From Panorpa germanica (taxonomy: Eukaryota; Arthropoda; Insecta; Mecoptera; Panorpidae): a stretch of 64,000 nt of DNA. The position numbers and the translations under genes were made by a program. A model generated the notes under the pieces. It worked only from the letters and a program-made list of their open reading frames with translations. It made no database searches and was not told the DNA's origin. The stretch spans positions 9,507,001 through 9,571,000 of the forward strand of contig OY783220.1 of NCBI GenBank assembly GCA_963678705.1, read 5' to 3'. Below are positions 1-64,000 of this stretch, piece after piece (the first letter of the stretch is position 1; each line of letters starts with the position of its first letter).

Positions 1-786
1 ACTAGTTCAGATGACAGAAATCCAACAAATTCAGACCCTCCTGTATGCGAACGTATGAATGTTGGAGTCGCACTAGTTTGGACCGTGCTTTAGGGACTGA
101 TTGGTACCTCTATATTTAACACTGTAACTACTAGAGAGAACTAAAGAGGACTCTCCAAACGTCACAATGACAAAATGGCGGTAAGGATGACAATGCAACT
201 CATTACTGTAGATAATGCGATTGTATTTCTGGAACATTGCACTTACAATCAGCAGAACGTGGAATAGAACTCCAGTGTGACTGCCAAGTGGATATATACT
301 AATACTTCCAAGTGAATCGTCTAAGACAAAGTTGGAATGCTGCTCTTAGAATATAGGCTATTACGCCCCAAGAGCTTAAAGATTACAAGGCTCCACTTGG
401 AGATTTCGAAATGTAAAAGTTTTTAAGTGGTGCAGTTAATTTATGTGTAGAACGAAAGTGAAATGATGATGATCATTTAAATTCTTTAGAAAGTGAATTT
501 GTTATCACACAATTTAAACGAAAAGTTTTAGATCTGCAATTCAGAGTTGAACTAATGTCTGTTTCGAATAGCTTTTTGGGGTTATAATGGTTTAAGGAAG
601 TATACTACTTGTTATTACAAAATTTCGTGTTTTTGCAGAAGTTTGTAAGGATACAAACGATTCTAGAATATTTTTTTGTATAGTTACGATAATTGCACAT
701 TGATTCTTTGAAATAACACAATGTGAAAAAACATTGAGTAAACAGAGACAATAATGACTAATTTATTGGCCCATACTGAGTGATAT
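1..786. other. AT-rich sequence, no gene seen
   Basis: Read on both strands. Only short chance reading frames, with no recognisable domain, RNA gene or repeat boundary. Confidence 0.5.
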
Positions 787-1342
787 TAACCCTGCGTGTG
801 CACACTGGGCCTTTTAAGGAACAGTTGAAATATCAAACTCCTATTTCTCTCTCGTGAGTACAGAGCGCGCTTCACCTATGCCCTAAATGGGTCAATGTAC
901 ACACGACGTTAGTATTTTACAATGCTAGTGCCGAATAATCACCGTTCCGTTTATTATGACATGCCTGAATCCGTAAAATATTCCCCACTCCACTTACTGC
1001 ACAAATAATTCAACTTTTTGGAACCCACGCCAAAGACACTACATTCTTTTGAAAGCTTATAGTCTAAGATAAAAAAGTCTACAACCGTTTTTCTTAATAT
1101 TTGTTTGTTAAAAAGTTATGAATTTTTTAACAATATTCCGTTTTTTCCGCTTTTTTCAATATTTGTGAATTTTTATTAACAGCGGTTATAAACTTTGGAC
1201 TTTGGCAACTTCTGGACCATGTAGTAGACACTTCAAAAAGTAATCCAGAATTCTTTGAAAGCTTAGAAAACTCAACTGTTCCCTGAAAGACCCAGTGTAC
1301 ACACCATATCTCGAAAAATAGAGTGTTCACACGCAGAGTTAT
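787..1342. mobile_element. TIR element with TTAA-like flanks, non-autonomous
   Basis: The left end reads TTAACCCTGCGTGTG and the right end, reverse-complemented, reads ATAACTCTGCGTGTG. The inverted similarity continues inward for roughly 50 bp with mismatches: both sides share a GGGYCTTT block followed by GGAACAGTTGA. No transposase reading frame is present, so this is a MITE-like element. TTAA-type flanks with CCC-starting ends are typical of piggyBac-like elements, but one flank reads ATAA, so the family call is only a suggestion. The 67-codon minus-strand frame inside it is not considered a gene. Confidence 0.5.
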
Positions 1343-1805
1343 TAAAACCGAACTTACTGTTCTTTAATTATTTAAATTAAAATTCTACTAAGATTTCCTT
1401 CATTGCAAAGTAAATTAAATTAACTTATAAATTATGCAAGCAGTCCTTAAATTATTATACATTGTCTTGCATAATTATTGTGAAAGATAATTGCTTTTAA
1501 ACTTTATAAGAAGTTCAATGAAGAAAGAGAAAGATAGATGGAGAGAGAGAGGGAGAGAGAGACATAAACTATTCCAATAAAAGTTTACCGTTAGTTTGAT
1601 ATGAAAAGCTATTACAATGTTGTGTAGAATGTTGCAGTTAAGTTTTATTATGATAAATATAATTTAAACTTTGCTTTATTCATTCGTAAGACAAAGGGTT
1701 GCCAAAGGTCATAGTGCAACGCGTGTACACCTCTTTTGTTGACATAACTGTTATAGACAATGTACCGTCCGCGTTGTTTTAGCAGATCTTACAAGATATA
1801 AAGTA
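1343..1805. other. AT-rich spacer with purine tract
   Basis: Contains a GA-rich purine tract at about 1521-1562. Nothing else recognised. Confidence 0.5.
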
Positions 1806-2315
1806 TAATTCCCACTCACTGCTTTAATTTAATTTTGTATTTTGTATTTAATTTAAATTGTTTAGCATATGGCAATACGCGTAGTCATTCACAGTACCAT
1901 TTTTAATTTAATATATTTTTTAAGTTTTCCTGGTTTTTTTACAACCTTACAAGGTCCAAGTCTTAAATTAAAAATATTAAATTAAGAGAAACTATATTAT
2001 ATTATAACCTCCAATCTGTCAAAATGCAGTAGAATTTACTTTTAAAAGAAGTTTAATGTTAGTTTTTGAAAAATATAAAAGTGAAAACAATTTTCTTACT
2101 AATTTTTATCAAAAACAGCAATTTTAATTATTTCACATACAATTTTGTCGAACTGTTAAAATTTATATTACTAATGATAACTAACAATAACTAAATTAAC
2201 TAAACTTAAATTAAAACACAAATGTGAAAAGGAATGCTTAAACGAGAACCTGAAATCTAGATTACAATATTAAATAAAAACAGTAAATTAAATATCAAAA
2301 CAATGGGAATGAGGC
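1806..2315. mobile_element. Family F MITE, copy 1
   Basis: The ends are inverted copies of each other: left CCCACTCACTG followed by an AT stretch, right (reverse complement) GCCTCATTCCCATTG followed by TTTGATATTTAATTTA. The same sequence appears in opposite orientation at 55063-56350, including the internal block around CTGTCAAAATGCAGTAG, so this is a dispersed family. No coding capacity. This copy lacks the two LINE insertions that interrupt the other copy and therefore serves as the empty-site reference for both. Confidence 0.7.
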
Positions 2316-2650
2316 TTAAAACTTTATTAAATTATAATATTCTATAGCTATAATGGGATGTTTTTGCTCAATAATAGATAAACTTACAATTTTGATTACT
2401 TAATAATTATCACTAAACCGGATTACGCATAATCCTTATCCTTAGCATTTATCATTAACCAGTTCATTCGACTTTGAAGAAACAAAACGATTTAAAAAGT
2501 ACTGGAACTAATTTAAAGTATTCTATTATTGTGCGCAGTTTAAAACGTTTTGGTTTCCAAAGTGCTAATTAAATAAATACCTGAATTTGTTTACGTATTC
2601 GTTCAAAGTTCTAATGTTTCTTGATCTTAAAGTATGAGTAAGTTGTTGAA

Positions 2651-2675
2651 CACTTACCTGGAAAGAAAAAAAACA
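2651..2675 (-). other. Candidate recursive splice site (ratchet point)
   Basis: On the minus strand a run of pyrimidines (TTTTTTTTCTTTC) leads directly into CAG, followed at once by GTAAGTG. A strong 3' splice site is therefore abutted by a near-consensus 5' splice site with no exon between (junction between 2658 and 2657). This is the architecture of zero-length exons used for stepwise removal of long introns, best known from Drosophila. It was the only site of this quality found on either strand. If used, it places this region inside a long intron of a minus-strand gene whose exons lie outside the window. No transcript evidence is available here. Confidence 0.45.
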
Positions 2676-2733
2676 TGGTATTATATCTATATTACATTAT
2701 ATAAAATGGCTTGACAACTGTTAATCAGACATG

Positions 2734-2935
2734 GTATTTTTTCTCATTAAAAACAATCTTTTATCATCACACGAAATTCAAACTTTTCGATAGTTTTGAA
2801 AATAACAAAAGTACCATCACTAAAACCTCTGTATTTCGTAAACTAATAGCCGAAATGTCTTGAAATTTTAACACATATCGTTTGAAGGTTGGTACTAAAT
2901 AATTTCTAAACATACTCGTACCTATCTATAGTGAT
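2734..2935 (+). repeat. Dispersed repeat I, copy 1
   Basis: Similar in sequence and order to 12520-12665: both contain ACAAAAGTA, then a block around TAACTAATAGCCGAAATGTC or its variant, then ACACATATCGT and GTTGGTACTA. Mismatches are spread along the whole length, so both copies are old. No ends defined. Confidence 0.5.
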
Positions 2936-2957
2936 TTTAAATTATTTCACACTCTAA

Positions 2958-3073
2958 CCGCCTTACAAATAAACCTATTATAAAATTTATACCTGGTATA
3001 AAGCTCGTTTGGACTGGCTTATTATCAGTTCATACCTGGTTTAAATTTTATAACAGGTTCATTTGTAAGGCGG
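2958..3073. mobile_element. Family B palindromic MITE, copy 1
   Basis: A 116-bp element beginning CCGCCTTACAAATAAACC and ending in the near-perfect inverse. Most of the element folds on itself through paired TTATAAAATTTATACC blocks. A second copy of exactly the same length is at 6763-6878. The 3-bp flanks (taa and caa) are compatible with a diverged 3-bp target duplication. Confidence 0.8.
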
Positions 3074-3082
3074 CAAAACTTT

Positions 3083-3545
3083 AGATGCCTCTTTCTTAGT
3101 GCGCCAAGTCGCTTAGCTTGTGTACTGTAGGGTATATTGGAGTTGTTTTGCACTAACCTAAATGATCATGAGAGTAAACTTATACGCTTACTTTTTGGCT
3201 TAAAGTAGACTCAACGTATGCCTCTTTCAACATTTCAAGTGTTTTGGAGCACTTGATTCCAATTTACACACAAAATTTAATGAAAACTCTTTGATTTATG
3301 TTTTTCGACAGCAGAAAATCGCCAAACACGCAAAACACTTCTAACTTTTATGCCTCTCACAAAAAAACTAAATGTGCTATATAGCTAAAAATGTGAACAT
3401 ATGTTCGAGACGAGTGTACCAACATAACAAAATAAAAAAATCGATAATCGAATGTACGTAGCCCGCGAAATTTGAAAATTCACCTTATTTTTTGAACAGA
3501 CCTCGTACTTTAATTTTTATCGATACATCTACAAGGTTCGGATAG
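3083..3545 (-). mobile_element. Family C (Harbinger-like) remnant, reverse orientation
   Basis: Two blocks match the right half of family C in reverse complement: about 3090-3155 (GTGTACTGTAGGGTATATTGG, and AGTTGTTTTGCAC after it) and about 3508-3533 (TACTTTAATTTTTATCGATAC). Between them the sequence is diverged. Ends are not preserved. Confidence 0.5.
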
Positions 3546-4460
3546 GTTTAGCGTTGCAGACGATTCTGCTACAAAATATATTTTGCTGTATAATAAGAGA
3601 AATACGTTCATAAAATCTTAATCCAGTAATAGTAATTTACCGCCGAACTATTGTAATTTTGACTATATACTTGCATAAGGGATTCCAAAAATGATCCTTC
3701 AAGAAAATAAGATTTATGGTATCAGGATAAATAAATAATTGATTTTAAGTACACAAGAAATATTACACTATATTCTTTTCTTAATTCTTTTTATGATGAA
3801 TAAAAATGAAACAGATTTATCTGTTTTCCGCTACTGTCCATAAAATGAAACCCCTCATTTATATTTCTCTCCATCCAAACTGGATTCTCGTTAAACCATT
3901 GGATTTAAATAAAATAATCCCTGTTAATCCGAGCACCATGCACACACGCACCCTGTTATAGACCATACTTCGTTAGGCTCAACTAATTATTTTCCAACAC
4001 AACTGCTGTTAGCTGGGTTTAGGATTTACACCGCAGACTCTCTCATCTCCCCTGACATTTCTATCCAGATGAAGCCAGTATGTCCATACGCAACCCTACA
4101 CCCTCTTCACCCCCTCGTAGACGGTCTACGCGACTTTATAATTTGAATTCAAATTTATTTCATAAACTTTTGTTAAAATGGGTTATTTACACTCAGTTGA
4201 ATTTCTGACGGTTCTATTGTGCCTCTACCCTCTCTCCCCTTTATATCATAACTAGTGTATGCTTTTTATACTCGTTTTCAAAACAGTTACACTTCATCTG
4301 ATATATTTTAAATTGAATTTTAATTCAAATTTGAATTATTTGATCTAAAAATATATTGATCAACACTCTGGCTCCATTGTAGTTTCATCTAAAAATTACA
4401 TAATTTTTAAACTGAATTTAAGAAAAGTTTCCACTGGGTTTAATAAAATTTAGGATAATA
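3546..4460. other. AT-rich spacer
   Basis: A small scrap related to the family E end occurs near 3642-3665 (TTACCGCCGAACTATTGTAA). Otherwise no gene, RNA or repeat was recognised. Confidence 0.45.
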
Positions 4461-4650
4461 TGTAGTCCAAATTACTTATACTTAAAATACGTTATAACAG
4501 CGGTATAAATATATAATACGATAATGAATTTCATCTTATTCGTTTCAATATAAATTATAGAAAAATTAGTGATTCAGTGGTTTTTAATTATATCGGCAGT
4601 TTATACCCCAGAACTTGTTTTAAGTATGATTCGCACTGAACTCTAATAAT
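4461..4650. mobile_element. Family E MITE, degenerate copy
   Basis: Collinear with the complete E element at 47573-47790: TGTAGTCCAAAT at the left, GCGGTATAAATATATAATACG in the middle, and TTTTAAGTATGATTCGC at the right. The GC-richer part of the left inverted repeat is deleted. Confidence 0.65.
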
Positions 4651-4727
4651 TAAAAACTTTATTTAAAATTATTATACTTTAATGAGATTACATATTTAAT
4701 ATATCTAACTTAATTATATTATTTCAG

Positions 4728-4773
4728 ACCATAAAGAAAAAGTCAACGTAACTGCTTCACGTAGCTGATTTCG
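4728..4773 (+). other. Possible non-coding exon
   Basis: A 46-base segment bounded by a reasonable 3' splice site (TATTATTTCAG before it) and a consensus-like 5' splice site (G then GTGAGTG after it). All three forward frames contain a stop, so if real it would be a 5'-UTR or lncRNA exon. The site strength is moderate and the call may be chance. Confidence 0.15.
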
Positions 4774-5220
4774 GTGAGTGCTTAATTTCTTTTACTAGAT
4801 TTGAATGATGTTTACAATTCTCTTTCTAGGTTTGCATTCTTCTTTGTCTAATTGACTAAACATTTTTGACTAATTAAGCAATTTGTAGCGTTCACAACAA
4901 TGTGTTCTTAATATTAATACAAATTTAATAGTAATAGTAATTTTTTTAAGATATATTTTGGTCTCAATTCTTCAAATTCGTTCGAACAATTCTTTGAAAA
5001 TGCACTGTATATATGTTATGAAAATTAATATATCTGGATTTGGAATTTTTTTTAATACCTGGTTCTAAAATATGCTTTAGAACCGGTTCTGAAATTTAAA
5101 CATTTTTTTTTGAGGATGTACAATAGACTGAAAGAGCACTATCTCACTTAATAAAAGAAAATTCGGATTTATACCTCTCTCATAACTTCTTTTAAACATG
5201 AGTCACCGTCGAACTCTCGC

Positions 5221-5833
5221 AATGGGCTTGTGTTCTCATTTTTTAGTGGTCGATTTTTCAATTGTTGATTGAAATTGATGTTAATAAATGTGTATTGGCG
5301 TGTCTATTTTATTAAATATCTAAATATTGAGTTGTAGTTTTAGCGCTAGAAATGGTCGGCCATATTTGTATGACGTGAAATGCATTTTAACGTCAGTTAT
5401 TTGTTGAGTAGGTCAGTGTTGTGGTAATGTTTTGTAGCTGTTGGTAGTCGAATAATCAAGTCAAGTCAAAGAATAATAAGTTTTTATTTTATTTAACCCG
5501 GCTAAGGCAGACATAATATTGGAATTTGAGTGTTCCTTGAAATAGCTGTTAATAATATTTGATATATTGATATATAAATACATATAGCAGAGATTTATGA
5601 GCTGTAAGGTTGGTATCCTTACACAAGGATTGTGATATCACATGCATTTGGAATGTGTACAACGTTGAATCCATTTAATAATTAAAGAGACAAAATGACT
5701 TTTTTAATTGTTAATATCTCTTAACATATAAGGAGTTATTAAAAAATAATTGAACATTCGAGGTTCTAGTAACCCACTTTATCAATATATAGTACACTTT
5801 TATAGAAATTAAGACATAGGACACAAGCCCATT
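5221..5833 (+). mobile_element. Family A TIR element, copy 1
   Basis: Begins AATGGGCTTGTGTTCTC and ends GGACACAAGCCCATT, forming a terminal inverted repeat of about 16 bp. The interior matches five other copies in this window, including GTTTTAGCGCTAGAAATGG, GGTAATGTTTTGTAGC and ATTTATGAGCTGTAAGG. No transposase frame; non-autonomous. The left flank carries a GAGTCACCGTCGAACTCTCG stretch resembling the right end of a family E element, so the insertion may have landed in an older E copy. No clear target duplication could be fixed. Confidence 0.8.
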
Positions 5834-6034
5834 GAAACTTACTTGATACGAACTCTTACATGATTCCTACAGGTCTTCATGTGATAGCTGTAATTGCTTA
5901 ACTCTAATCGTAGATTTATACTTATTGTATTATTTGTAGCTATAAAACTTTTAACGATCCATAACCTTGCATTAGATTTAATATTCTTCCACATTTATTA
6001 TTAAGACGTTATATTTGCTTGTATATCATACTTA

Positions 6035-6141
6035 TAGACCCTCTAGGGGTGCACCCAGAGAATGGGTTTTATATTATATTACTGGGATTGAACACCACCT
6101 TTATTTTCCATCCCCCAGAGGGTGGTACTTTAGAGGGTAGA
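6035..6141. mobile_element. Short palindromic MITE
   Basis: About 107 bp with imperfect inverted ends: TAGACCCTCTAGGGGTGCAC at the left against TCTACCCTCTAAAGTACCAC (reverse complement of the right end). No second copy was noticed in the window, so this rests on the inverted ends alone. Confidence 0.4.
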
Positions 6142-6552
6142 CTTTATTGATAAGAGAATTATTATATTAGGATTGTTACTCATCTTGGCTGCAAAACTTT
6201 CTTTTATTTTGATTAAAATATTTGACTTACAAATACTTTTTGAAAACAATTTCATGGTTTATTTCATTTAATGTTTATATACACTAAAAACAATACTCTA
6301 TTTAGACAGTCTGCATATTCAGTTTTTATCGTAGAATTATCTGGGACATTTGCAACACGCTGTCACACAAAACAAAATTTTGAGGTTATGTATTTTTATA
6401 TTGTTTTGTCTCACTCACTCTACTATATAGACAAGATCGACTAGCTTTACCGACTGGAAATAAAATTGATTATGCTTTAGACGCATTTTTCTTAGACTGG
6501 ATTCAATGTATTACAGAATTATGGATTTATTCCCGTGCTATTCCTTTCTTAA
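6142..6552. other. AT-rich spacer
   Basis: No gene, RNA or repeat recognised. Confidence 0.5.
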
Positions 6553-6745
6553 GCCTGTCGCTCACTCCAAGCGTATTTAAGCGAATTTAGCGTATACGCG
6601 CTACTACGCTTTACCTATCCGAACTCTGTAAATGAAATAAACCCTTGCACACTGCAAGAGACAAAGCCGTTTGTATACGGAGGTTCTCACACTGCATAGT
6701 ACGCAAGTTTGACTTGGCGTACTATTGTGTCTAAGTCTAAGACAG
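6553..6745 (+). mobile_element. Family C (Harbinger-like) element, internally deleted
   Basis: Preceded by TTAA and starting GCCTGTCGCTCACTCC, then AGCGTATTTAAGCGAATTT and CGCGCTACTACGCTTTACC as in the other C copies. It jumps to the right-half block AGTTTGACTTGGCGTACT, so most of the interior is missing. A family B element follows 17 bp downstream. Confidence 0.65.
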
Positions 6746-6762
6746 AGGTATCTAAAGTTTTA

Positions 6763-6878
6763 CCGCCTTACAAATAAACCTGTTATAAAATTTATACCAG
6801 ATATAAACCAATAATAAGCCTGTCTGAACGGGCTTTATACCTGGTATACATTTTATAACAGGTTTATTTGTAAGGCGG
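6763..6878. mobile_element. Family B palindromic MITE, copy 2, with TTA duplication
   Basis: 116 bp, starts CCGCCTTACAAATAAACC and ends GGTTTATTTGTAAGGCGG. It is flanked by TTA on both sides (6760-6762 and 6879-6881). A 3-bp TTA/TAA target duplication is the hallmark of the PIF/Harbinger superfamily, which makes this a likely miniature Harbinger derivative. Confidence 0.8.
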
Positions 6879-7051
6879 TTACAGTGTATGTATACGCTTT
6901 ACTAAAATCTACATTTGTTTTCTTACATAGTAATAAACCTTTTCTTCGTTTTACCAAAAAGAAAAAATTATTGTGGAACATAAATCTGGCTCTGCTAAAT
7001 AAATACAACTTTGGTAAATATACCTCGTAACTGTTTTTTCAATTCTGCAAG

Positions 7052-7072
7052 TATATATATATATATATATAT
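7052..7072. repeat. (TA)n microsatellite
   Basis: About ten TA units in a row. Confidence 0.9.
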
Positions 7073-8730
7073 TCCAACTTCTAAATACTTAAGAAAATAA
7101 TAAATAAAGTATAGATTAAAGCAAGAAGAATGAATCAAAGTATACTTTAGGCAACCATTAAATAATTAGTTTTAACTTAATTAAACGTCATTAAAGGAAT
7201 TCGTAAAATAAATTAAAAAAGAAAAACCGAACTAATTAAAGAAAATAATGAAAAGAATTTTGATTGTTTCTAATGTAAGGTAATAACAGAAACGAAAAGA
7301 AAAACATTCCTCAAACGACTTTCCCTTTTAATGACTATTTAATTAAACGTAAAGTATTAAAAGTATAAAGTAGTATTTAATAAATCCCTGCGCCTAAAAA
7401 TCCCTCCCTCTCCCTCTTCCCTCTCCCTGCGCCTAAAAAAAGATTACATATTTAAACATCCCTTTCGAGAGGACAAACAGACGTAAGTAGAAGCAGGGAA
7501 AGGGAAGAGAGAGAGGGAGGGATAATATTGAAACAGGTTTGAAGCCAGTATGGAAATCCGATTAGAATCCACAAAAAACTTATTTATTTTACGATTGGGA
7601 TAAAAGTGAAGTTCCGGTGGTAGGAAATGGGGCGGGGGCACGGGTTGGTTTAGAAGAGGAGCGTACAACACATACTTTATATATTTGAAGGTGATTTTCG
7701 GTTCTTAAGATTATACATAGAAAGGGGTGGATCAATCGCCAGCCTTTTGTTGACGTATTTACATTTTAGAGTATCAATTTATTTTAGTATTCGAATAACT
7801 TGGTTGCATTGAACCGCAAGATGAAATACAATGTATAGATTCGTTTTAAGGAGATGCTAGTACAACCGTAGTGTAAAAAATTTCCGTAATAATATTGTAT
7901 TACTTATTACTTTTTTCATGTATTTCTCTAAAGAAATTAAAATCGTAATTTTCCATTTATTTCCGTTATCATAAATTTTAAACGTATGTAGGACGAGTGG
8001 ATATGGGGAGGAATAGTGGAAGGGGGTGTTCACATGCCAAGGAAATGTTCCATAAATACTTGTTATAACATGTCTACACGATCATGATCTTAAACAAAAC
8101 ATTACTTATTTTTCATATACACAAATAGAGCACACATTTCTCAGCAATATATCTTGCCGCTAGCTGCGGGGTACAATCGTGGTGCGATAGTAGAGGGATG
8201 AGGTTTTTAATGGAGAGATGAATTTGTGCATTTTTTTATTAGCTCTGTCCTGTAGCATAATTTATCAGTGGGAGTTAAATAGTTGTAGACAGAATTATTG
8301 AAAAGTAACAAGTAGGAACAAGTTGCATTTCGCTCTTTTGTGTTAATAATGTATCAACTAGGATAAATTGGATACCATTTAGATTTGAATCACAAAATGA
8401 GATAGTTTAAATAACGTGACTTTGGCGGCGATTTATGCTTAAACTAATTTGTAACTTAAAAATTTAAGACACAATATGAAATATATGAAATATTATATAT
8501 GAAATTCACTATCGTATCGAGTTTTATGCGAACTCTTGTAATTTGAACTATGTATATAATAAGTATGAAAGTACTCAAACTGAGAATCATATAAAGACAA
8601 GCTTTAAGGCTCTTACATACTTTATTTTGACTCTGATCATACATCAACAGTACTCATGGACTATTGTGTTGAATGTGTGGCATTCCCTCCAGTATAAATA
8701 ATATCACAAAGCTGTAATAAGGTGATGTTC
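7073..8730. other. AT-rich spacer, no gene seen
   Basis: Holds a pyrimidine-rich patch near 7395-7435 and a scrap resembling the right end of family E around 8516-8560. Reading frames of 63-75 codons here have no recognisable features. Confidence 0.45.
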
Positions 8731-8766
8731 TCACCCGGAGGAGAGGGGGGGGGTTTGGGGGGGTTT
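8731..8766 (+). other. G-rich run, possible G-quadruplex
   Basis: Contains GGAGGAGA, nine consecutive G, TTT, then seven consecutive G. Four G3 tracts can be drawn from these runs, so quadruplex folding is possible on this strand. Function unknown. Confidence 0.3.
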
Positions 8767-8944
8767 GTTAAAGGTTCATGACCGCATAACTTTATTTTTA
8801 AACAGTTGCTACGTTTCCAGATAGGTCATAAAGGGATCAAATCTTTTTTAATTTAGATCGTATCATCATTATAAACAAAATATAAAATAATAAACCAGGT
8901 CATAACTAAACTACACTGTAAACGATCATAAAAATCTAACGCAT

Positions 8945-9010
8945 AAGTCAGCGGTGGTACCGTGGTGCGACGTTGCAGGACGTTGCGCGACGCCGACGCG
9001 GTATGGTGTG
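8945..9010. other. GC-rich patch in AT-rich surroundings
   Basis: A short block rich in CGACG and TTGCG words (for example GTGCGACGTTGCAGGACG). It resembles in wording another GC-rich block at 60990-61075, possibly ends of an unrecognised element. Confidence 0.3.
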
Positions 9011-10339
9011 GTCATTATTTTTATAATTAAAAATAACACGGTTTTAGGGGAATTTACAGTGAACAGCACTTTACCAGGCTATAGCAGAGATATTTGTTGA
9101 ACGGTAGACCCAACTGCTGTATTACCATATAGGTACGAAGAGAAAAAGAATGATGAGAAGGGAGTTACGGCAGTGGTTCCTAATCGTTGTCCCTAAAACT
9201 TGTTAAAAGCACAACGCTTTCATAACGAAATTTAACACAGTGAAAGTGTATAACACTAAGGCTGAGTTCACACGGCTTTGCATTGCACGTTTTCTTGCAG
9301 TAAGCTAGCAAGTGTCAATCTCGAATTTTTTATTTATTTATTTATTTGCTTTGACTTTTATTCGTATTTAACATTTTATAATTGTATTTTACAAATTTCT
9401 AAATATTTAAATAATTCACTAAATAATTTTAAATCACTGAACAAAAATTTAGTATTAACAGGAAAAGTTTTAATCACATCTAATATTTCTCTATTATATT
9501 TATGTTTATATATTTATTTATGCATTCAAATATAATCTATCGTCGGATTTAACATTAATTTTGTACAGGTGAGCTGGAGTTTTACAATGATTACTTTTGA
9601 TTCTGATTATAGTTGATATAATTTTGTGGGATCGCATTCATTGCAAGATAATTTTTATATGAGAAATACGAAGTGAATGTTCGAATTAGCTTGAGGCAAG
9701 CTAGCTAGTGTGAAATTGGTATTGAATTTTATGATTTTTAACTTCTACTCAATTTAAATGTTTTTTTGTAAAAACCAAAAATGTTTCATGACTTGTAAAA
9801 TGTTAAGAACATCTGTGTAGGGGTGATAAAGCATAGGGGTGGTATTGTAACCGTGGAATACTAGGGTAGTGCCCCCGGGATTCAACCACAAGTTCGTTGG
9901 CAGTGGTGGTGGCCATAATGCTAAACAATTCTAGGCTTTGTTAACGAATATGACAACGCCAGGGTTATAATGTGCTGGGTTTGACTTTGTATAAGAATTT
10001 CACGGGCATTACAGCTACCTGTTACACACATACACACATACACAGCAGACCGCTATTAAATGTATAGATCATTACATATTCATGAATTGTTTAGGTATTT
10101 ACAATTTTGGGTGTACTTAATTAAAATATCAGCTAGTAATGTTTATGATAATTATTCTAATCTTTTGACAGGCAGTTAATCATAAATCATTTTATTGCTT
10201 TAAGATGTTGTTAACAGTTAAGTAGCCGGTCGGTGTAAGTCATAAGATAACATACTTACTAAGAGTATTATAAGACGGTTTATTAATCAATTGAGTGGGT
10301 CGTCAATTATCCATTTGCAAATATATGTACAGAAAAATA
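9011..10339. other. AT-rich spacer, no gene seen
   Basis: The 85-codon frame at 9278-9535 is composed of low-complexity Leu/Ile/Tyr/Asn codons and is not credited. Possible inverted ends around 9258 and 9715 (CACAC plus GCTAGC words) were too weak to call an element. Confidence 0.4.
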
Positions 10340-10865
10340 TAGGATTTTCGGAAAGAAGATAAGGACAAGAGGTAGATGACGGAGATAGAGACAATAATAA
10401 CATAGTTAAGTTAGAGAGTCAAGAAAATAGAGTAAAGTAAAAGAGTTAAGAGGAAATAGTCAAGATAGAGCGTTTATGCCTGTAATAGGCATAAGTGGAG
10501 AAGTGAAAACGAAGAGAGAAGGCAGGAAGGATAGTGAAAAGATAATAGAGGGTTTGTCGAGAGGAGACAAGCAAAGCAAGAGATGATAGATGAAGATACA
10601 GGCAATAAGGAAGGAGAAGCAGGAAACGGTTTGCCGAGAGGAGACAAGGAAGATAAGAGGTGAGGAAACGGTGAGAATGAAGGAAGACTAGGAAAAATGA
10701 TGGAAGAGGGTCAAGAGAAGAAGAAGCAGAAAGTACTTTTGGAAATAAAAAGGTCTAGAATAGTTTTAAGTTTAATTTCAAGTTGAAGTTTTATGAAATA
10801 TATTAAGAATGTAGATTGTAAAGCCGAAAGGCGAACAATTAATATAATATAATAATATAATAAAC
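10340..10865 (+). mobile_element. LINE alpha 3' untranslated tail
   Basis: A purine-rich tract containing two versions of a sub-repeat (TTTGYCGAGAGGAGACAAG near 10554 and 10630), then GAAGAAGCAGAAAGTACTTT and GTAGATTGTAAAGCCGAAAG, ending in an AATATAAT-rich tail. The same final 180 bases follow the coding remnant at 18243-18785, which identifies this as the 3' end of a 5'-truncated LINE of the same group. No coding part remains. Confidence 0.65.
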
Positions 10866-11524
10866 CAAGCTGTCATCAAAACTAATATAAAAACATTTGG
10901 CATTAAACACGGTGGTAACGCCACAACTACATTTTATATTTTACATTCTCCAACGTTACTGACAACATTATTAAACTAAATGAACGTGATAAATGTGATA
11001 AAGCTAACATGTATCGCATGGTTAAGTCTATAATGCGTACGCCTTAAATTAATAACAGCCATTAACTTAAACCCTGAAACTCATGTACCAGTAAATCATC
11101 GCCAGCCAGGTAATGTAACATTAAAATTAAAATTTAAAATATCGTTTGCAGTTAACATATAAAAGCTCTCGTAAATAATATTTTACGAAATGCTGTAATA
11201 ACAAAAATATAATGTTGAATTTATAATTGATCTTGTCTTGTTTAGAACTTGATATTACATGATTTTGAGTTCGGATTAGCAGTTATATTTCCCTGACTAT
11301 AGTGTAAAAGAGACGATTTGTTTGTGTAGTGTTTGAGACGTTTTTCGGGTCCCCACACAGATGGCTTTGCCTTCGTCATGTACATATATAGTGTGATACA
11401 TATATAGAAATAACATAAACACATATACAGAAAATATACATGTGATATTTTATTTTGTATACCGCCTTGTACTTGTAAGTTTATCCCTTCTTCTAATAAA
11501 ATACCATAATACTTGATCTTGAAA
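10866..11524. other. AT-rich spacer
   Basis: No gene, RNA or repeat recognised. Confidence 0.45.
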
Positions 11525-11550
11525 GGAGAGAGAGAGAGAGAGAGAGAGAG
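11525..11550. repeat. (GA)n microsatellite
   Basis: Thirteen GA units, preceded by GAAAG. Confidence 0.9.
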
Positions 11551-12519
11551 TAACATAAGTTAAAAAGACGATACGGTGTGCTGATTGTACGTTGCACTAT
11601 GTATAGACCTTTAGAGGAGCATCTCTTATTACAAAGAATCTTATATTTATATTTCAATTTTAAAAGTTACAATGTAAAAAGACCACATCACTGCTCTGAT
11701 GTAAATAAATGATGAAATTTTAAAACTACATCTCCCATCGCTTCATCATACTATCTATATGTAAATTCCATCAGAACTTTTATAGCTGTAACATTTCTTA
11801 ACCTTTCGTTCTTTATTTATAGCCTTTCACACTCTTTACGACTTGACATTTCTTAAACCCTGCTTGCACTGGGGGTGGTTTACACATACAGTCCACCTTC
11901 ACCTTTCTGGTCATTCTTTGCCCTCTGTGTTTTGTCTCTGGTGACACTACTTTGTTTTTAACAATCGCATTTTAATGATTTATTTTCTGAGGGCTTAAGC
12001 TATCTATCTATAGTCAAAATGCAATAAAGAAGCGATGACAAGCAGAAAGCTCTATGTAACTAAGTTTTAAGAAAGCTTTAGCCTAATTTTGATACATATC
12101 AAACCGATATTCAATTTAATATGGTTCAGAAACATCAAGCTTTCGATTAAAATAATAAAATTAGCATGTTTCCGAAGAAATAACAAAAATAATTGACATT
12201 TTTATAAAAAATATCATCACAATCATCCGTCACTTCCGCTGTTCCAAACATGATATAAGATTTGGCAACGTCGCTTGCACTGTTAATCGCCGCATGAGTA
12301 ACCGCAATATTCGAAATGCATTAGGTCCAAGTTCAAGTCAAATATGTAATATAAATTTTAAAATTATTTTTATATATATACTTGAACATATTAAAATTCT
12401 TTGTTTTTAATGAAAGTATATGTACAATGCCTGACTAAATGAATGCATTAAAATAATGCTTGTTATGCAATACCGAGTCCGAAAGCCGTGTTTCTCTTAA
12501 ACGGTATTTTATTAATACT
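11551..12519. other. AT-rich spacer
   Basis: No gene, RNA or repeat recognised. Confidence 0.45.
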
Positions 12520-12665
12520 CGAAATTCAGATTTTTCCATTGTTCCAAAAATTACAAAAGTATCGTCATTAAAACAACTGTAACTTGTAAACTAATTATCG
12601 GAATGTCGTGAAATTTTGACACATATCGTATAAAAGTTGGTACTATCTAAAAATCATATACATTT
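12520..12665 (+). repeat. Dispersed repeat I, copy 2
   Basis: Collinear with 2734-2935; shares TTACAAAAGTATCGTC-type and GACACATATCGT blocks followed by GTTGGTACTA. Diverged. Confidence 0.5.
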
Positions 12666-13641
12666 CTCACTGTGGCGCCATCTATATGGTTCTATCCTAC
12701 GAACTTTTTGAGTGATGTTGAAAATTGTGCTATAACTATTATTATTAAAACAATATCATTCTTAAGCACATTATCCTTCTTTCCTAAAGGTACTCATTGC
12801 GCAGATAAGGCTGTAATATGCCTGAGGAATACAGGCAGATATTTGAAAGCAGGGAAAGTTTTAAAACACTATTGACTTTATCAATGAAACTAATTTAATC
12901 CCTTTAATTTAAATAACCATTCGTATTTATAGATTATAAATTATGTATTGAAAATGTTTATAAATGTATATATTGTTTTAAGTGCTAATAACTAATAGAT
13001 AGATATTAGAAAGAATATCCAATATAACTTTACATACAAGAGAATCAAATCAAACTACAGCAAACCACAAAGACTTCGGTATACTCCTTAAAGTGTCAGT
13101 TACAACTTTTACCTGTCAGATGCAAAAATACGAACACAGAATCGAATAATATTCGTTGTTATTATCTTTTCTCACATTTCAAACTTGTTTAATTATTAAC
13201 GTTCGTTTACATCGTTGCTATTGGTGGAACTTTGCCAAGACTTTGAATGAGTTTTATTTTTTATTGGTTGTAATCTGAAATAAAAAGTTTGTGTTTTTTT
13301 ATGCCAGCATAATCTCACGACATGGTCGTAAACATTGTAATTATTTCCGTGTCATTTAACGTAAATTGGATCCATTGTTTAATTAGAGTGATAGTACCTT
13401 GGGTTAGAGGATCATCGAGAGGAGAGGAGAGAAGAGGGAAGGGAATGAGTAAATTGATGTGAAAGGTTCCGTCAATGATGGAAATGTCAATATGTATTAA
13501 AGTTTTATGAATATTTTTAATTTAAAATGAAATATATTAATGAAATGTCGGAAATGACGATATTATGTTTTTAATGCCCGAAGGGTTAGAACCGTTTCAA
13601 ACAGAGTTGTACAACGGTTGTGTATTCTGGATGAAGTGGTT
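12666..13641. other. AT-rich spacer
   Basis: No gene recognised. The 67-codon frame starting at 12672 shows no domain or motif. Confidence 0.45.
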
Positions 13642-14278
13642 TAATTTCTATAAAACTGTACTATATATTGATAAAGTTGGTTACTAGAACCTCAAATGTT
13701 CAATTTTTTTTTAATAACTCCTTATATAAAGAGATATTAACAATTAAAAAAGTCATTTTGTCTCTTTAATTATTAAAGGGATTCAACGTTGTACAACATT
13801 TCAAATGCATGTGACCTCGCAACCGCTAGATAACAGAGCGTAAAAGAGATATATTCTTGATAGAACTCTGACAAGTTTACAGGTTACCAACCTTACAGCT
13901 CATAAATCTCTGCTATATGTATTTATATATCAAAATATCAAATATTATTTACAGCTATTTCAATGAGCAATAAAATTTTAATTAAATAAAATAAAAATTT
14001 ATTACTCTTTAACTTGACTTGATTATTTCTACTACCAACAGCTACAAAATATTACCACACTCAACTCAACAAATAACTGACGTTAAAATGCATTTCACGT
14101 CATACAAATATGGTCGACCATTTCTAGCGCTAAAACTACAATTCAAATTTTTAATTGCTATATCTCCGTCAACATTTAGACATTTAATAAAATAGACACG
14201 CCATTACCCTTTTATTAACATCAATTTCAATCAACAATTGAAAAATCGACCACTAAAAAATGAGGAAACAAGCCCATT
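13642..14278 (-). mobile_element. Family A TIR element, copy 2, one end lost
   Basis: Reverse-complement copy of family A. The end at 14278 keeps the terminal ACAAGCCCATT, while the end at 13642 begins at TTTCTATAAAACTG, about 18 bp inside the expected terminus. It contains the hairpin-like block with ACAGAGCGTAAAAGAGATA that copies 5 and 6 share. Confidence 0.75.
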
Positions 14279-14907
14279 GTACTTCTGGTCCAACTTTAAA
14301 AGGGGAGTACATAGCGCCCACTTCTCTCCTTCTGCGGACGCCCTTACTTGTACTACCTAAAAACTTTCCTAACGTTTTTCTATCATACTTTAAAGCTACC
14401 TGCATGACACGCTACTATTCGTACAAGTAATTACAAGTTGATAAGTTTTGTTTTGTCTTATAGTTAAAAGCATTAAATAAGGTAATATAATAGGGTTTTT
14501 AAGACCTTTTAAACTTATGCCCCTTAAGCCGTAGGATCCAGATTGATAAAGTTACGAGTTCACTATTCATTAAGAAAACTTTTTGAACTTTCACCCTCTT
14601 CTTAAGAAACTCATTTTATATAAGAAAATTTTAATGTTGTCAACTCATGTACATAACTGTTTCACTAAGACATTAATGAATATCCTTAATTATTAAATAA
14701 TGACACGTTATTCAATTATAATTTGTTTATTAAAACGAAGCTGAAATAGCTGTAATTTAATATAAGTGTAATTAATGTTTCATTATTGTTGAGCGGAGTT
14801 TTTCTATATTATTAAAGTGTAAATAAAACAACAAATGAAGCCAGTTTGTAAACCTGTAGCGACGTGGTACTTTTAAATGATTAGATTACTTCTTGGTTTC
14901 AGTTTAA
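14279..14907. other. AT-rich spacer
   Basis: No gene or repeat recognised. Confidence 0.45.
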
Positions 14908-15190
14908 GGCCTGTCACACACTGCAAGCGTATTTAAGCGAATTTTGACCGGACGTATACGCGCTGCTACGCTTTATCTATTCGAATCCTGTAAATGTAAT
15001 GAACCTCGTACACTGCAAGCGACAACGACGTTACGTAGCTCTCACATTAGAACCAATTATCAGCGGATTTTAACCAAGCGTATACATGCTACAACACCAA
15101 ACCTATTCCTATCTTGTAAATGCAATCAGCCGTATTAGACTGGAAGAGAACAGTGGTGTATCGTTAAAAATTAAAGTAAAAGTTTGTTTC
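14908..15190 (+). mobile_element. Family C (Harbinger-like) element, left half
   Basis: Preceded by TAA and starting GGCCTGTCACACACTGC. It carries the two internal related blocks, the first with CGTATACGCGCTGCTACGC and the second with CGTATACATGCTACAACACC, each followed by a TGTAAATG word, and runs to GTGTATCGTTAAAAATTAAAG. The right terminus is missing. It is the uninterrupted reference for the insertion point of the mitochondrial fragment at 36040. Confidence 0.7.
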
Positions 15191-15834
15191 ACACTAGTCG
15201 ATTATATATTATTTATTTACAATATAATCTGCATAATTTATATTTGAAAAAAACTTTTTGACTTTGATGAAATTAAATTTGTTTTAAAAATATTATATAT
15301 TTTTTTAATATACAAGTCAAGAAACTTGTAAAGTTATAAGTTCATTTATTTCTATCCAAGTGAAAACTCCAGTGGGAATTTATTAAAAATACTTTTCCAA
15401 TTTCACTAATACCATAATCCCTAATATCAGAATTCAATTAAGAGTTCATATTTAGGGTGAGATTTTCTGTCAATATATATATAAATTCAAAGTATATATT
15501 TATTTCAATGGTTGGCTACACAAAGTGTGTAACACTATTAAAAAATATCGAGAAAAATCTACAATCTCTTTAAACAATATATACATTTTTTTCTTTACAA
15601 AAATTTTACATATTTCTTTAATAACTTTTATTTTTACAATGACTATAGTTTCTTTTATTAACTTCAATATTCATTTTTCCTTATATGAGTTCATGAATTT
15701 CTCTTTCATCAACAATTGTACTACGATATGACATAGGAATCGCCGCCATTGCGATGTATCTTTATTGAATTTCCCGCCTCTACGAATTTCTTCTGTTGAA
15801 GGAGAACTGCACTATGTTATTCTGCACTATTTTC
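15191..15834. other. AT-rich spacer
   Basis: No gene recognised. Confidence 0.45.
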
Positions 15835-15904
15835 CATATGTCTTCCAATTAGGACACACTTTCAAGTCCAGCATTTTCTCTCCATATATATATGCTCTAA
15901 GGAT
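15835..15904 (+). mobile_element. Family K right-end fragment
   Basis: Ends in TCTCTCCATATATATATG then CTCTAAG, the same terminus as the complete K element at 43378-43938, preceded by the shared GGACACACT and TCCAGCATTTTCTC words. The longer reading frame running through this point (15765-16073) is therefore not regarded as a gene. Confidence 0.6.
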
Positions 15905-17065
15905 CCGAGCTGCGGGGAGGCCATGGAATATCACCTCTACGCAAGATCAGCTTATTAGGGAACATTTCTTTAGCCACGGGTATATTCTTGTTGAATATTT
16001 AGCAGTTAACGTCTGTTTGCTACATCTTAGTCATATTGCTGCATCCAACGAACTAGTGCACAACCGTGGTTGAAAAAATTCGCATTACATTTTCAAAAAA
16101 GTGCAAAATTTATGGCCCACCCTTTGAAAAATAGCAGAATAAATAAACACAAATTGTTATTCATTCCGTGACTACATCTTCTGTAAAACCACTACTCCTG
16201 TTACTTATTTCCAAAGTCTACGAACATTCAAAGTCCTACCTTTTTATATTTATAAACACAGACTTTATATTGTTCCGCAGAGAATCTTTTTTTCTATTTT
16301 CATAAATTTCATTTTCCAAACACTAAGTTGCCGCAAGGGAAATATCTCAGTATTTGTCAGTATGCTCTTATCTCTACCTTCATTTTTATACATATTTATA
16401 TTTACTTCATCTCTAAGAACAGGTAGCAGGTATATACGATATTCAAATTGATCGCAATTTACAGAATCCTTCCTTCTGGGTAATGTAATACACCGTGGTT
16501 ACTACCTAACGGACGGACGGGACTGTGTAACATGGAAGTGACGTCATTTTACACCCCTAAAATATTTTATAACCTTGATATATGTCACACGATATCCTGC
16601 AACTTCCTGGGCAGGTTTAAACGTGTCAACCGTTATTATTCGTTCACTAAACTTAGATTTCAATTTCAGTTTTACTGTTTCCGTTATTTTTAGGGAACTT
16701 GTAGGAGCTTTAAACTCTATTTGTTTCTTTATTACTTTACTTTATTGTTTTAACTTACTGCGCAAAGTTTTAACAGCTAAAGATATGTGTTGTACAGTTT
16801 AATTTGAAACACATGCAATTAATTGGAAATATAAAATAAACTTTCATTGAAATTTGTGATTCAAACAACACTTTTGCTCAAGAACAATACAGTTGCCCTC
16901 TGTGTGAACGAAGTAACTAAGTCGTAGACTCTAATTCAACTATGTTGAGTTTTCTGTTCGATTTCTGAAGATGGAATAAAGTTAATACATGACTGGCAAT
17001 GACATAAACTCACAAATGATAAATAAATCAAAAGTAAACGAATATACCAACCATATAAATTAATC
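15905..17065. other. AT-rich spacer
   Basis: A perfect CRE-like octamer TGACGTCA lies at 16539-16546, with nothing around it to suggest a promoter. No gene recognised. Confidence 0.45.
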
Positions 17066-17155
17066 CGATGACACAATAGCCAAAAGCATTGATGCTTGAC
17101 ATTAGACGGGTTCGATCCTCGCACTAGAGTTAAATTTTCTGGGTTTGATTATAAA
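17066..17155 (+). mobile_element. tRNA-derived SINE, degenerate head fragment
   Basis: Contains AAAAGCATTGATGCTTGAC, then the box-B-like GGGTTCGATCC, then TTTCTGGGTTTGATTATA. All three blocks occur in the same order in the complete SINE at 33696-34068 (minus strand there). The 3' body and tail are missing. Confidence 0.6.
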
Positions 17156-17219
17156 AAGAAATCGGTGTTATTAAAGAAAATAATGAAAAGTTATGCACTG
17201 GAAGACCTAATTGTATATT

Positions 17220-17300
17220 AATGCGCATAGAGAACAAATAGGAACATATACCTTTCTCTCTCGCACACATTTTGGACACACTTTTAATCTATAGGAAATA
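17220..17300 (-). mobile_element. Family K internal fragment
   Basis: ATGCGCATAGAGAACAAATA followed by GGAACATATACC, CTCTCTCGCACAC and TTTGGACACAC; matches the left arm of the complete K element in reverse complement. Both ends truncated. Confidence 0.6.
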
Positions 17301-18028
17301 CTCCTGGAATAATAATCTAAGCCTGGATCCAACTCTAGCTGATATTTTTATGAGGTTATCTTAAAAATTGACGATACATAAATCAACCAGCTACGATACA
17401 AAGAAACGGTCAACATACCCCGGACTTTGTGTTGAAAATTTTTGAAAATTAAAGTCCCAGATTTAAGGAATACCGGCTACCGAATAGCGGCTATTTGGAT
17501 GATACTATTTTGAAAAAATAATTTTCCAGAACTTTTCGTTCTTATAAATAAAAATATGTTAGAATTCAATCCGTATTTTTATTTTAAATGGTTATTTCAA
17601 AAGTGTAAAAATTGAGCTTATATGAATTATTTCTTCTAAGAAACAATGAATGTATGTATTTAATTCAATTAAATTTAAAATAGAAATGTTAACTTAAGCG
17701 CATAATCAGTCTTTATAGAATATTACACAACTACCTGGGAATGTGGGTTTAAGTCTATGTCCATAGGATGAGCCTGGATGAACAGGATAGTAGATTTACC
17801 TGTAAAAGTGGTGGAACCGCCGGATATAAATATAACGAGGGATTAAAATGGAATCGCAACGGAAAGCACCATGCTCTACGAAGGGGAGTGAGGGTTGGAA
17901 CTCTGCGGGGGTGTTTAGGTCAATACACAATACATGTACATAGGATATTGCTGGTCTTTATTACATAATTATTTATGGAATGTTTATGAAACAAAAGAGT
18001 AATGATCATAAATTTAATTAAATATATT
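17301..18028. other. AT-rich spacer
   Basis: No gene recognised. The 66-codon frame at 17768-17968 has no recognisable feature. Confidence 0.45.
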
Positions 18029-18042
18029 TAATTAAAGACATT
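18029..18042. repeat. Target-site duplication, left copy
   Basis: TAATTAAAGACATT, repeated exactly at 19000-19013 on the other side of the LINE alpha insertion. Confidence 0.85.
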
Positions 18043-18999
18043 AGACTGATAGCCAGTATGATGTCGTATGGAGCAGAGGTTTGGGGGTGGAAGGAACAAG
18101 AAAAGTTGGAAAGAATACAGGTGAGATACATGAAATGGGTACTAGGGCTGGACAGGTGCACGCCAGGATACATGGTGATGGAGGAGCTAAAGAGGAATAA
18201 CGAATTAAAACAGGGGAAAGAGCGGTAAAATACGAGGAGAAATTGAACAGAGCGGAAAGCAAAATCTTAAAGAAAATAAGAGAGGATTATATAAAGAATG
18301 GGGGGGGAGGAGGTCCAAAAAAGAGAAAAGAATACTTTGAAAGGAATGGAATGGCGATCGAGGAGGCAGAGAGGAGAAGAGAAGGTGGCGCAAGTGTGGC
18401 AGAGGAGCTAAGGAGAAGGGATAAGGAGACACAACAGCAGGAGAGAATGGGAAAAATAGAAAAAAGTAACTACAATAAAAGATATAAGAGGTTATGGGAA
18501 AATAATGTGCCTCAGTACCTTATAGAAAAAGACATAAAACACATAAGAAGAACAGCAAGGTTTAGATTGGGAAATGAGGAAAAAGGAAACAGATACTGGG
18601 AAAAGAGTGAGGAAAGAAAGTGTAGAATGTGTGGAGCGGAGGACGAAACACTGGAGCACATTAAGTTTGAGTGTAAGGAAAAAGTAGCAAGCGAAAGGAA
18701 TATTGGCCAGCTATTAAAGGGAGGCAGTGAAGGAAAGAGGTGGATGGCGGAAATAGTAAGAAGGAAAGGAAAAACAGGAGAATAAACTGGTGGTAATAAG
18801 CTGGTGGAGAATAATAGAGAGGGCCAAAAGAAGAAGAAGCAGAAAGCACTTTTGGAAGTAGTAAAAGTCGAGAAGATTTTAAGTTTAGTTTAAGTTTAGT
18901 TTTAAGTTTGGAATGTATATAGGAATGAAATGTATTAGAAATATAATACTGTAGATTGTAAAGCCGAAAGGCATACACAATTAATATATAAATAAAAAA
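18043..18999 (+). mobile_element. LINE alpha, 5'-truncated insertion
   Basis: A 957-bp non-LTR retrotransposon 3' end flanked by the exact 14-bp duplication TAATTAAAGACATT. It holds the C-terminal part of the reverse-transcriptase polyprotein (18055-18785), then a 3' UTR with GTAGATTGTAAAGCCGAAAG and an A/T-rich tail. Truncation plus a duplication of this length is the usual product of target-primed reverse transcription. Confidence 0.9.
18055..18785 (+). pseudogene. LINE alpha polyprotein C-terminus, frameshifted
   Basis: The first part (from about 18055 to a stop at 18226-18228) reads SYGAEVWGWKEQEKLERIQ and then a YMKWVLGLDR stretch followed by TPGYMV, a region that follows the reverse-transcriptase core in many arthropod LINEs. 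A one-base shift near 18211 (in CAGGGG) moves the frame to the second part, 18243-18785. That part is highly charged and ends in a zinc-knuckle-like motif, CRMCGAEDETLEHIKFEC. Expected full-length polyproteins exceed 1000 residues, so only the last quarter or less is present. The second frame is otherwise open to a stop at 18783-18785, which points to a fairly young insertion. A related antisense copy is at 39123-39395. Clade not assigned. Confidence 0.85.
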
Positions 19000-19013
19000 T
19001 AATTAAAGACATT
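19000..19013. repeat. Target-site duplication, right copy
   Basis: Exact copy of 18029-18042. Confidence 0.85.
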
Positions 19014-19338
19014 GTTTTATGATAGGGCTGGCTTATGAATATTTAAAGATAATGCTTGTGTCTTGCTTAAAATAAATCTTGGAATTCGTTTGTAGCAAGC
19101 TAACAAGCTTGTAACTACTCTGCAAGATAATTTTATACCTTATTTGTGGTGATATTTTTATTATAATCTAAACTACAAACTCTGAGGTTAGTAATTAAAC
19201 ACAGTAAAGTCTAAATCACAATAGTTCGTCGGCGAATTATACTTAAAAGAGGTTATAAGAGACCTTTTAAATCTATAATACGATAATGAATTTTATCTTA
19301 TTCGTTTCTATATATATTATAGAAAAATAAGTTAGTCA

Positions 19339-19347
19339 GTGCTTTTT
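19339..19347. repeat. 9-bp target duplication, left
   Basis: GTGCTTTTT, repeated at 20089-20097. Confidence 0.85.
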
Positions 19348-20088
19348 ACGTCGCTGAAGTTAGCGAAAACTTACAGCGAAAAGTTCGAAAATGAGCAGTA
19401 CTAGTGGTGTCCAACTGACATTCGTGCAAAAGACTATACACTTGTTGGATTTAATATTTGCAAGTGTATTATGTCTTCTATTTAAATAAATACTTTACAA
19501 TGTGTACGAAAAAAATTAAAAAAACATAAATAATAATAATATGGTAAAAATACCATATATTTGAATCGGTCAAAAAGTGTTTATAACACACATGGCAAAT
19601 GTCAATTTTCTCCAAAACAAGGAAAAATAAACGGTTTAAATTTTGCAGGCAGCTTATTAACATTACAACTAATTAAATAAATACAATTTTATTGACGCTT
19701 CTTCATTAATTCAAAAACTACAGACATCAGAATTCCTCCAACTCAAATTCATTCCTTGCATATAAACAGTGTTTGTTGTAATGTAATGTTGTATGTTGTA
19801 ATGTTGTATTTTTCCTTGTTTTGGAGAAAATTGACATTTGCCATGTGTGTTATAAACACTTTTTGACCGATTCAAATATATGGTATTTTTACCATATTAT
19901 TATTATTTATGTTTTTTTAATTTTTTTCGTACACATTGTAAAGTATTTATTTAAATAGAAGACATAATACACTTGCAAATATTAAATCCAACAAGTGTAT
20001 AGTCTTTTGCACGAATGTCAGTTGGACACCACTAGTACTGCTCATTTTCGAACTTTTCGCTGTAAGTTTTCGCTAACTTCAGCGACGT
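19348..20088. mobile_element. Foldback transposon with 282-bp arms, Mutator-like
   Basis: The element is 741 bp: left arm 19348-19629, loop 19630-19806, right arm 19807-20088. The arms are both 282 bp and I saw no mismatch when comparing one with the reverse complement of the other. Both ends start ACGTCGCTGAAGTTAGCG. The exact 9-bp duplication GTGCTTTTT flanks it. Long TIRs with a 9-bp duplication fit the Mutator (MULE) superfamily. No transposase is present; the minus-strand frame at 19478-19663 lies within the left arm and loop and is not credited as a gene. Arm identity suggests recent insertion or homogenisation. A transcript through it would form a very long hairpin. Confidence 0.85.
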
Positions 20089-20097
20089 GTGCTTTTT
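20089..20097. repeat. 9-bp target duplication, right
   Basis: GTGCTTTTT, exact copy of 19339-19347. Confidence 0.85.
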
Positions 20098-20172
20098 AGT
20101 TATATCGACAGTTTATACCCCACAACTTGTTTTAAGTATGAGTTGCCGCCGAACTCTCGTAATTTGAACTAT

Positions 20173-21539
20173 ATCTGCCAAATCTTGATGAAATATCCAT
20201 AAAATGACCTCTCTTGATGAAGGACCGTATATATTAAAAAGAATCAATTTACTTTTAGCCTACATAAATTATTTCACATCTGAAAGGCAACTATTTAACG
20301 ATACCGACTACATTGTGGGTCCTTTTAAAAATATTACCATATAAAAGCAATATATTTTCTATCCGAAAATATGAACAACTCCTTTCTATGATAAAAAAGA
20401 CGACAAGTTCATAAATATCCTTAAAATATCATCATACACATATATCTTAACTAGGTTACAGGATAAAGTTGAATGTTCAGACAGTTTACCATTTTATGCA
20501 AGTTCACATGCTCGACCAGCAGTTTGGTTTTATCACTAATGAATTATTTATTTCCTTTTGCGATTCGTCATTCGGTATTCTGAACTACGCCACGTGGGCA
20601 ATGCGACGTTTGCCAATTGACCTTTTTGGCACGAATTTTTCATCAGTGTACATTTTGTGGTGACCCGTGTCATTTTATTATCTGAGGATTGATTGTAAGA
20701 AATAACTTCTGAGAAGAAAATTTTAAGCACAGACGTTCAGTTAGCTGTAGAAGTGGGAGGGGGGAGGTGACACGAAGGAGATTTAAAAATAAATAGCATT
20801 TCTTGAATTTGATAATAAATGACAATAATAAAGAAAAGTATAAAAGAAAATAATAATGTTCTCATGCGTTGAACAAATTTAAATATTGTTTAACCAGTCG
20901 AAATATACCTGTTATATAAATGTTACGTGAATTTTATGTTCTCTTTAGGTACTCATTTACTTATCATACACTATGAGTGCTCCTATTATTTTAACCGAGA
21001 GAAGGAAGTTTCACTTCTAGAGCGCACAAAATGGTCCATAGTATATTACAATATTATATTACGTATTGTATATAATAAATATAGCTTATGCACCACGTAG
21101 GTAAATAGCTGTATCTATAAAATAAACAATTATAGTAGACTCTCTTTAATCCAGCACATTAGCGATTGTATTACACTTATAATCTTCGAAATAAAATTTA
21201 AAAACTCTGATTAAACTCTTATTTTTAAGATGGCGGCTAAATGGGAATGCCTTTACCCTGAAAATTTAAATTCAAGATTAACCTTTTACTTTTTTAATGA
21301 TAGAACCAATAAATTGTTACTTTCCAAAAATGCAAGGTTGATTTCGTTCTAAAGACGAATTTTAATAACTATATCATATCTTTGACATTAGTCGAATATT
21401 CTATAACACTACAAAACTGTTTTTGAATAAATATATAACTTAAAAGGTAGAGAATTGTCTTGCAGTGCATTTTTCACACTTACTAGCTGTCTACAAACTA
21501 ATTAGTGTTACGTATTAGGCCTTGCTATGCTAGGAAGGA
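20173..21539. other. AT-rich spacer
   Basis: No gene recognised. An isolated AAGATGGCGGC (21227-21237) resembles a YY1/Pho-type site but has no promoter context. Confidence 0.45.
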
Positions 21540-21830
21540 TAGGATAAAGATAGCAAAGGGTTTGTCGAGAAGAGTCAAGGAAGGTAAGAGGTGATAGACG
21601 GGGGTACAAGCAAGAAGAAAGGGGAAGGTAGAAATAGCGAGAATAAGGAGAAAGAAAAGAGAGGAGAAGGAGAAGCTCAGGAAAAGAAGAAAGTAGATAG
21701 GTGGTGGAAATAAGAGGAGGAAAATAACAAGGAAGACGAACTTTGAAAAGGAAGAAGAGAATTTAAAAAATATTAAAAATTTGTAAATGAAATGTAAAAT
21801 GAACGTAAGGAGGTTGTAAAAAATACAATT
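21540..21830 (+). mobile_element. Probable LINE alpha 3' UTR fragment
   Basis: Purine-rich tract with GGGTTTGTCGAGAAGAGTC and GGTAAGAGGTGATAGACG, words also found in the tail at 10340-10865. The usual terminus with the GCCGAAAGGC hairpin is absent, so the end is lost or different. Confidence 0.4.
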
Positions 21831-23084
21831 ACTGTTACGTTGCGTTACATTTTCTATCTGGACAACTATTCAAAACGTTTAATTTGTATTCCTCAAATTT
21901 TTTTTTTATAAATAAAACCATGTCTATATTGAATAGAGTTAAGTTTTGGTAACTTTGGTTCATACCCCCGAACCGGCCCTGATATTTTCTATATACATGC
22001 TAAGATATACACGTACTCCACAATCCCCAACATTATTCTGTGTATAAAAATTCAATAAAGTACAAATAGTCTTCCGAAAAATGTGATATTACTTATTAAT
22101 ACATATTCGTATACTGCGAAGATAATCTTCCGACCGCATCCCCCTCCCCTCCCCCCTGTGACGTAACAGCGCTGTTAAATTTCACACAACAAAGCCGAAC
22201 GGTGCGATGCGCTGGGAGAATGTTAACCGAGCTTTAAATATTAAATATTTAAATCCATTTAAAAACCAAGGGTTGAAAAATTCACATTACTGTTACAATA
22301 TTAAATTCCTTATTTTGTTGCCACCCGTTTGTATTTGTTTAGATTTATTCCCATCGTGTGTAGGGATAAGGAATAGGGATAGGGTAGGACTCGTACATCG
22401 TTATATTAAATTGCAGATTATTCATATTTAATTTGGTTTTATTTACTGGGATATTCTTTTATATATATAGGATTATATTATCTTTAGGGGTAACTTTTGT
22501 TGTTAGCTCCAAATACCAATAACATAATGGTATCATATGGAAAACACATAAAGAAAACGAAACGGATAAGAAATCATACTTAGATGTCATGATGTTTATT
22601 CTCTTTCAACTGATTTGCTAAATAATTTACTGATTTTGATGTTAATGCCATTTTAGGTCTGATATGAAATGAATGGGAAAGTAAGCTTTTGTAAGTAAGT
22701 ACAGCTTTCTTTAAGGATAGTTCCTAAAAAAGTTGGTCGCTCTTTTGTATTTTGGTGTTTGATTATCTAGACAAATTAGATCAATGTTTAACAAACTCAT
22801 TAGTAAAGGAGCAGCATCAGCAGTACAGTAGATTTCTTTAGAGTTCCACATTTCTTCATGATAAAACCTAAGGACAACAAGTCACAAACATTTTTAAGTC
22901 ACCGTTTCTTTTCTTTTAGGTCTCCTCGTGAAATTAGTGCAGCACTTTGCTTATCACTGCACCAGATAGTCTCCTTGTCTTTGTCTATTATTTCTAACTA
23001 TTGTTCTTCACTACCGATTTATATAGTTGGTAACCCTGCTTGTTATATCAGATTCTATGAATATTTTAGTTTCATAAAGTTATG
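21831..23084. other. AT-rich spacer
   Basis: Strong pyrimidine tract plus AG at about 22903-22919 (3'-splice-site-like) but no linked exon was recognised. Frames of 74-85 codons here have no features. Confidence 0.4.
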
Positions 23085-23383
23085 CCGGTTTCACACCAAA
23101 GAAACAGTTCTATAAAACACCAACAAAAACACTAATGTTTACACCAAAAAGACAGTTCTTAACTTATGTTGTGAATATTGGCGCTTGTCAGTTGTTGTTT
23201 ATCATGTTTATAATTTTTATGGGACACACAGAAAAACACTAAAAAGAAAACCAGTCTGTTCAGTGAGAACAGTCTGTTTTCGAAAAACAGAACTCTTTTA
23301 AAATAAAACCAAACATGATTTTATTTTGTTTTTTGACAACAAAGTTGTTTTCCAGATTGTCTCTCTGTTGTGAAATCGGTATT
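23085..23383. mobile_element. MITE with about 30-bp imperfect TIRs
   Basis: Left end GCCGGTTTCACACCAAAGAA and right end (reverse complement) ACCGATTTCACAACAGAGAG align with a few mismatches, extending through CAGTCT/CAATCT-type words. No coding capacity. Flanks are AT-rich, so the duplication length is unclear. Confidence 0.5.
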
Positions 23384-24574
23384 ATATACTTACAATATCA
23401 CAAAGTACCTTTCTTTTATTTTTGAGTGTACCACGAAGAAAAACACATTGTGAATTCGAAAGCCCGATCTTAAAATTACAATATTTCAGATGTTCTGGTA
23501 AACATAGATACCACCAGAATGTTAGACAACAAAAGAATCTAAACAAGCAAACTATAACCATATCAGACCCAGTGGGCGGGAGGCAGTATCTACAGTCTAG
23601 TTAAAGTTTAAGGTGAAATAAGATCTTCGAAACCATGCCAGGAAACAAGCCATTACGTTTCGAAGATGTGTTTGCAGATTACAAAAGAAATGTAAATGAC
23701 TGCAGATTTTAGACTACTCCGCCAGATGGCTTTAAGGATTTTGTTTATGTAGTACTATTTGAAGTTGCGCAGTTGTATTATTATCAAATATATGTACAGC
23801 AGGACCAGTCATGCATATTTAGAGGATGTTTAAATCCTTTTTATATATTATATTTGGTTGTGAAAAGGGATTGACAATTTAAAAAATATATATATTGGAG
23901 AAAATAATATAATTGCTAAGTGTAAACAATTGAAAGCGCTGATTCAAGGAGCAGCTGAAATTAATTTATTTAAAGGAATTACTTGAAGATTGGCATACAT
24001 CTCATCAAACAACGTCAAGTCCTAATAATACTTTAGAGCCAGAGTTGAATTACTAAATTTTACCGGTTTAGCAACATATTTTCAAAATTTTATTTACTAA
24101 TAAATTATATTTTTTATTGTAAAAGAAAAAGGATTTCGACAAGGTCACAAAACCACCTGCAAAACACAAAAGATTAATGTTACATTTCATGTAATATTTT
24201 ACTTAAACGTAACCTAGTAATAATTAATCAAAAAAGGTGTCCTTTATTATTTTATAGCTATTTTTAGCTCTTTAAATTTTACAAAGGGCTCTTAATATTT
24301 TTGCTTTTAAGAAATTCTTTGCGTATGCTAATGCGCTAAAGATTTGATTCTTTTTTGAAAATAAAAGTAGAATACGTAAAAAAGCTTTGTATATTAGTTA
24401 GTACCCTGACAATAAATATTTCGTACATTATTTTATCTTGTTGCAAGTGGCGCCGCACATCACATTATCGGAACTAACAGGTTTTTGTCAGCAGTTTATA
24501 TACGTAAACAAATGTACGTTTTCTGACGTTATTAAATCTTTAAATGCATAATTGTATTAAAGTACGTATTAACG
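23384..24574. other. AT-rich spacer with a small open segment
   Basis: At 23635 an ATG in good context opens a 23-codon frame (MPGNKPLRFEDVFADYKRN, then a stop four codons on) followed by more open codons after a TAG. It is too short to credit. Confidence 0.3.
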
Positions 24575-24740
24575 TTTTTCGAAATAGCGACCTCCACCAG
24601 GATCTCAAGATAGAGACTGTTGCCGAAGAAATAAAAGGATTGTAGACTTCACTGTCATCCAAAGGACGAGGTACTCTAACTGTTGGACAACCAAGCGTTA
24701 ACTAGAAGACTTAGGCCAACTGATTTTGAACACATTTTCA
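24575..24740 (+). pseudogene. Jockey-like LINE C-terminal remnant
   Basis: The plus strand near 24580-24680 reads FRNSDLHQDLKIETVAEEIK before a stop, then TSLSSKGRGTLTV. The pattern R-N-x-x-L-H-x-D-L-x-x-x-T-V-x-x-E-I is characteristic of the C-terminal region of Jockey-type non-LTR polyproteins. The same motif, better preserved, is at 38432-38617. Several stops follow; decayed and truncated. Confidence 0.55.
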
Positions 24741-26218
24741 GCGACTCTGTTTCTCGGTCGCAGGGTATGCTTCGTTGCATGCTTTTGATGATGACATCAT
24801 AAGCAGAGATGTGTACACATACTATTCAAAAGTATTTAAATACATACATACATACAAATACGACACAATAAAACCCCCTGATATTCTATTGTTAAAGTTA
24901 TATAAAGTCACGAAACACGGATCGACTATCAGTTTAGTTTCGTTCGTGCCGTTTGTTTTCTCTCACTCGTATACACGTTCGTTCTCTCACTAACAACACA
25001 GTTCCATTCTCATTCGGTTCGGGCAGATTCGGGGTTAAGGTTTGCAATCAGTCGCCTCATGTGCGGACGCCTTAAGAGGAAGAAACCACAATGACAATTA
25101 TATAAGTAGTGTAAAAACAAAAATATAAGTAGTCTATAGTAATATAAATCGTATGTTATAGATATGTTTTGGTTATGGATAAATTGCTGGTTGACCAATA
25201 GACCTTTTATTAGAGAATGTCAGGGGCTGCACAACTGTGCCTAGCTGGTAGAAACTAAGATTATTTGTTTTCATTTAGATTGAAATGTATAACAAATTTT
25301 AGTTGGGTACAAAAAAATATGTTTATTTTGCCTGTGCTTGTACAAAGAGTAATAGTAACAAAATACAAGTTTGTATTATACATAGTAGTAATATTAAAAA
25401 TATACAAGTGCATTTAATACTCCAGAGAACTGCAACGCAATGTATTCAATTTCATCTTGAAATGTAAATAAAACATATCACAAACTGCAACAACATTCCC
25501 TCAGTTATAATATTTTTATAGCTTGTGACATAAAAATCAACAGAACACAGCCATGTTTCTCGGATGTGACAGGCATTAATGTATATTACAAGTAAATGTC
25601 AAAGTTCATTTATATATATATATATAGTTGCGGTGAATGAAACTGTAGACTGTAAAGTGAATATAGTTACAAGTTGAACAACAGGGAAACAACCATAGAA
25701 AATGAAAAAAAAATATTTGAAAATAAATACTGGTATAAAACCGAGAACGTAAATTGAATTGAAAGTATGTGCTCGTAGTTTGAGAGAAGAGAGTTACGTA
25801 AATGTAATGTGATAGCTATGTCAACTACAATCAAAAGCAGAAGGTAAAGTTACGGGGTTGATTGTAATAGGTTATGTAGTTGGTATGATTAAATTGGATG
25901 TAGAGTATTATACGATGAAATAAAATATTGTTACAATTGGCAGATTTTCGATTTTCTAGTGATACTAATGAGAGGTGCTACACGCTATATGTTTCTAAAT
26001 AATTGATATACTAATTAATGATCTATTTATAAATAAAGCTTGAACATTGATCTGACTCCTAAAGTTTATATGGTTTAAATAGCTAATCGTGTGCAAAGTT
26101 ATTAACGTTTTCATTTTTGAAAACATGAAGCGCTAATACAAAGTTAGAAATCGATTATCATTTTAGTACACTGTTGTCATCTATATCAAACTATATAACC
26201 ATGAAGTAATGTTTCACC
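24741..26218. other. AT-rich spacer
   Basis: Short (TA)n near 25613. No gene recognised. Confidence 0.45.
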
Positions 26219-26472
26219 TTAAGGTGAAACGATGCTTGGCCATTTTTTCTCGCGAAATATAGGTGACGATACTATACAGCAGGTTAAATATTATCAAGAA
26301 AACCATGTTTTTTTAAATGTTTAAATCGTTTTATGTAAGTAACTATAAACGCGAATCAAAATCTAAAGCTGCAATTAGTTAGATGAATAACGTATCTACA
26401 TTTTCAGCTTTCTTCCACTGAAAATGAATATTGAAATATGAAAAAATGGAAAAAAGTATCGTTGCACCTTAA
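26219..26472. mobile_element. Family H MITE, TTAA-flanked, copy 1
   Basis: Bounded by TTAA at 26219-26222 and 26469-26472. Inverted ends GGTGAAACGATGCTTGGCC and (reverse complement) GGTGCAACGATACTTTTTTCC. The left boundary sits in the perfect 20-bp palindrome GTTTCACCTTAAGGTGAAAC, as if two such ends abut. TTAA flanks suggest a piggyBac-like origin. Confidence 0.65.
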
Positions 26473-27184
26473 TCCTAAATTAAATACGACTGTACCAAGA
26501 AACTGTATTTATATATCGTCAATCTTTGACGACCTCCATCTGTAGTCGTATAGCGAAACTTTTTATACGGTGGTCCCTTCCCATGGCTTTGTTTTTTTTT
26601 TTTCGTTATAATAAATGAAAAGTTAAAATTAATGATATCGAAAATAAAAAGTAAACAAACAAACAAAATCATTTGTTGTAAAATAATAATTGATTATATG
26701 GAAACTTTTTTAATTTATTAACGTTATAAAAAGCCAACATTTTGATTGATTACTATTGGAACAAAATGTTGAATATTAATTGCACAAAAACTGTACAATT
26801 CCCCATTGTTATAATAATGAAATAGTTAAAATTATACTGGTTATTATTTGTTGTTCTATATGTTTACGCAACTAGTAGATTTATTTTTAAATTGTGCTTG
26901 TGTTTAGTATATGAAATAAATATGCAGTTTTATCAATTTCTAACAATGCATTTCAAAAGAAGCAGAAGTGCATAGCTGATATAGTTTTAGTTAAATCGAT
27001 ATTATAAGAACGGTAACCGACATTTCAATTAAATGTCACAGTTCTAGGACCGTCTGGCGGAAAAGTGGAAAACCAGAGAAGCGGAAGTTGTCACTCCCTG
27101 AGTGGTGACAACCTTGCTGGTGGAGTTCATGGAAAGTCAGACTCCAAAGAAGTTACAATGTGAGATAACTTAAAGGAACGATGA
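26473..27184. other. AT-rich spacer
   Basis: No gene recognised. Confidence 0.45.
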
Positions 27185-27735
27185 AAAATAAGTATATTTA
27201 CGATAATGTTTTTTGACGACACAGTTAATATATAATTATTTCTATAATTGCTACATGATAAAATGATATTTAAAGAATACTTTGTGAAATTTTTATAAAT
27301 AAATATCAAGAAATGAGGCATTGACAGAGAATCTCCGCCAACGTTACAAAAAAAAGTAACATTGCAACTCATAACTCAGAACTCATTACTGGATTTTCTG
27401 AAATCAAAAAACCAAAATGATTTCATTACTTGATAAGTTTCTGCAGGTACCGCTGTCCGATTTGTCATGAAGAAATTTAGAAACTTTGTTATTTTAAAAT
27501 ACGTTAAAACTAAAATAGACTCGACAGCGTTACCTCAGCATTTATGCAAAGAAAGATTGTGCAAAATTTCAAAAGAATCGGTCCAGCAGATTTTGAGCTA
27601 GAGAGGGCACCGACTCTGAAAAAGCTATGTGTTTTAAAATTTGGTGAAAACTTAAAACTCTATATCTCCGACAATTTTACTCCAATCGACTTCAAACTTT
27701 TACACAATAAACTTAATATGTCGTAATAAAAAAAA
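27185..27735 (+). repeat. Dispersed repeat D, copy 1
   Basis: Begins near TACGATAATGTTTTTTGACG and ends at ACACAATAAACTTAATATG followed by an A-run. It matches 40935-41525, 58755-59195 (reverse) and 59990-60565. Shared blocks are AGAATCTCCGC, TTGATAAGTTTCTGCAGG, AAGAATCGGTCCAGCAG and CTATATCTCCGACA. The 60-codon frame within (27544-27726) is broken in the other copies, so it is not a conserved protein. No TIRs were found; the A-rich 3' end leaves a retroposed origin possible. Confidence 0.7.
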
Positions 27736-28310
27736 AAAAAGGTTGAAACCTTACCTCCCCTTAAGGGGGGACGGTTGTATAGATCCCGAAAATTTAAGGT
27801 TTAAAAATAATAAAAAACTATTGTCGTCGCCTCATATATGTGGGCTACTTGCAGTGTTTATTACGGTGGTTACTAACATTCCTTTATCACACCCATATGC
27901 AAACTAATTATGCCTAATTTATAACCTATTCATCATTAAATATTTGCATGTATTCGCCAACCGTATTTGCATTACTCTGCAATAAATTTAACAAACACAT
28001 TGTTACATTAAATAAACATTGTAATATAATTTTATACATCGCAGTCGCAGGTGAAAGGTCACAGTGAAACACATCCCTCCTCCCCCTCTGATATTTGATC
28101 CCTTTAATTAATTACCAACGTATTGAAGCCAGTGGCAAGCGTCAGGTTATTATAAATTTCGAATATGCAAATAAACTAGTATATGCCATTAGCTAATTTA
28201 TTGTGTTATATCATGAAAAATGTGTTATAGATCATATTGATAGTAATGTGAAATTGTATATGCTGTAGAGTCATTAATTTAATTAATCCTGTACTTCCTG
28301 CTACAATGTT
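27736..28310. other. AT-rich spacer
   Basis: No gene recognised. Confidence 0.45.
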
Positions 28311-28690
28311 TTCTATAAAAGTGTACTATATATTAATAAAGTTGGTTACTAGGACCTCAAATATCTCCTTATGTGTTAGGAGATATTAACAATTAAAAAA
28401 GTTAATTCGTCCCTTTAATTATTAAAGAGATTCAACGTTATAGAACATTCCAAGACATGTGACATCACGTCCGCTAAGCTGCTATCTCTTTTATACAACA
28501 GAGCGTAAAAGACCCCTTAATAGTATAGACATGTTATGCTACATCATAAATATGGCCGACATCTGTAGCGCAAAACTACAATTAGAATTTTTAATTGCTA
28601 TATCTTCGTCAACATTTAGATATTTAAAAAAATAGACACGCCAATACACATTTATCAACATAAATTTCAATCAACAATTCAAAAATCGAA
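28311..28690 (-). mobile_element. Family A TIR element, copy 3, internally deleted
   Basis: Reverse-orientation A copy: starts at TTTCTATAAAAGTGTAC and reaches TTCAATCAACAATTC. About half of the interior is missing between the ACAGAGCGTAAAAGA block and the ATATGGCCGAC block. Both termini are lost. Confidence 0.65.
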
Positions 28691-29281
28691 TTCTATTTAT
28701 AAATTATGTAATGTAATAAACACTTGCCAAACTTCACTCGGATCGATTTTAACATTTCTGCGTAAATCACATGGAATAATATTATGTATTTAATTCACTA
28801 CATTAAATAATTTTGTTTTCTTGTGTTAAAAAATGTGCTTAAAACGTATTACAATCCGAGCAATGGAGCCGTGTCAATGGAGACATACTTTATCTAAATT
28901 GCAGGGTGATAAATACACCTAGTACATGTATAACATAAAACCAATATTTAAATATTTAATCCATAAAAATAAAATAGATCCGTAGCGGATTAATGGTTTA
29001 TGAGATATGAGTGTGATTTATAGATATTGGAAATAAACTGTTGTATATATACGTAGCTCATTTCACTGTTTTAAATGAAAATGCATCATCCATCTATTAT
29101 CCATCATCCATCATCCATCATTACACCAAATGAAGTAGCGTCAGTTTATAAGGCTGCTTGTTTATTTACATCATACTTCAGATTACACATGTAAACATAC
29201 GAGTATGTAGAAATTATGTGAGAGCTAGTATGTAATCCGTGTATTGTTTAAATCGAGAAATGAATATCGGGAAACATTGAA
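28691..29281. other. AT-rich spacer with short simple repeat
   Basis: Contains a few CATCCAT units at 29087-29121. Otherwise nothing recognised. Confidence 0.45.
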
Positions 29282-29908
29282 GTTGAAATCCTTCTAAAAT
29301 CAAATACAAATTCCAACTTATATTAAAGTTGAATAGCAATTTAAATTTAACTTGAATTCCAATTTACATTTAAGTTGTATTCCAAATTAAATTTAACTTG
29401 AATTCCAATTTATATTTATGTTGAATTCCAATTTAAATTTAACTTGAATTCCAATTTATATTTATGTTGAATTCCAATTTACAATTATGTTGAATTCCAA
29501 TTTACGTTTAACTTGAATTCCAATTTACATTTTAGTTGAGTTCCAATTTAAATTTAATTAGATATCCAATTTACATTTAAGTTGAATTCCAATTTATATT
29601 AAGGGTAAATTCTAATTTAAATTAAAGAAGAATTCCAAGTTAAATAAAAGTTGAATTCTAACTTAAATTGAAGTTGAATTCATACTTACTTTGAAGCTGA
29701 ATTCTGACTTAAATTGAAGTCAAATTCCAACTTAAACTGAAATTGAATTGCAACTTAATTTGAAGAAAAATTCCACCTTAAATAAAAGTTGATTTCTAAC
29801 TTAAATTGAAGTTGAATTCATACTTACTTTGAAGCTGAATTCTGACTTAAATTGAAGTCAAATTCCAACTTAAACTGAAATTGAATTGCAACTTAATTTA
29901 AAGCTGAT
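29282..29908. repeat. 23-bp minisatellite with 138-bp higher-order unit
   Basis: About 27 head-to-tail units of roughly 23 bp around the core TTGAATTCCAATTTACATT, many carrying GAATTC. The proximal units alternate small variants. The distal units form a block of six monomers (138 bp) present twice: 29641 onward is repeated from 29779 onward, with only about two differences visible over some 125 bp. This is typical of unequal exchange producing a higher-order repeat. Confidence 0.9.
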
Positions 29909-31799
29909 CTGACACAAAACAGATATAAGTATATTCCATAGAAGTAACCATTACAATCATATTTCAGAAAAATAAAATAATCAATCAATAAAAGCAGTAA
30001 TGTATTATTCTTTACAAAATGACTATACCAAATAAATTCAATTATAATCCCAGGATAATTAAATGTTTTCCAATTAAAAGTTTCCCTGGATCTGAACTTA
30101 TAAATATTGTTTTAGTTTAAGGTGTACAGTTTTATTAACCAAGCAAGCTTCAAGTAATAGCACATCAAACCGTAGCACAGCATACAGACTAATAAATCAA
30201 AACAATTGGAAAGTTTAGTACGCGAGGTAGAAAGTTAGACAGTTTTAATCATAAATTCACGTCTTACAGAGTAGTAAGAACCTAAATGTGGAAGAGGGTG
30301 CTGCCTAGCTTGAGGTAGAACTGTAACACTGGTATCTATAGCGTTGAAAGTAAATTAACACCGCTAGAGGCGCTGTTATACATCATCTAAAATTATCAGG
30401 ATAGACTTTACTATAAAATTAGGTTACATACATTGGTCTATAGTCTGATCGAGTGTTCTTTATGGTAGACATTGATTTTCCTTTGCTTCTAGCTTCCAAA
30501 CAGCTTAAAAATGGAAAATCAATTGTATCAAGTCTCAATTGCCTTCCAAAATCTATCACATCGACTCACAATTGTTTTTCAAAATCAATTGTATCTATTT
30601 TTTAGCTCCCTATTTGTGTTGTAGACCCAGTGTTATATATCCATTGCTTAAGGCAATCCATTATATGCCACATAAACTATCTCAGCTGTTTGAATTTATT
30701 AAGTAAGTTGTACTTCATGCCCCTATAACCTTTTGAGAACCATTCTAATACCACATCGTACTAGTACATGCTAATGCTTGTAGGATAAATTAATTACTGC
30801 TTATTATTCTAAAAATTATGTAAATTATTATGTGTATAATTATACATGACAAATTGGTTTTATTAAAATTATAATTTGGTGTTGTATTAAACTAGGGCAG
30901 GAGATGCCAGTGGCGTATTTTGTATGCTTATGCAAAAACATCAATTGCGTTTGAAATACGAAGAGAAAACGGACTCGTAGCTACTTCACTGAGACTTCAG
31001 ACGATTGCCATTGCCACAACAAACAAAAAGCAAAATAAATAAACTTGTTTTTAACATTGCACGAAAATATTACATTTAAAAAAATAAATTCAGCACCTGA
31101 GACCAAATAGCTTTTTCAAATAAATGTACCTTATGTAAATATTCTATATTTAAAGAACACCTTGAGAATATATTAAAATCTACAGCATCTGTCATCATGG
31201 CTGGTTCTGTCCACACCGTGGTCCTGTATGTAAATAGAATTATTTATACACAGGGCGGTTATTTGCGGAGCAAACTACATGGTCCTTTTATTGAACAACG
31301 TCAAATGTAGCAAATGTACCATAGCAGGACAACGTTTGGGACAATACCAAGGACATAGATTGTTTGTTTAATTACAACATCAGACATCCGTAGGAATATC
31401 CTAAAATAATATTAATTGTTTCATAAAATAATTTTAATAAATTCAGAAATTCAATTCAAATTCAGACCCAAAAATTACACTGAGTATAGTCAAGCGGAAT
31501 ATGTGTAAGAGAGAGAGGGGAAGCACCGCAACATGTGAGGAGTGATGGTGAATTTAAGATATATAGTAAAAAGGAGATGGAGGAATTGTTTAAACGAAGG
31601 TAGAGGGTATAAAGTAGGAGAGGAGTCAATATTTTTAAGTTTATTTTAAGACAATTTTACCATATGGCCCAGTCATTTAAGCTTAAATTAGGTAAGAATC
31701 TCGGAATTCGAGATACCCAGCTGTAGTCTGTAAATACTTGTATATTGACACCCTAAAGTTGTCTCAAATCCTACATTTGGTTTATACACCCTACCATAG
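29909..31799. other. AT-rich spacer
   Basis: No gene recognised in nearly 1.9 kb. Short repeated word AAAATCAATTGTATC near 30518 and 30582. Confidence 0.4.
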
Positions 31800-31925
31800 A
31801 AGACGAAACCACAGACCAGAGAGGTGAAGACTTAAAACTATATATCTCCGACAGTTTTAGTCCAAACGACTTCAAATTTTCGCACAATAAATTTAATATA
31901 TTCTACATTAGTATAAAGAAAATGA
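31800..31925 (+). repeat. Dispersed repeat D, 3' fragment
   Basis: GAAGACGAAACCACAGACC, then ATATATCTCCGACAGTTTTA and CGCACAATAAATTTAATAT: the last ~120 bases of family D only. The matching short copy at 57925-58045 has a similar 5' boundary, as 5'-truncated retroposons would. Confidence 0.6.
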
Positions 31926-32903
31926 AAAAAAAAAATTACCAAATCATTTCAATCCAAGTTTCTAAAATAAAGTAAACCCTCACTTATCATAAATATTTAA
32001 TTTTCGTTTAGAATTTCGCCTAATATAAAATTTATTCTTCTTCTTACTATTCATTTCCCAGAAGCGATGTAATAGACCCGACTGTCGGTTCATTTACTGT
32101 GTTTCCCAAATTACATTAATTATTTCTAAGATATGTTAATTTTTAGTTAAATATTCCCACCAGGGCAAAGCAAAGAGAGAAGGGGAGGCAGGAGAGCTAT
32201 TAGTATTTGCTAAAATCACATTATTTAATTATTTTCGTTTATGTGAATTAATGAACTCAACCGACGCGACGTGACGTACACTTTTAAGTAACGTTCACTT
32301 ATGACGTGTTTAAGTGTTCTGTTCTTTATCATAATTAATGAATATGTTAATTAATCTACCTAATACAGTCAGGTGACTTTAACTTTATTATTTTATTCAA
32401 TAGATGTCACTTATGAATTCGTCTTATTTACATATAATCAACTCAGCGAAGTTAAGCCTGTTGAAATAATAAAATGACATCTTATAATATCTATTTTTAA
32501 CGATCTTGTTCTATCCTTCTTTTAAAGACGGGTTTGATCTACAGCTTTACTCTCTTTTTGATTATAAAATGAACGAATGTTGAATTTCTAATTGTTGATT
32601 TAACTGTAGCTTAAGAATAAATACATATTCGCATATTCTGCTTTTATTCATCAGCGAGTTATTAAATTTGTGCTATAAATATCGCATCTCATCACTTATG
32701 ATGGAAATCATTTGAAACAGAAAACAAAATATAAGACTTTCATTCATAACTCGGTACTTGGCAAACGTTTCCGTTTAATTCTAGAGAAGGCACGCAATGA
32801 ATAATGTCTTAAACCATAGGCGTACGCAAGGGGGATAATTAAAGGGTCATATAGATACAAATTGAAAGATTGAGAGGATTGATTTTAAAACACACACAGG
32901 TAT
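31926..32903. other. AT-rich spacer
   Basis: No gene recognised. Confidence 0.45.
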
Positions 32904-33165
32904 CCTAGTAAACATTTTGGAGCATTTTGGAGTCACTTTGACATCATATTGAAGATGCGTATGATTTTTTTGTCATGAAAGAGTTCATTTATAGTTCAGT
33001 TTCTCACAATCGTTCATATGAAATGTCTACTTTATCGGCTACGGATGACGGAACCACTCCACCTGTCGGAATACAAATGAAGATAACATTGATGCGAACT
33101 GTAATTGAAGTGAAATAGTGATAGAAACTTCACAAAAAGGGACACTTCAACAAATGTTTACTGGG
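32904..33165. mobile_element. Family J TIR element, copy 1
   Basis: Starts CCTAGTAAACATTTTGGAG and ends CAACAAATGTTTACTGGG, giving inverted ends of about 14 bp. The body (TTTGTCATGAAAGAGTTCAT, CGTTCATATGAAATGT, GAAATAGTGATAGAAAC) recurs at 44040-44257. No coding capacity. Confidence 0.65.
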
Positions 33166-33682
33166 ATCCAAAACTTTGAGGTCTACAGAATGTTGTTCCA
33201 TTATGAAGAACTATGCGACATATGTACTTATATATATAGTTAAGTATTGTTCCGAATAAAATTTAAACATTTATTTTATGAGACTTTAAAATTATCATTT
33301 ATAAAGGCGACTTAATATTTTTTTTAATTTCATACACATAGACATAAAAATATTATTACTTAGAAGCATCTATCTATCTCTCTCTTACTAATTATTTCAT
33401 ATTCATCCCTTAACAATTCCAGAATCCATATTGTACACCCATAGCAGGTATTAAGAAATTCCTTTTGACCATCGTAGGTTTAAAAAAAGTTTACAGAGTT
33501 TAAATTGCATAAGACGATAGGATCATGATTTCGTTTAGGACTAAGGGAGGGTCATATAATAATGTTTAGGGCGAGACGAGGTTTACTTTACTGTATTTAG
33601 TATGAAAAGAGGAGTATAGATCCCTTTTAGATTCAGGATAGGTCTAATATTTCGACTTGAGTTTAAAGCATATTTAGCGGTC

Positions 33683-33695
33683 ATTTTAAATCAAT
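33683..33695. repeat. SINE target-site duplication, left
   Basis: ATTTTAAATCAAT, repeated exactly at 34069-34081. Confidence 0.85.
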
Positions 33696-34068
33696 CTTCT
33701 TCTTCTTCAGTGGCTCGACAGCCCTGGGTGGGCCCTGGCCTTGTCAAGAATTTTTTCCGAATGATTTAATTACTTGAGATTTCGTAACAAGGTTTTTTTC
33801 ACGGGGTGGAGTTGTTAGCACCACGTGCAACCCCCAGCCTGGAGGACCAGTCCCCTGATATAATCTTCAGGGGCAGGGTGCCCAGGCACTGGGTACCCAT
33901 TTTAGTCGCCTCTTACGACATGCATGAGCAACATTGGGACTATTCTTTCACACCCGGTCACCACTCGGGAATTATAACCAAAACCCAGATAATATCTGGC
34001 TCGGGGATCGAATCCGAGGACATAGTAGTCAGAGTCAAGCATCAATGCTCTCGTCTACTGTGCCATTT
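33696..34068 (-). mobile_element. Complete tRNA-derived SINE
   Basis: On the minus strand the element starts near 34068 with a tRNA-like head: a box-A-like TGGCACAGTAGACGAGAGC, a GCATTGATGCTTGAC arm and a box-B GGATTCGATCC. It ends at 33696 in (GAA)n, seen as CTTCTTCTTCTTC on the plus strand. The tail-proximal part contains GGCCAGGGCCCACCCAGGG. The exact 13-bp duplication ATTTTAAATCAAT flanks it. RNA polymerase III internal promoters are thus preserved by eye. The 89-codon plus-strand frame at 33806-34075 is the antisense of the SINE, not a gene. A decayed head of the same family is at 17066-17155. Confidence 0.88.
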
Positions 34069-34081
34069 ATTTTAAATCAAT
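34069..34081. repeat. SINE target-site duplication, right
   Basis: Exact copy of 33683-33695. Confidence 0.85.
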
Positions 34082-34693
34082 AGAAAAACGCAATATTTGG
34101 GTGACATTTGGCAGATATTGTGTTTCAGTACTAACCTCAGAGTTTGTACGTTAGATTAAAATAAAAATATCACCACTTTTCACGGAAATATTGTGTTTTT
34201 CTATTCATTTAAAATGATCGTTCTTATTGAAAGATCCTATAGTTTCCAGTTCACCCTTCCTGGTAAATATTCTGCGGACGCCCATGTTTCCTCTGATTAC
34301 AAGAGGTCACTGTATTAAATTACTCGTGGAATTGCTGGAATAAATTTATTTAATGTATAAAAGTTTTTTACTTCAAGGAAAATACTGAAAGCTCTCAATG
34401 CAGGATAACGATTCTGGGACTGGGATAAGTGTACAACGTGAAGAAATGCAAATCAGTTGGATGGAATCTTTTATGATAATGCAGCTATGATCATTATTAT
34501 TGTTCTTCTACATAAACAAAACTATTTCATTTTAATTGTTAGGGCGATGTTTATTTATTCAGCAGCGGATGATGGCATAATGATCGAGAGTAGGTTGGCT
34601 TATCTCACACTGGAACCCTGCGAGTTTTCAGTACGATTTATTGAAGTTGCATCACATTAACTCTCTTTATCATTAAGACGCTTCTACTTTAAT
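34082..34693. other. AT-rich spacer
   Basis: No gene recognised. The 67-codon frame at 34457-34660 has no features. Confidence 0.45.
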
Positions 34694-35015
34694 GTTTAAC
34701 AGAAAGAGTAGAGTGGAAAGGAGATTGTGCAGTTATTAAAGGTAGGTATTGAAGGGAAGCGGTGGATGGCGGAGATAGAGAGAAGGAGCGAGAAAAGAGA
34801 AGGACAGAGTAGGAACAGGAGGTGTTTAAAATTATCTGTTTTGTTTGTATTTTTCTTTTTTTTTTGGAAAGAGTGGGAATTGGTAGATAGTACGTAATTA
34901 AGCACAATGATATGTAATTTAATGATTGATTTAATGATTTAAGATGAGAGAAGCGGAAGAATGTAGTGCTTAATGGCAAAAACATTACAATAACATATTA
35001 ACACAGAAAGTAATA
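34694..35015 (+). mobile_element. LINE beta 3' end
   Basis: Coding remnant of the last residues before the stop (GATTGTGCAGTTATTAAAGG and GGTGGATGGCGGAGATAG, equivalent to the end of LINE alpha's protein), then a T-rich stretch and GAGTGGGAATTGGTAGATAG. The same order is found at 50490-51030. The two minus-strand frames here are antisense shadows. Confidence 0.65.
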
Positions 35016-35941
35016 AAAATGCTTATTATATATCTGTATCGTTTTTCCTTCTCGAAGATGGTCTGTCCATGACTTTCTAAACACGTAGAAATGAGACGTT
35101 GACCGCGCACTTTATGTACAAAGTTGTGTGTTTCACAACGCGGCACTTTGATCTACATACGTATGAACCGTATTATGGAGACGCACGTTTGAACTGATAA
35201 CTTTTTGATACAATGGTGTATTGATAATTATTAAAGTATAAACTTCCTCTTATGATAAAGTGTGTTTATGTGAAACAACTTTAATACACTCTACTGAAAA
35301 GTCGACATCGTGGTTAAGTGGTCTGTTCTAATTAAACTAATCAAAAAATCGTGTTATGCTGTTATGTAATTCACATATATAAGGCAACGACAACTGCCAA
35401 CATAGCATGATGACGTATGTGATAGGACTCGCCATCGAAAATAGGCCAAAGTTACACAACAAATTAAATTAAAAAGACAAAATCTTATTATTTATTGTTA
35501 AATGTAAACGTGATAAAACAACAAAGTCTGTGAAACATTTCTCTGTAAAAAACATTTCATAATTATATTTCAGTAATGTAAAATATAGGGTAAAATGAAA
35601 TTATAAAAAAATATCGTCCCTAATATGACTTTTGTCATGTTGTCGCGGGGCTTTGAATGGATGAAAGCTAAATTATGCAAATTAAGTTTGAACAAAACGA
35701 GAAAAAAATATGTTGTAAATATGAATAATGTATATTGAATAAAATATGAAATTTCAATTATATTTAAATAATAGCTGTCAAGTAAATACAAATAAAAATA
35801 CACACACACAGACACAGACAGATAGACAAGAGAAGCGGCTGGCTTTCATAATACGAAGGACATGACGAGCGATGGTCATGAATTTTGCATATCAGAAACT
35901 TTGTCAGTCATAAGGACTTACAGTGTTTGTTGTATTTAAAT
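35016..35941. other. AT-rich spacer
   Basis: CA-rich stretch at about 35800-35822. No gene recognised. Confidence 0.45.
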
Positions 35942-36039
35942 TAAGGCATGTCGTACACTGCAAGCGTATTTAAGCGAATTTTAACCAGACATATACGCGC
36001 TACTACGCTTTACCTATCCGAACCCTGTAAATGTAATGA

Positions 36040-36439
36040 GTAACTTGATCTCATCATGGATTAATGGAAGGTAATCATTCTCAAGCTTTTCAAGGATTAT
36101 TATTAGCTGTTATTTTAGGAGTTTACTTTTCTATTTTTCAAGCTTATGAATATGTTGAAGCTTCTTTTACAACTTCTGACTCTGTATATGGATCAACTTT
36201 CTTTATAGCAACAGGATTTCATGGATTACATGTAATTATTGGAACAATTTTCTTACTTGTATGTTTAATTCGTCATATACAATTTCATTTTTCTAATAAT
36301 CACCATTTTGGATTTGAAGCCGCAGCTTGATATTGACATTTTGTAGATGTTGTTTGATTATTTTTATATATTTCTATTTATTGATGAGGTAGATACTTAT
36401 ATAGTATAAAAGTAAATATGACTTCCAATCATAAGGACT
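36040..36439 (+). pseudogene. NUMT: mitochondrial cox3 3' end plus 5' part of trnG
   Basis: About 400 bp of mitochondrial DNA in the nuclear genome. With the invertebrate mitochondrial code (TGA = Trp) the frame from 36040 is open through to 36393. It starts [17 protein letters not shown] and contains [26 protein letters not shown] and, past a nuclear-code stop at 36328-36330, WYWHFVDVVWLFLY then YWWGS. These are conserved parts of cytochrome c oxidase subunit III, so the last ~118 residues are present. cox3 then ends in an incomplete T stop directly abutting tRNA-Gly, the ancestral insect order. No frameshift is visible, so the transfer is probably recent. It cannot be expressed as COX3 because of the TGA codons and missing N-terminus. 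Confidence 0.95.
36395..36437 (+). pseudogene. Truncated mitochondrial tRNA-Gly (UCC) in the NUMT
   Basis: ACTTATATAGTATAAAAGTA followed by a perfect five-base-pair anticodon stem TATGA/TCATA around the loop CTTCCAA, giving anticodon TCC. The T arm and 3' acceptor strand are absent because the NUMT ends here. Confidence 0.85.
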
Positions 36440-36842
36440 CCTCGAACACTGCAAGCGACAAAGCAGGCGTTACTTATCTCTCATACTGGAAGTGTATATC
36501 AGCGAATTTTAACCATGCTACAACGCTAAACCTATCCGAACCTTGTAAATGCAATTAGCCGGCTCAAACTGGGATATGGAAGGAGATACCATAGTCTCTT
36601 TCATAACAGTGGTGTATCGATAAAAATTAAAGTAATAGTTAAATTATGTTGGTGCAAAACAACTCCAATACACCCTACAGTACACAAGTTTGACTTGGCG
36701 TACTGTCGTATCGGTACGTGGTATGTATGTATTGTGACACAACACATGCAAAGAACACAGGAGTCGGTTTGGTCTAACATTATTAAAACTTTAAAACCAT
36801 AAATATTGTATAAGTAAAAAATATTACAAAATGCTAGGCATT

Positions 36843-37463
36843 AATGAGCTTGTGTCCTCATTTAGTGGTCGATTTGTCAATTGTTGATTGAAATTGATGT
36901 TAATAAATGTATATTGGCGTTTCTATTTTATTAAATATCTAAATATTGACGGAGATATAGCAATTAAAAGTTTGAATTGTAGTTTTAGCGCTAGAATTAG
37001 TCGGCCATATTTGTATGACGTGAAATGCATTTTAACGTCAGTTATTTGTTCAGTAGGTCAGTGCTGTGGTAATGTTTTGTAGCTGTTGGTAGTCAAATAA
37101 TCAAGTCAAAGAATAATAAGTTTTTATTTTATTTAACCCTGCTAAGGCAAACATAATATAGGAATTTGAGTGTTCCTTGAAATAGCTCTAAATAATATTT
37201 GATGTTTTGATATATAAATACATATAGCAGAGATTTATGAGCTGTAAGGTTGGCTGCGGTTGTGATGTCACATGCACTTGGAATGTATACAAAGTTGAAT
37301 CCCTTTAATAATTAAAGAGACAAGATGGCTTTTTTATTTGTTAATATCTCTTAACATATAAGGAGTTATTAAAAAATAATTGAACATTTGAGGTTCTTGT
37401 AACTCACTTTATCAGTATATAGTACAATTTTATAGAAATTAAGACATAGGACACAAGCCCATT
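36843..37463 (+). mobile_element. Family A TIR element, copy 4
   Basis: Starts AATGAGCTTGTGTCCTC and ends GGACACAAGCCCATT; collinear with the other A copies. It lacks the internal block with the CTGTTGTATAAAAGAGATA palindrome, as copy 1 does. Confidence 0.8.
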
Positions 37464-38424
37464 ACATAAAATGTTATCGATATACAAAATATTCACAAAA
37501 TGTAGCAGAAATCTAAAGATACAGCAGCTTTAATTGGTGATAAAGTCACTCATTTCCACTGGAAGGAGGTATTAGAAGAGGAAAGAGTTGAAGACAACGT
37601 TGCGATTTAACAGTACGTGTGCCGTTGACTACTAGAGCATCAAAAAGCTTCCTATCCGATGAAGGAAAATGTATATCTGTGTAGAAAAGTACCCAATAAA
37701 TCTGTATTAAAATATTTTGGTTTATATTTGAGTGGCCCTGGTATAATACCTTTAAAAATAACTACCGTGACCTTGAGTTTATCTCCTTGGTGCACAACAC
37801 AAAATGAACAGATATTTGTATTTTACGGGTGTCTGAGGCTTTCGTTTTGAGTTTTGTACAGTACACTGGTATTTATTAAAGCGTAGATTGAACTGATAAG
37901 CCGCGATCTGCAGATCCACCGTTGAAGATATAAGTCCTCAATCACCTACAGTTTGATTGCAAGGATCATAGGGATTGTAATAGAACTTCAGGTTGGCGGG
38001 GCGGAGGGAGGTAAACGATAGAAGATAGTAACCAGAACAAAACGAGAAGAATCACATTTTCTTTACAGGCAATTTATTTGTCTAACAAAACTGTTGTAGC
38101 AGGTATATATCGATCGTCTAATTCATAAGTGGGATTTTCCCGAAAATAAAAAATTGAATTTAGTATATTATAGTAAATACTTACGAGGTTACCAGAAAAA
38201 AGCAGGCGAGGAAATGTTTAAGACAGAAGATACATAATGCAAATTAGTATTATTGTAATTTGCAGCGTCATCATCATATTATAATAAATCATATCAAAAC
38301 AAGAAGTTTTGTGAGTATGCTATTACGCAGAAGGGTAGTTTTTGTTTCAAGAAGCTGTAAAAATAAGTTACAAAACGTTGTGTATTAAGTAACATGGTTT
38401 ACGTAATACATCAGATTTGTTATC
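37464..38424. other. AT-rich spacer
   Basis: No gene recognised. A 3'-splice-site-like TTTTCTTTACAG at 38058-38069 has no credible exon after it. Confidence 0.4.
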
Positions 38425-38790
38425 TTAGATAAACATCAGAAATGAAAATCTACATCGTGACTTAAAGATGCCCACCGTAGACGATGAAATCAAGAAGGCA
38501 GCGAGTAGACATTTGCTACGTCTACAAGACCACCACAACAATGAAATATTGCAGTTACTCGATACGAGAACAGATCTGCGTAGATTGAAGAGGACCAAGC
38601 CTCAAGACCTGACCCTGTGATATCTACCACTGTACCACACAATAAGAAGTGTGTAATATAAATCTTTCGGAACTAGTCAGTGGATTGGATCTGGAATACG
38701 TATTGTACTTATTATATATAAAAATTGCTAGATAAGCAAATTTGCTTAGTTGTAATTACCTTGTAAATAAAAAAAAAAAAAAAAAAGATA
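38425..38790 (+). mobile_element. Jockey-like LINE 3' end with poly(A)
   Basis: Contains the coding remnant 38429-38620, about 150 bp of 3' UTR (with GGAACTAGTCAGTGGATTGG), and a terminal A-run of about 18 near 38769-38786. The A-run marks the 3' end of a retrotransposed copy; the 5' boundary and target duplication were not found. Confidence 0.75.
38429..38620 (+). pseudogene. Jockey-like reverse-transcriptase polyprotein C-terminus
   Basis: An open frame of about 63 codons after an upstream stop at 38426-38428: INIRNENLHRDLKMPTVDDE, then IKKAASRHLLRLQDHHN and a LLDTRTDLRRLKRTKP segment before a TGA at 38618-38620. The R-N-x-x-L-H-R-D-L-x-M-P-T-V-x-x-E-I-K signature followed by an H-N-rich stretch and R-R-L-K-R is typical of the very C-terminus of Jockey-clade non-LTR proteins. 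This is the best-preserved of the two such remnants in the window (other at 24575). Confidence 0.75.
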
Positions 38791-38967
38791 AACCTTAAAT
38801 ACACGTAACAGTGTTTAGCGAATATTGTCAATAAATTTAGTTCTTTTGTTACATTTTTGCGATCGCTTTGATCTTTGTTTGAACGTTTTATAGATAGATA
38901 GATTTATTTATTTAATGTTTTACCTTTCGGCATTACATTCTTCTGGCTTAGTACAATACATTTTAAT

Positions 38968-38969
<2 letters not shown>

Positions 38970-39027
<58 letters not shown>
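38970..39027. repeat. (TA)n microsatellite
   Basis: Nearly pure TA run within the LINE tail; it generates the Ile-Tyr frames on both strands, which are not genes. Confidence 0.9.
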
Positions 39028-39035
<8 letters not shown>

Positions 39036-39122
39036 TTTCTTCTACCAGAACCAAAAACAAAGAAAACTCATTTCTCCTAATATCTACAAGAAAATAAATG
39101 GTTTTGCACATTTTCAAAAGAT

Positions 39123-39395
39123 TTAAATAGCTTCAGCCTTCCTTCTTCTAGTTATTTCTGCCATTTATCTGTTCCCTTCCTTGTCCTCCTTTAAGAGCTG
39201 CCCAATATTCATCTCACTCCCTACTTTTTCCTTACAATCAAACTTAATGTGCTCCAGTGTTTCGTCCTCCGTTCCGCACACTCTACACATTCTTTCCTCT
39301 CCACTTTCCCAGTACCTGTTTCCTTTTTTTTCATTTCCCAATCTAAACCTTGCTGTCCTTATGTTTTTTATGTCTTTTTCAATTAAGTACTGAGG
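39123..39395 (-). pseudogene. LINE alpha polyprotein C-terminus, antisense copy
   Basis: Minus-strand reading gives PQYLIEKDIKNIR, TARFRLGNEKKGNRYW and the zinc-knuckle-like CRVCGTEDETLEHIKFDC, closely matching the protein at 18243-18785. One in-frame TAA replaces the Trp of the RWMAEI motif and the frame ends at 39123-39125. The plus-strand frame 39181-39393 is its shadow. Confidence 0.8.
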
Positions 39396-39480
39396 TTTTA
39401 TTTGGTTAGCATTTATAATGCATTAATTGCATTAATATCATTAATCGTTATTAATATTAACCTATGAATTATTTGAGTTG

Positions 39481-39482
<2 letters not shown>

Positions 39483-39531
<49 letters not shown>
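39483..39531. repeat. (TA)n microsatellite
   Basis: About 24 TA units. Confidence 0.9.
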
Positions 39532-39534
<3 letters not shown>

Positions 39535-40934
39535 AATAACTAATAAGTATAACCTTCTAAAGACTAATGCAATGGCTGATTTCAAAAAACAAGTAATATT
39601 GTGTCAACAGTAACGTCCTTATTTAGTCACTTTTTCTCTGACGTAATGAGTCATGAATTGGACTAGTGTGATATACTTTCGTTTGTTAATATTGGTAGAT
39701 AAAAGTGTAATGAAAATACAACTTACGATTAAACATTTACTTGCCGTAATAAAAATACTACTGTTCAGTATTGCGTTGGTAGAAGCAAAACCTGTGTTAC
39801 GCATTTTATATAGTTTGAATTGAACATTGAACATTTAATTTAACAGTGTTTACATCATATTTAAATATTTCATTGTCATATAGAACCTTCTCCGCCTAAG
39901 AGAAAGGAATTTTTGTTATATTGTTATCCTCTTCCATTGTGCATTGTACATTGGTTTAAAGTTAGATTTTTTGTTAGTTTTAGTGTTAAGTTATAGTTCT
40001 GAAATAAAAGTTGTATTTATAAGTTCATACGTTAAGAGTTTAAAATATATTGTAACAGCTTACATCCGTTATTTTCTTCACACATAAATCACTACACCCC
40101 GATAGCGATTTATAGAATAAAATATATACAATTAAATTACTTAAAAAATAAAATAATAAATTCGCTCTAGATTAAGTTCTTACGCGACGTTCCTTATAGA
40201 AAACCAAAGGTTTTTTATAAAACTTAACAATTACAGTGACTTTACAAATATTCAAACGAATATAAATTGCAATTCAAGAAACTCATCTAACAATTAATTA
40301 ATTAATTAAGTACATTTACTAATTTATATCTTTGTTATTAAAATATCCTTTAATATAAATACAAAACAAAAAAATAATAATTACGATTTCTCAAAAAACA
40401 ATTTCCATTATTAAACCATCATCAACATCATCATTAGTGCAAGTAACAGTCATCATTAAAGTTGATATTTAATACTTCGTTGTACAGCACTCATGGTCAT
40501 TAAAACCATTCCCTTAGGTACTTCTACAAGTCTATTTAGATTCTAACGATATAATACACACGAATCGACCCACCCCCTAAAGCTTTTCAAACTCGTACAC
40601 CCGTAATTGTCACTCCGAACTGTACTTCCTGTATTTGGCATCATATAACGTAATTTCCTGTTACGGAACATAAACCGATGTAGGACGCTCACTGTGCTAT
40701 AAAAATGATTCATTTTAATTGAATTTTAAATCTATATATGTAATTATTTCGCCATTGAACCTATAGCACGTGCAATCGTGAATTTGTTAACATTGTAACT
40801 CCATTTGTGGGAACTTAATGCAAATTTATGATCCGCTGCGCTATAGTATTAGTATGTAGATTCTATTTACATGGTGCAAACGTAGTAAAAGTAGTAGATT
40901 TAATTAAATAAATATTAAAACGATAAAAAAAGAA
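39532..40934. other. AT-rich spacer
   Basis: No gene recognised in 1.4 kb. Confidence 0.45.
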
Positions 40935-41525
40935 GCATATTTTCAATAATGTTTTTTGACGACACAGTTAACATATAATTTTTTCTATAATTACTACATG
41001 ATAATATGACATTTGAAGAATACTTTGTGAAATTTTCATAAATAAATATCAAGAAATGAGGCATTGACAGCTAATCTCCGCAGACGTCACAAAAAAAAGT
41101 AACATTGCGGTGCCACTCTTAACTCATCACTGGATTTTCTGAAATCGAAAAACCAAAATGATTTTATTAGTTGATAAGTTTCTGCAGGTTCTTTTTTTAT
41201 TGATTTTTCAATTCTTTACGCACTTAAAAGTCAAAATACCGATTTTTCATGAAAAAAATCAGAAACTTTGTTATTTTAAAATACGTTAAAATTAAAAAAT
41301 TAAAAAAAATCGACAGCGTTACCTCGGCATTTATGTAAAAAAAGAGTGTGCAAAATTTCAAAAGAATCGGTGCGGTACATTTTGAGCTAGAGAGGACACC
41401 GACTCTGAAAAAGCTATATGTGAAAAACTGCATTTAAAGGTTTCAAAGTAACACTATATCTCCGACAGTTTTACTCCAATCGACTTCAAACTTTTACACA
41501 ATAAACTTAATATGTTGTACAATAA
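40935..41525 (+). repeat. Dispersed repeat D, copy 2
   Basis: Longest D copy, collinear with 27185-27735 and 59990-60565: TAATGTTTTTTGACGACACA at the start, AATCTCCGCAGACGTCAC in the middle, and CAATAAACTTAATATGTTG at the end. Confidence 0.75.
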
Positions 41526-41861
41526 TATTTCCCCCTTCCCTCCCCCCTTAACAATACAATCTGAATGTTATTATCAATGGCAGCTCTTAGTTACGAGGAC
41601 TTGTAGGGCATTAAAACGACATTTTCTTATTAATAATTTTATTTCTTATATATTAAATCAATCCGCATATTCCATAGTACCTTTTAAATAATTCGGTGTA
41701 GTGATTCCTTGCAACTTCCTAAATAAAAAGTCAGTATGTAATTGAGGTATTACATGATATTTTGTCATTCTTTTTTCTTTTTCAAGTTATAAATATTTGG
41801 TAGTGCAGCGCACGAGTGCACTTAAGGTACAGCACCGCTGGTGACTATTGGAACTAAACCT
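41526..41861. other. AT-rich spacer
   Basis: No gene recognised. Confidence 0.45.
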
Positions 41862-41864
41862 TAA

Positions 41865-42534
41865 GGCCTGTCTCAGTATGGCACCGTATTTAAGCGAATT
41901 TCTGCCGGACGTATACGGGCTACTACGCTTTACCTATCCGAACCATGTAAATGTAATGAGATCTCTCTGGAGCTCTCAGACTGCACGCTACAAAGCCGTC
42001 CGAATACGGACGGCACTACCTCGCACATTAGAGCCGTATAAAGGCGAATTTTATCCAAGCGTTACCACTACTACAACGATATCCTATCCGAACCTTTGTA
42101 AATGCAAACAGCCGCCTCAGACTGGAGGGGATACCTAAGATCGCCTGTCGTTACGCTGCAATACGGTACAAATGAAATCTATCGGCGACGTCGCTATGTT
42201 CTGCATGCAGTTTATGTTTGTATTTCAGTGAATCATGGACACCGATACCGATACCGATACGATAGAACTAAATTTAAATTCACGCCAACCAGAACTCAGA
42301 TATATAATAAATGCTAAAGTCCCTTTAATACCAGTAGTGTATCGATAAAAATTAAAGTTAAAGTGTGCTCTCATGATAAATTATATAAGTGCTAAATAAC
42401 TCCAATACACCCCCTAATACACAACTACAGACATCTGTGACACACATAGGCGGTTTGCTTTGTAGCTCATCCAATCCGCCGATTTACGTCCGAATACGCC
42501 GTCGCTTAAATACGGTCCCATACTGAGTCAGGCC
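41865..42534 (+). mobile_element. Family C element, complete, PIF/Harbinger-like
   Basis: 670 bp with TIRs of about 33 bp: left GGCCTGTCTCAGTATGG, right (reverse complement) GGCCTGACTCAGTATGG, both continuing into ACCGTATTTAAGCGA with one further mismatch between. Flanked by TAA on both sides (41862-41864 and 42535-42537), the 3-bp duplication of PIF/Harbinger elements. The left half contains two related copies of a block (CTATCCGAACC, then TGTAAATG) about 125 bp apart. No transposase. The two plus-strand frames of 96 and 71 codons here arise from its higher GC content and are not credited. Confidence 0.85.
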
Positions 42535-42537
42535 TAA

Positions 42538-43369
42538 AACGACAGTTCTATAAAAAGTTACAAAGTTTGAACATAAAACTGTATTAAAAGTCTATAGTTT
42601 TTCAGTAATGGAAATACTTCCATTTTCTATTGATAATTGAACCACTTATCACAATTTATCAAACATTTTATTGTTATTATTTAAACAAAAAAAAGTTTTT
42701 CAACTATTACTTGTTTAAAAACTTTTACAGTTATTTTTCAGCTGTTTTATCCAACTTGATACTTCAATCTATTAACATGATAAAAGAAAAGTTTTTATCA
42801 ACAATCAAAAAGTTAGCTCATAAATTATCAAACTCTAATTGAGATTATTCCTTACTTATTTTCTCTCTCACTTGACTATATTCAAATATCAATAGTATTA
42901 TCGAAATAATTGTGAAATATTTAAAAAAGATTCTAATCTCCACCGCTAGATGGGATTACTATAAGTCAGCAGTGAAGTACACTTCAGATATTACATCACC
43001 GTCAGACGTGACAATGATGACGATGACTAAATCCCGTCTTGGAGTTTGTTTCGAGATGTTAGGAAAGGGGGGTAGGTGGCAGGGGGATGATTGATCACGT
43101 ATACAAGATATCTTTCTCATATTATGCAAATTGTGTACGTAATATTCACTTTTTAAATTATACTGAATAAGTCAGGTTCTAGGAGAAACGGAATACTTGC
43201 AAAAGAAACTCCTTCAGAAGGAAGTGCTGTAAAAGTTTAGTGGAAACAAATTTATATTTAAAGGATTTACCTTTAAAAAGAGATAAACGTAAGCCTATGC
43301 AAAACAGATGCGTAACTGTCAGAAGCTTAAAGTATCTAGATACATTTGGTAGTTTAGCCCTCTGTATCT
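42538..43369. other. AT-rich spacer
   Basis: No gene recognised. Confidence 0.45.
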
Positions 43370-43377
43370 GTATCTAC
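43370..43377. repeat. 8-bp target duplication, left (element K)
   Basis: GTATCTAC, repeated at 43939-43946. Confidence 0.8.
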
Positions 43378-43938
43378 CTTAGAGCATATATATATGAAGT
43401 GTGAATAGCCTATGCTTCCTATAGATTAAAAGTGTGTCCAAAATGTGTGCGAGAGAGAAAGGTATATGTTACTATTTGTTCTCTATGCGCATGCGTCGAA
43501 AGTGACAGCTGTCTAGATTTAATAAATATTAAAATTGTATAAAGATATAATAAATAAAATATATGTAAAGAAATAATATTTAGTTGGTACAAAGATATGA
43601 GTATATGTTTTCACTAAACGGTCACTACATATACTCATAAACGCTATAGATGTCGCTAACGAAGCTGATATTTGGAGTGGACAGAACTCACGCTTTTAGT
43701 TATATTTATATTTATATATAGTTTATTTATATTTATACATATCTACATTATTCTACATCAATATAATGTCATATTCAACAACTGTCACGTATTATATCTA
43801 GACAGCTCTGACTTGACAACTGTCACTTTCGATGCATGCGCATAGAGAACAAATAGGAACATATACCTTTCTCTCTCGCACACCTATTGGACACACTGTC
43901 AGGTCCAGCATTTTCTCTCCATATATATATGCTCTAAG
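43378..43938. mobile_element. Family K element, complete, 8-bp duplication
   Basis: 561 bp. Both ends read CTTAGAGCATATATATATG inward. After about 35 diverged bases the arms pair again for about 75 bp (TGTGCGAGAGAGAAAGGTAT, CTATTTGTTCTCTATGCGCA, TCGAAAGTGACAG). Flanked by the exact duplication GTATCTAC. An 8-bp duplication fits hAT, P or Merlin-type transposases; the ends do not show the usual hAT CAG start, so the superfamily is left open. No coding capacity. Fragments at 15835-15904 and 17220-17300. Confidence 0.8.
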
Positions 43939-43946
43939 GTATCTAC
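43939..43946. repeat. 8-bp target duplication, right (element K)
   Basis: GTATCTAC, exact copy of 43370-43377. Confidence 0.8.
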
Positions 43947-44039
43947 ATAAACAGTATTACAAGTATTTTCACACTCAATAGTTTTTTTAACCATGTCTTA
44001 ATTTCTATTAAACTCTATTGTGTATTTATAAACGTAGTT

Positions 44040-44257
44040 TCATATTGAAGATATATGTTATTCGTTTGTCATGAAAGAGTTCATTTACAGTTCAGCTACA
44101 TTCGTTCATATGAAATGTATATTTTATCGGCTTCAAATGGCGAAACCACTTTACCTGGCAGAATACAAATGAAGATAAAGTTGTTGCGAACTAGCATATA
44201 ATTGAAGTGCAATAGTGATAGAAACGTCAGGCTACTTCACCAAATTGTTTATTGGGA
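44040..44257. mobile_element. Family J element, copy 2, left end lost
   Basis: Collinear with 32904-33165 through TTTGTCATGAAAGAGTTCAT, ATTCGTTCATATGAAATGT and GCAATAGTGATAGAAAC to AATTGTTTATTGGG. The left terminus is not recognisable. Confidence 0.6.
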
Positions 44258-45295
44258 ATATGCTAATAGATCAATTATTTTTATTAAGTTAGACTGTTTT
44301 TATTCCCTTAATCATGCGAGAAATTAAAACCCATAAAAAGTCTTTGGATGTCATAAAAGTTTCCTACTCTTTTACGTTCTAAATAATTTCTGTCTCTGTT
44401 ATACTACTACTTGTTTTGATATTATAAACGTGGTAAACATTATAAATAAAATCGATTACCTAATAATCTACATACTTTAATTAATTTTAAATAAATACCG
44501 AAACCATTTCACTTGTCATCCAAACGACGAATTTAAGTGAATAATTTCACCAAGTCAGTTACTGCAGAATAACCGTGAGAAAAGGTAATTTATTATTATG
44601 ATGAAAGCACATCATTTTAACATAAAATTTCTTTTTTTGTGGGTCCTCTGGGTACAATACACATCTTTAATAAATTCACATAAAGAGCAACAATTAAACA
44701 CAATTTAAATATTGTTAAAATTACAACCTCTTACTGTATCATTTTCCTTTGTAATATTTTCCATGGCCCGTTAATTCTACACCCGTCTTTTCCATATAAC
44801 ATAACCATATTTTCCAGTAAAAAATTGAATTGTTAGAAAAGTTGTGATGTAATGATAACTGTACTAAAGTGAATACCAGCAGAAAAGCAGAAAAAGGAAT
44901 TTTAACAACAAAAAAAAAAGAAAAACTTTTTGTGTAGCGTTAACATTAGGGTATCCACTTGATGATACGTTACGTACATTGAAAAAATAGAAAACATGAA
45001 AATGGAAAGAAAAGTTTTTTATTCAACGTATTTATTTAGGGTTTACGAAAAATAAGAGTACTCTTTATTTAGAGTTTATGCTGTGTCAGTATATATTGAC
45101 AGCGGAAATGTTTAACTTACTGACATCAAGAAAATAACAAAATTTTATTATTTGTTTTTAAAAGTGTTAAGACTTTATAATTAAAGAGATTTGGCTCTTG
45201 AGACACAGTGAGTTTTTTATAAACTGTACAAGAGCGTTGAATGATGAAACACTTGGGAAAACTCGTATTGAATTTTCTTTGTTTTTCTTTTACAG
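44258..45295. other. AT-rich spacer
   Basis: No gene recognised. Confidence 0.45.
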
Positions 45296-45340
45296 GATTT
45301 GACGACTCCAGACTTTTTGTGGGAATCTTTCAACAAGAAG
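45296..45340 (+). other. Candidate 45-base micro-exon
   Basis: Preceded by a strong 3' splice site (TTTTCTTTGTTTTTCTTTTACAG ends at 45295; pyrimidine tract then ACAG) and followed by a good 5' splice site (GTATGTAAAT). The segment is 45 bases, divisible by three. Frame 1 reads DLTTPDFLWESFNKK with no stop; frame 3 reads FDDSRLFVGIFQQE, also open; frame 2 has a stop. Its local GC is higher than the neighbourhood. I do not recognise the peptide. A LINE gamma insertion begins only 56 bp downstream. It could be a cassette exon of a long plus-strand gene, or chance. Confidence 0.3.
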
Positions 45341-45384
45341 GTATGTAAATAAGTTAAATACTTATAGTTTATATTTATTATAAT

Positions 45385-45395
45385 AATAATCAGTT
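45385..45395. repeat. Target-site duplication, left (LINE gamma)
   Basis: AATAATCAGTT, repeated at 45917-45927. Confidence 0.75.
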
Positions 45396-45916
45396 ATGTT
45401 TGTTGTTAAATTTGGAAATTGAGATGAAAGTGAAATTACCTTCATATGAAATTTTTAATATAATCAAAAAATTAAACTTCAATTGAGAAACCAAGATTCC
45501 ATTAACAAAAGTCAGTTAAAAGGAAGAGATTATTATATGTTACATCCAAATTTAAGTAAGAAAAGATGGTTTAGAAATGAGTCCCGCAAAATGATATCAA
45601 CTATAATCAGAATCAAAAGTAATCATTGTAAAACAAAATTAATATTAAATCTGACGATAGATGTCAATGTGGTGAAGAAGGAACTTTGGATCATATTGTA
45701 TTTGAATGCATAAATAATAATTTAGAAAGATCAAAATTCAATAGTGAAATATTAGATGTGGTTAAAACTTTTCCTGTTAATACTAAATTTTTGTAAAGTG
45801 ATTCAAAATTAATTAGTAAATAATTTAAATATTTAGAAATTTATAAAATGTGAAATATGTAAAAAAATGTTTGATGGTGGCTATGACGAATAGAAGTCAA
45901 GCCAAATAAATAAAAA
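45396..45916 (+). mobile_element. LINE gamma, 5'-truncated insertion
   Basis: 521 bp flanked by an exact 11-bp duplication AATAATCAGTT. Coding remnant to about 45795, then a short 3' UTR ending GAAGTCAAGCCAAATAAATAAA. The same family is at 55497-56146 in antisense. Confidence 0.8.
45420..45795 (+). pseudogene. LINE gamma polyprotein C-terminus, frameshifted
   Basis: Pieces in order: KLPSYEIFNIIKKLNFN, then (other frame) SQLKGRDYYMLHPNLSKKRW and RKMISTIIRIKSNHCKTK. After a one-base shift near 45640 comes CQCGEEGTLDHIVFEC, a C-x-C...H...C zinc-knuckle-like motif of LINE C-termini. It aligns with the antisense protein at 55668-56099 (CICGEEGTIDHMILGC). At least two frame breaks and a stop; inactive. 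Confidence 0.75.
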
Positions 45917-45927
45917 AATAATCAGTT
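45917..45927. repeat. Target-site duplication, right (LINE gamma)
   Basis: Exact copy of 45385-45395, following the A-rich tail. Confidence 0.75.
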
Positions 45928-46597
45928 TCTGGTATGTACAAATTTATCTAATATTTCTATAACAAATATTAATTTCTTAACTATTTCAAAATTATATAGT
46001 AGTTTTAAATATCTACATAAATAAAAATAAACCCATGTATTTTAGGCATGATTAAGCTACAGTTATGTTGGGACAAATCAAAAATTAATAATCGAGGTTT
46101 ATGATAAACCTTAGTTAACTCAGAACTCAAAAACCTCCTCTCATTAATAATTCTTCTTCTTTTCTATTTAAGGAACTCTTTTAAATAGAGTTTATTTCTT
46201 TTAATTTTAGTTCTTGCAATTAAATTATACATTTCTTATTTCTTTTACGAATCTAATTTACCATTAAAATAAATAAATTCTCTTTAAAGTTCTTAGTATG
46301 TGTCTCTCTGTCTGTCAGTTGACGTAACCGGATATGACTCTGCAGTTCCGGTTTGTCATACAATTTTAATAAGTTCCTTTTTATTTAATAATTAGTTTTG
46401 CGTAATTTTCTGCATGAAAGTTCAAAGTGGTGCTTGCAACTAGCTGCTGCAGCTTCTTTTCATGTTTTCATTTATTTATTAAACATTTTCCATGGAATTT
46501 AATTTTTATTTAATTATAAAGTTTTAATTAAAATGTATATGAACTATAGGAGTTGGTTACTAGCTGTTTATAATACGGTTCGAGTCTGATCTATGAT
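45928..46597. other. AT-rich spacer
   Basis: A small inverted pair AACCGGA/TTCCGGTT near 46326-46352. No gene recognised. Confidence 0.45.
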
Positions 46598-47267
46598 GAT
46601 GGTTTGTGTCCTCATTTTTTAGTGATCGATTTTTCAATTGTTGATTGAAATTGATGTTAATAAATGTGTATTGGCGTGTCTATTTTAATAAATATCTAAA
46701 TGTTGACGGAGATATAGCAATTAAAAGTTTGAATTGTAGTTTTAGCGCTAGAAATGGTCGACCATATTTGTATGACGTGAAATGCATTTTAACGTCAGTT
46801 ATTTGTTGAGTAGGTCAGTGCTGTGGTAATGTTTTGTAGCTGTTGGTAGTCGAAATAATTTTAAGTTTTTATTTTATTTAACCCCTATTACGGCAGACAT
46901 AATATTGAAATTTTATTGTTCCTTGAAATAGCTGTAAATAATATTTGATATTTTGATATGTAAATACATATAGCAGAGATTTATGAGCTGTAAGGTTGGT
47001 AACCTGTAAACTTGCCAGAGTTCTATCTTGAATATGCTATCTCTTTTACGCTCTGTTGTATAAAAGAGATAGCAACTAGCGATTGTGATATCACATGCAA
47101 TTGGAAAGCCCTTTAATAATTAAAGAGACGAAATGACTTTTTAATTGTTAATATCTCCTAACATATAAGGAGTTATTAAAAAATAATTGGACATTTTAGG
47201 TTCTAGTAACACACTTTATCAATATATAGTACACTTTTAGAGAAATTAAGACATATGACACAAGCCC
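46598..47267 (+). mobile_element. Family A TIR element, copy 5
   Basis: Starts GATGGTTTGTGTCCTC (terminus mutated), ends GACACAAGCCC. Full-length form including the internal block TACGCTCTGTTGTATAAAAG and AGAGATAGCA. Confidence 0.8.
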
Positions 47268-47350
47268 TTTAACAATCTATGAATTTCGAAGTTTAAAATA
47301 AATTAAGAAGTGAAAAACTTAAACTTTTAAAGTTTTTTCTTATATTCTCT

Positions 47351-47376
47351 ATATTATCTCTCTCTCTCTCTCTCTA
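47351..47376. repeat. (TC)n microsatellite
   Basis: About eleven TC units. Confidence 0.85.
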
Positions 47377-47572
47377 TTATTATCAATAAAAATTGTATTT
47401 CGATTAATAAACGTATAAACACAGTAAACTCAGTCAAATCTTAAACTATTAAACCAATCTGAATAACAATTACGAAGCAAAGTTCACACACATATTTGTA
47501 TTTTGGCAGCTCCTTCTGCTCCGACACCACTTGCACCTACTCCACTAGCTCTGCCAAAATGCCTACACTATA

Positions 47573-47790
47573 TATAGTCCAAATCACGATAGTTCGGCGG
47601 CGACTTATACTTAAAAGAGGTTATAAGAGCGGTATAAATCTATGATACGATAATGAATTTTGTCTTACTCGTTTTTATATACATTATAGGAAAATATGTG
47701 AGTCAGTGTTTTTTAGTTATATCGACAGTTTATACCCCACAACGTATTTTAAGTATGAGTCGCCGCCGAACTCTCGTAATTTGAACTATA
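47573..47790. mobile_element. Family E MITE, complete
   Basis: 218 bp. Left end TATAGTCCAAATCACGATAG, right end (reverse complement) TATAGTTCAAATTACGAGAG, both continuing into TTCGGCGGCGACT; TIRs about 44 bp. The interior includes ATACGATAATGAATTTTGTC. Reference copy for the element split by the foldback transposon at 19348-20088. Confidence 0.8.
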
Positions 47791-48939
47791 TGTCCCACAT
47801 TTTCAATTAAATTCCTTAAACATATATTCCTGAACACTTTCTCATTCATTTCTCATGTAAACTCATATAAAAAATCTAAATGATTTATACCACGTTATTA
47901 TGTGCATTCAAAATGTCGTTTGTTGCCAATTTAGCGCCACCCTTTCTTACTATCACAGAAGGAAAACCACATCAAGTAAAAAATATAGCTTGTAAAATGT
48001 ACGAAGTATTTTCACCCCTAACAATTCAACCACAAGGCAAAGCAACCCTCAGAATATATAGTACAGAAGTACGAAGCATATTTCAAAATGTGGTAAACTG
48101 ACTCGTCTCTGGTATACATGGTTTCTGGTATTGGTTACTCCATTTTATTCTGAACTTGTCTCTGCAAATATGACTACTACAAGTCTACTTCTACGAGTAC
48201 ATGCGTAGCAGATTTACAAATAAATTTGCATATTTTTTAGAAGGGATATCACGTTCAGTGAAATGTAATATCTGGTCACAATATACACTGTATAGAAACA
48301 GGAAGTTAGAAAAGGAGGGTGAGGAAAGGAACGCGAGGGGGGTAAATTTATACAAGTATATATTTTTTAATGGAAAATTTAATATATTTTTAAATTTAAT
48401 AAGAAATTGACATTTTTGACGGGTTTCTTTATCATATGTAAATAAACACGACATATCACACTATCTTATACATCCCTAATTCTATTTTCTAAGCCCCCCC
48501 CTTCCCTTTCCAACCCCTAACACAATTTGAAAGATATACTTTTTCTTATTATTTTTATTTAACGTCAGCTTATTTGCGCGTATATTCATTGCGATCAAAC
48601 ATGGTAAAATGTACTACTGGTTTGGGGATCGAACCTTAAAGGACGGTAGTTTTGTGTTAATACCGTGACGTAATAAGTAAATCAGTATGTTATTAGGTGA
48701 TTACTTAATTAGAGATTTTTATAGCCACTTTGAAAATAACACAGTGGTTACGAAAAATGATTTCCGAAACTATTGTTTTTAATATGTAAGCTTTGCAAGT
48801 TAGAGCCGATATCGCTATTTAAACTGTTTTGCTCTTTCATTTAAATCAGCTTATTTGCATCTATAGCATATTTTTGACAGATTGTCTGACATGGCCCTTT
48901 TTCGCCCTTCTTGATTCATTTTATTAACATTTTACATGT
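47791..48939. other. AT-rich spacer
   Basis: Several short frames (60-90 codons) overlap on both strands; none has a recognisable feature. Confidence 0.4.
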
Positions 48940-49210
48940 TTACATTTCATTTATTATTACATCTAAATCTTTTAAACCCGCTATATGCCATATCCTGTCT
49001 ATCACTAAGCACACTGGCTACCTCGGATATCTCAGTAGCTCCTGCATACTCGTTGGCAACACCACTCCATTTTTCACCAAAACTCTGTACAAACTATTTC
49101 TGCAGGCCTCCGTTTCTGTACATTGGAAGATCAAATGTTCTGGATCTGCTACCCCTTTTCCAAAATTGCACATATCTTCCTGTACCAAGCGATTTCTTTT
49201 ATGTATTTAT
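48940..49210 (-). pseudogene. LINE polyprotein C-terminus, antisense
   Basis: Minus-strand translation gives KRNRLVQEDM, then CNFGKGVADPEHLIFQC, then TETEACRNSLYRVL and MQELLRYPR before a TAG at 49018-49020. The same frame continues PVCLVIDRIWHIAGLKD to a stop at 48940-48942. The C...H...C pattern with EHLIFQC is characteristic of LINE (Jockey/R1-like) C-termini. The plus-strand frames of 132 and 101 codons here are antisense shadows of it. Family differs from alpha and gamma. Confidence 0.7.
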
Positions 49211-50489
49211 ATTAATTTTGGTGTTTCTCAAATGCATTTAATTCTCCAATATTTTTTTAACGTTTTCATAAATAATATTTCACAAAACACTATACGTTAT
49301 TTTGTCTAGTCTTGTCTTTTAACGTATATTATATTTCATCTATTCTATTATATCTATTTTATAGTTTTTATTAATCTGGTGAATTGTGTCTTGATTCTGT
49401 ATCGTCCATTAACTATTTTACATTTCAACAAAGTAAAATATATTTTGAATTAGTAGTTCATTCTCTATTATTTCTTTAGTACAAATTTACATATATTTTA
49501 TGTAGTTTTCTTATAATTTGTACTAGATTTAGTTTTTAGGTAATTTAATTCTGAATTTCTCATTCTTGGAATCTACTCGAAAAAACAACACTTTGCAGTT
49601 GTCATACATATCTCAAGCGGTTTGTAAAAATTCATAAAGTACAAATTTGTATTTCACAAGTGTCTATCTACATCTAATTAGTCCCTTTCTCATTTTACAT
49701 AGTCTACTTTTACTTAAGTAATTTTCCAAAATGTTGACACTACCCAATACAATTTCCCTACGCACTAACACTGTGACAAATTCTGAGAACTTGACAAATT
49801 CTAATCAATTGTTAATTATAGCTAACAATTACTACGGGACTAGGATTGCAACGTCCGTTTTACATGACCAGTTGGTTAATTCAGTGTCCTGCAAAGCTGC
49901 AATTTACTGATGTGCCATTTCCAGATAATCCTCATTTAATCGGAGGTTTCACGCTGTCGTTGCAGCCACGTGAGCCTGTGGTTATACCAGCAGTATCTGC
50001 AGAGTGGGTTAACTAACCTAGGGATCCTGTGGTCCACCGTTGCGGTATCGTTTGACAATGAGATGATATCAATAACTATGTCAAAGCACTTTAAAAAATT
50101 ACCACTCTATATATACCAATCTAGAAAGATGAAAAAACCATGCAGTAAAGTAAAACGGCTTCTAAATTAAATATATTCCATTAAATAATTTTATTACAGC
50201 ATAATTTAAAAAGCTCACAATTTTATTTCTAAATAACATAAAACAGTTTATAAAAAGAAACATTTTTGAATGAAAAGCTTATTAAATATAATTCACTCTT
50301 TGCTTTCTTACTTATGTTTTAAACATTCTGAGAAACTTATTATACTCGTAATATAAAAGCAACGTCAGTATTATTTTTCAGACGTTCCCTGCTGTTCTTT
50401 TGCTTATTTTTATTTCCGAGTTTTAGATAATTTAGGAAATGTAAATAACGTAAACAAACTAATAATTTAGCTATGTGTTATATAAATAA
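49211..50489. other. AT-rich spacer
   Basis: May include more of the upstream part of the antisense LINE (49211-49330), but nothing readable. The less AT-rich block 49840-50060 was inspected and not identified. Confidence 0.35.
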
Positions 50490-51030
50490 CCAATGCGCGT
50501 ACAAGAGCAGCAGGAAAGAATGGAACAAATTATAATAGCAAATATAATGAAAGATACAAGAGGATTTAGGAGAGAGAGATACCGGAACACATACGTGGAA
50601 AAGAGACAAGGAACACAAGAAACATCGCAAGGTTTAGATTGAGAAACGAAGATAAAGACAGCAGATACTGGGTAAATAGCGAGGAAAGTATGTACAAGGT
50701 GTCTCCAGCACACAAAGATAGAAACGCTGGAGCAAATTAAGTATTAATGTGAGAAAAGAGTAAAAAATCAAAAGAAGATTGTGCAGTTGTTGAAGGAAGC
50801 AGTGAATGACGGAGAACGGTTGAGTAGAAACAGGAGGGATAGTAGCAGGAAGAGAGAAGCAGTTGTGGTTTAAATTTATCTGCTTTGTTTGTATCTTTCT
50901 TTTTTCTTTTTTTTTTTTTTTGAAGGAGTGAGAATGGGTAGATAGTATGTAATTAAGCATAATGATATGTAATTGAATTATTCAAAGTGGAAGAATATAG
51001 TGACTAATGGAAAAAATATCACAATAAAGT
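50490..51030 (+). pseudogene. LINE beta 3' end, decayed
   Basis: Fragments in three frames match the LINE alpha protein: YNSKYNERYKRI; ARFRLRNEDKDSRYW; and a damaged knuckle CTRCLQHTKIETLEQIKY, where a His is Gln and a stop precedes the last Cys. The 3' UTR has a long T-run at about 50897-50920, GAGTGAGAATGGGTAGATAG and AATTAAGCATAATGATATG, shared with 34694-35015 and, in antisense, with 55116-55211. Clearly inactive. Confidence 0.7.
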
Positions 51031-52080
51031 AATAATGTAATATATAAATAGCAGTACAGCTGCATACTTTGTTCACTAAAGTACTCGATTGAGTTCCACA
51101 AGTACTGAGTATTTAATACTCTTTGTTTTAAGATAAGTGTAAAATGTTATTAGCTTCATATTAGCTTTATATAATTAACAGATTTCATTACAAAGTAACA
51201 GTTGTTTCTTAGTTTAATCTACCTATTATAATGTCTCAGGTGTAAGTTTATTTTCTTATAGTCTCATATGTTTACGCGATTCGTATGGAAACGCGATTTT
51301 GTAGAGAAAAAAATTCTAAGACTTTTAGCGTCCTCGAATTTTTCTTTGAATTCCCTGGAAACTTGTAATTTTGGAAAAAAAATTTATATATAAACATTGA
51401 AATGAATTTTTTCAAAAAGAATAATTTTATTGTGATCATTTCTAGAAAATCTTCTGTGTTCGCTCTTAGCTGCACCTATCACAAACTTCTCCCGTTACGT
51501 CATTAGTCTTATAGCATCTTAACATCCTTCTTACGTCCAGAGAAAATCTTCAAGTACTTGTATACTGCGTGTGTGTGTGTGGTGCTATCCTATCCTATGC
51601 TATGTTACAGTTATCTAATATCGGAGGTTTAATAATTGCCATCGTTAAGGATTAGATTACACTATTTCCTAATGCTTTGGGGATTATTTTTCAAGTCAGA
51701 TTACACAGATTCTTCTTCTGTATCAGCATGGAGAAGATGGAGGCTGTAATCTGTGTCAATTAGACGAATATAACTGATAGATATCTTTTATATTTTGCTA
51801 AGTAGGGTAAAGGGAACTCTTTGTCTATTAGAACTTTCTATTTATTTTATCCGGGAATGAGAAATTTTATTGCATTTATCTAGGGCCATTTGGATAAGCA
51901 CCGTAATGAATTTTAAGTATGCTGCACTCAAAACTTAAAACCTATTCGAACTCGCATTCGCATTATTTCCAAAGGAAGGTTGCACATAAAGTGTACTATA
52001 GATCTGGCATAAGCTTAGCGTCAGATTAGCGGATTGGGTATTGATTTCCACATCAGAATTGGGATAGTAATCTCGTTTTC

Positions 52081-52082
<2 letters not shown>
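51031..52082. other. AT-rich spacer
   Basis: Short (GT)n at about 51568-51580. No gene recognised. Confidence 0.45.

Positions 52083-52148
<66 letters not shown>
52083..52148. repeat. (TA)n microsatellite
   Basis: About 33 TA units, lying 10 bp left of the perfect palindrome. Confidence 0.9.
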
Positions 52149-52152
<4 letters not shown>

Positions 52153-52158
52153 TAGAAA

Positions 52159-52221
52159 ATGAAATAGAAAAATATGGTTTTCAATAATCCAAAAGAAAGA
52201 AATTTAATGTCCTGCCACATT

Positions 52222-52305
<84 letters not shown>

Positions 52306-52368
52306 AATGTGGCAGGACATTAAATTTCTTTCTTTTGGATTATTGAAAACCATATTTTTCTATTTCAT
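52159..52368. repeat. Perfect 210-bp palindrome with (TA)40 centre
   Basis: Arms 52159-52223 and 52304-52368 (65 bp of unique sequence, ATGAAATAGAAAAATATGG inward to CCTGCCACATTGG) are exact inverse copies; the centre 52224-52303 is pure (TA)40. The Ile-Tyr-rich frames on both strands are mirror products of this structure and not genes. Confidence 0.92.
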
Positions 52369-53220
52369 CCATTTTATGAAGCAGAAACGTAATCGGTTTT
52401 GTTTCCCACCCCTCCCTGTCACAGATATAAGTTTAAATGGTTTTCCTCGGTGGTCATTTAGCCCGGATAATGTTCTGCATTTCCACCCTCCCACTTTCCT
52501 CCCCTTTAGTTCAAGCACTAAGCTCCGGCTGTCGTCCCGTTGCGTTTAGTTTCTTTAGTTTAGTTGCGTTTAGATTCATGATTGCATTTAGGTTCTTTCA
52601 TATCTAGTATACTCATACAGCTTCCAGCTGCGTCAGGCCGTTTGTAACTCTAGGACTATAATAATGTGGTAGGAAGTAATGTCAGTGTTGTACGACACGT
52701 GCTGTCAAAGGTCACGAGGTCAGAGTGTGTTGTGTTCAACAGTTTGGAAACATCGTAGTACAGATTGGATAAGTTATATGGGATGTTTAGAAGAGAAGTG
52801 GATCCACTACTCAGGGTTTGATTCAGTTCACCAATTAAACTAGCGGAATGACTAAGAACTAACAATTGAAATGATTTAAAAAAGTCAAAACATTTTCTGA
52901 GTTATCTGCCTTTGAAGTTTAAAATACGTTGTGTTGGAAATATAATATGAGATACATTGTAATTACAATATTCATTAGTTGTGTAAATACAAACTTTTAA
53001 TACATTCATAGATGGAGACACACGCTGTAATACTCTTAACACTACAGACTCAGTGCTAGTCCTTTTTAAAGTATGATCAGATATAGGGTGACTATTTCAC
53101 CTCTAGGGTTCCTGTATACGCTATATAATTTTCTTAAGGGTTTGAAGAATATCAAAAGGGTATGACAATGAATTGGCCATGGTTTAAACGCAAACTATAT
53201 TAATTGCAGCGGTATAAGTT
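52369..53220. other. AT-rich spacer
   Basis: No gene recognised. Confidence 0.45.
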
Positions 53221-53490
53221 TTTTTTTTTAATTTAAAAATTAAGGCGATTTCAACGTCAAGTTCAAGCTCGCCTTAAGTTATTTTATTTTAGTTAAACTT
53301 GATTTATTAAGTTTATATCAGTTAGAAATTCAAGCAGTTTTTCAATTTCTTTTGTATTGCCTGGAAGTATGTCCTTTAGTTCACCAATGATTCTGTGTTT
53401 TGTTCGTTACGTTTGATATTGTGGGCAGGTTAATAGTAGATGACGAAGAAGGTGGAGCTGTTGTTTTATTCATTAACTGTTGATGCGTCA
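53221..53490 (-). mobile_element. LINE 3' end, antisense, with terminal hairpin
   Basis: Minus strand: HLLRHLLLTCPQYQ (zinc-knuckle end, H...C), a stop, then RIIGELKDILPGNTKEI and EKLLEFLTDINLINQV followed by the terminal stop. After about 20 bp comes a 3' hairpin with stem AAGGCGA/TCGCCTT, and an A-run seen as T's from 53220. A related, more diverged end is at 54865-54990. Confidence 0.7.
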
Positions 53491-53934
53491 ACCTCGTTTT
53501 CAAATTGTCTGTTGTTCTGATAAGAATTTTCCCACTTTTTTGCGGTATTAATTTAATATTAAAGAAGAATTTTTGTTGAAGATATTAATTCGTTTAATTC
53601 AATTACAAATTTTATTTTATCTAATGTTATCTCTAAGTAGCAGAAAAAGATTTAACGGCGATCGAAGTGCAGGTGCGCTACGTTCTGTTTTCCGTAGGAC
53701 CACGTGGCCCTTCATATGTATCTATTTTAACAAGAGGTCACATTTTAAATCAACAGGAAAACGTAATATTTTCGTGGAAAGTTGTGATGTTTTTATTTCA
53801 ATCCAAAGTACATACTCAGAGGTTAATAATGGAACACAATATACCAATATATCAATCAATATCAGTCTAATATCAATGCAGTTCAAAAGTGGCGCGAAAT
53901 TTAAAATGAACACTCTTGTTTATTATTATATTAT
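53491..53934. other. AT-rich spacer
   Basis: The 131-codon frame starting at 53573 shows no domain; composition like surrounding DNA. Not credited. Confidence 0.4.
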
Positions 53935-54250
53935 ATTAATTGTTTGGCTTTACAATCTACATTCTTAATACATTTCATAGAACTTCAACTTGAAATTAAA
54001 CTTAAAACTATTCTAGACCTTTCTATTTCCAAAAGTATTTCTGCTTCTTCTTCTCTTGACCCTTTCCCTTCATTTTCAATAGTCCTCCTTCATTTTTATT
54101 GTTTCCTCACCTCTTGTCTTCTTTGTCTCCTCCGACAAATCCTCTATTATATTTTCACTATACTTCTTCCCTTCTGTCTTCATTTTCACTTCTCCCGCCT
54201 TTTACGTCTATCACTCTGTTTCTTTTGTCCGACCATTGCGTTCATACTGT
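53935..54250 (-). mobile_element. LINE alpha 3' UTR, antisense
   Basis: Reverse complement reads TTCTGCTTCTTCTTCTCTTG-complementary purine tract and ends with GAATGTAGATTGTAAAGCC, as at 10340-10865. The terminal hairpin is reduced: GCC is followed by AAACAATTAAT rather than GAAAGGC. The 102-codon plus-strand frame is a shadow. Confidence 0.65.
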
Positions 54251-54864
54251 GAAAAATGATGAACACTCTTGTTGAAAGATCTTCATGGTTTCACATGTGC
54301 AATTTTAATTATGTTTTAAGTGACAAAATGACAATTTAAGATTTCGTTTTGTCACTGCAACTTTGCTATAGATTCTATTATACCCAGGATAAATGGCCTA
54401 CATTTGGTATATCGTTTCCACAGATTCCACTGTATATAAGGGCTACAAATGCTCCATTCATATATATCTCTATGTATTTATTTTAAATCGGATATGTCCT
54501 AAATATATAAAATGTCACTCGAAATTTTCTCCAAGATTTCTTTAAGATTCGTCTGCAGTGGCACTTACATTTTTTGTACTGGGAAGTATATTGGATCGAT
54601 CCATCAAAATCTTTCAACGGAAATGAAATTCCTCGTGTAATAATTCAAAAGATGTTCTGTAAATACTAGTAATGTGACTACTTTTATCTGGTACATACCG
54701 CCACAAATAGCGTTGCGATAAATACAACTGGAATGGTATATACACGATTACTTTTAGACCTATATTCAAATTCACATAAAGTTAAATCGTTTCCCTTTAG
54801 TGTCTTTTATCGATTTACATTTTATAGTGGTTCATTTGTAATAACATTATGTTTTAGATTATTA
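54251..54864. other. AT-rich spacer
   Basis: No gene recognised. Confidence 0.45.
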
Positions 54865-54990
54865 TTTTCTTTATTGTTTTACGGCGATTTCAACAGCTAG
54901 GTCATATTCGGCGATAGTTGTCCTTCTGTATCTTGATATAGATTTAAAATCCCTATAAATAACATATTTTTATTTTAATTTACTATTTAA
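54865..54990 (-). mobile_element. LINE 3' terminal fragment, antisense
   Basis: TTTTACGGCGATTTCAACAG and TTCGGCGATAG resemble the terminal hairpin of the LINE at 53221-53490 (GGCGATTTCAAC shared), but the stem partner is degraded. No coding part recognised. Confidence 0.35.
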
Positions 54991-55097
54991 GTTAACGTAC
55001 TTCACTAGTAAAACAACTTTAGAGAAGAATTTGATTACATATGAATATGATCTTAATATAAAGCCTCATTCCCACTCACTGTTTTGATATTTAATTT

Positions 55098-55115
55098 ACT
55101 GTTTTTATTTAATAG
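55098..55115. repeat. 18-bp target duplication, left
   Basis: ACTGTTTTTATTTAATAG, repeated at 55212-55229. Confidence 0.85.
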
Positions 55116-55211
55116 TTTTATTATTAATTCATTCATTACATGTCTTTGTGCTTAATTCCTTAAATCCTTACTAAATCTAAACATTCTCACTCCTTCCAAA
55201 CGAAAAAAAAA
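55116..55211 (-). mobile_element. Tiny 96-bp LINE beta 3' end
   Basis: On the minus strand: T-run, GGAAGGAGTGAGAATG, AATTAAGCACAAAGACATG, then an AATAATAAAA tail; this matches the 3' UTR at 50890-51000. It is flanked by the exact 18-bp duplication, so it is an extremely 5'-truncated but genuine retrotransposition event. Confidence 0.8.
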
Positions 55212-55229
55212 ACTGTTTTTATTTAATAG
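55212..55229. repeat. 18-bp target duplication, right
   Basis: Exact copy of 55098-55115. Confidence 0.85.
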
Positions 55230-55483
55230 ATTTCAGGTTTTCGTTTAAGCATTCCTTTTCACATTTGTGTTTTAATTTAAATTTAGTTAATTTAGTTGGT
55301 GCGTATGCATAGTTAGTAATATAAATTTTGACAGTTCGACAAAAGTGTATGTGAAATAAATAAAATTGCTATTTTTAATAACAATTAGTAACAGAAATTG
55401 TTTTTATTTCTTTATTTTTGACAAACTGACATTAAATTTCTTTTAAATATAAATCCTACTGCATTTTGACAGATTGACACATT

Positions 55484-55496
55484 TTGGAGGTTATAT
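55484..55496. repeat. 13-bp target duplication, left
   Basis: TTGGAGGTTATAT, repeated at 56147-56159. Confidence 0.85.
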
Positions 55497-56146
55497 ATAT
55501 TTTTTTATTTTTTTATTTATTAAGCTTTGGCTTATTCAGCCTTCTTGCTATTTTAAAATAGAACAAGTATTACATTTTATAATACATAAAAATTATTTAT
55601 AAATATACATATAACACTATATCTACTATATTTATTACTCTTGTTCTTTGAAGATTTTTCTTGCATTTTATATATCAATTCCATTGTTAAATATAAATTC
55701 AATCACATATTTTTCAGTGGTACTATTTATATCGTATATTAGACTTAACACGTTTACTGGCATCATGGTATGTTTGCATAAATTACTCCATAAGTGGTCG
55801 ACTTCCTGTTTTTTGAATTTACATCCTAGTATCATGTGGTCTATAGTACCTTCTTCTCCACAGATGCAATTAGAAGATTGTATTATTTTTATTTTTGCTA
55901 GATGTGATGGGACTTTACAATGACCTGATCTTAGTCGGCATATTGTATAAATGAATTTTCTAGATAAATTTTTATTGATCCACATGTTATCTTTAATTTT
56001 ATTGTTGAAAAGGTAGAATGTTTTGCCTGTGGTTTGACTTGCCTCCGTGTATATTATTTGCCAGTCCATATATGCCTTTTCCTTGATAATAATTTTCATT
56101 TCATTTAAGGAAGATTTTATATCTATTAATTTACCGTCAGTACATA
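55497..56146 (-). mobile_element. LINE gamma, 5'-truncated insertion
   Basis: 650 bp on the minus strand with an A-rich tail (T-rich at 55497-55525), preceded by the small hairpin GGCTGAATAAGCC, and flanked by the exact 13-bp duplication TTGGAGGTTATAT. Confidence 0.88.
55668..56099 (-). pseudogene. LINE gamma polyprotein C-terminus (143 codons open)
   Basis: Uninterrupted 143-codon frame. It contains WQIIYTEASQTTGKTFY, a basic stretch with YTICRLRSGHCKVPSHLAKI, and the zinc-knuckle-like CICGEEGTIDHMILGC, then an amphipathic end. R-L-R-x-G-H followed by C-x-C-x-E-E...H...C is the usual C-terminal layout of arthropod non-LTR polyproteins. Full-length proteins are many times longer, so this is a 5'-truncated copy without its own promoter, but the frame is intact and the insertion therefore young. 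The 91-codon plus-strand frame at 55648-55923 is its shadow. Confidence 0.85.
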
Positions 56147-56159
56147 TTGGAGGTTATAT
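56147..56159. repeat. 13-bp target duplication, right
   Basis: Exact copy of 55484-55496. Confidence 0.85.
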
Positions 56160-56350
56160 TATAATATAGTTTTTCTTAATTTAATATTTTTAATTTAAAA
56201 CATTGGACATTGGACAAAAAACTAAGAAAACTTAAAAAATAATGGTACTATTAAAATAAAAATGGTACTGTGAATAACTACGCGTATTGCTATATGCTAA
56301 ACAATTTAAATTAAATACAAAGTTAAATTAAAGCAGTGAGTGGAAATGAT

Positions 56351-57284
56351 ACTTAAGTGTTCTTAATTAAATTACAAAATTTCAAATGTTTTGACCAGCT
56401 GTGAAGCGAGATATTCATAATAAAAGTGCGCTTATTTAAGATGCTAGAGACAGTATAAAAAGTGTAGGAAAGGTTTTGTTTTAACGTATATCTCGCATAA
56501 CGTGTATAACGGTTCTACTTGATTAAAGGCGTCTCGAATGTTGTACAAATTTGTTCAACACCGTATTGATGAATTCAGTGCTCCCTTCTACCCTATTCCT
56601 ATGAACACCTTCCTGAAAATAAGCCTGCTGGAGACCATGTATTAAAGAAACTGGTGTAACTGCATGTCAATTCACTCTCATGGCTGCTATTATAAATTAT
56701 CTGAAACGGTAATGATGACCTGTATTACAGTACCAACATTTATAACCTTCTACTGATGAGACTTCTACCATGAATACTACCTTAAACACAACAACTTCAA
56801 CATGTATTAAATCCAGTAATAATGTGTCACTATAACTACGAGTATGTTATAAAAATGTCAGTTTATAGTATGAACATATAATAATATAAATTGATAACAG
56901 ATGGCAGTACATACTGCTATTTGTTTTCTGAAGAGGCTGTAAAAGTTTTATCGTTTGAAACGATTACGTTAACGTTAACGTTAATGTTAGCTAACGTTGT
57001 TGCATGATATATATTTACGTATGTTGCTAATGACATAAAACCAAAAGCAATTTGCAATGAATTTAATATAAGACATTGAATATATGAGCTCAACATGTGA
57101 CTGACTTCATTTTGTGGTGTTTGCTAGCGCTCTGAGGATCATAAAGGGAATGTATGCATACTCTACAAATATTAATCATTTATATTTGTAATTAGAAGTG
57201 AATTAGAAGCAGTGGCGTACTTATCCAGTAAATTTCAATTTTTATATGACTGGTAACATTTCTAAAATTGATAAACTAGAAAAT
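56351..57284. other. AT-rich spacer with GTTAAC repeat
   Basis: At about 56965-56999 there is a short run of ACGTTA units (TTACGTTAACGTTAACGTTA). No gene recognised. Confidence 0.45.
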
Positions 57285-57536
57285 ATAGCAATATTCATTT
57301 TCAAAACTTATTTTTGCGGTTCCAACTCATTAAAAGTCGGTGGAAGAAAGCTTAAAATGTAGATACGTTATTCATCCAACTAATTGCAGCTTTAGATTTT
57401 GTTGCGTTTATAGTTACTTACATAAAACGATTTAAACATAAAAAACATGGTTTTTTTGATAATATTTAACCTGCTGTATAGTATCGCCATCTATATTTCG
57501 CGAGAAAAAATGGTCAAGTATCGTTTCACCTTAATG
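57285..57536. mobile_element. Family H MITE, copy 2, reversed
   Basis: Reverse-complement match to 26219-26472: GTGGAAGAAAGC, ATGTAGATACGTTATTCATC, AATATTTAACCTGCTGTATA and the terminus CGTTTCACCTTAA. The left terminus is missing and about 40 bp are inserted near 57300. Confidence 0.65.
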
Positions 57537-57924
57537 TTATGTAAATAGCAGTTGTATTTACTATTTAATTAATCTATTTTGTGCTAGATGTCTGTTATAA
57601 CTAAATTCAGTTATTATTTGCATCTCTTTCCTTTACATATTTATGTCTCTTTCTGTTTTTTTTTCTTCTAAGCATTAGTTGATACAATTCAACAGAATTC
57701 ACTCCGGCCCTAACCTAATAAGTACTTAAATTTAATTATATAACAGTTATAATACACATTTATTTTTTCTTCGATTAATTAAAATATCTTTTATTTGTAT
57801 CTGTAAAGTGAAGTTAATTATTTAGTTTAGTTATATATTTAGTTAGTAAATAAATGCTTTTTATATAAAATTACAAAATCTATTTACAGCTTACCGAGAA
57901 GGCGGTGACATGTGTGTTTAAAGT
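57537..57924. other. AT-rich spacer
   Basis: No gene recognised. Confidence 0.45.
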
Positions 57925-58045
57925 TTCAAAGTAAAACGAAGACCAGACCAGAGAGCCGAAGACTTAAAACTCTATATCTCCGACAGTTTTACTCCAATCG
58001 ACTTCAAATTTTCATACAATAAACTAGTTGAAACGTTAACTATTC
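57925..58045 (+). repeat. Dispersed repeat D, 3' fragment
   Basis: GTTTCAAAGTAAAACGAAGA, TCTATATCTCCGACAGTTTT and CAATAAAC; only the last ~115 bases of D. Confidence 0.6.
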
Positions 58046-58754
58046 CTCCCTCTTTAGAAAATATAATCCTTTTCAAAATAAATATAGTTATAGTTCTTCC
58101 GAGCTCTAGGATGAATTAACCCTTTAACGCGCCGTCTTAAAAATATACTAAATAGAGGCCTGACTCTGTTATTAAAATTGTATTTCACGTGCTACAAACA
58201 TGAGCATGTAACAACCGTTACTATAGAAAACCTGATACAGAAATTGAGTACTCAGCGTGATCTCTTGGAATTTTCACTTAGGCAAGCAACAATGTCGTGT
58301 ATTCCTATTCCATACGGTTGTATTCCTGTCCACCTTCCTCCTCCCCTCCCCCTCTTTCTCCTCACCTTTCGAACGGATGCTTTTAATCATACTAACAACA
58401 GTTTTAATCTACCAGAGGGAGGTCCACAGAGATTTCTGTAACGGGCGTGAAATACCGGGCGTGCAAAGATCATAGATGGTGTGGTGTGGTGAGGTGAAGT
58501 GTGAGTGGGGGGGTGTAAGGGCAGGCACCTAGAAATGAGATCGTTTCGGTAACACCTCAACCAATGTAGGGTTGAGGTAAAGTTTCTCGGTGTCGTGTAA
58601 ACTTACGGTTGATTGATATCACTAATTTTGGGTAACCCACCGTTGTACGACAGATTCAGAGGGTCCAGGAATATGGGATTAAATATTTAGAGACTGTGAT
58701 TATGATTTCATGAGGCCATTAGATTTATCGAACGGTTTAACACAGTATTACTAA
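58046..58754. other. Spacer with G/T-rich patch
   Basis: A GGTGTGGTGTGGTGAGGTG patch lies near 58479-58497, followed by seven G's. Frames of 72-87 codons at 58178-58475 have no recognisable feature. Confidence 0.4.
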
Positions 58755-59195
58755 AAGTCTAAACTACTGTTTTTCTCACACATAGTTTTGTCAGATTCGG
58801 TGCCTTCTCTACCTCAAAATCTACTGCAGCGATTCTTTTGACACTTGCACAATCTTTCTTTACATAAATGCCGAGGTAACACTGTCGAGTTTTTTTTCTT
58901 CTTTTAATTTTAACGTATTTTAAAAAACAAAGTTTCTGAATTTTTTCATGATAAATCGGTATTTTGACTTCGAAATGCTTTTTAAAAACTCGACAGGGTT
59001 ACCTGCAGAAACTTATCAACTAAGGAAATCAATCATTTTAGATTTTTTATTTAAAATAATCCAGTGATGAGTTATGAGTGGCACCGCAATGTTACTTATT
59101 TTTGTGACGTCTGCGGAGATTCGCTGTTAATGCCTTAAAAGTTATTTTATAATGTAGTAATTATATATTAACTGTGTCATAAAAAAACAATATCT
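58755..59195 (-). repeat. Dispersed repeat D, copy 3, reversed
   Basis: Reverse-complement match to the other D copies: CTCAAAATCTACTGCAGCG, TACCTGCAGAAACTTATCAA, GTGACGTCTGCGGAGATTC and ACTGTGTCATAAAAAAAC. Confidence 0.7.
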
Positions 59196-59519
59196 TTACG
59201 CAACATTTAAGCATATCAGATTTATTTTGCAAGTAACTTTATTTTGGGTGTACACTGTACAAAGTAGCTTTAATTTGTGTAAAAATATTGGTCTATGTCT
59301 TCATCTTTATAGCCTTCTGGAAATAAATCAAGCTTCTCTATATAATATCAATTATTTTATACTACATATATCAAAGATTACTGACTCAAAACTAAGTAAC
59401 TATACAAAACAAAACTTAGTAACTCTATCTATCCCTAGCGTTTCGTTTTCAGTGTTTCTCCTCTCTACAATACATCCTTCATACTCCCCCCCCCTTCCCT
59501 CTCATTTCTAATCGCTTAG
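59196..59519. other. AT-rich spacer
   Basis: No gene recognised. Confidence 0.4.
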
Positions 59520-59850
59520 AATGATACGTCTATGTTTGTATCTACAACTGTACTCTTTCAACGAGAAGCCTGTACGTCTGTCTGTATGGTAAGTTTGAAC
59601 GCGCGAAACCGTAGCTGTTCTCATACACGTAGAAGCTGCGTGAATACAATGAGGCATGCAGGAGTGGGGAAGAAGCTGTCGGTAATGTGGAAGGGGAAGA
59701 CTAAGCGCACAGACCGGCTCGTAGCCGAGTTGTAGCCAGTAGCGTAACCGTAAACCCGTGCAAGGAATCAATAACGTAGACGTTTTTGCAGAGTAAATAC
59801 TCGTAGAACTATGCGATGTGTATCTACACGTAGAAGCTGCTGTCATTTTA
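59520..59850. other. Unidentified GC-elevated block
   Basis: Higher GC than neighbours, with the word ACACGTAGAAGCTGC occurring twice in direct orientation (about 59624 and 59827). Frames of 67 and 112 codons on opposite strands reflect composition. Possibly an unrecognised mobile element; no TIR or duplication found. Confidence 0.3.
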
Positions 59851-59989
59851 TGTTAAGGTTATGGGAATAGTATTTAATTACATTATTATTGAGATGTAGG
59901 TATAGATGATAAAAGTCAGAAGGTATTGTATTCAAATCACTGCTATTTTCGGTTATACGTTGACTGAGACTTAGTATAAATGCCTTGGT

Positions 59990-60565
59990 TAATACTTTTC
60001 AAAAAAAGAATATTTTCTTTTTGACGATACAGTTAATGTATAATTATTTCTATAATTACCTTGTGAAATTTTTATAAATAAATATTAAGAAATGTGGCAT
60101 TGACAGCGAATCTCCGCAGACGTCACGATAAAAGTAACATTGCGGTGTCCCTCATAACTCATCACTGGATTATTTGAAAATAAAAAACCAAAATAATTTC
60201 ATTAGTTGATAAGTTTTTGCAGGTAACCCTGTCGATTTTTTTTTCTTTTATTGATTTTTCAATTTTTTACAGTACTTAAAATGTTATTTTGAAAGGCGTT
60301 GAAATTATAAAAAAAACTCGACAGTGTTACCTCGGCATTTATATAAGGAAAGAGTGTGCAAAAATTCAAAAGGATCGGTCCAGTAGATTTTGAGCTAGAG
60401 AGGGCACCGATACCAAAAATGCTAAGTGTGAGAAAAACGTATTTATAAGTTTCAAAGAAAGACGAAACTAGACTAGAGAGGTGAAGAATTAAAACTCTAT
60501 ATCTCCGATATTTTTACTCTAATTTACTTAAAACTTTTACACAATAAACTTAATATGTTGTGCAT
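59990..60565 (+). repeat. Dispersed repeat D, copy 4
   Basis: TTTTGACGATACAGTTAATG, GAATCTCCGCAGACGTCAC, AGTTGATAAGTTTTTGCAGG, GGATCGGTCCAGTAG and CAATAAACTTAATATGTTG in order. Confidence 0.75.
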
Positions 60566-60989
60566 TAATATAAATAAATTAAAATAAAATACAAACCTTA
60601 GGTAAAACTTCAGTTATGCCATAACTTAATACCTGCGTTTTTATAGACGTTTATTTTACAATAATATTAGAGCTCTTATCATATTATCCCCAAAATATTT
60701 AATAAAGAAAAATGAAAAATAACTTTAACAACTGTAGTAGACTTTAAACTTGATTTCTTTTTATATAGTCAGAATAATTCAAAAAGTATACATGAGCAAA
60801 TGACCTAATTGTAGATGTTAACTTCATCTACAAAAAAATAAATTGTTCAAAGTGTAAATTATAAAATGGTTTTGTAATAAATTCTAAAAGTGCCACAGAA
60901 ATGTGAAACTTTTTTATTTTATAACATGATATAAAGTTTAATTAAATAAAAATGTTAAAATAATTCGTGGGTCTCTTTGTTAAGTTACA
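60566..60989. other. AT-rich spacer
   Basis: No gene recognised. Confidence 0.45.
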
Positions 60990-61075
60990 CGTCGACGCTG
61001 CGCTGGATGCTGGACGCTGGATCCAACTGTCGGCGTCGACGTTGCGGTCGCACTTGTTCTGAATTATTGTAGCCG
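60990..61075. other. GC-rich patch
   Basis: CGTCGACGCTGCGCTGGATG, GGACGCTGGATCCAACTG, GGCGTCGACGTTGCGGTCGC: internally repetitive CGACG/GCTGGA wording, similar to the patch at 8945-9010. Confidence 0.35.
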
Positions 61076-61648
61076 TTTCAACCCGTGTACATGATCATTC
61101 TTCATTTTCAGGTTGTTCCTGTATTTTTTACCACTTCAGAAGTGGAAGAATTTTTAAATAAATATGAAACGTGTGAAATTCCAAAAGTTTAACAAAGCAT
61201 AAAATTATTGTACTTTTTATTTGATATAAAGACACCTATATTTTAGTGAAATATCATAAAAGTACCTTTTAGATACGTTATTTAGAATGTTTACAGCAAT
61301 TAGAGAATACAGTTCAAAGGAATATTCATTTTTAAGTCTGCGTTAAAATGATATGCTATTTTTCTCGAGCAACAGGGTGAAACAAACCCCTAAGTTAAAT
61401 TAAGTTAACTATCAAATTGCTTTTGCTTTAAACGTGAACTGTGTTATGGATGTTATTTTGTTAATTTACTATGCATTCATTAAAACATGCATAGTATTCA
61501 TGTTTCATGTAACGTTTGGTCCTTCGTTCGCCGGATACATTCGATAATGACATGCTAACGCCAATCAGTTTCAAGTTTGATGTACAGAAACCCCTCCTTG
61601 TCTGTAACCCATGTTAAGCGGAATATTAGTAGATACATAAAGTGACGT
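61076..61648. other. AT-rich spacer
   Basis: A 3'-splice-site-like CATTCTTCATTTTCAG ends at 61111; no credible exon follows. Confidence 0.4.
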
Positions 61649-61656
61649 CTTAAGAT
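61649..61656. repeat. 8-bp target duplication, left (hAT MITE)
   Basis: CTTAAGAT, repeated at 61809-61816. Confidence 0.85.
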
Positions 61657-61808
61657 CAGACCCGGATTTGAGGGAGTGCAGGCGGGGCTGCTGCCACGGG
61701 GCCTCCACAATAGAGAGAAAAGCAATGAAGCCTTTTATTTGGAAAATAATTAGGGGCTTCCACTCCTTCGTTGCACCAGGGCCTTCACACCTCTATAAAC
61801 CGGCACTG
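61657..61808. mobile_element. hAT-type MITE, 152 bp
   Basis: Ends CAGACCCGGATTTGAGG and (reverse complement) CAGTGCCGGTTTATAGAGG, with sub-terminal GGGGCCTCC and GGAGGCCC-like words pairing further in. The exact 8-bp duplication CTTAAGAT and the CAG...CTG termini are diagnostic of hAT elements. No transposase; the 88-codon frame at 61668-61934 starts inside it and is not credited. Confidence 0.88.
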
Positions 61809-61816
61809 CTTAAGAT
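61809..61816. repeat. 8-bp target duplication, right (hAT MITE)
   Basis: Exact copy of 61649-61656. Confidence 0.85.
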
Positions 61817-62265
61817 AATGCAGATGATAGTATATCGTTCGAGTGGCGGCCATTTTATTTACGTCATGAAATCTTCTGGGGAAGAAATTTTAAGTCTAAT
61901 TCTCCAATCAATTTCAGAACCAAATATCTCTTAATAAATCAGGTGAAACCTAAGGTTTAAATAAAGCAAAATACTTAAAGCATATATTACGGAATTATTA
62001 TTATAGGTGTCTCACAAGTTTCCTTAACTACTACACTATCGGAGCAGTATTTTAAAGAAAAAGAACTAAAAGAACATAATGTGTGAACTATGACTCCATA
62101 TCTGCTAGCTCCAATACGTTCTCCTTATCTTACAGGAAATAAATTTCTTTCTTTGTGAGTCGCAAATCGTGCAAAATACTCGTATATGTCTCAAATAGTT
62201 TCTTCAGCGAGATTCGATAGCGGAAACCTTTGGGTTTTATTATCACAATGTAGATATGATTTGCT
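61817..62265. other. AT-rich spacer
   Basis: No gene recognised. Confidence 0.45.
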
Positions 62266-62268
62266 TTC

Positions 62269-62547
62269 ATGACGTCACACATACGTTTACATTTTGCAGA
62301 GACCTGGTTTCATCCACATGAATACCTTACTCTATATGAAAACTATTTCGATATGCAATGCTTCGAAAAGTTAACATCTCATGAAATACTGGCGAGATAC
62401 ACATGGGAGCATACTTTATTTAGAAGGTTGTTCATCCAGAGACTCACAATCTTCAATATGTCATATAAGAAACTGAGTTTTATTAATTATTTAATTGAAC
62501 ACAAGGACAATCTTGAGCAGAAACTATTTATTCATATTTTAACGTAA
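62269..62547 (+). CDS. Doubtful 92-codon reading frame, unrecognised
   Basis: Open for 92 codons from ATG to TAA. A 3'-splice-like TTTACATTTTGCAG ends at 62300, so an exon reading TWFHPHEYLTLYENYFDMQ onward is conceivable. The composition is mixed (W, H, C, F, R present) rather than simple AT-driven. There is no signal peptide, membrane segment or domain that I recognise, and no second copy in the window. It may equally be chance or an old transposon scrap. Confidence 0.15.
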   Translation: MTSHIRLHFAETWFHPHEYLTLYENYFDMQCFEKLTSHEILARYTWEHTLFRRLFIQRLTIFNMSYKKLSFINYLIEHKDNLEQKLFIHILT

Positions 62548-62665
62548 AATCATCTGGACGAAAACCAGCCTTAGCACCATCTATGATACAAAGCATCTAT
62601 AAAATTAGCTTCATATTTATAATTCGAAATGATAGATGTACCTGTTAATTATATCCTCCTATTAC

Positions 62666-63335
62666 AATGGGCTTGTGTCCTCATTTTTTAATGGTCGATT
62701 TTTCAATTGTTGATTGAACTTGATGTTAATAAATGTGTATTGGCGTGTCTATTTTATTAAATATCAAAATGTTGACGGAGATATAGCAATTCAAAATTTG
62801 AATTGTAGTTTTAGCGCTGTGAGGTGTCGGCCATTTGTATGACGTGAAATGCATTTATACGTCAATTATTCGTTTAGTAGGTCAGTGCTGTGGTAATGTT
62901 TTGTAGCGGTTGGTAGTCGAAATAATCAAGTCCAGTCAAAGAGTAATAAGTTTTTATTTTATTTAACCCTGTTACGGCAGACATAATATTTAAATTTTAT
63001 TGTTCCTTGAAATAGCTGTAAATAATATTTGATATTTTGATATATAAATACATATAGCAGAGATTTATGAGCTGTAAGGTTGGTAACCTGTAAGCTTGTC
63101 AGAGTTCTATCAAGAATATATCTCTTTTACGCTCTGTCGTATAAAAGAGATAGCACCTAGCGATTGTGATGTCACATGCAGTTGGAATGTTGTTCAACGT
63201 TGAATCCCTTTAATAATTAAGGAGACAAAATGACTTTTTTAATTGTTCATACCTCCTAACATATAAGGAGTTATTAAAAAATAATTATACAATTAGTACA
63301 GTTTTATAGAAATTAAGACAGGACACAAGCCCATT
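62666..63335 (+). mobile_element. Family A TIR element, copy 6
   Basis: Starts AATGGGCTTGTGTCCTC and ends GGACACAAGCCCATT, both termini intact. Full-length form with the TCTCTTTTACGCTCTGTCG and TATAAAAGAGATAGC block. The best reference copy for family A. Flanks (TATTAC before, ACTTAT after) do not give a clear duplication. Confidence 0.85.
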
Positions 63336-64000
63336 ACTTATCAAATTTTTAAAGATAGTCAATATATAAGATAGTTTTTAAAGATATTTTTCAAATAGTC
63401 CTTAAAGTAGTCTTTAACATCTACTGCTCTAGCATATGAACCTAAGACTACTCCAAAATATTCAATTAATTTCGTAATTCGTAATTTAATTTGAAATTAA
63501 ATTATTCCATTTTTAAATTAAAATATTTTACTTGAATAATATTTCTAACAGTTGTTCAATCTTAAAAATATATTTTTCATTTAATTAACAAAATGGAACA
63601 TATATTTAATTTTTAAAATACTATATTTATTAAAATAGGTCCTGATGTCCGATTGTAGGTCCGATGTTTGAATTGAACACTAAAATCAATCAACATATCT
63701 CACATACTTAAACAGTATTTGTTGGATATTAAGGAATTTAGATAAAACAACATGGGGAGGGATTCTTGTAGTTCTCATTGTTGAATTTACCTGCCGGCCT
63801 GTCTGCTGCCTGCTTGCCTGTCTCAACGTACTCAAACAGTTGTATCAAAACATTAAACGCAAAGGTATTTTGATTACAAATATAAACCCCTCGGGCTGCT
63901 TACCCCAAAAACTTGAATGCCGTTTGGTTTATATCAAGAACACTCCTTACCCTGTACCCCCATCTCGAACACTTCTCGTTCCTCCTCCACCTCCTAAAAC
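63336..64000. other. AT-rich spacer
   Basis: No gene recognised. Confidence 0.45.

Follow-up and report, generated by a model that had tools for sequence, protein, structure and literature searches.

The 741-bp element found in the window (the whole 64-kb stretch of Panorpa germanica DNA analysed here) is best explained as a non-autonomous, cut-and-paste foldback DNA transposon, and we hold this reading with good confidence, together with the inferred supply in trans of an enzyme of the MULE type. The element has no gene of its own, and the same genome contains larger relatives with a transposase-like gene to which it can now be tied. Such a link is reported as missing for Tetris (PMC4079207), and FB4 is described as being moved by an unknown transposase (PMC8277862). 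With this set of copies, it also becomes possible to measure how arms are homogenised and how a satellite grows within a transposon.

Repeat detection placed the two arms, each of 282 nt, at 19348..19629 on the plus strand and 19807..20088 on the minus strand, the right arm being the exact reverse complement of the left one. Between them lies a loop of 177 nt (19630..19806), within which the window's list of open reading frames contains no frame of 120 aa or more. The 9-bp target site duplication GTGCTTTTT was read directly on both sides of the element, at 19339..19347 and 20089..20097. Equal arms identical in reverse complement, the loop and the flanking duplication had all been claimed in the original prediction, and our repeat detection agrees with its lengths exactly. 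The outer 224 nt of the left arm (19348-19571) are the terminal stretch of a dispersed family and the inner 58 nt are part of the family's 193-bp tandem unit, this limit being set from matches to the unit. The match to the unit runs from 19572 to 19784 on the plus strand, mostly at 93% to the array units listed, and comprises one 193-bp period plus 20 bp, so that the window copy holds approximately one unit. Folding of the element stretch as RNA gave -489 kcal/mol against a mean of -135 kcal/mol for 20 shuffles, and the mirror symmetry is therefore far beyond chance. The double-stranded RNA and the small RNAs suggested in the original prediction are, beyond this computed fold, hypothetical. 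No match to Rfam at gathering scores was obtained within the 64-kb window. Elsewhere in the window, a 180-aa frame at 18243-18785 contains the stretch CRMCGAEDETLEHI and recurs in part at 39139-39395 (85%); the frame looks like a LINE end.

The element splits a host repeat, aligned at 19205..20203 (19205-19347 plus 20098-20203), which we took as the family E of the original prediction. The empty site was reconstructed by taking out the element and one 9-mer, joining the flanks and aligning the product. The joined flanks aligned with no break at the junction to three unoccupied paralogues, two of them within the window, and each of these contains the 9-mer once: as GTGTTTTTT at 47573..47820 (plus strand, 88% over 250 columns), as GTGGTTTTT at 4476..4651 (plus strand, 86%), and as GTGCTTTTT in the first 110 bases of locus L013 (92%), one base being changed in two of the three. 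Because the other two window copies of the host repeat are only 86-88% alike to it, they are paralogues and not alleles. The unbroken flanks and the single 9-mer show that the element has inserted into one copy of a different dispersed repeat, which bears out the earlier proposal that it is nested in another MITE.

The 464-Mb genome (249 contigs) was then searched with a 33-base terminal pattern, allowing up to two mismatches. This gave 160 matches, 80 forward and 80 reverse, and no match with the reversed control; the other counts given below are lower bounds. Both ends were read for 23 elements, and 18 of these have a direct target duplication. Its length is 9 bp in 17 cases and 10 bp in one, and its sequence varies among the 18 elements. 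Some of these duplications, the C21 row included, were judged by eye, and locus L028, of which a single end was read, was excluded from the count. The original prediction had proposed a search with the terminal bases and had named an absence of other copies with 9-bp duplications as a result that would speak against it; the search recovered 160 ends, and 17 of the 23 elements carry duplications of this length. A hairpin read could yield perfect arms, which would make the element a foldback artefact of assembly or library. This is hardly credible, since the mirror symmetry goes no further than the family ends, a direct 9-bp repeat lies outside them, and the same ends occur 160 times in the genome.

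The five elements without a direct duplication are at C6:23765485, C239, C221, C2:10235611 (in a TA run) and C21:23284699, and those on C239 and C221 seem to be one locus in opposite orientation. The 7.9-kb copy at C21:23284699-23292579 has outer flanks that are mutually inverted, and this suggests recombination or inversion. Chimeric copies with non-matching flanks have been described for Galileo (PMC3573991).

At least 34 elements could be paired by hand among the terminal-pattern matches listed, from 729 to 24095 bp with a median of 4.7 kb. Six of these 34 are shorter than 1.3 kb, and the window copy is the second shortest, again among the matches listed. The family spans 0.7 to 24 kb, with satellite arrays; complete MULEs in an arthropod survey are given as 1.4 to 10.0 kb (PMC13359780). 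At 15 of the 18 loci examined, arrays of the 190-193-bp unit come after the terminal stretch, in one or both orientations, and such arrays were not seen at the remaining loci, L009, L023 and L028. The terminus and the 193-bp unit have only ACGTCG in common by eye, which is too short to count.

Among the large copies, one of 23.8 kb at C4:25229377 is known from its ends, and the 24.1-kb copy at C7:16547543-16571637 (L026, L029 and L027) owes 13.6 kb to a nested insertion. This insertion is a 13.56-kb palindrome (99.6%) within the left 193-bp array, and each of its halves contains a 153-bp tandem array and an open frame of 1280 or 1284 codons. The frames have C2H2 fingers, an endonuclease VII match below the cut-off and motifs reminiscent of DNA polymerase B; a Pfam scan of the frames gave no polymerase match. 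At its junctions the palindrome shows what reads as a duplication of 6 bp (CATATA), and it has the ends AGT...ACT, a trait of Polintons.

The 741-bp form might also be immobile, a remnant of a larger resident copy after interior loss or recombination. The arms do seem homogenised, five of the 23 elements read show no direct duplication, the state expected after recombination, and one of these five, the 991-bp copy on C6, is the closest relative found by arm sequence and has a different interior. However, a 9-bp duplication of its own flanks each of the short copies (729, 845, 862 and 1537 bp), which proves insertion at each locus and not entry as a short form, and we regard the remnant explanation as unlikely. 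Three of these short copies, all but the 1537-bp one, align over their full length to their own reverse complement (93-96%), so short foldback forms may have arisen more than once.

We also compared the arms within and between copies over the outer 224 bp. Eleven of the 18 copies have no difference between their own two arms and seven have one to three, and the copies differ from one another by up to 19 positions. An identical left arm is common to eleven copies; the window copy, not among them, is five of 224 positions off this large group and two off the left arm of C6:23765485. Differences from the majority occurred on both arms of a copy in 48 cases and on one arm in 18, counts that include gap columns and come from related copies that are not independent. 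From these sequences, the arms within a copy seem to change together. Part of the mirrored differences is descent from an already symmetric ancestor, and for the rest arm-onto-arm copying would be the simpler explanation. In Galileo, the arms of a single copy are described as 98-100% alike, and one arm as being repaired from another (PMC3573991). Most differences are common to both arms of a copy; arm identity is therefore a poor clock, and the recent age that had been read from it is not safe.

Some of the larger copies contain a transposase-like gene, whole or in part. A transposase-like frame of 173 aa lies between family ends in L022 (C1:5435042-5438141), and it gave longer homologues. The closest six are 96-100% identical, and four of them lie between paired family ends, among the ends listed; the homologue at C1:7404004 has one family end listed, and the sixth, on contig C147, was left out. 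The copy at C8:3729214-3752109 (22,896 bp), with the perfect 9-bp duplication CAAATCGAC on both sides, holds one uninterrupted frame of 1170 codons, stop to stop, followed by a 172-bp array. This copy was read except for C8:3746074-3751899, and the 193-bp array is still running where the reading ends. The intact frame belongs to a subfamily with a left arm 89.5% like that of the window element, and no intact gene was found in copies with window-like arms. A further left end lies 11.6 kb away at C8:3717582-3717752; its 30-bp flank is identical to that of the 22.9-kb element, whose left border may have been duplicated locally.

MULE transposases have a DDE triad with a C/DxxH motif before the E. 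We propose D487, D561 and E796 as the catalytic triad of the candidate, counting residues from the VLSYI start of the frame. In the middle part of the protein, DATGS is invariant in seven of seven aligned proteins, and TDFSFALM, CCNH and ALVES in all five that extend that far. The proposed DDE/CxxH residues are present and conserved in the candidate, and partly matched in a second, distant family. Pfam placed a C48/Ulp1 domain on the candidate (E 6e-6, above the curated cut-off), a family profile of the candidate matched SENP1 (E 9e-6), and NCBIfam gave one weak Ulp1-type match far under its cut-off. The motifs HWTLL and LDS, with NNCGVHLC farther along the same frame, look like the triad of an Ulp1-type protease. 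The Pfam MULE model PF10551 gave no match on the candidate; it matches once in the genome, on another protein, and the comparison of that protein with the candidate by hhalign was not significant (probability 0.2). A scan of viral contigs, a set from which records close to the window's genome may be missing, produced 284 matches to the pattern, none of them confirmed as related to the transposase.

The second family, transposase-like and without a Pfam name, was read at L060 (C2:6399700-6403500). It comprises 12 rows with 23% identity to the candidate and open frames of 481 to 1239 aa. L060 was aligned to the candidate by hhalign with a probability of 97.5 over 523 columns, one sequence against a shallow profile, bringing two D and the E into register, and by BLASTP with an E value of 1e-13 in a single comparison.

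Because PF10551 misses the candidate, the assignment to the MULE superfamily rests on the proposed DDE/CxxH pattern, the 9-bp duplications and the architecture. Long, near-identical inverted arms (identical in the window copy, at most three differences over the 224 bp in any of 18 copies) and tandem repeats in the arms (15 of 18 loci, about one unit in the window copy) are foldback features, and duplications of about 9 bp in 18 of the 23 elements read agree with the 9-11 bp given for MULEs (PMC6446971). The window element is probably of the MULE type, and membership of the whole family in this superfamily is likely. In the description of a recent, non-autonomous MULE foldback that we set out from, "non-autonomous" and "foldback" stand, as does the 9-bp duplication, and a MULE-like candidate transposase has been located in larger relatives; the MULE part is qualified, as the MULE profile does not recognise this candidate.

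An element of this anatomy might instead be moved by a P-superfamily foldback like Galileo, or by another DDE superfamily with long inverted repeats. Galileo arms are described as long, internally repetitive and 98-100% alike within a copy, much like the arms found here, and the candidate does escape the MULE profile. Nevertheless, Galileo copies are flanked by 7-bp sequences (PMC3573991), whereas 17 of our 18 duplications are of 9 bp and one is of 10 bp, and Pfam scans of the candidate revealed no THAP or P-type domain. We consider this alternative quite improbable and retain the MULE-type reading.

Under the MULE-type reading, the protein of the larger copies, putatively a MULE-type DDE enzyme with an Ulp1-like protease attached, would bind the outer arm and mobilise short copies in trans by a cut staggered by 9 bp. 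Short copies would arise by interior loss in longer ones, and arms would be kept alike by copying one from the other during repair. Perhaps the family is even an undescribed MULE-related lineage with an Ulp1-joined transposase missed by common profiles, in which arm-onto-arm copying keeps the arms alike and breeds the 193-bp satellite, so that a single family would range from palindromes of 0.7 kb up to satellite islands exceeding 20 kb, but this broader proposal is tentative. Among the literature titles and abstract openings consulted, none names this family, which is not thereby claimed to be undescribed.

By comparison with the published descriptions, the element would function in the manner of Tetris, FB4, Rehavkus and other foldback MULEs. 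Mutator and Ginger1 transposons are reported to encode Ulp1, the Mutator cases being from hydra, lancelet and plants (PMC2836005), and the present family resembles them by description in encoding an Ulp1 domain with its transposase. Drosophila FB4 (PMC8277862) and nematode Tm1 (PMC3169594), both assigned to Mutator/MULE, have long or composite inverted ends with duplications mostly of 9-10 bp and 8-10 bp respectively, and are by description alike in these two features, although the arm repeats of Tm1 are of 13-15 bp against 193 bp here. Rehavkus, described with a 9-bp duplication, inverted ends of 26-400 bp, one frame and a minisatellite before the 3' end (PMC6446971), has been reclassified into MuDR (PMC4455052), also its placement in Repbase, and Rehavkus-1_TC of Tribolium is given as 9.5 kb long, its inverted termini containing short tandem arrays of a 164-bp unit (PMC10218199). 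Set beside these descriptions, our family has the 9-bp duplication, the inverted ends, the single frame and a minisatellite near the ends, and the window element is perhaps Rehavkus-like; however, the PHD finger reported for Rehavkus (PMC6446971) was not found by Pfam in 1039 residues of the candidate plus the last 131, and an Ulp1-like domain is present instead. Tetris / DAIBAM of Drosophila virilis is described as a foldback with tandem repeats of about 220 bp inside its arms, duplications of 8-10 bp and a short sister element (PMC4079207). Our family is like it in its foldback form, its tandem repeats in the arms and its similar duplication length, but whereas an autonomous copy of Tetris is reported not to have been found (PMC4079207), here a transposase-like gene lies between the family ends.
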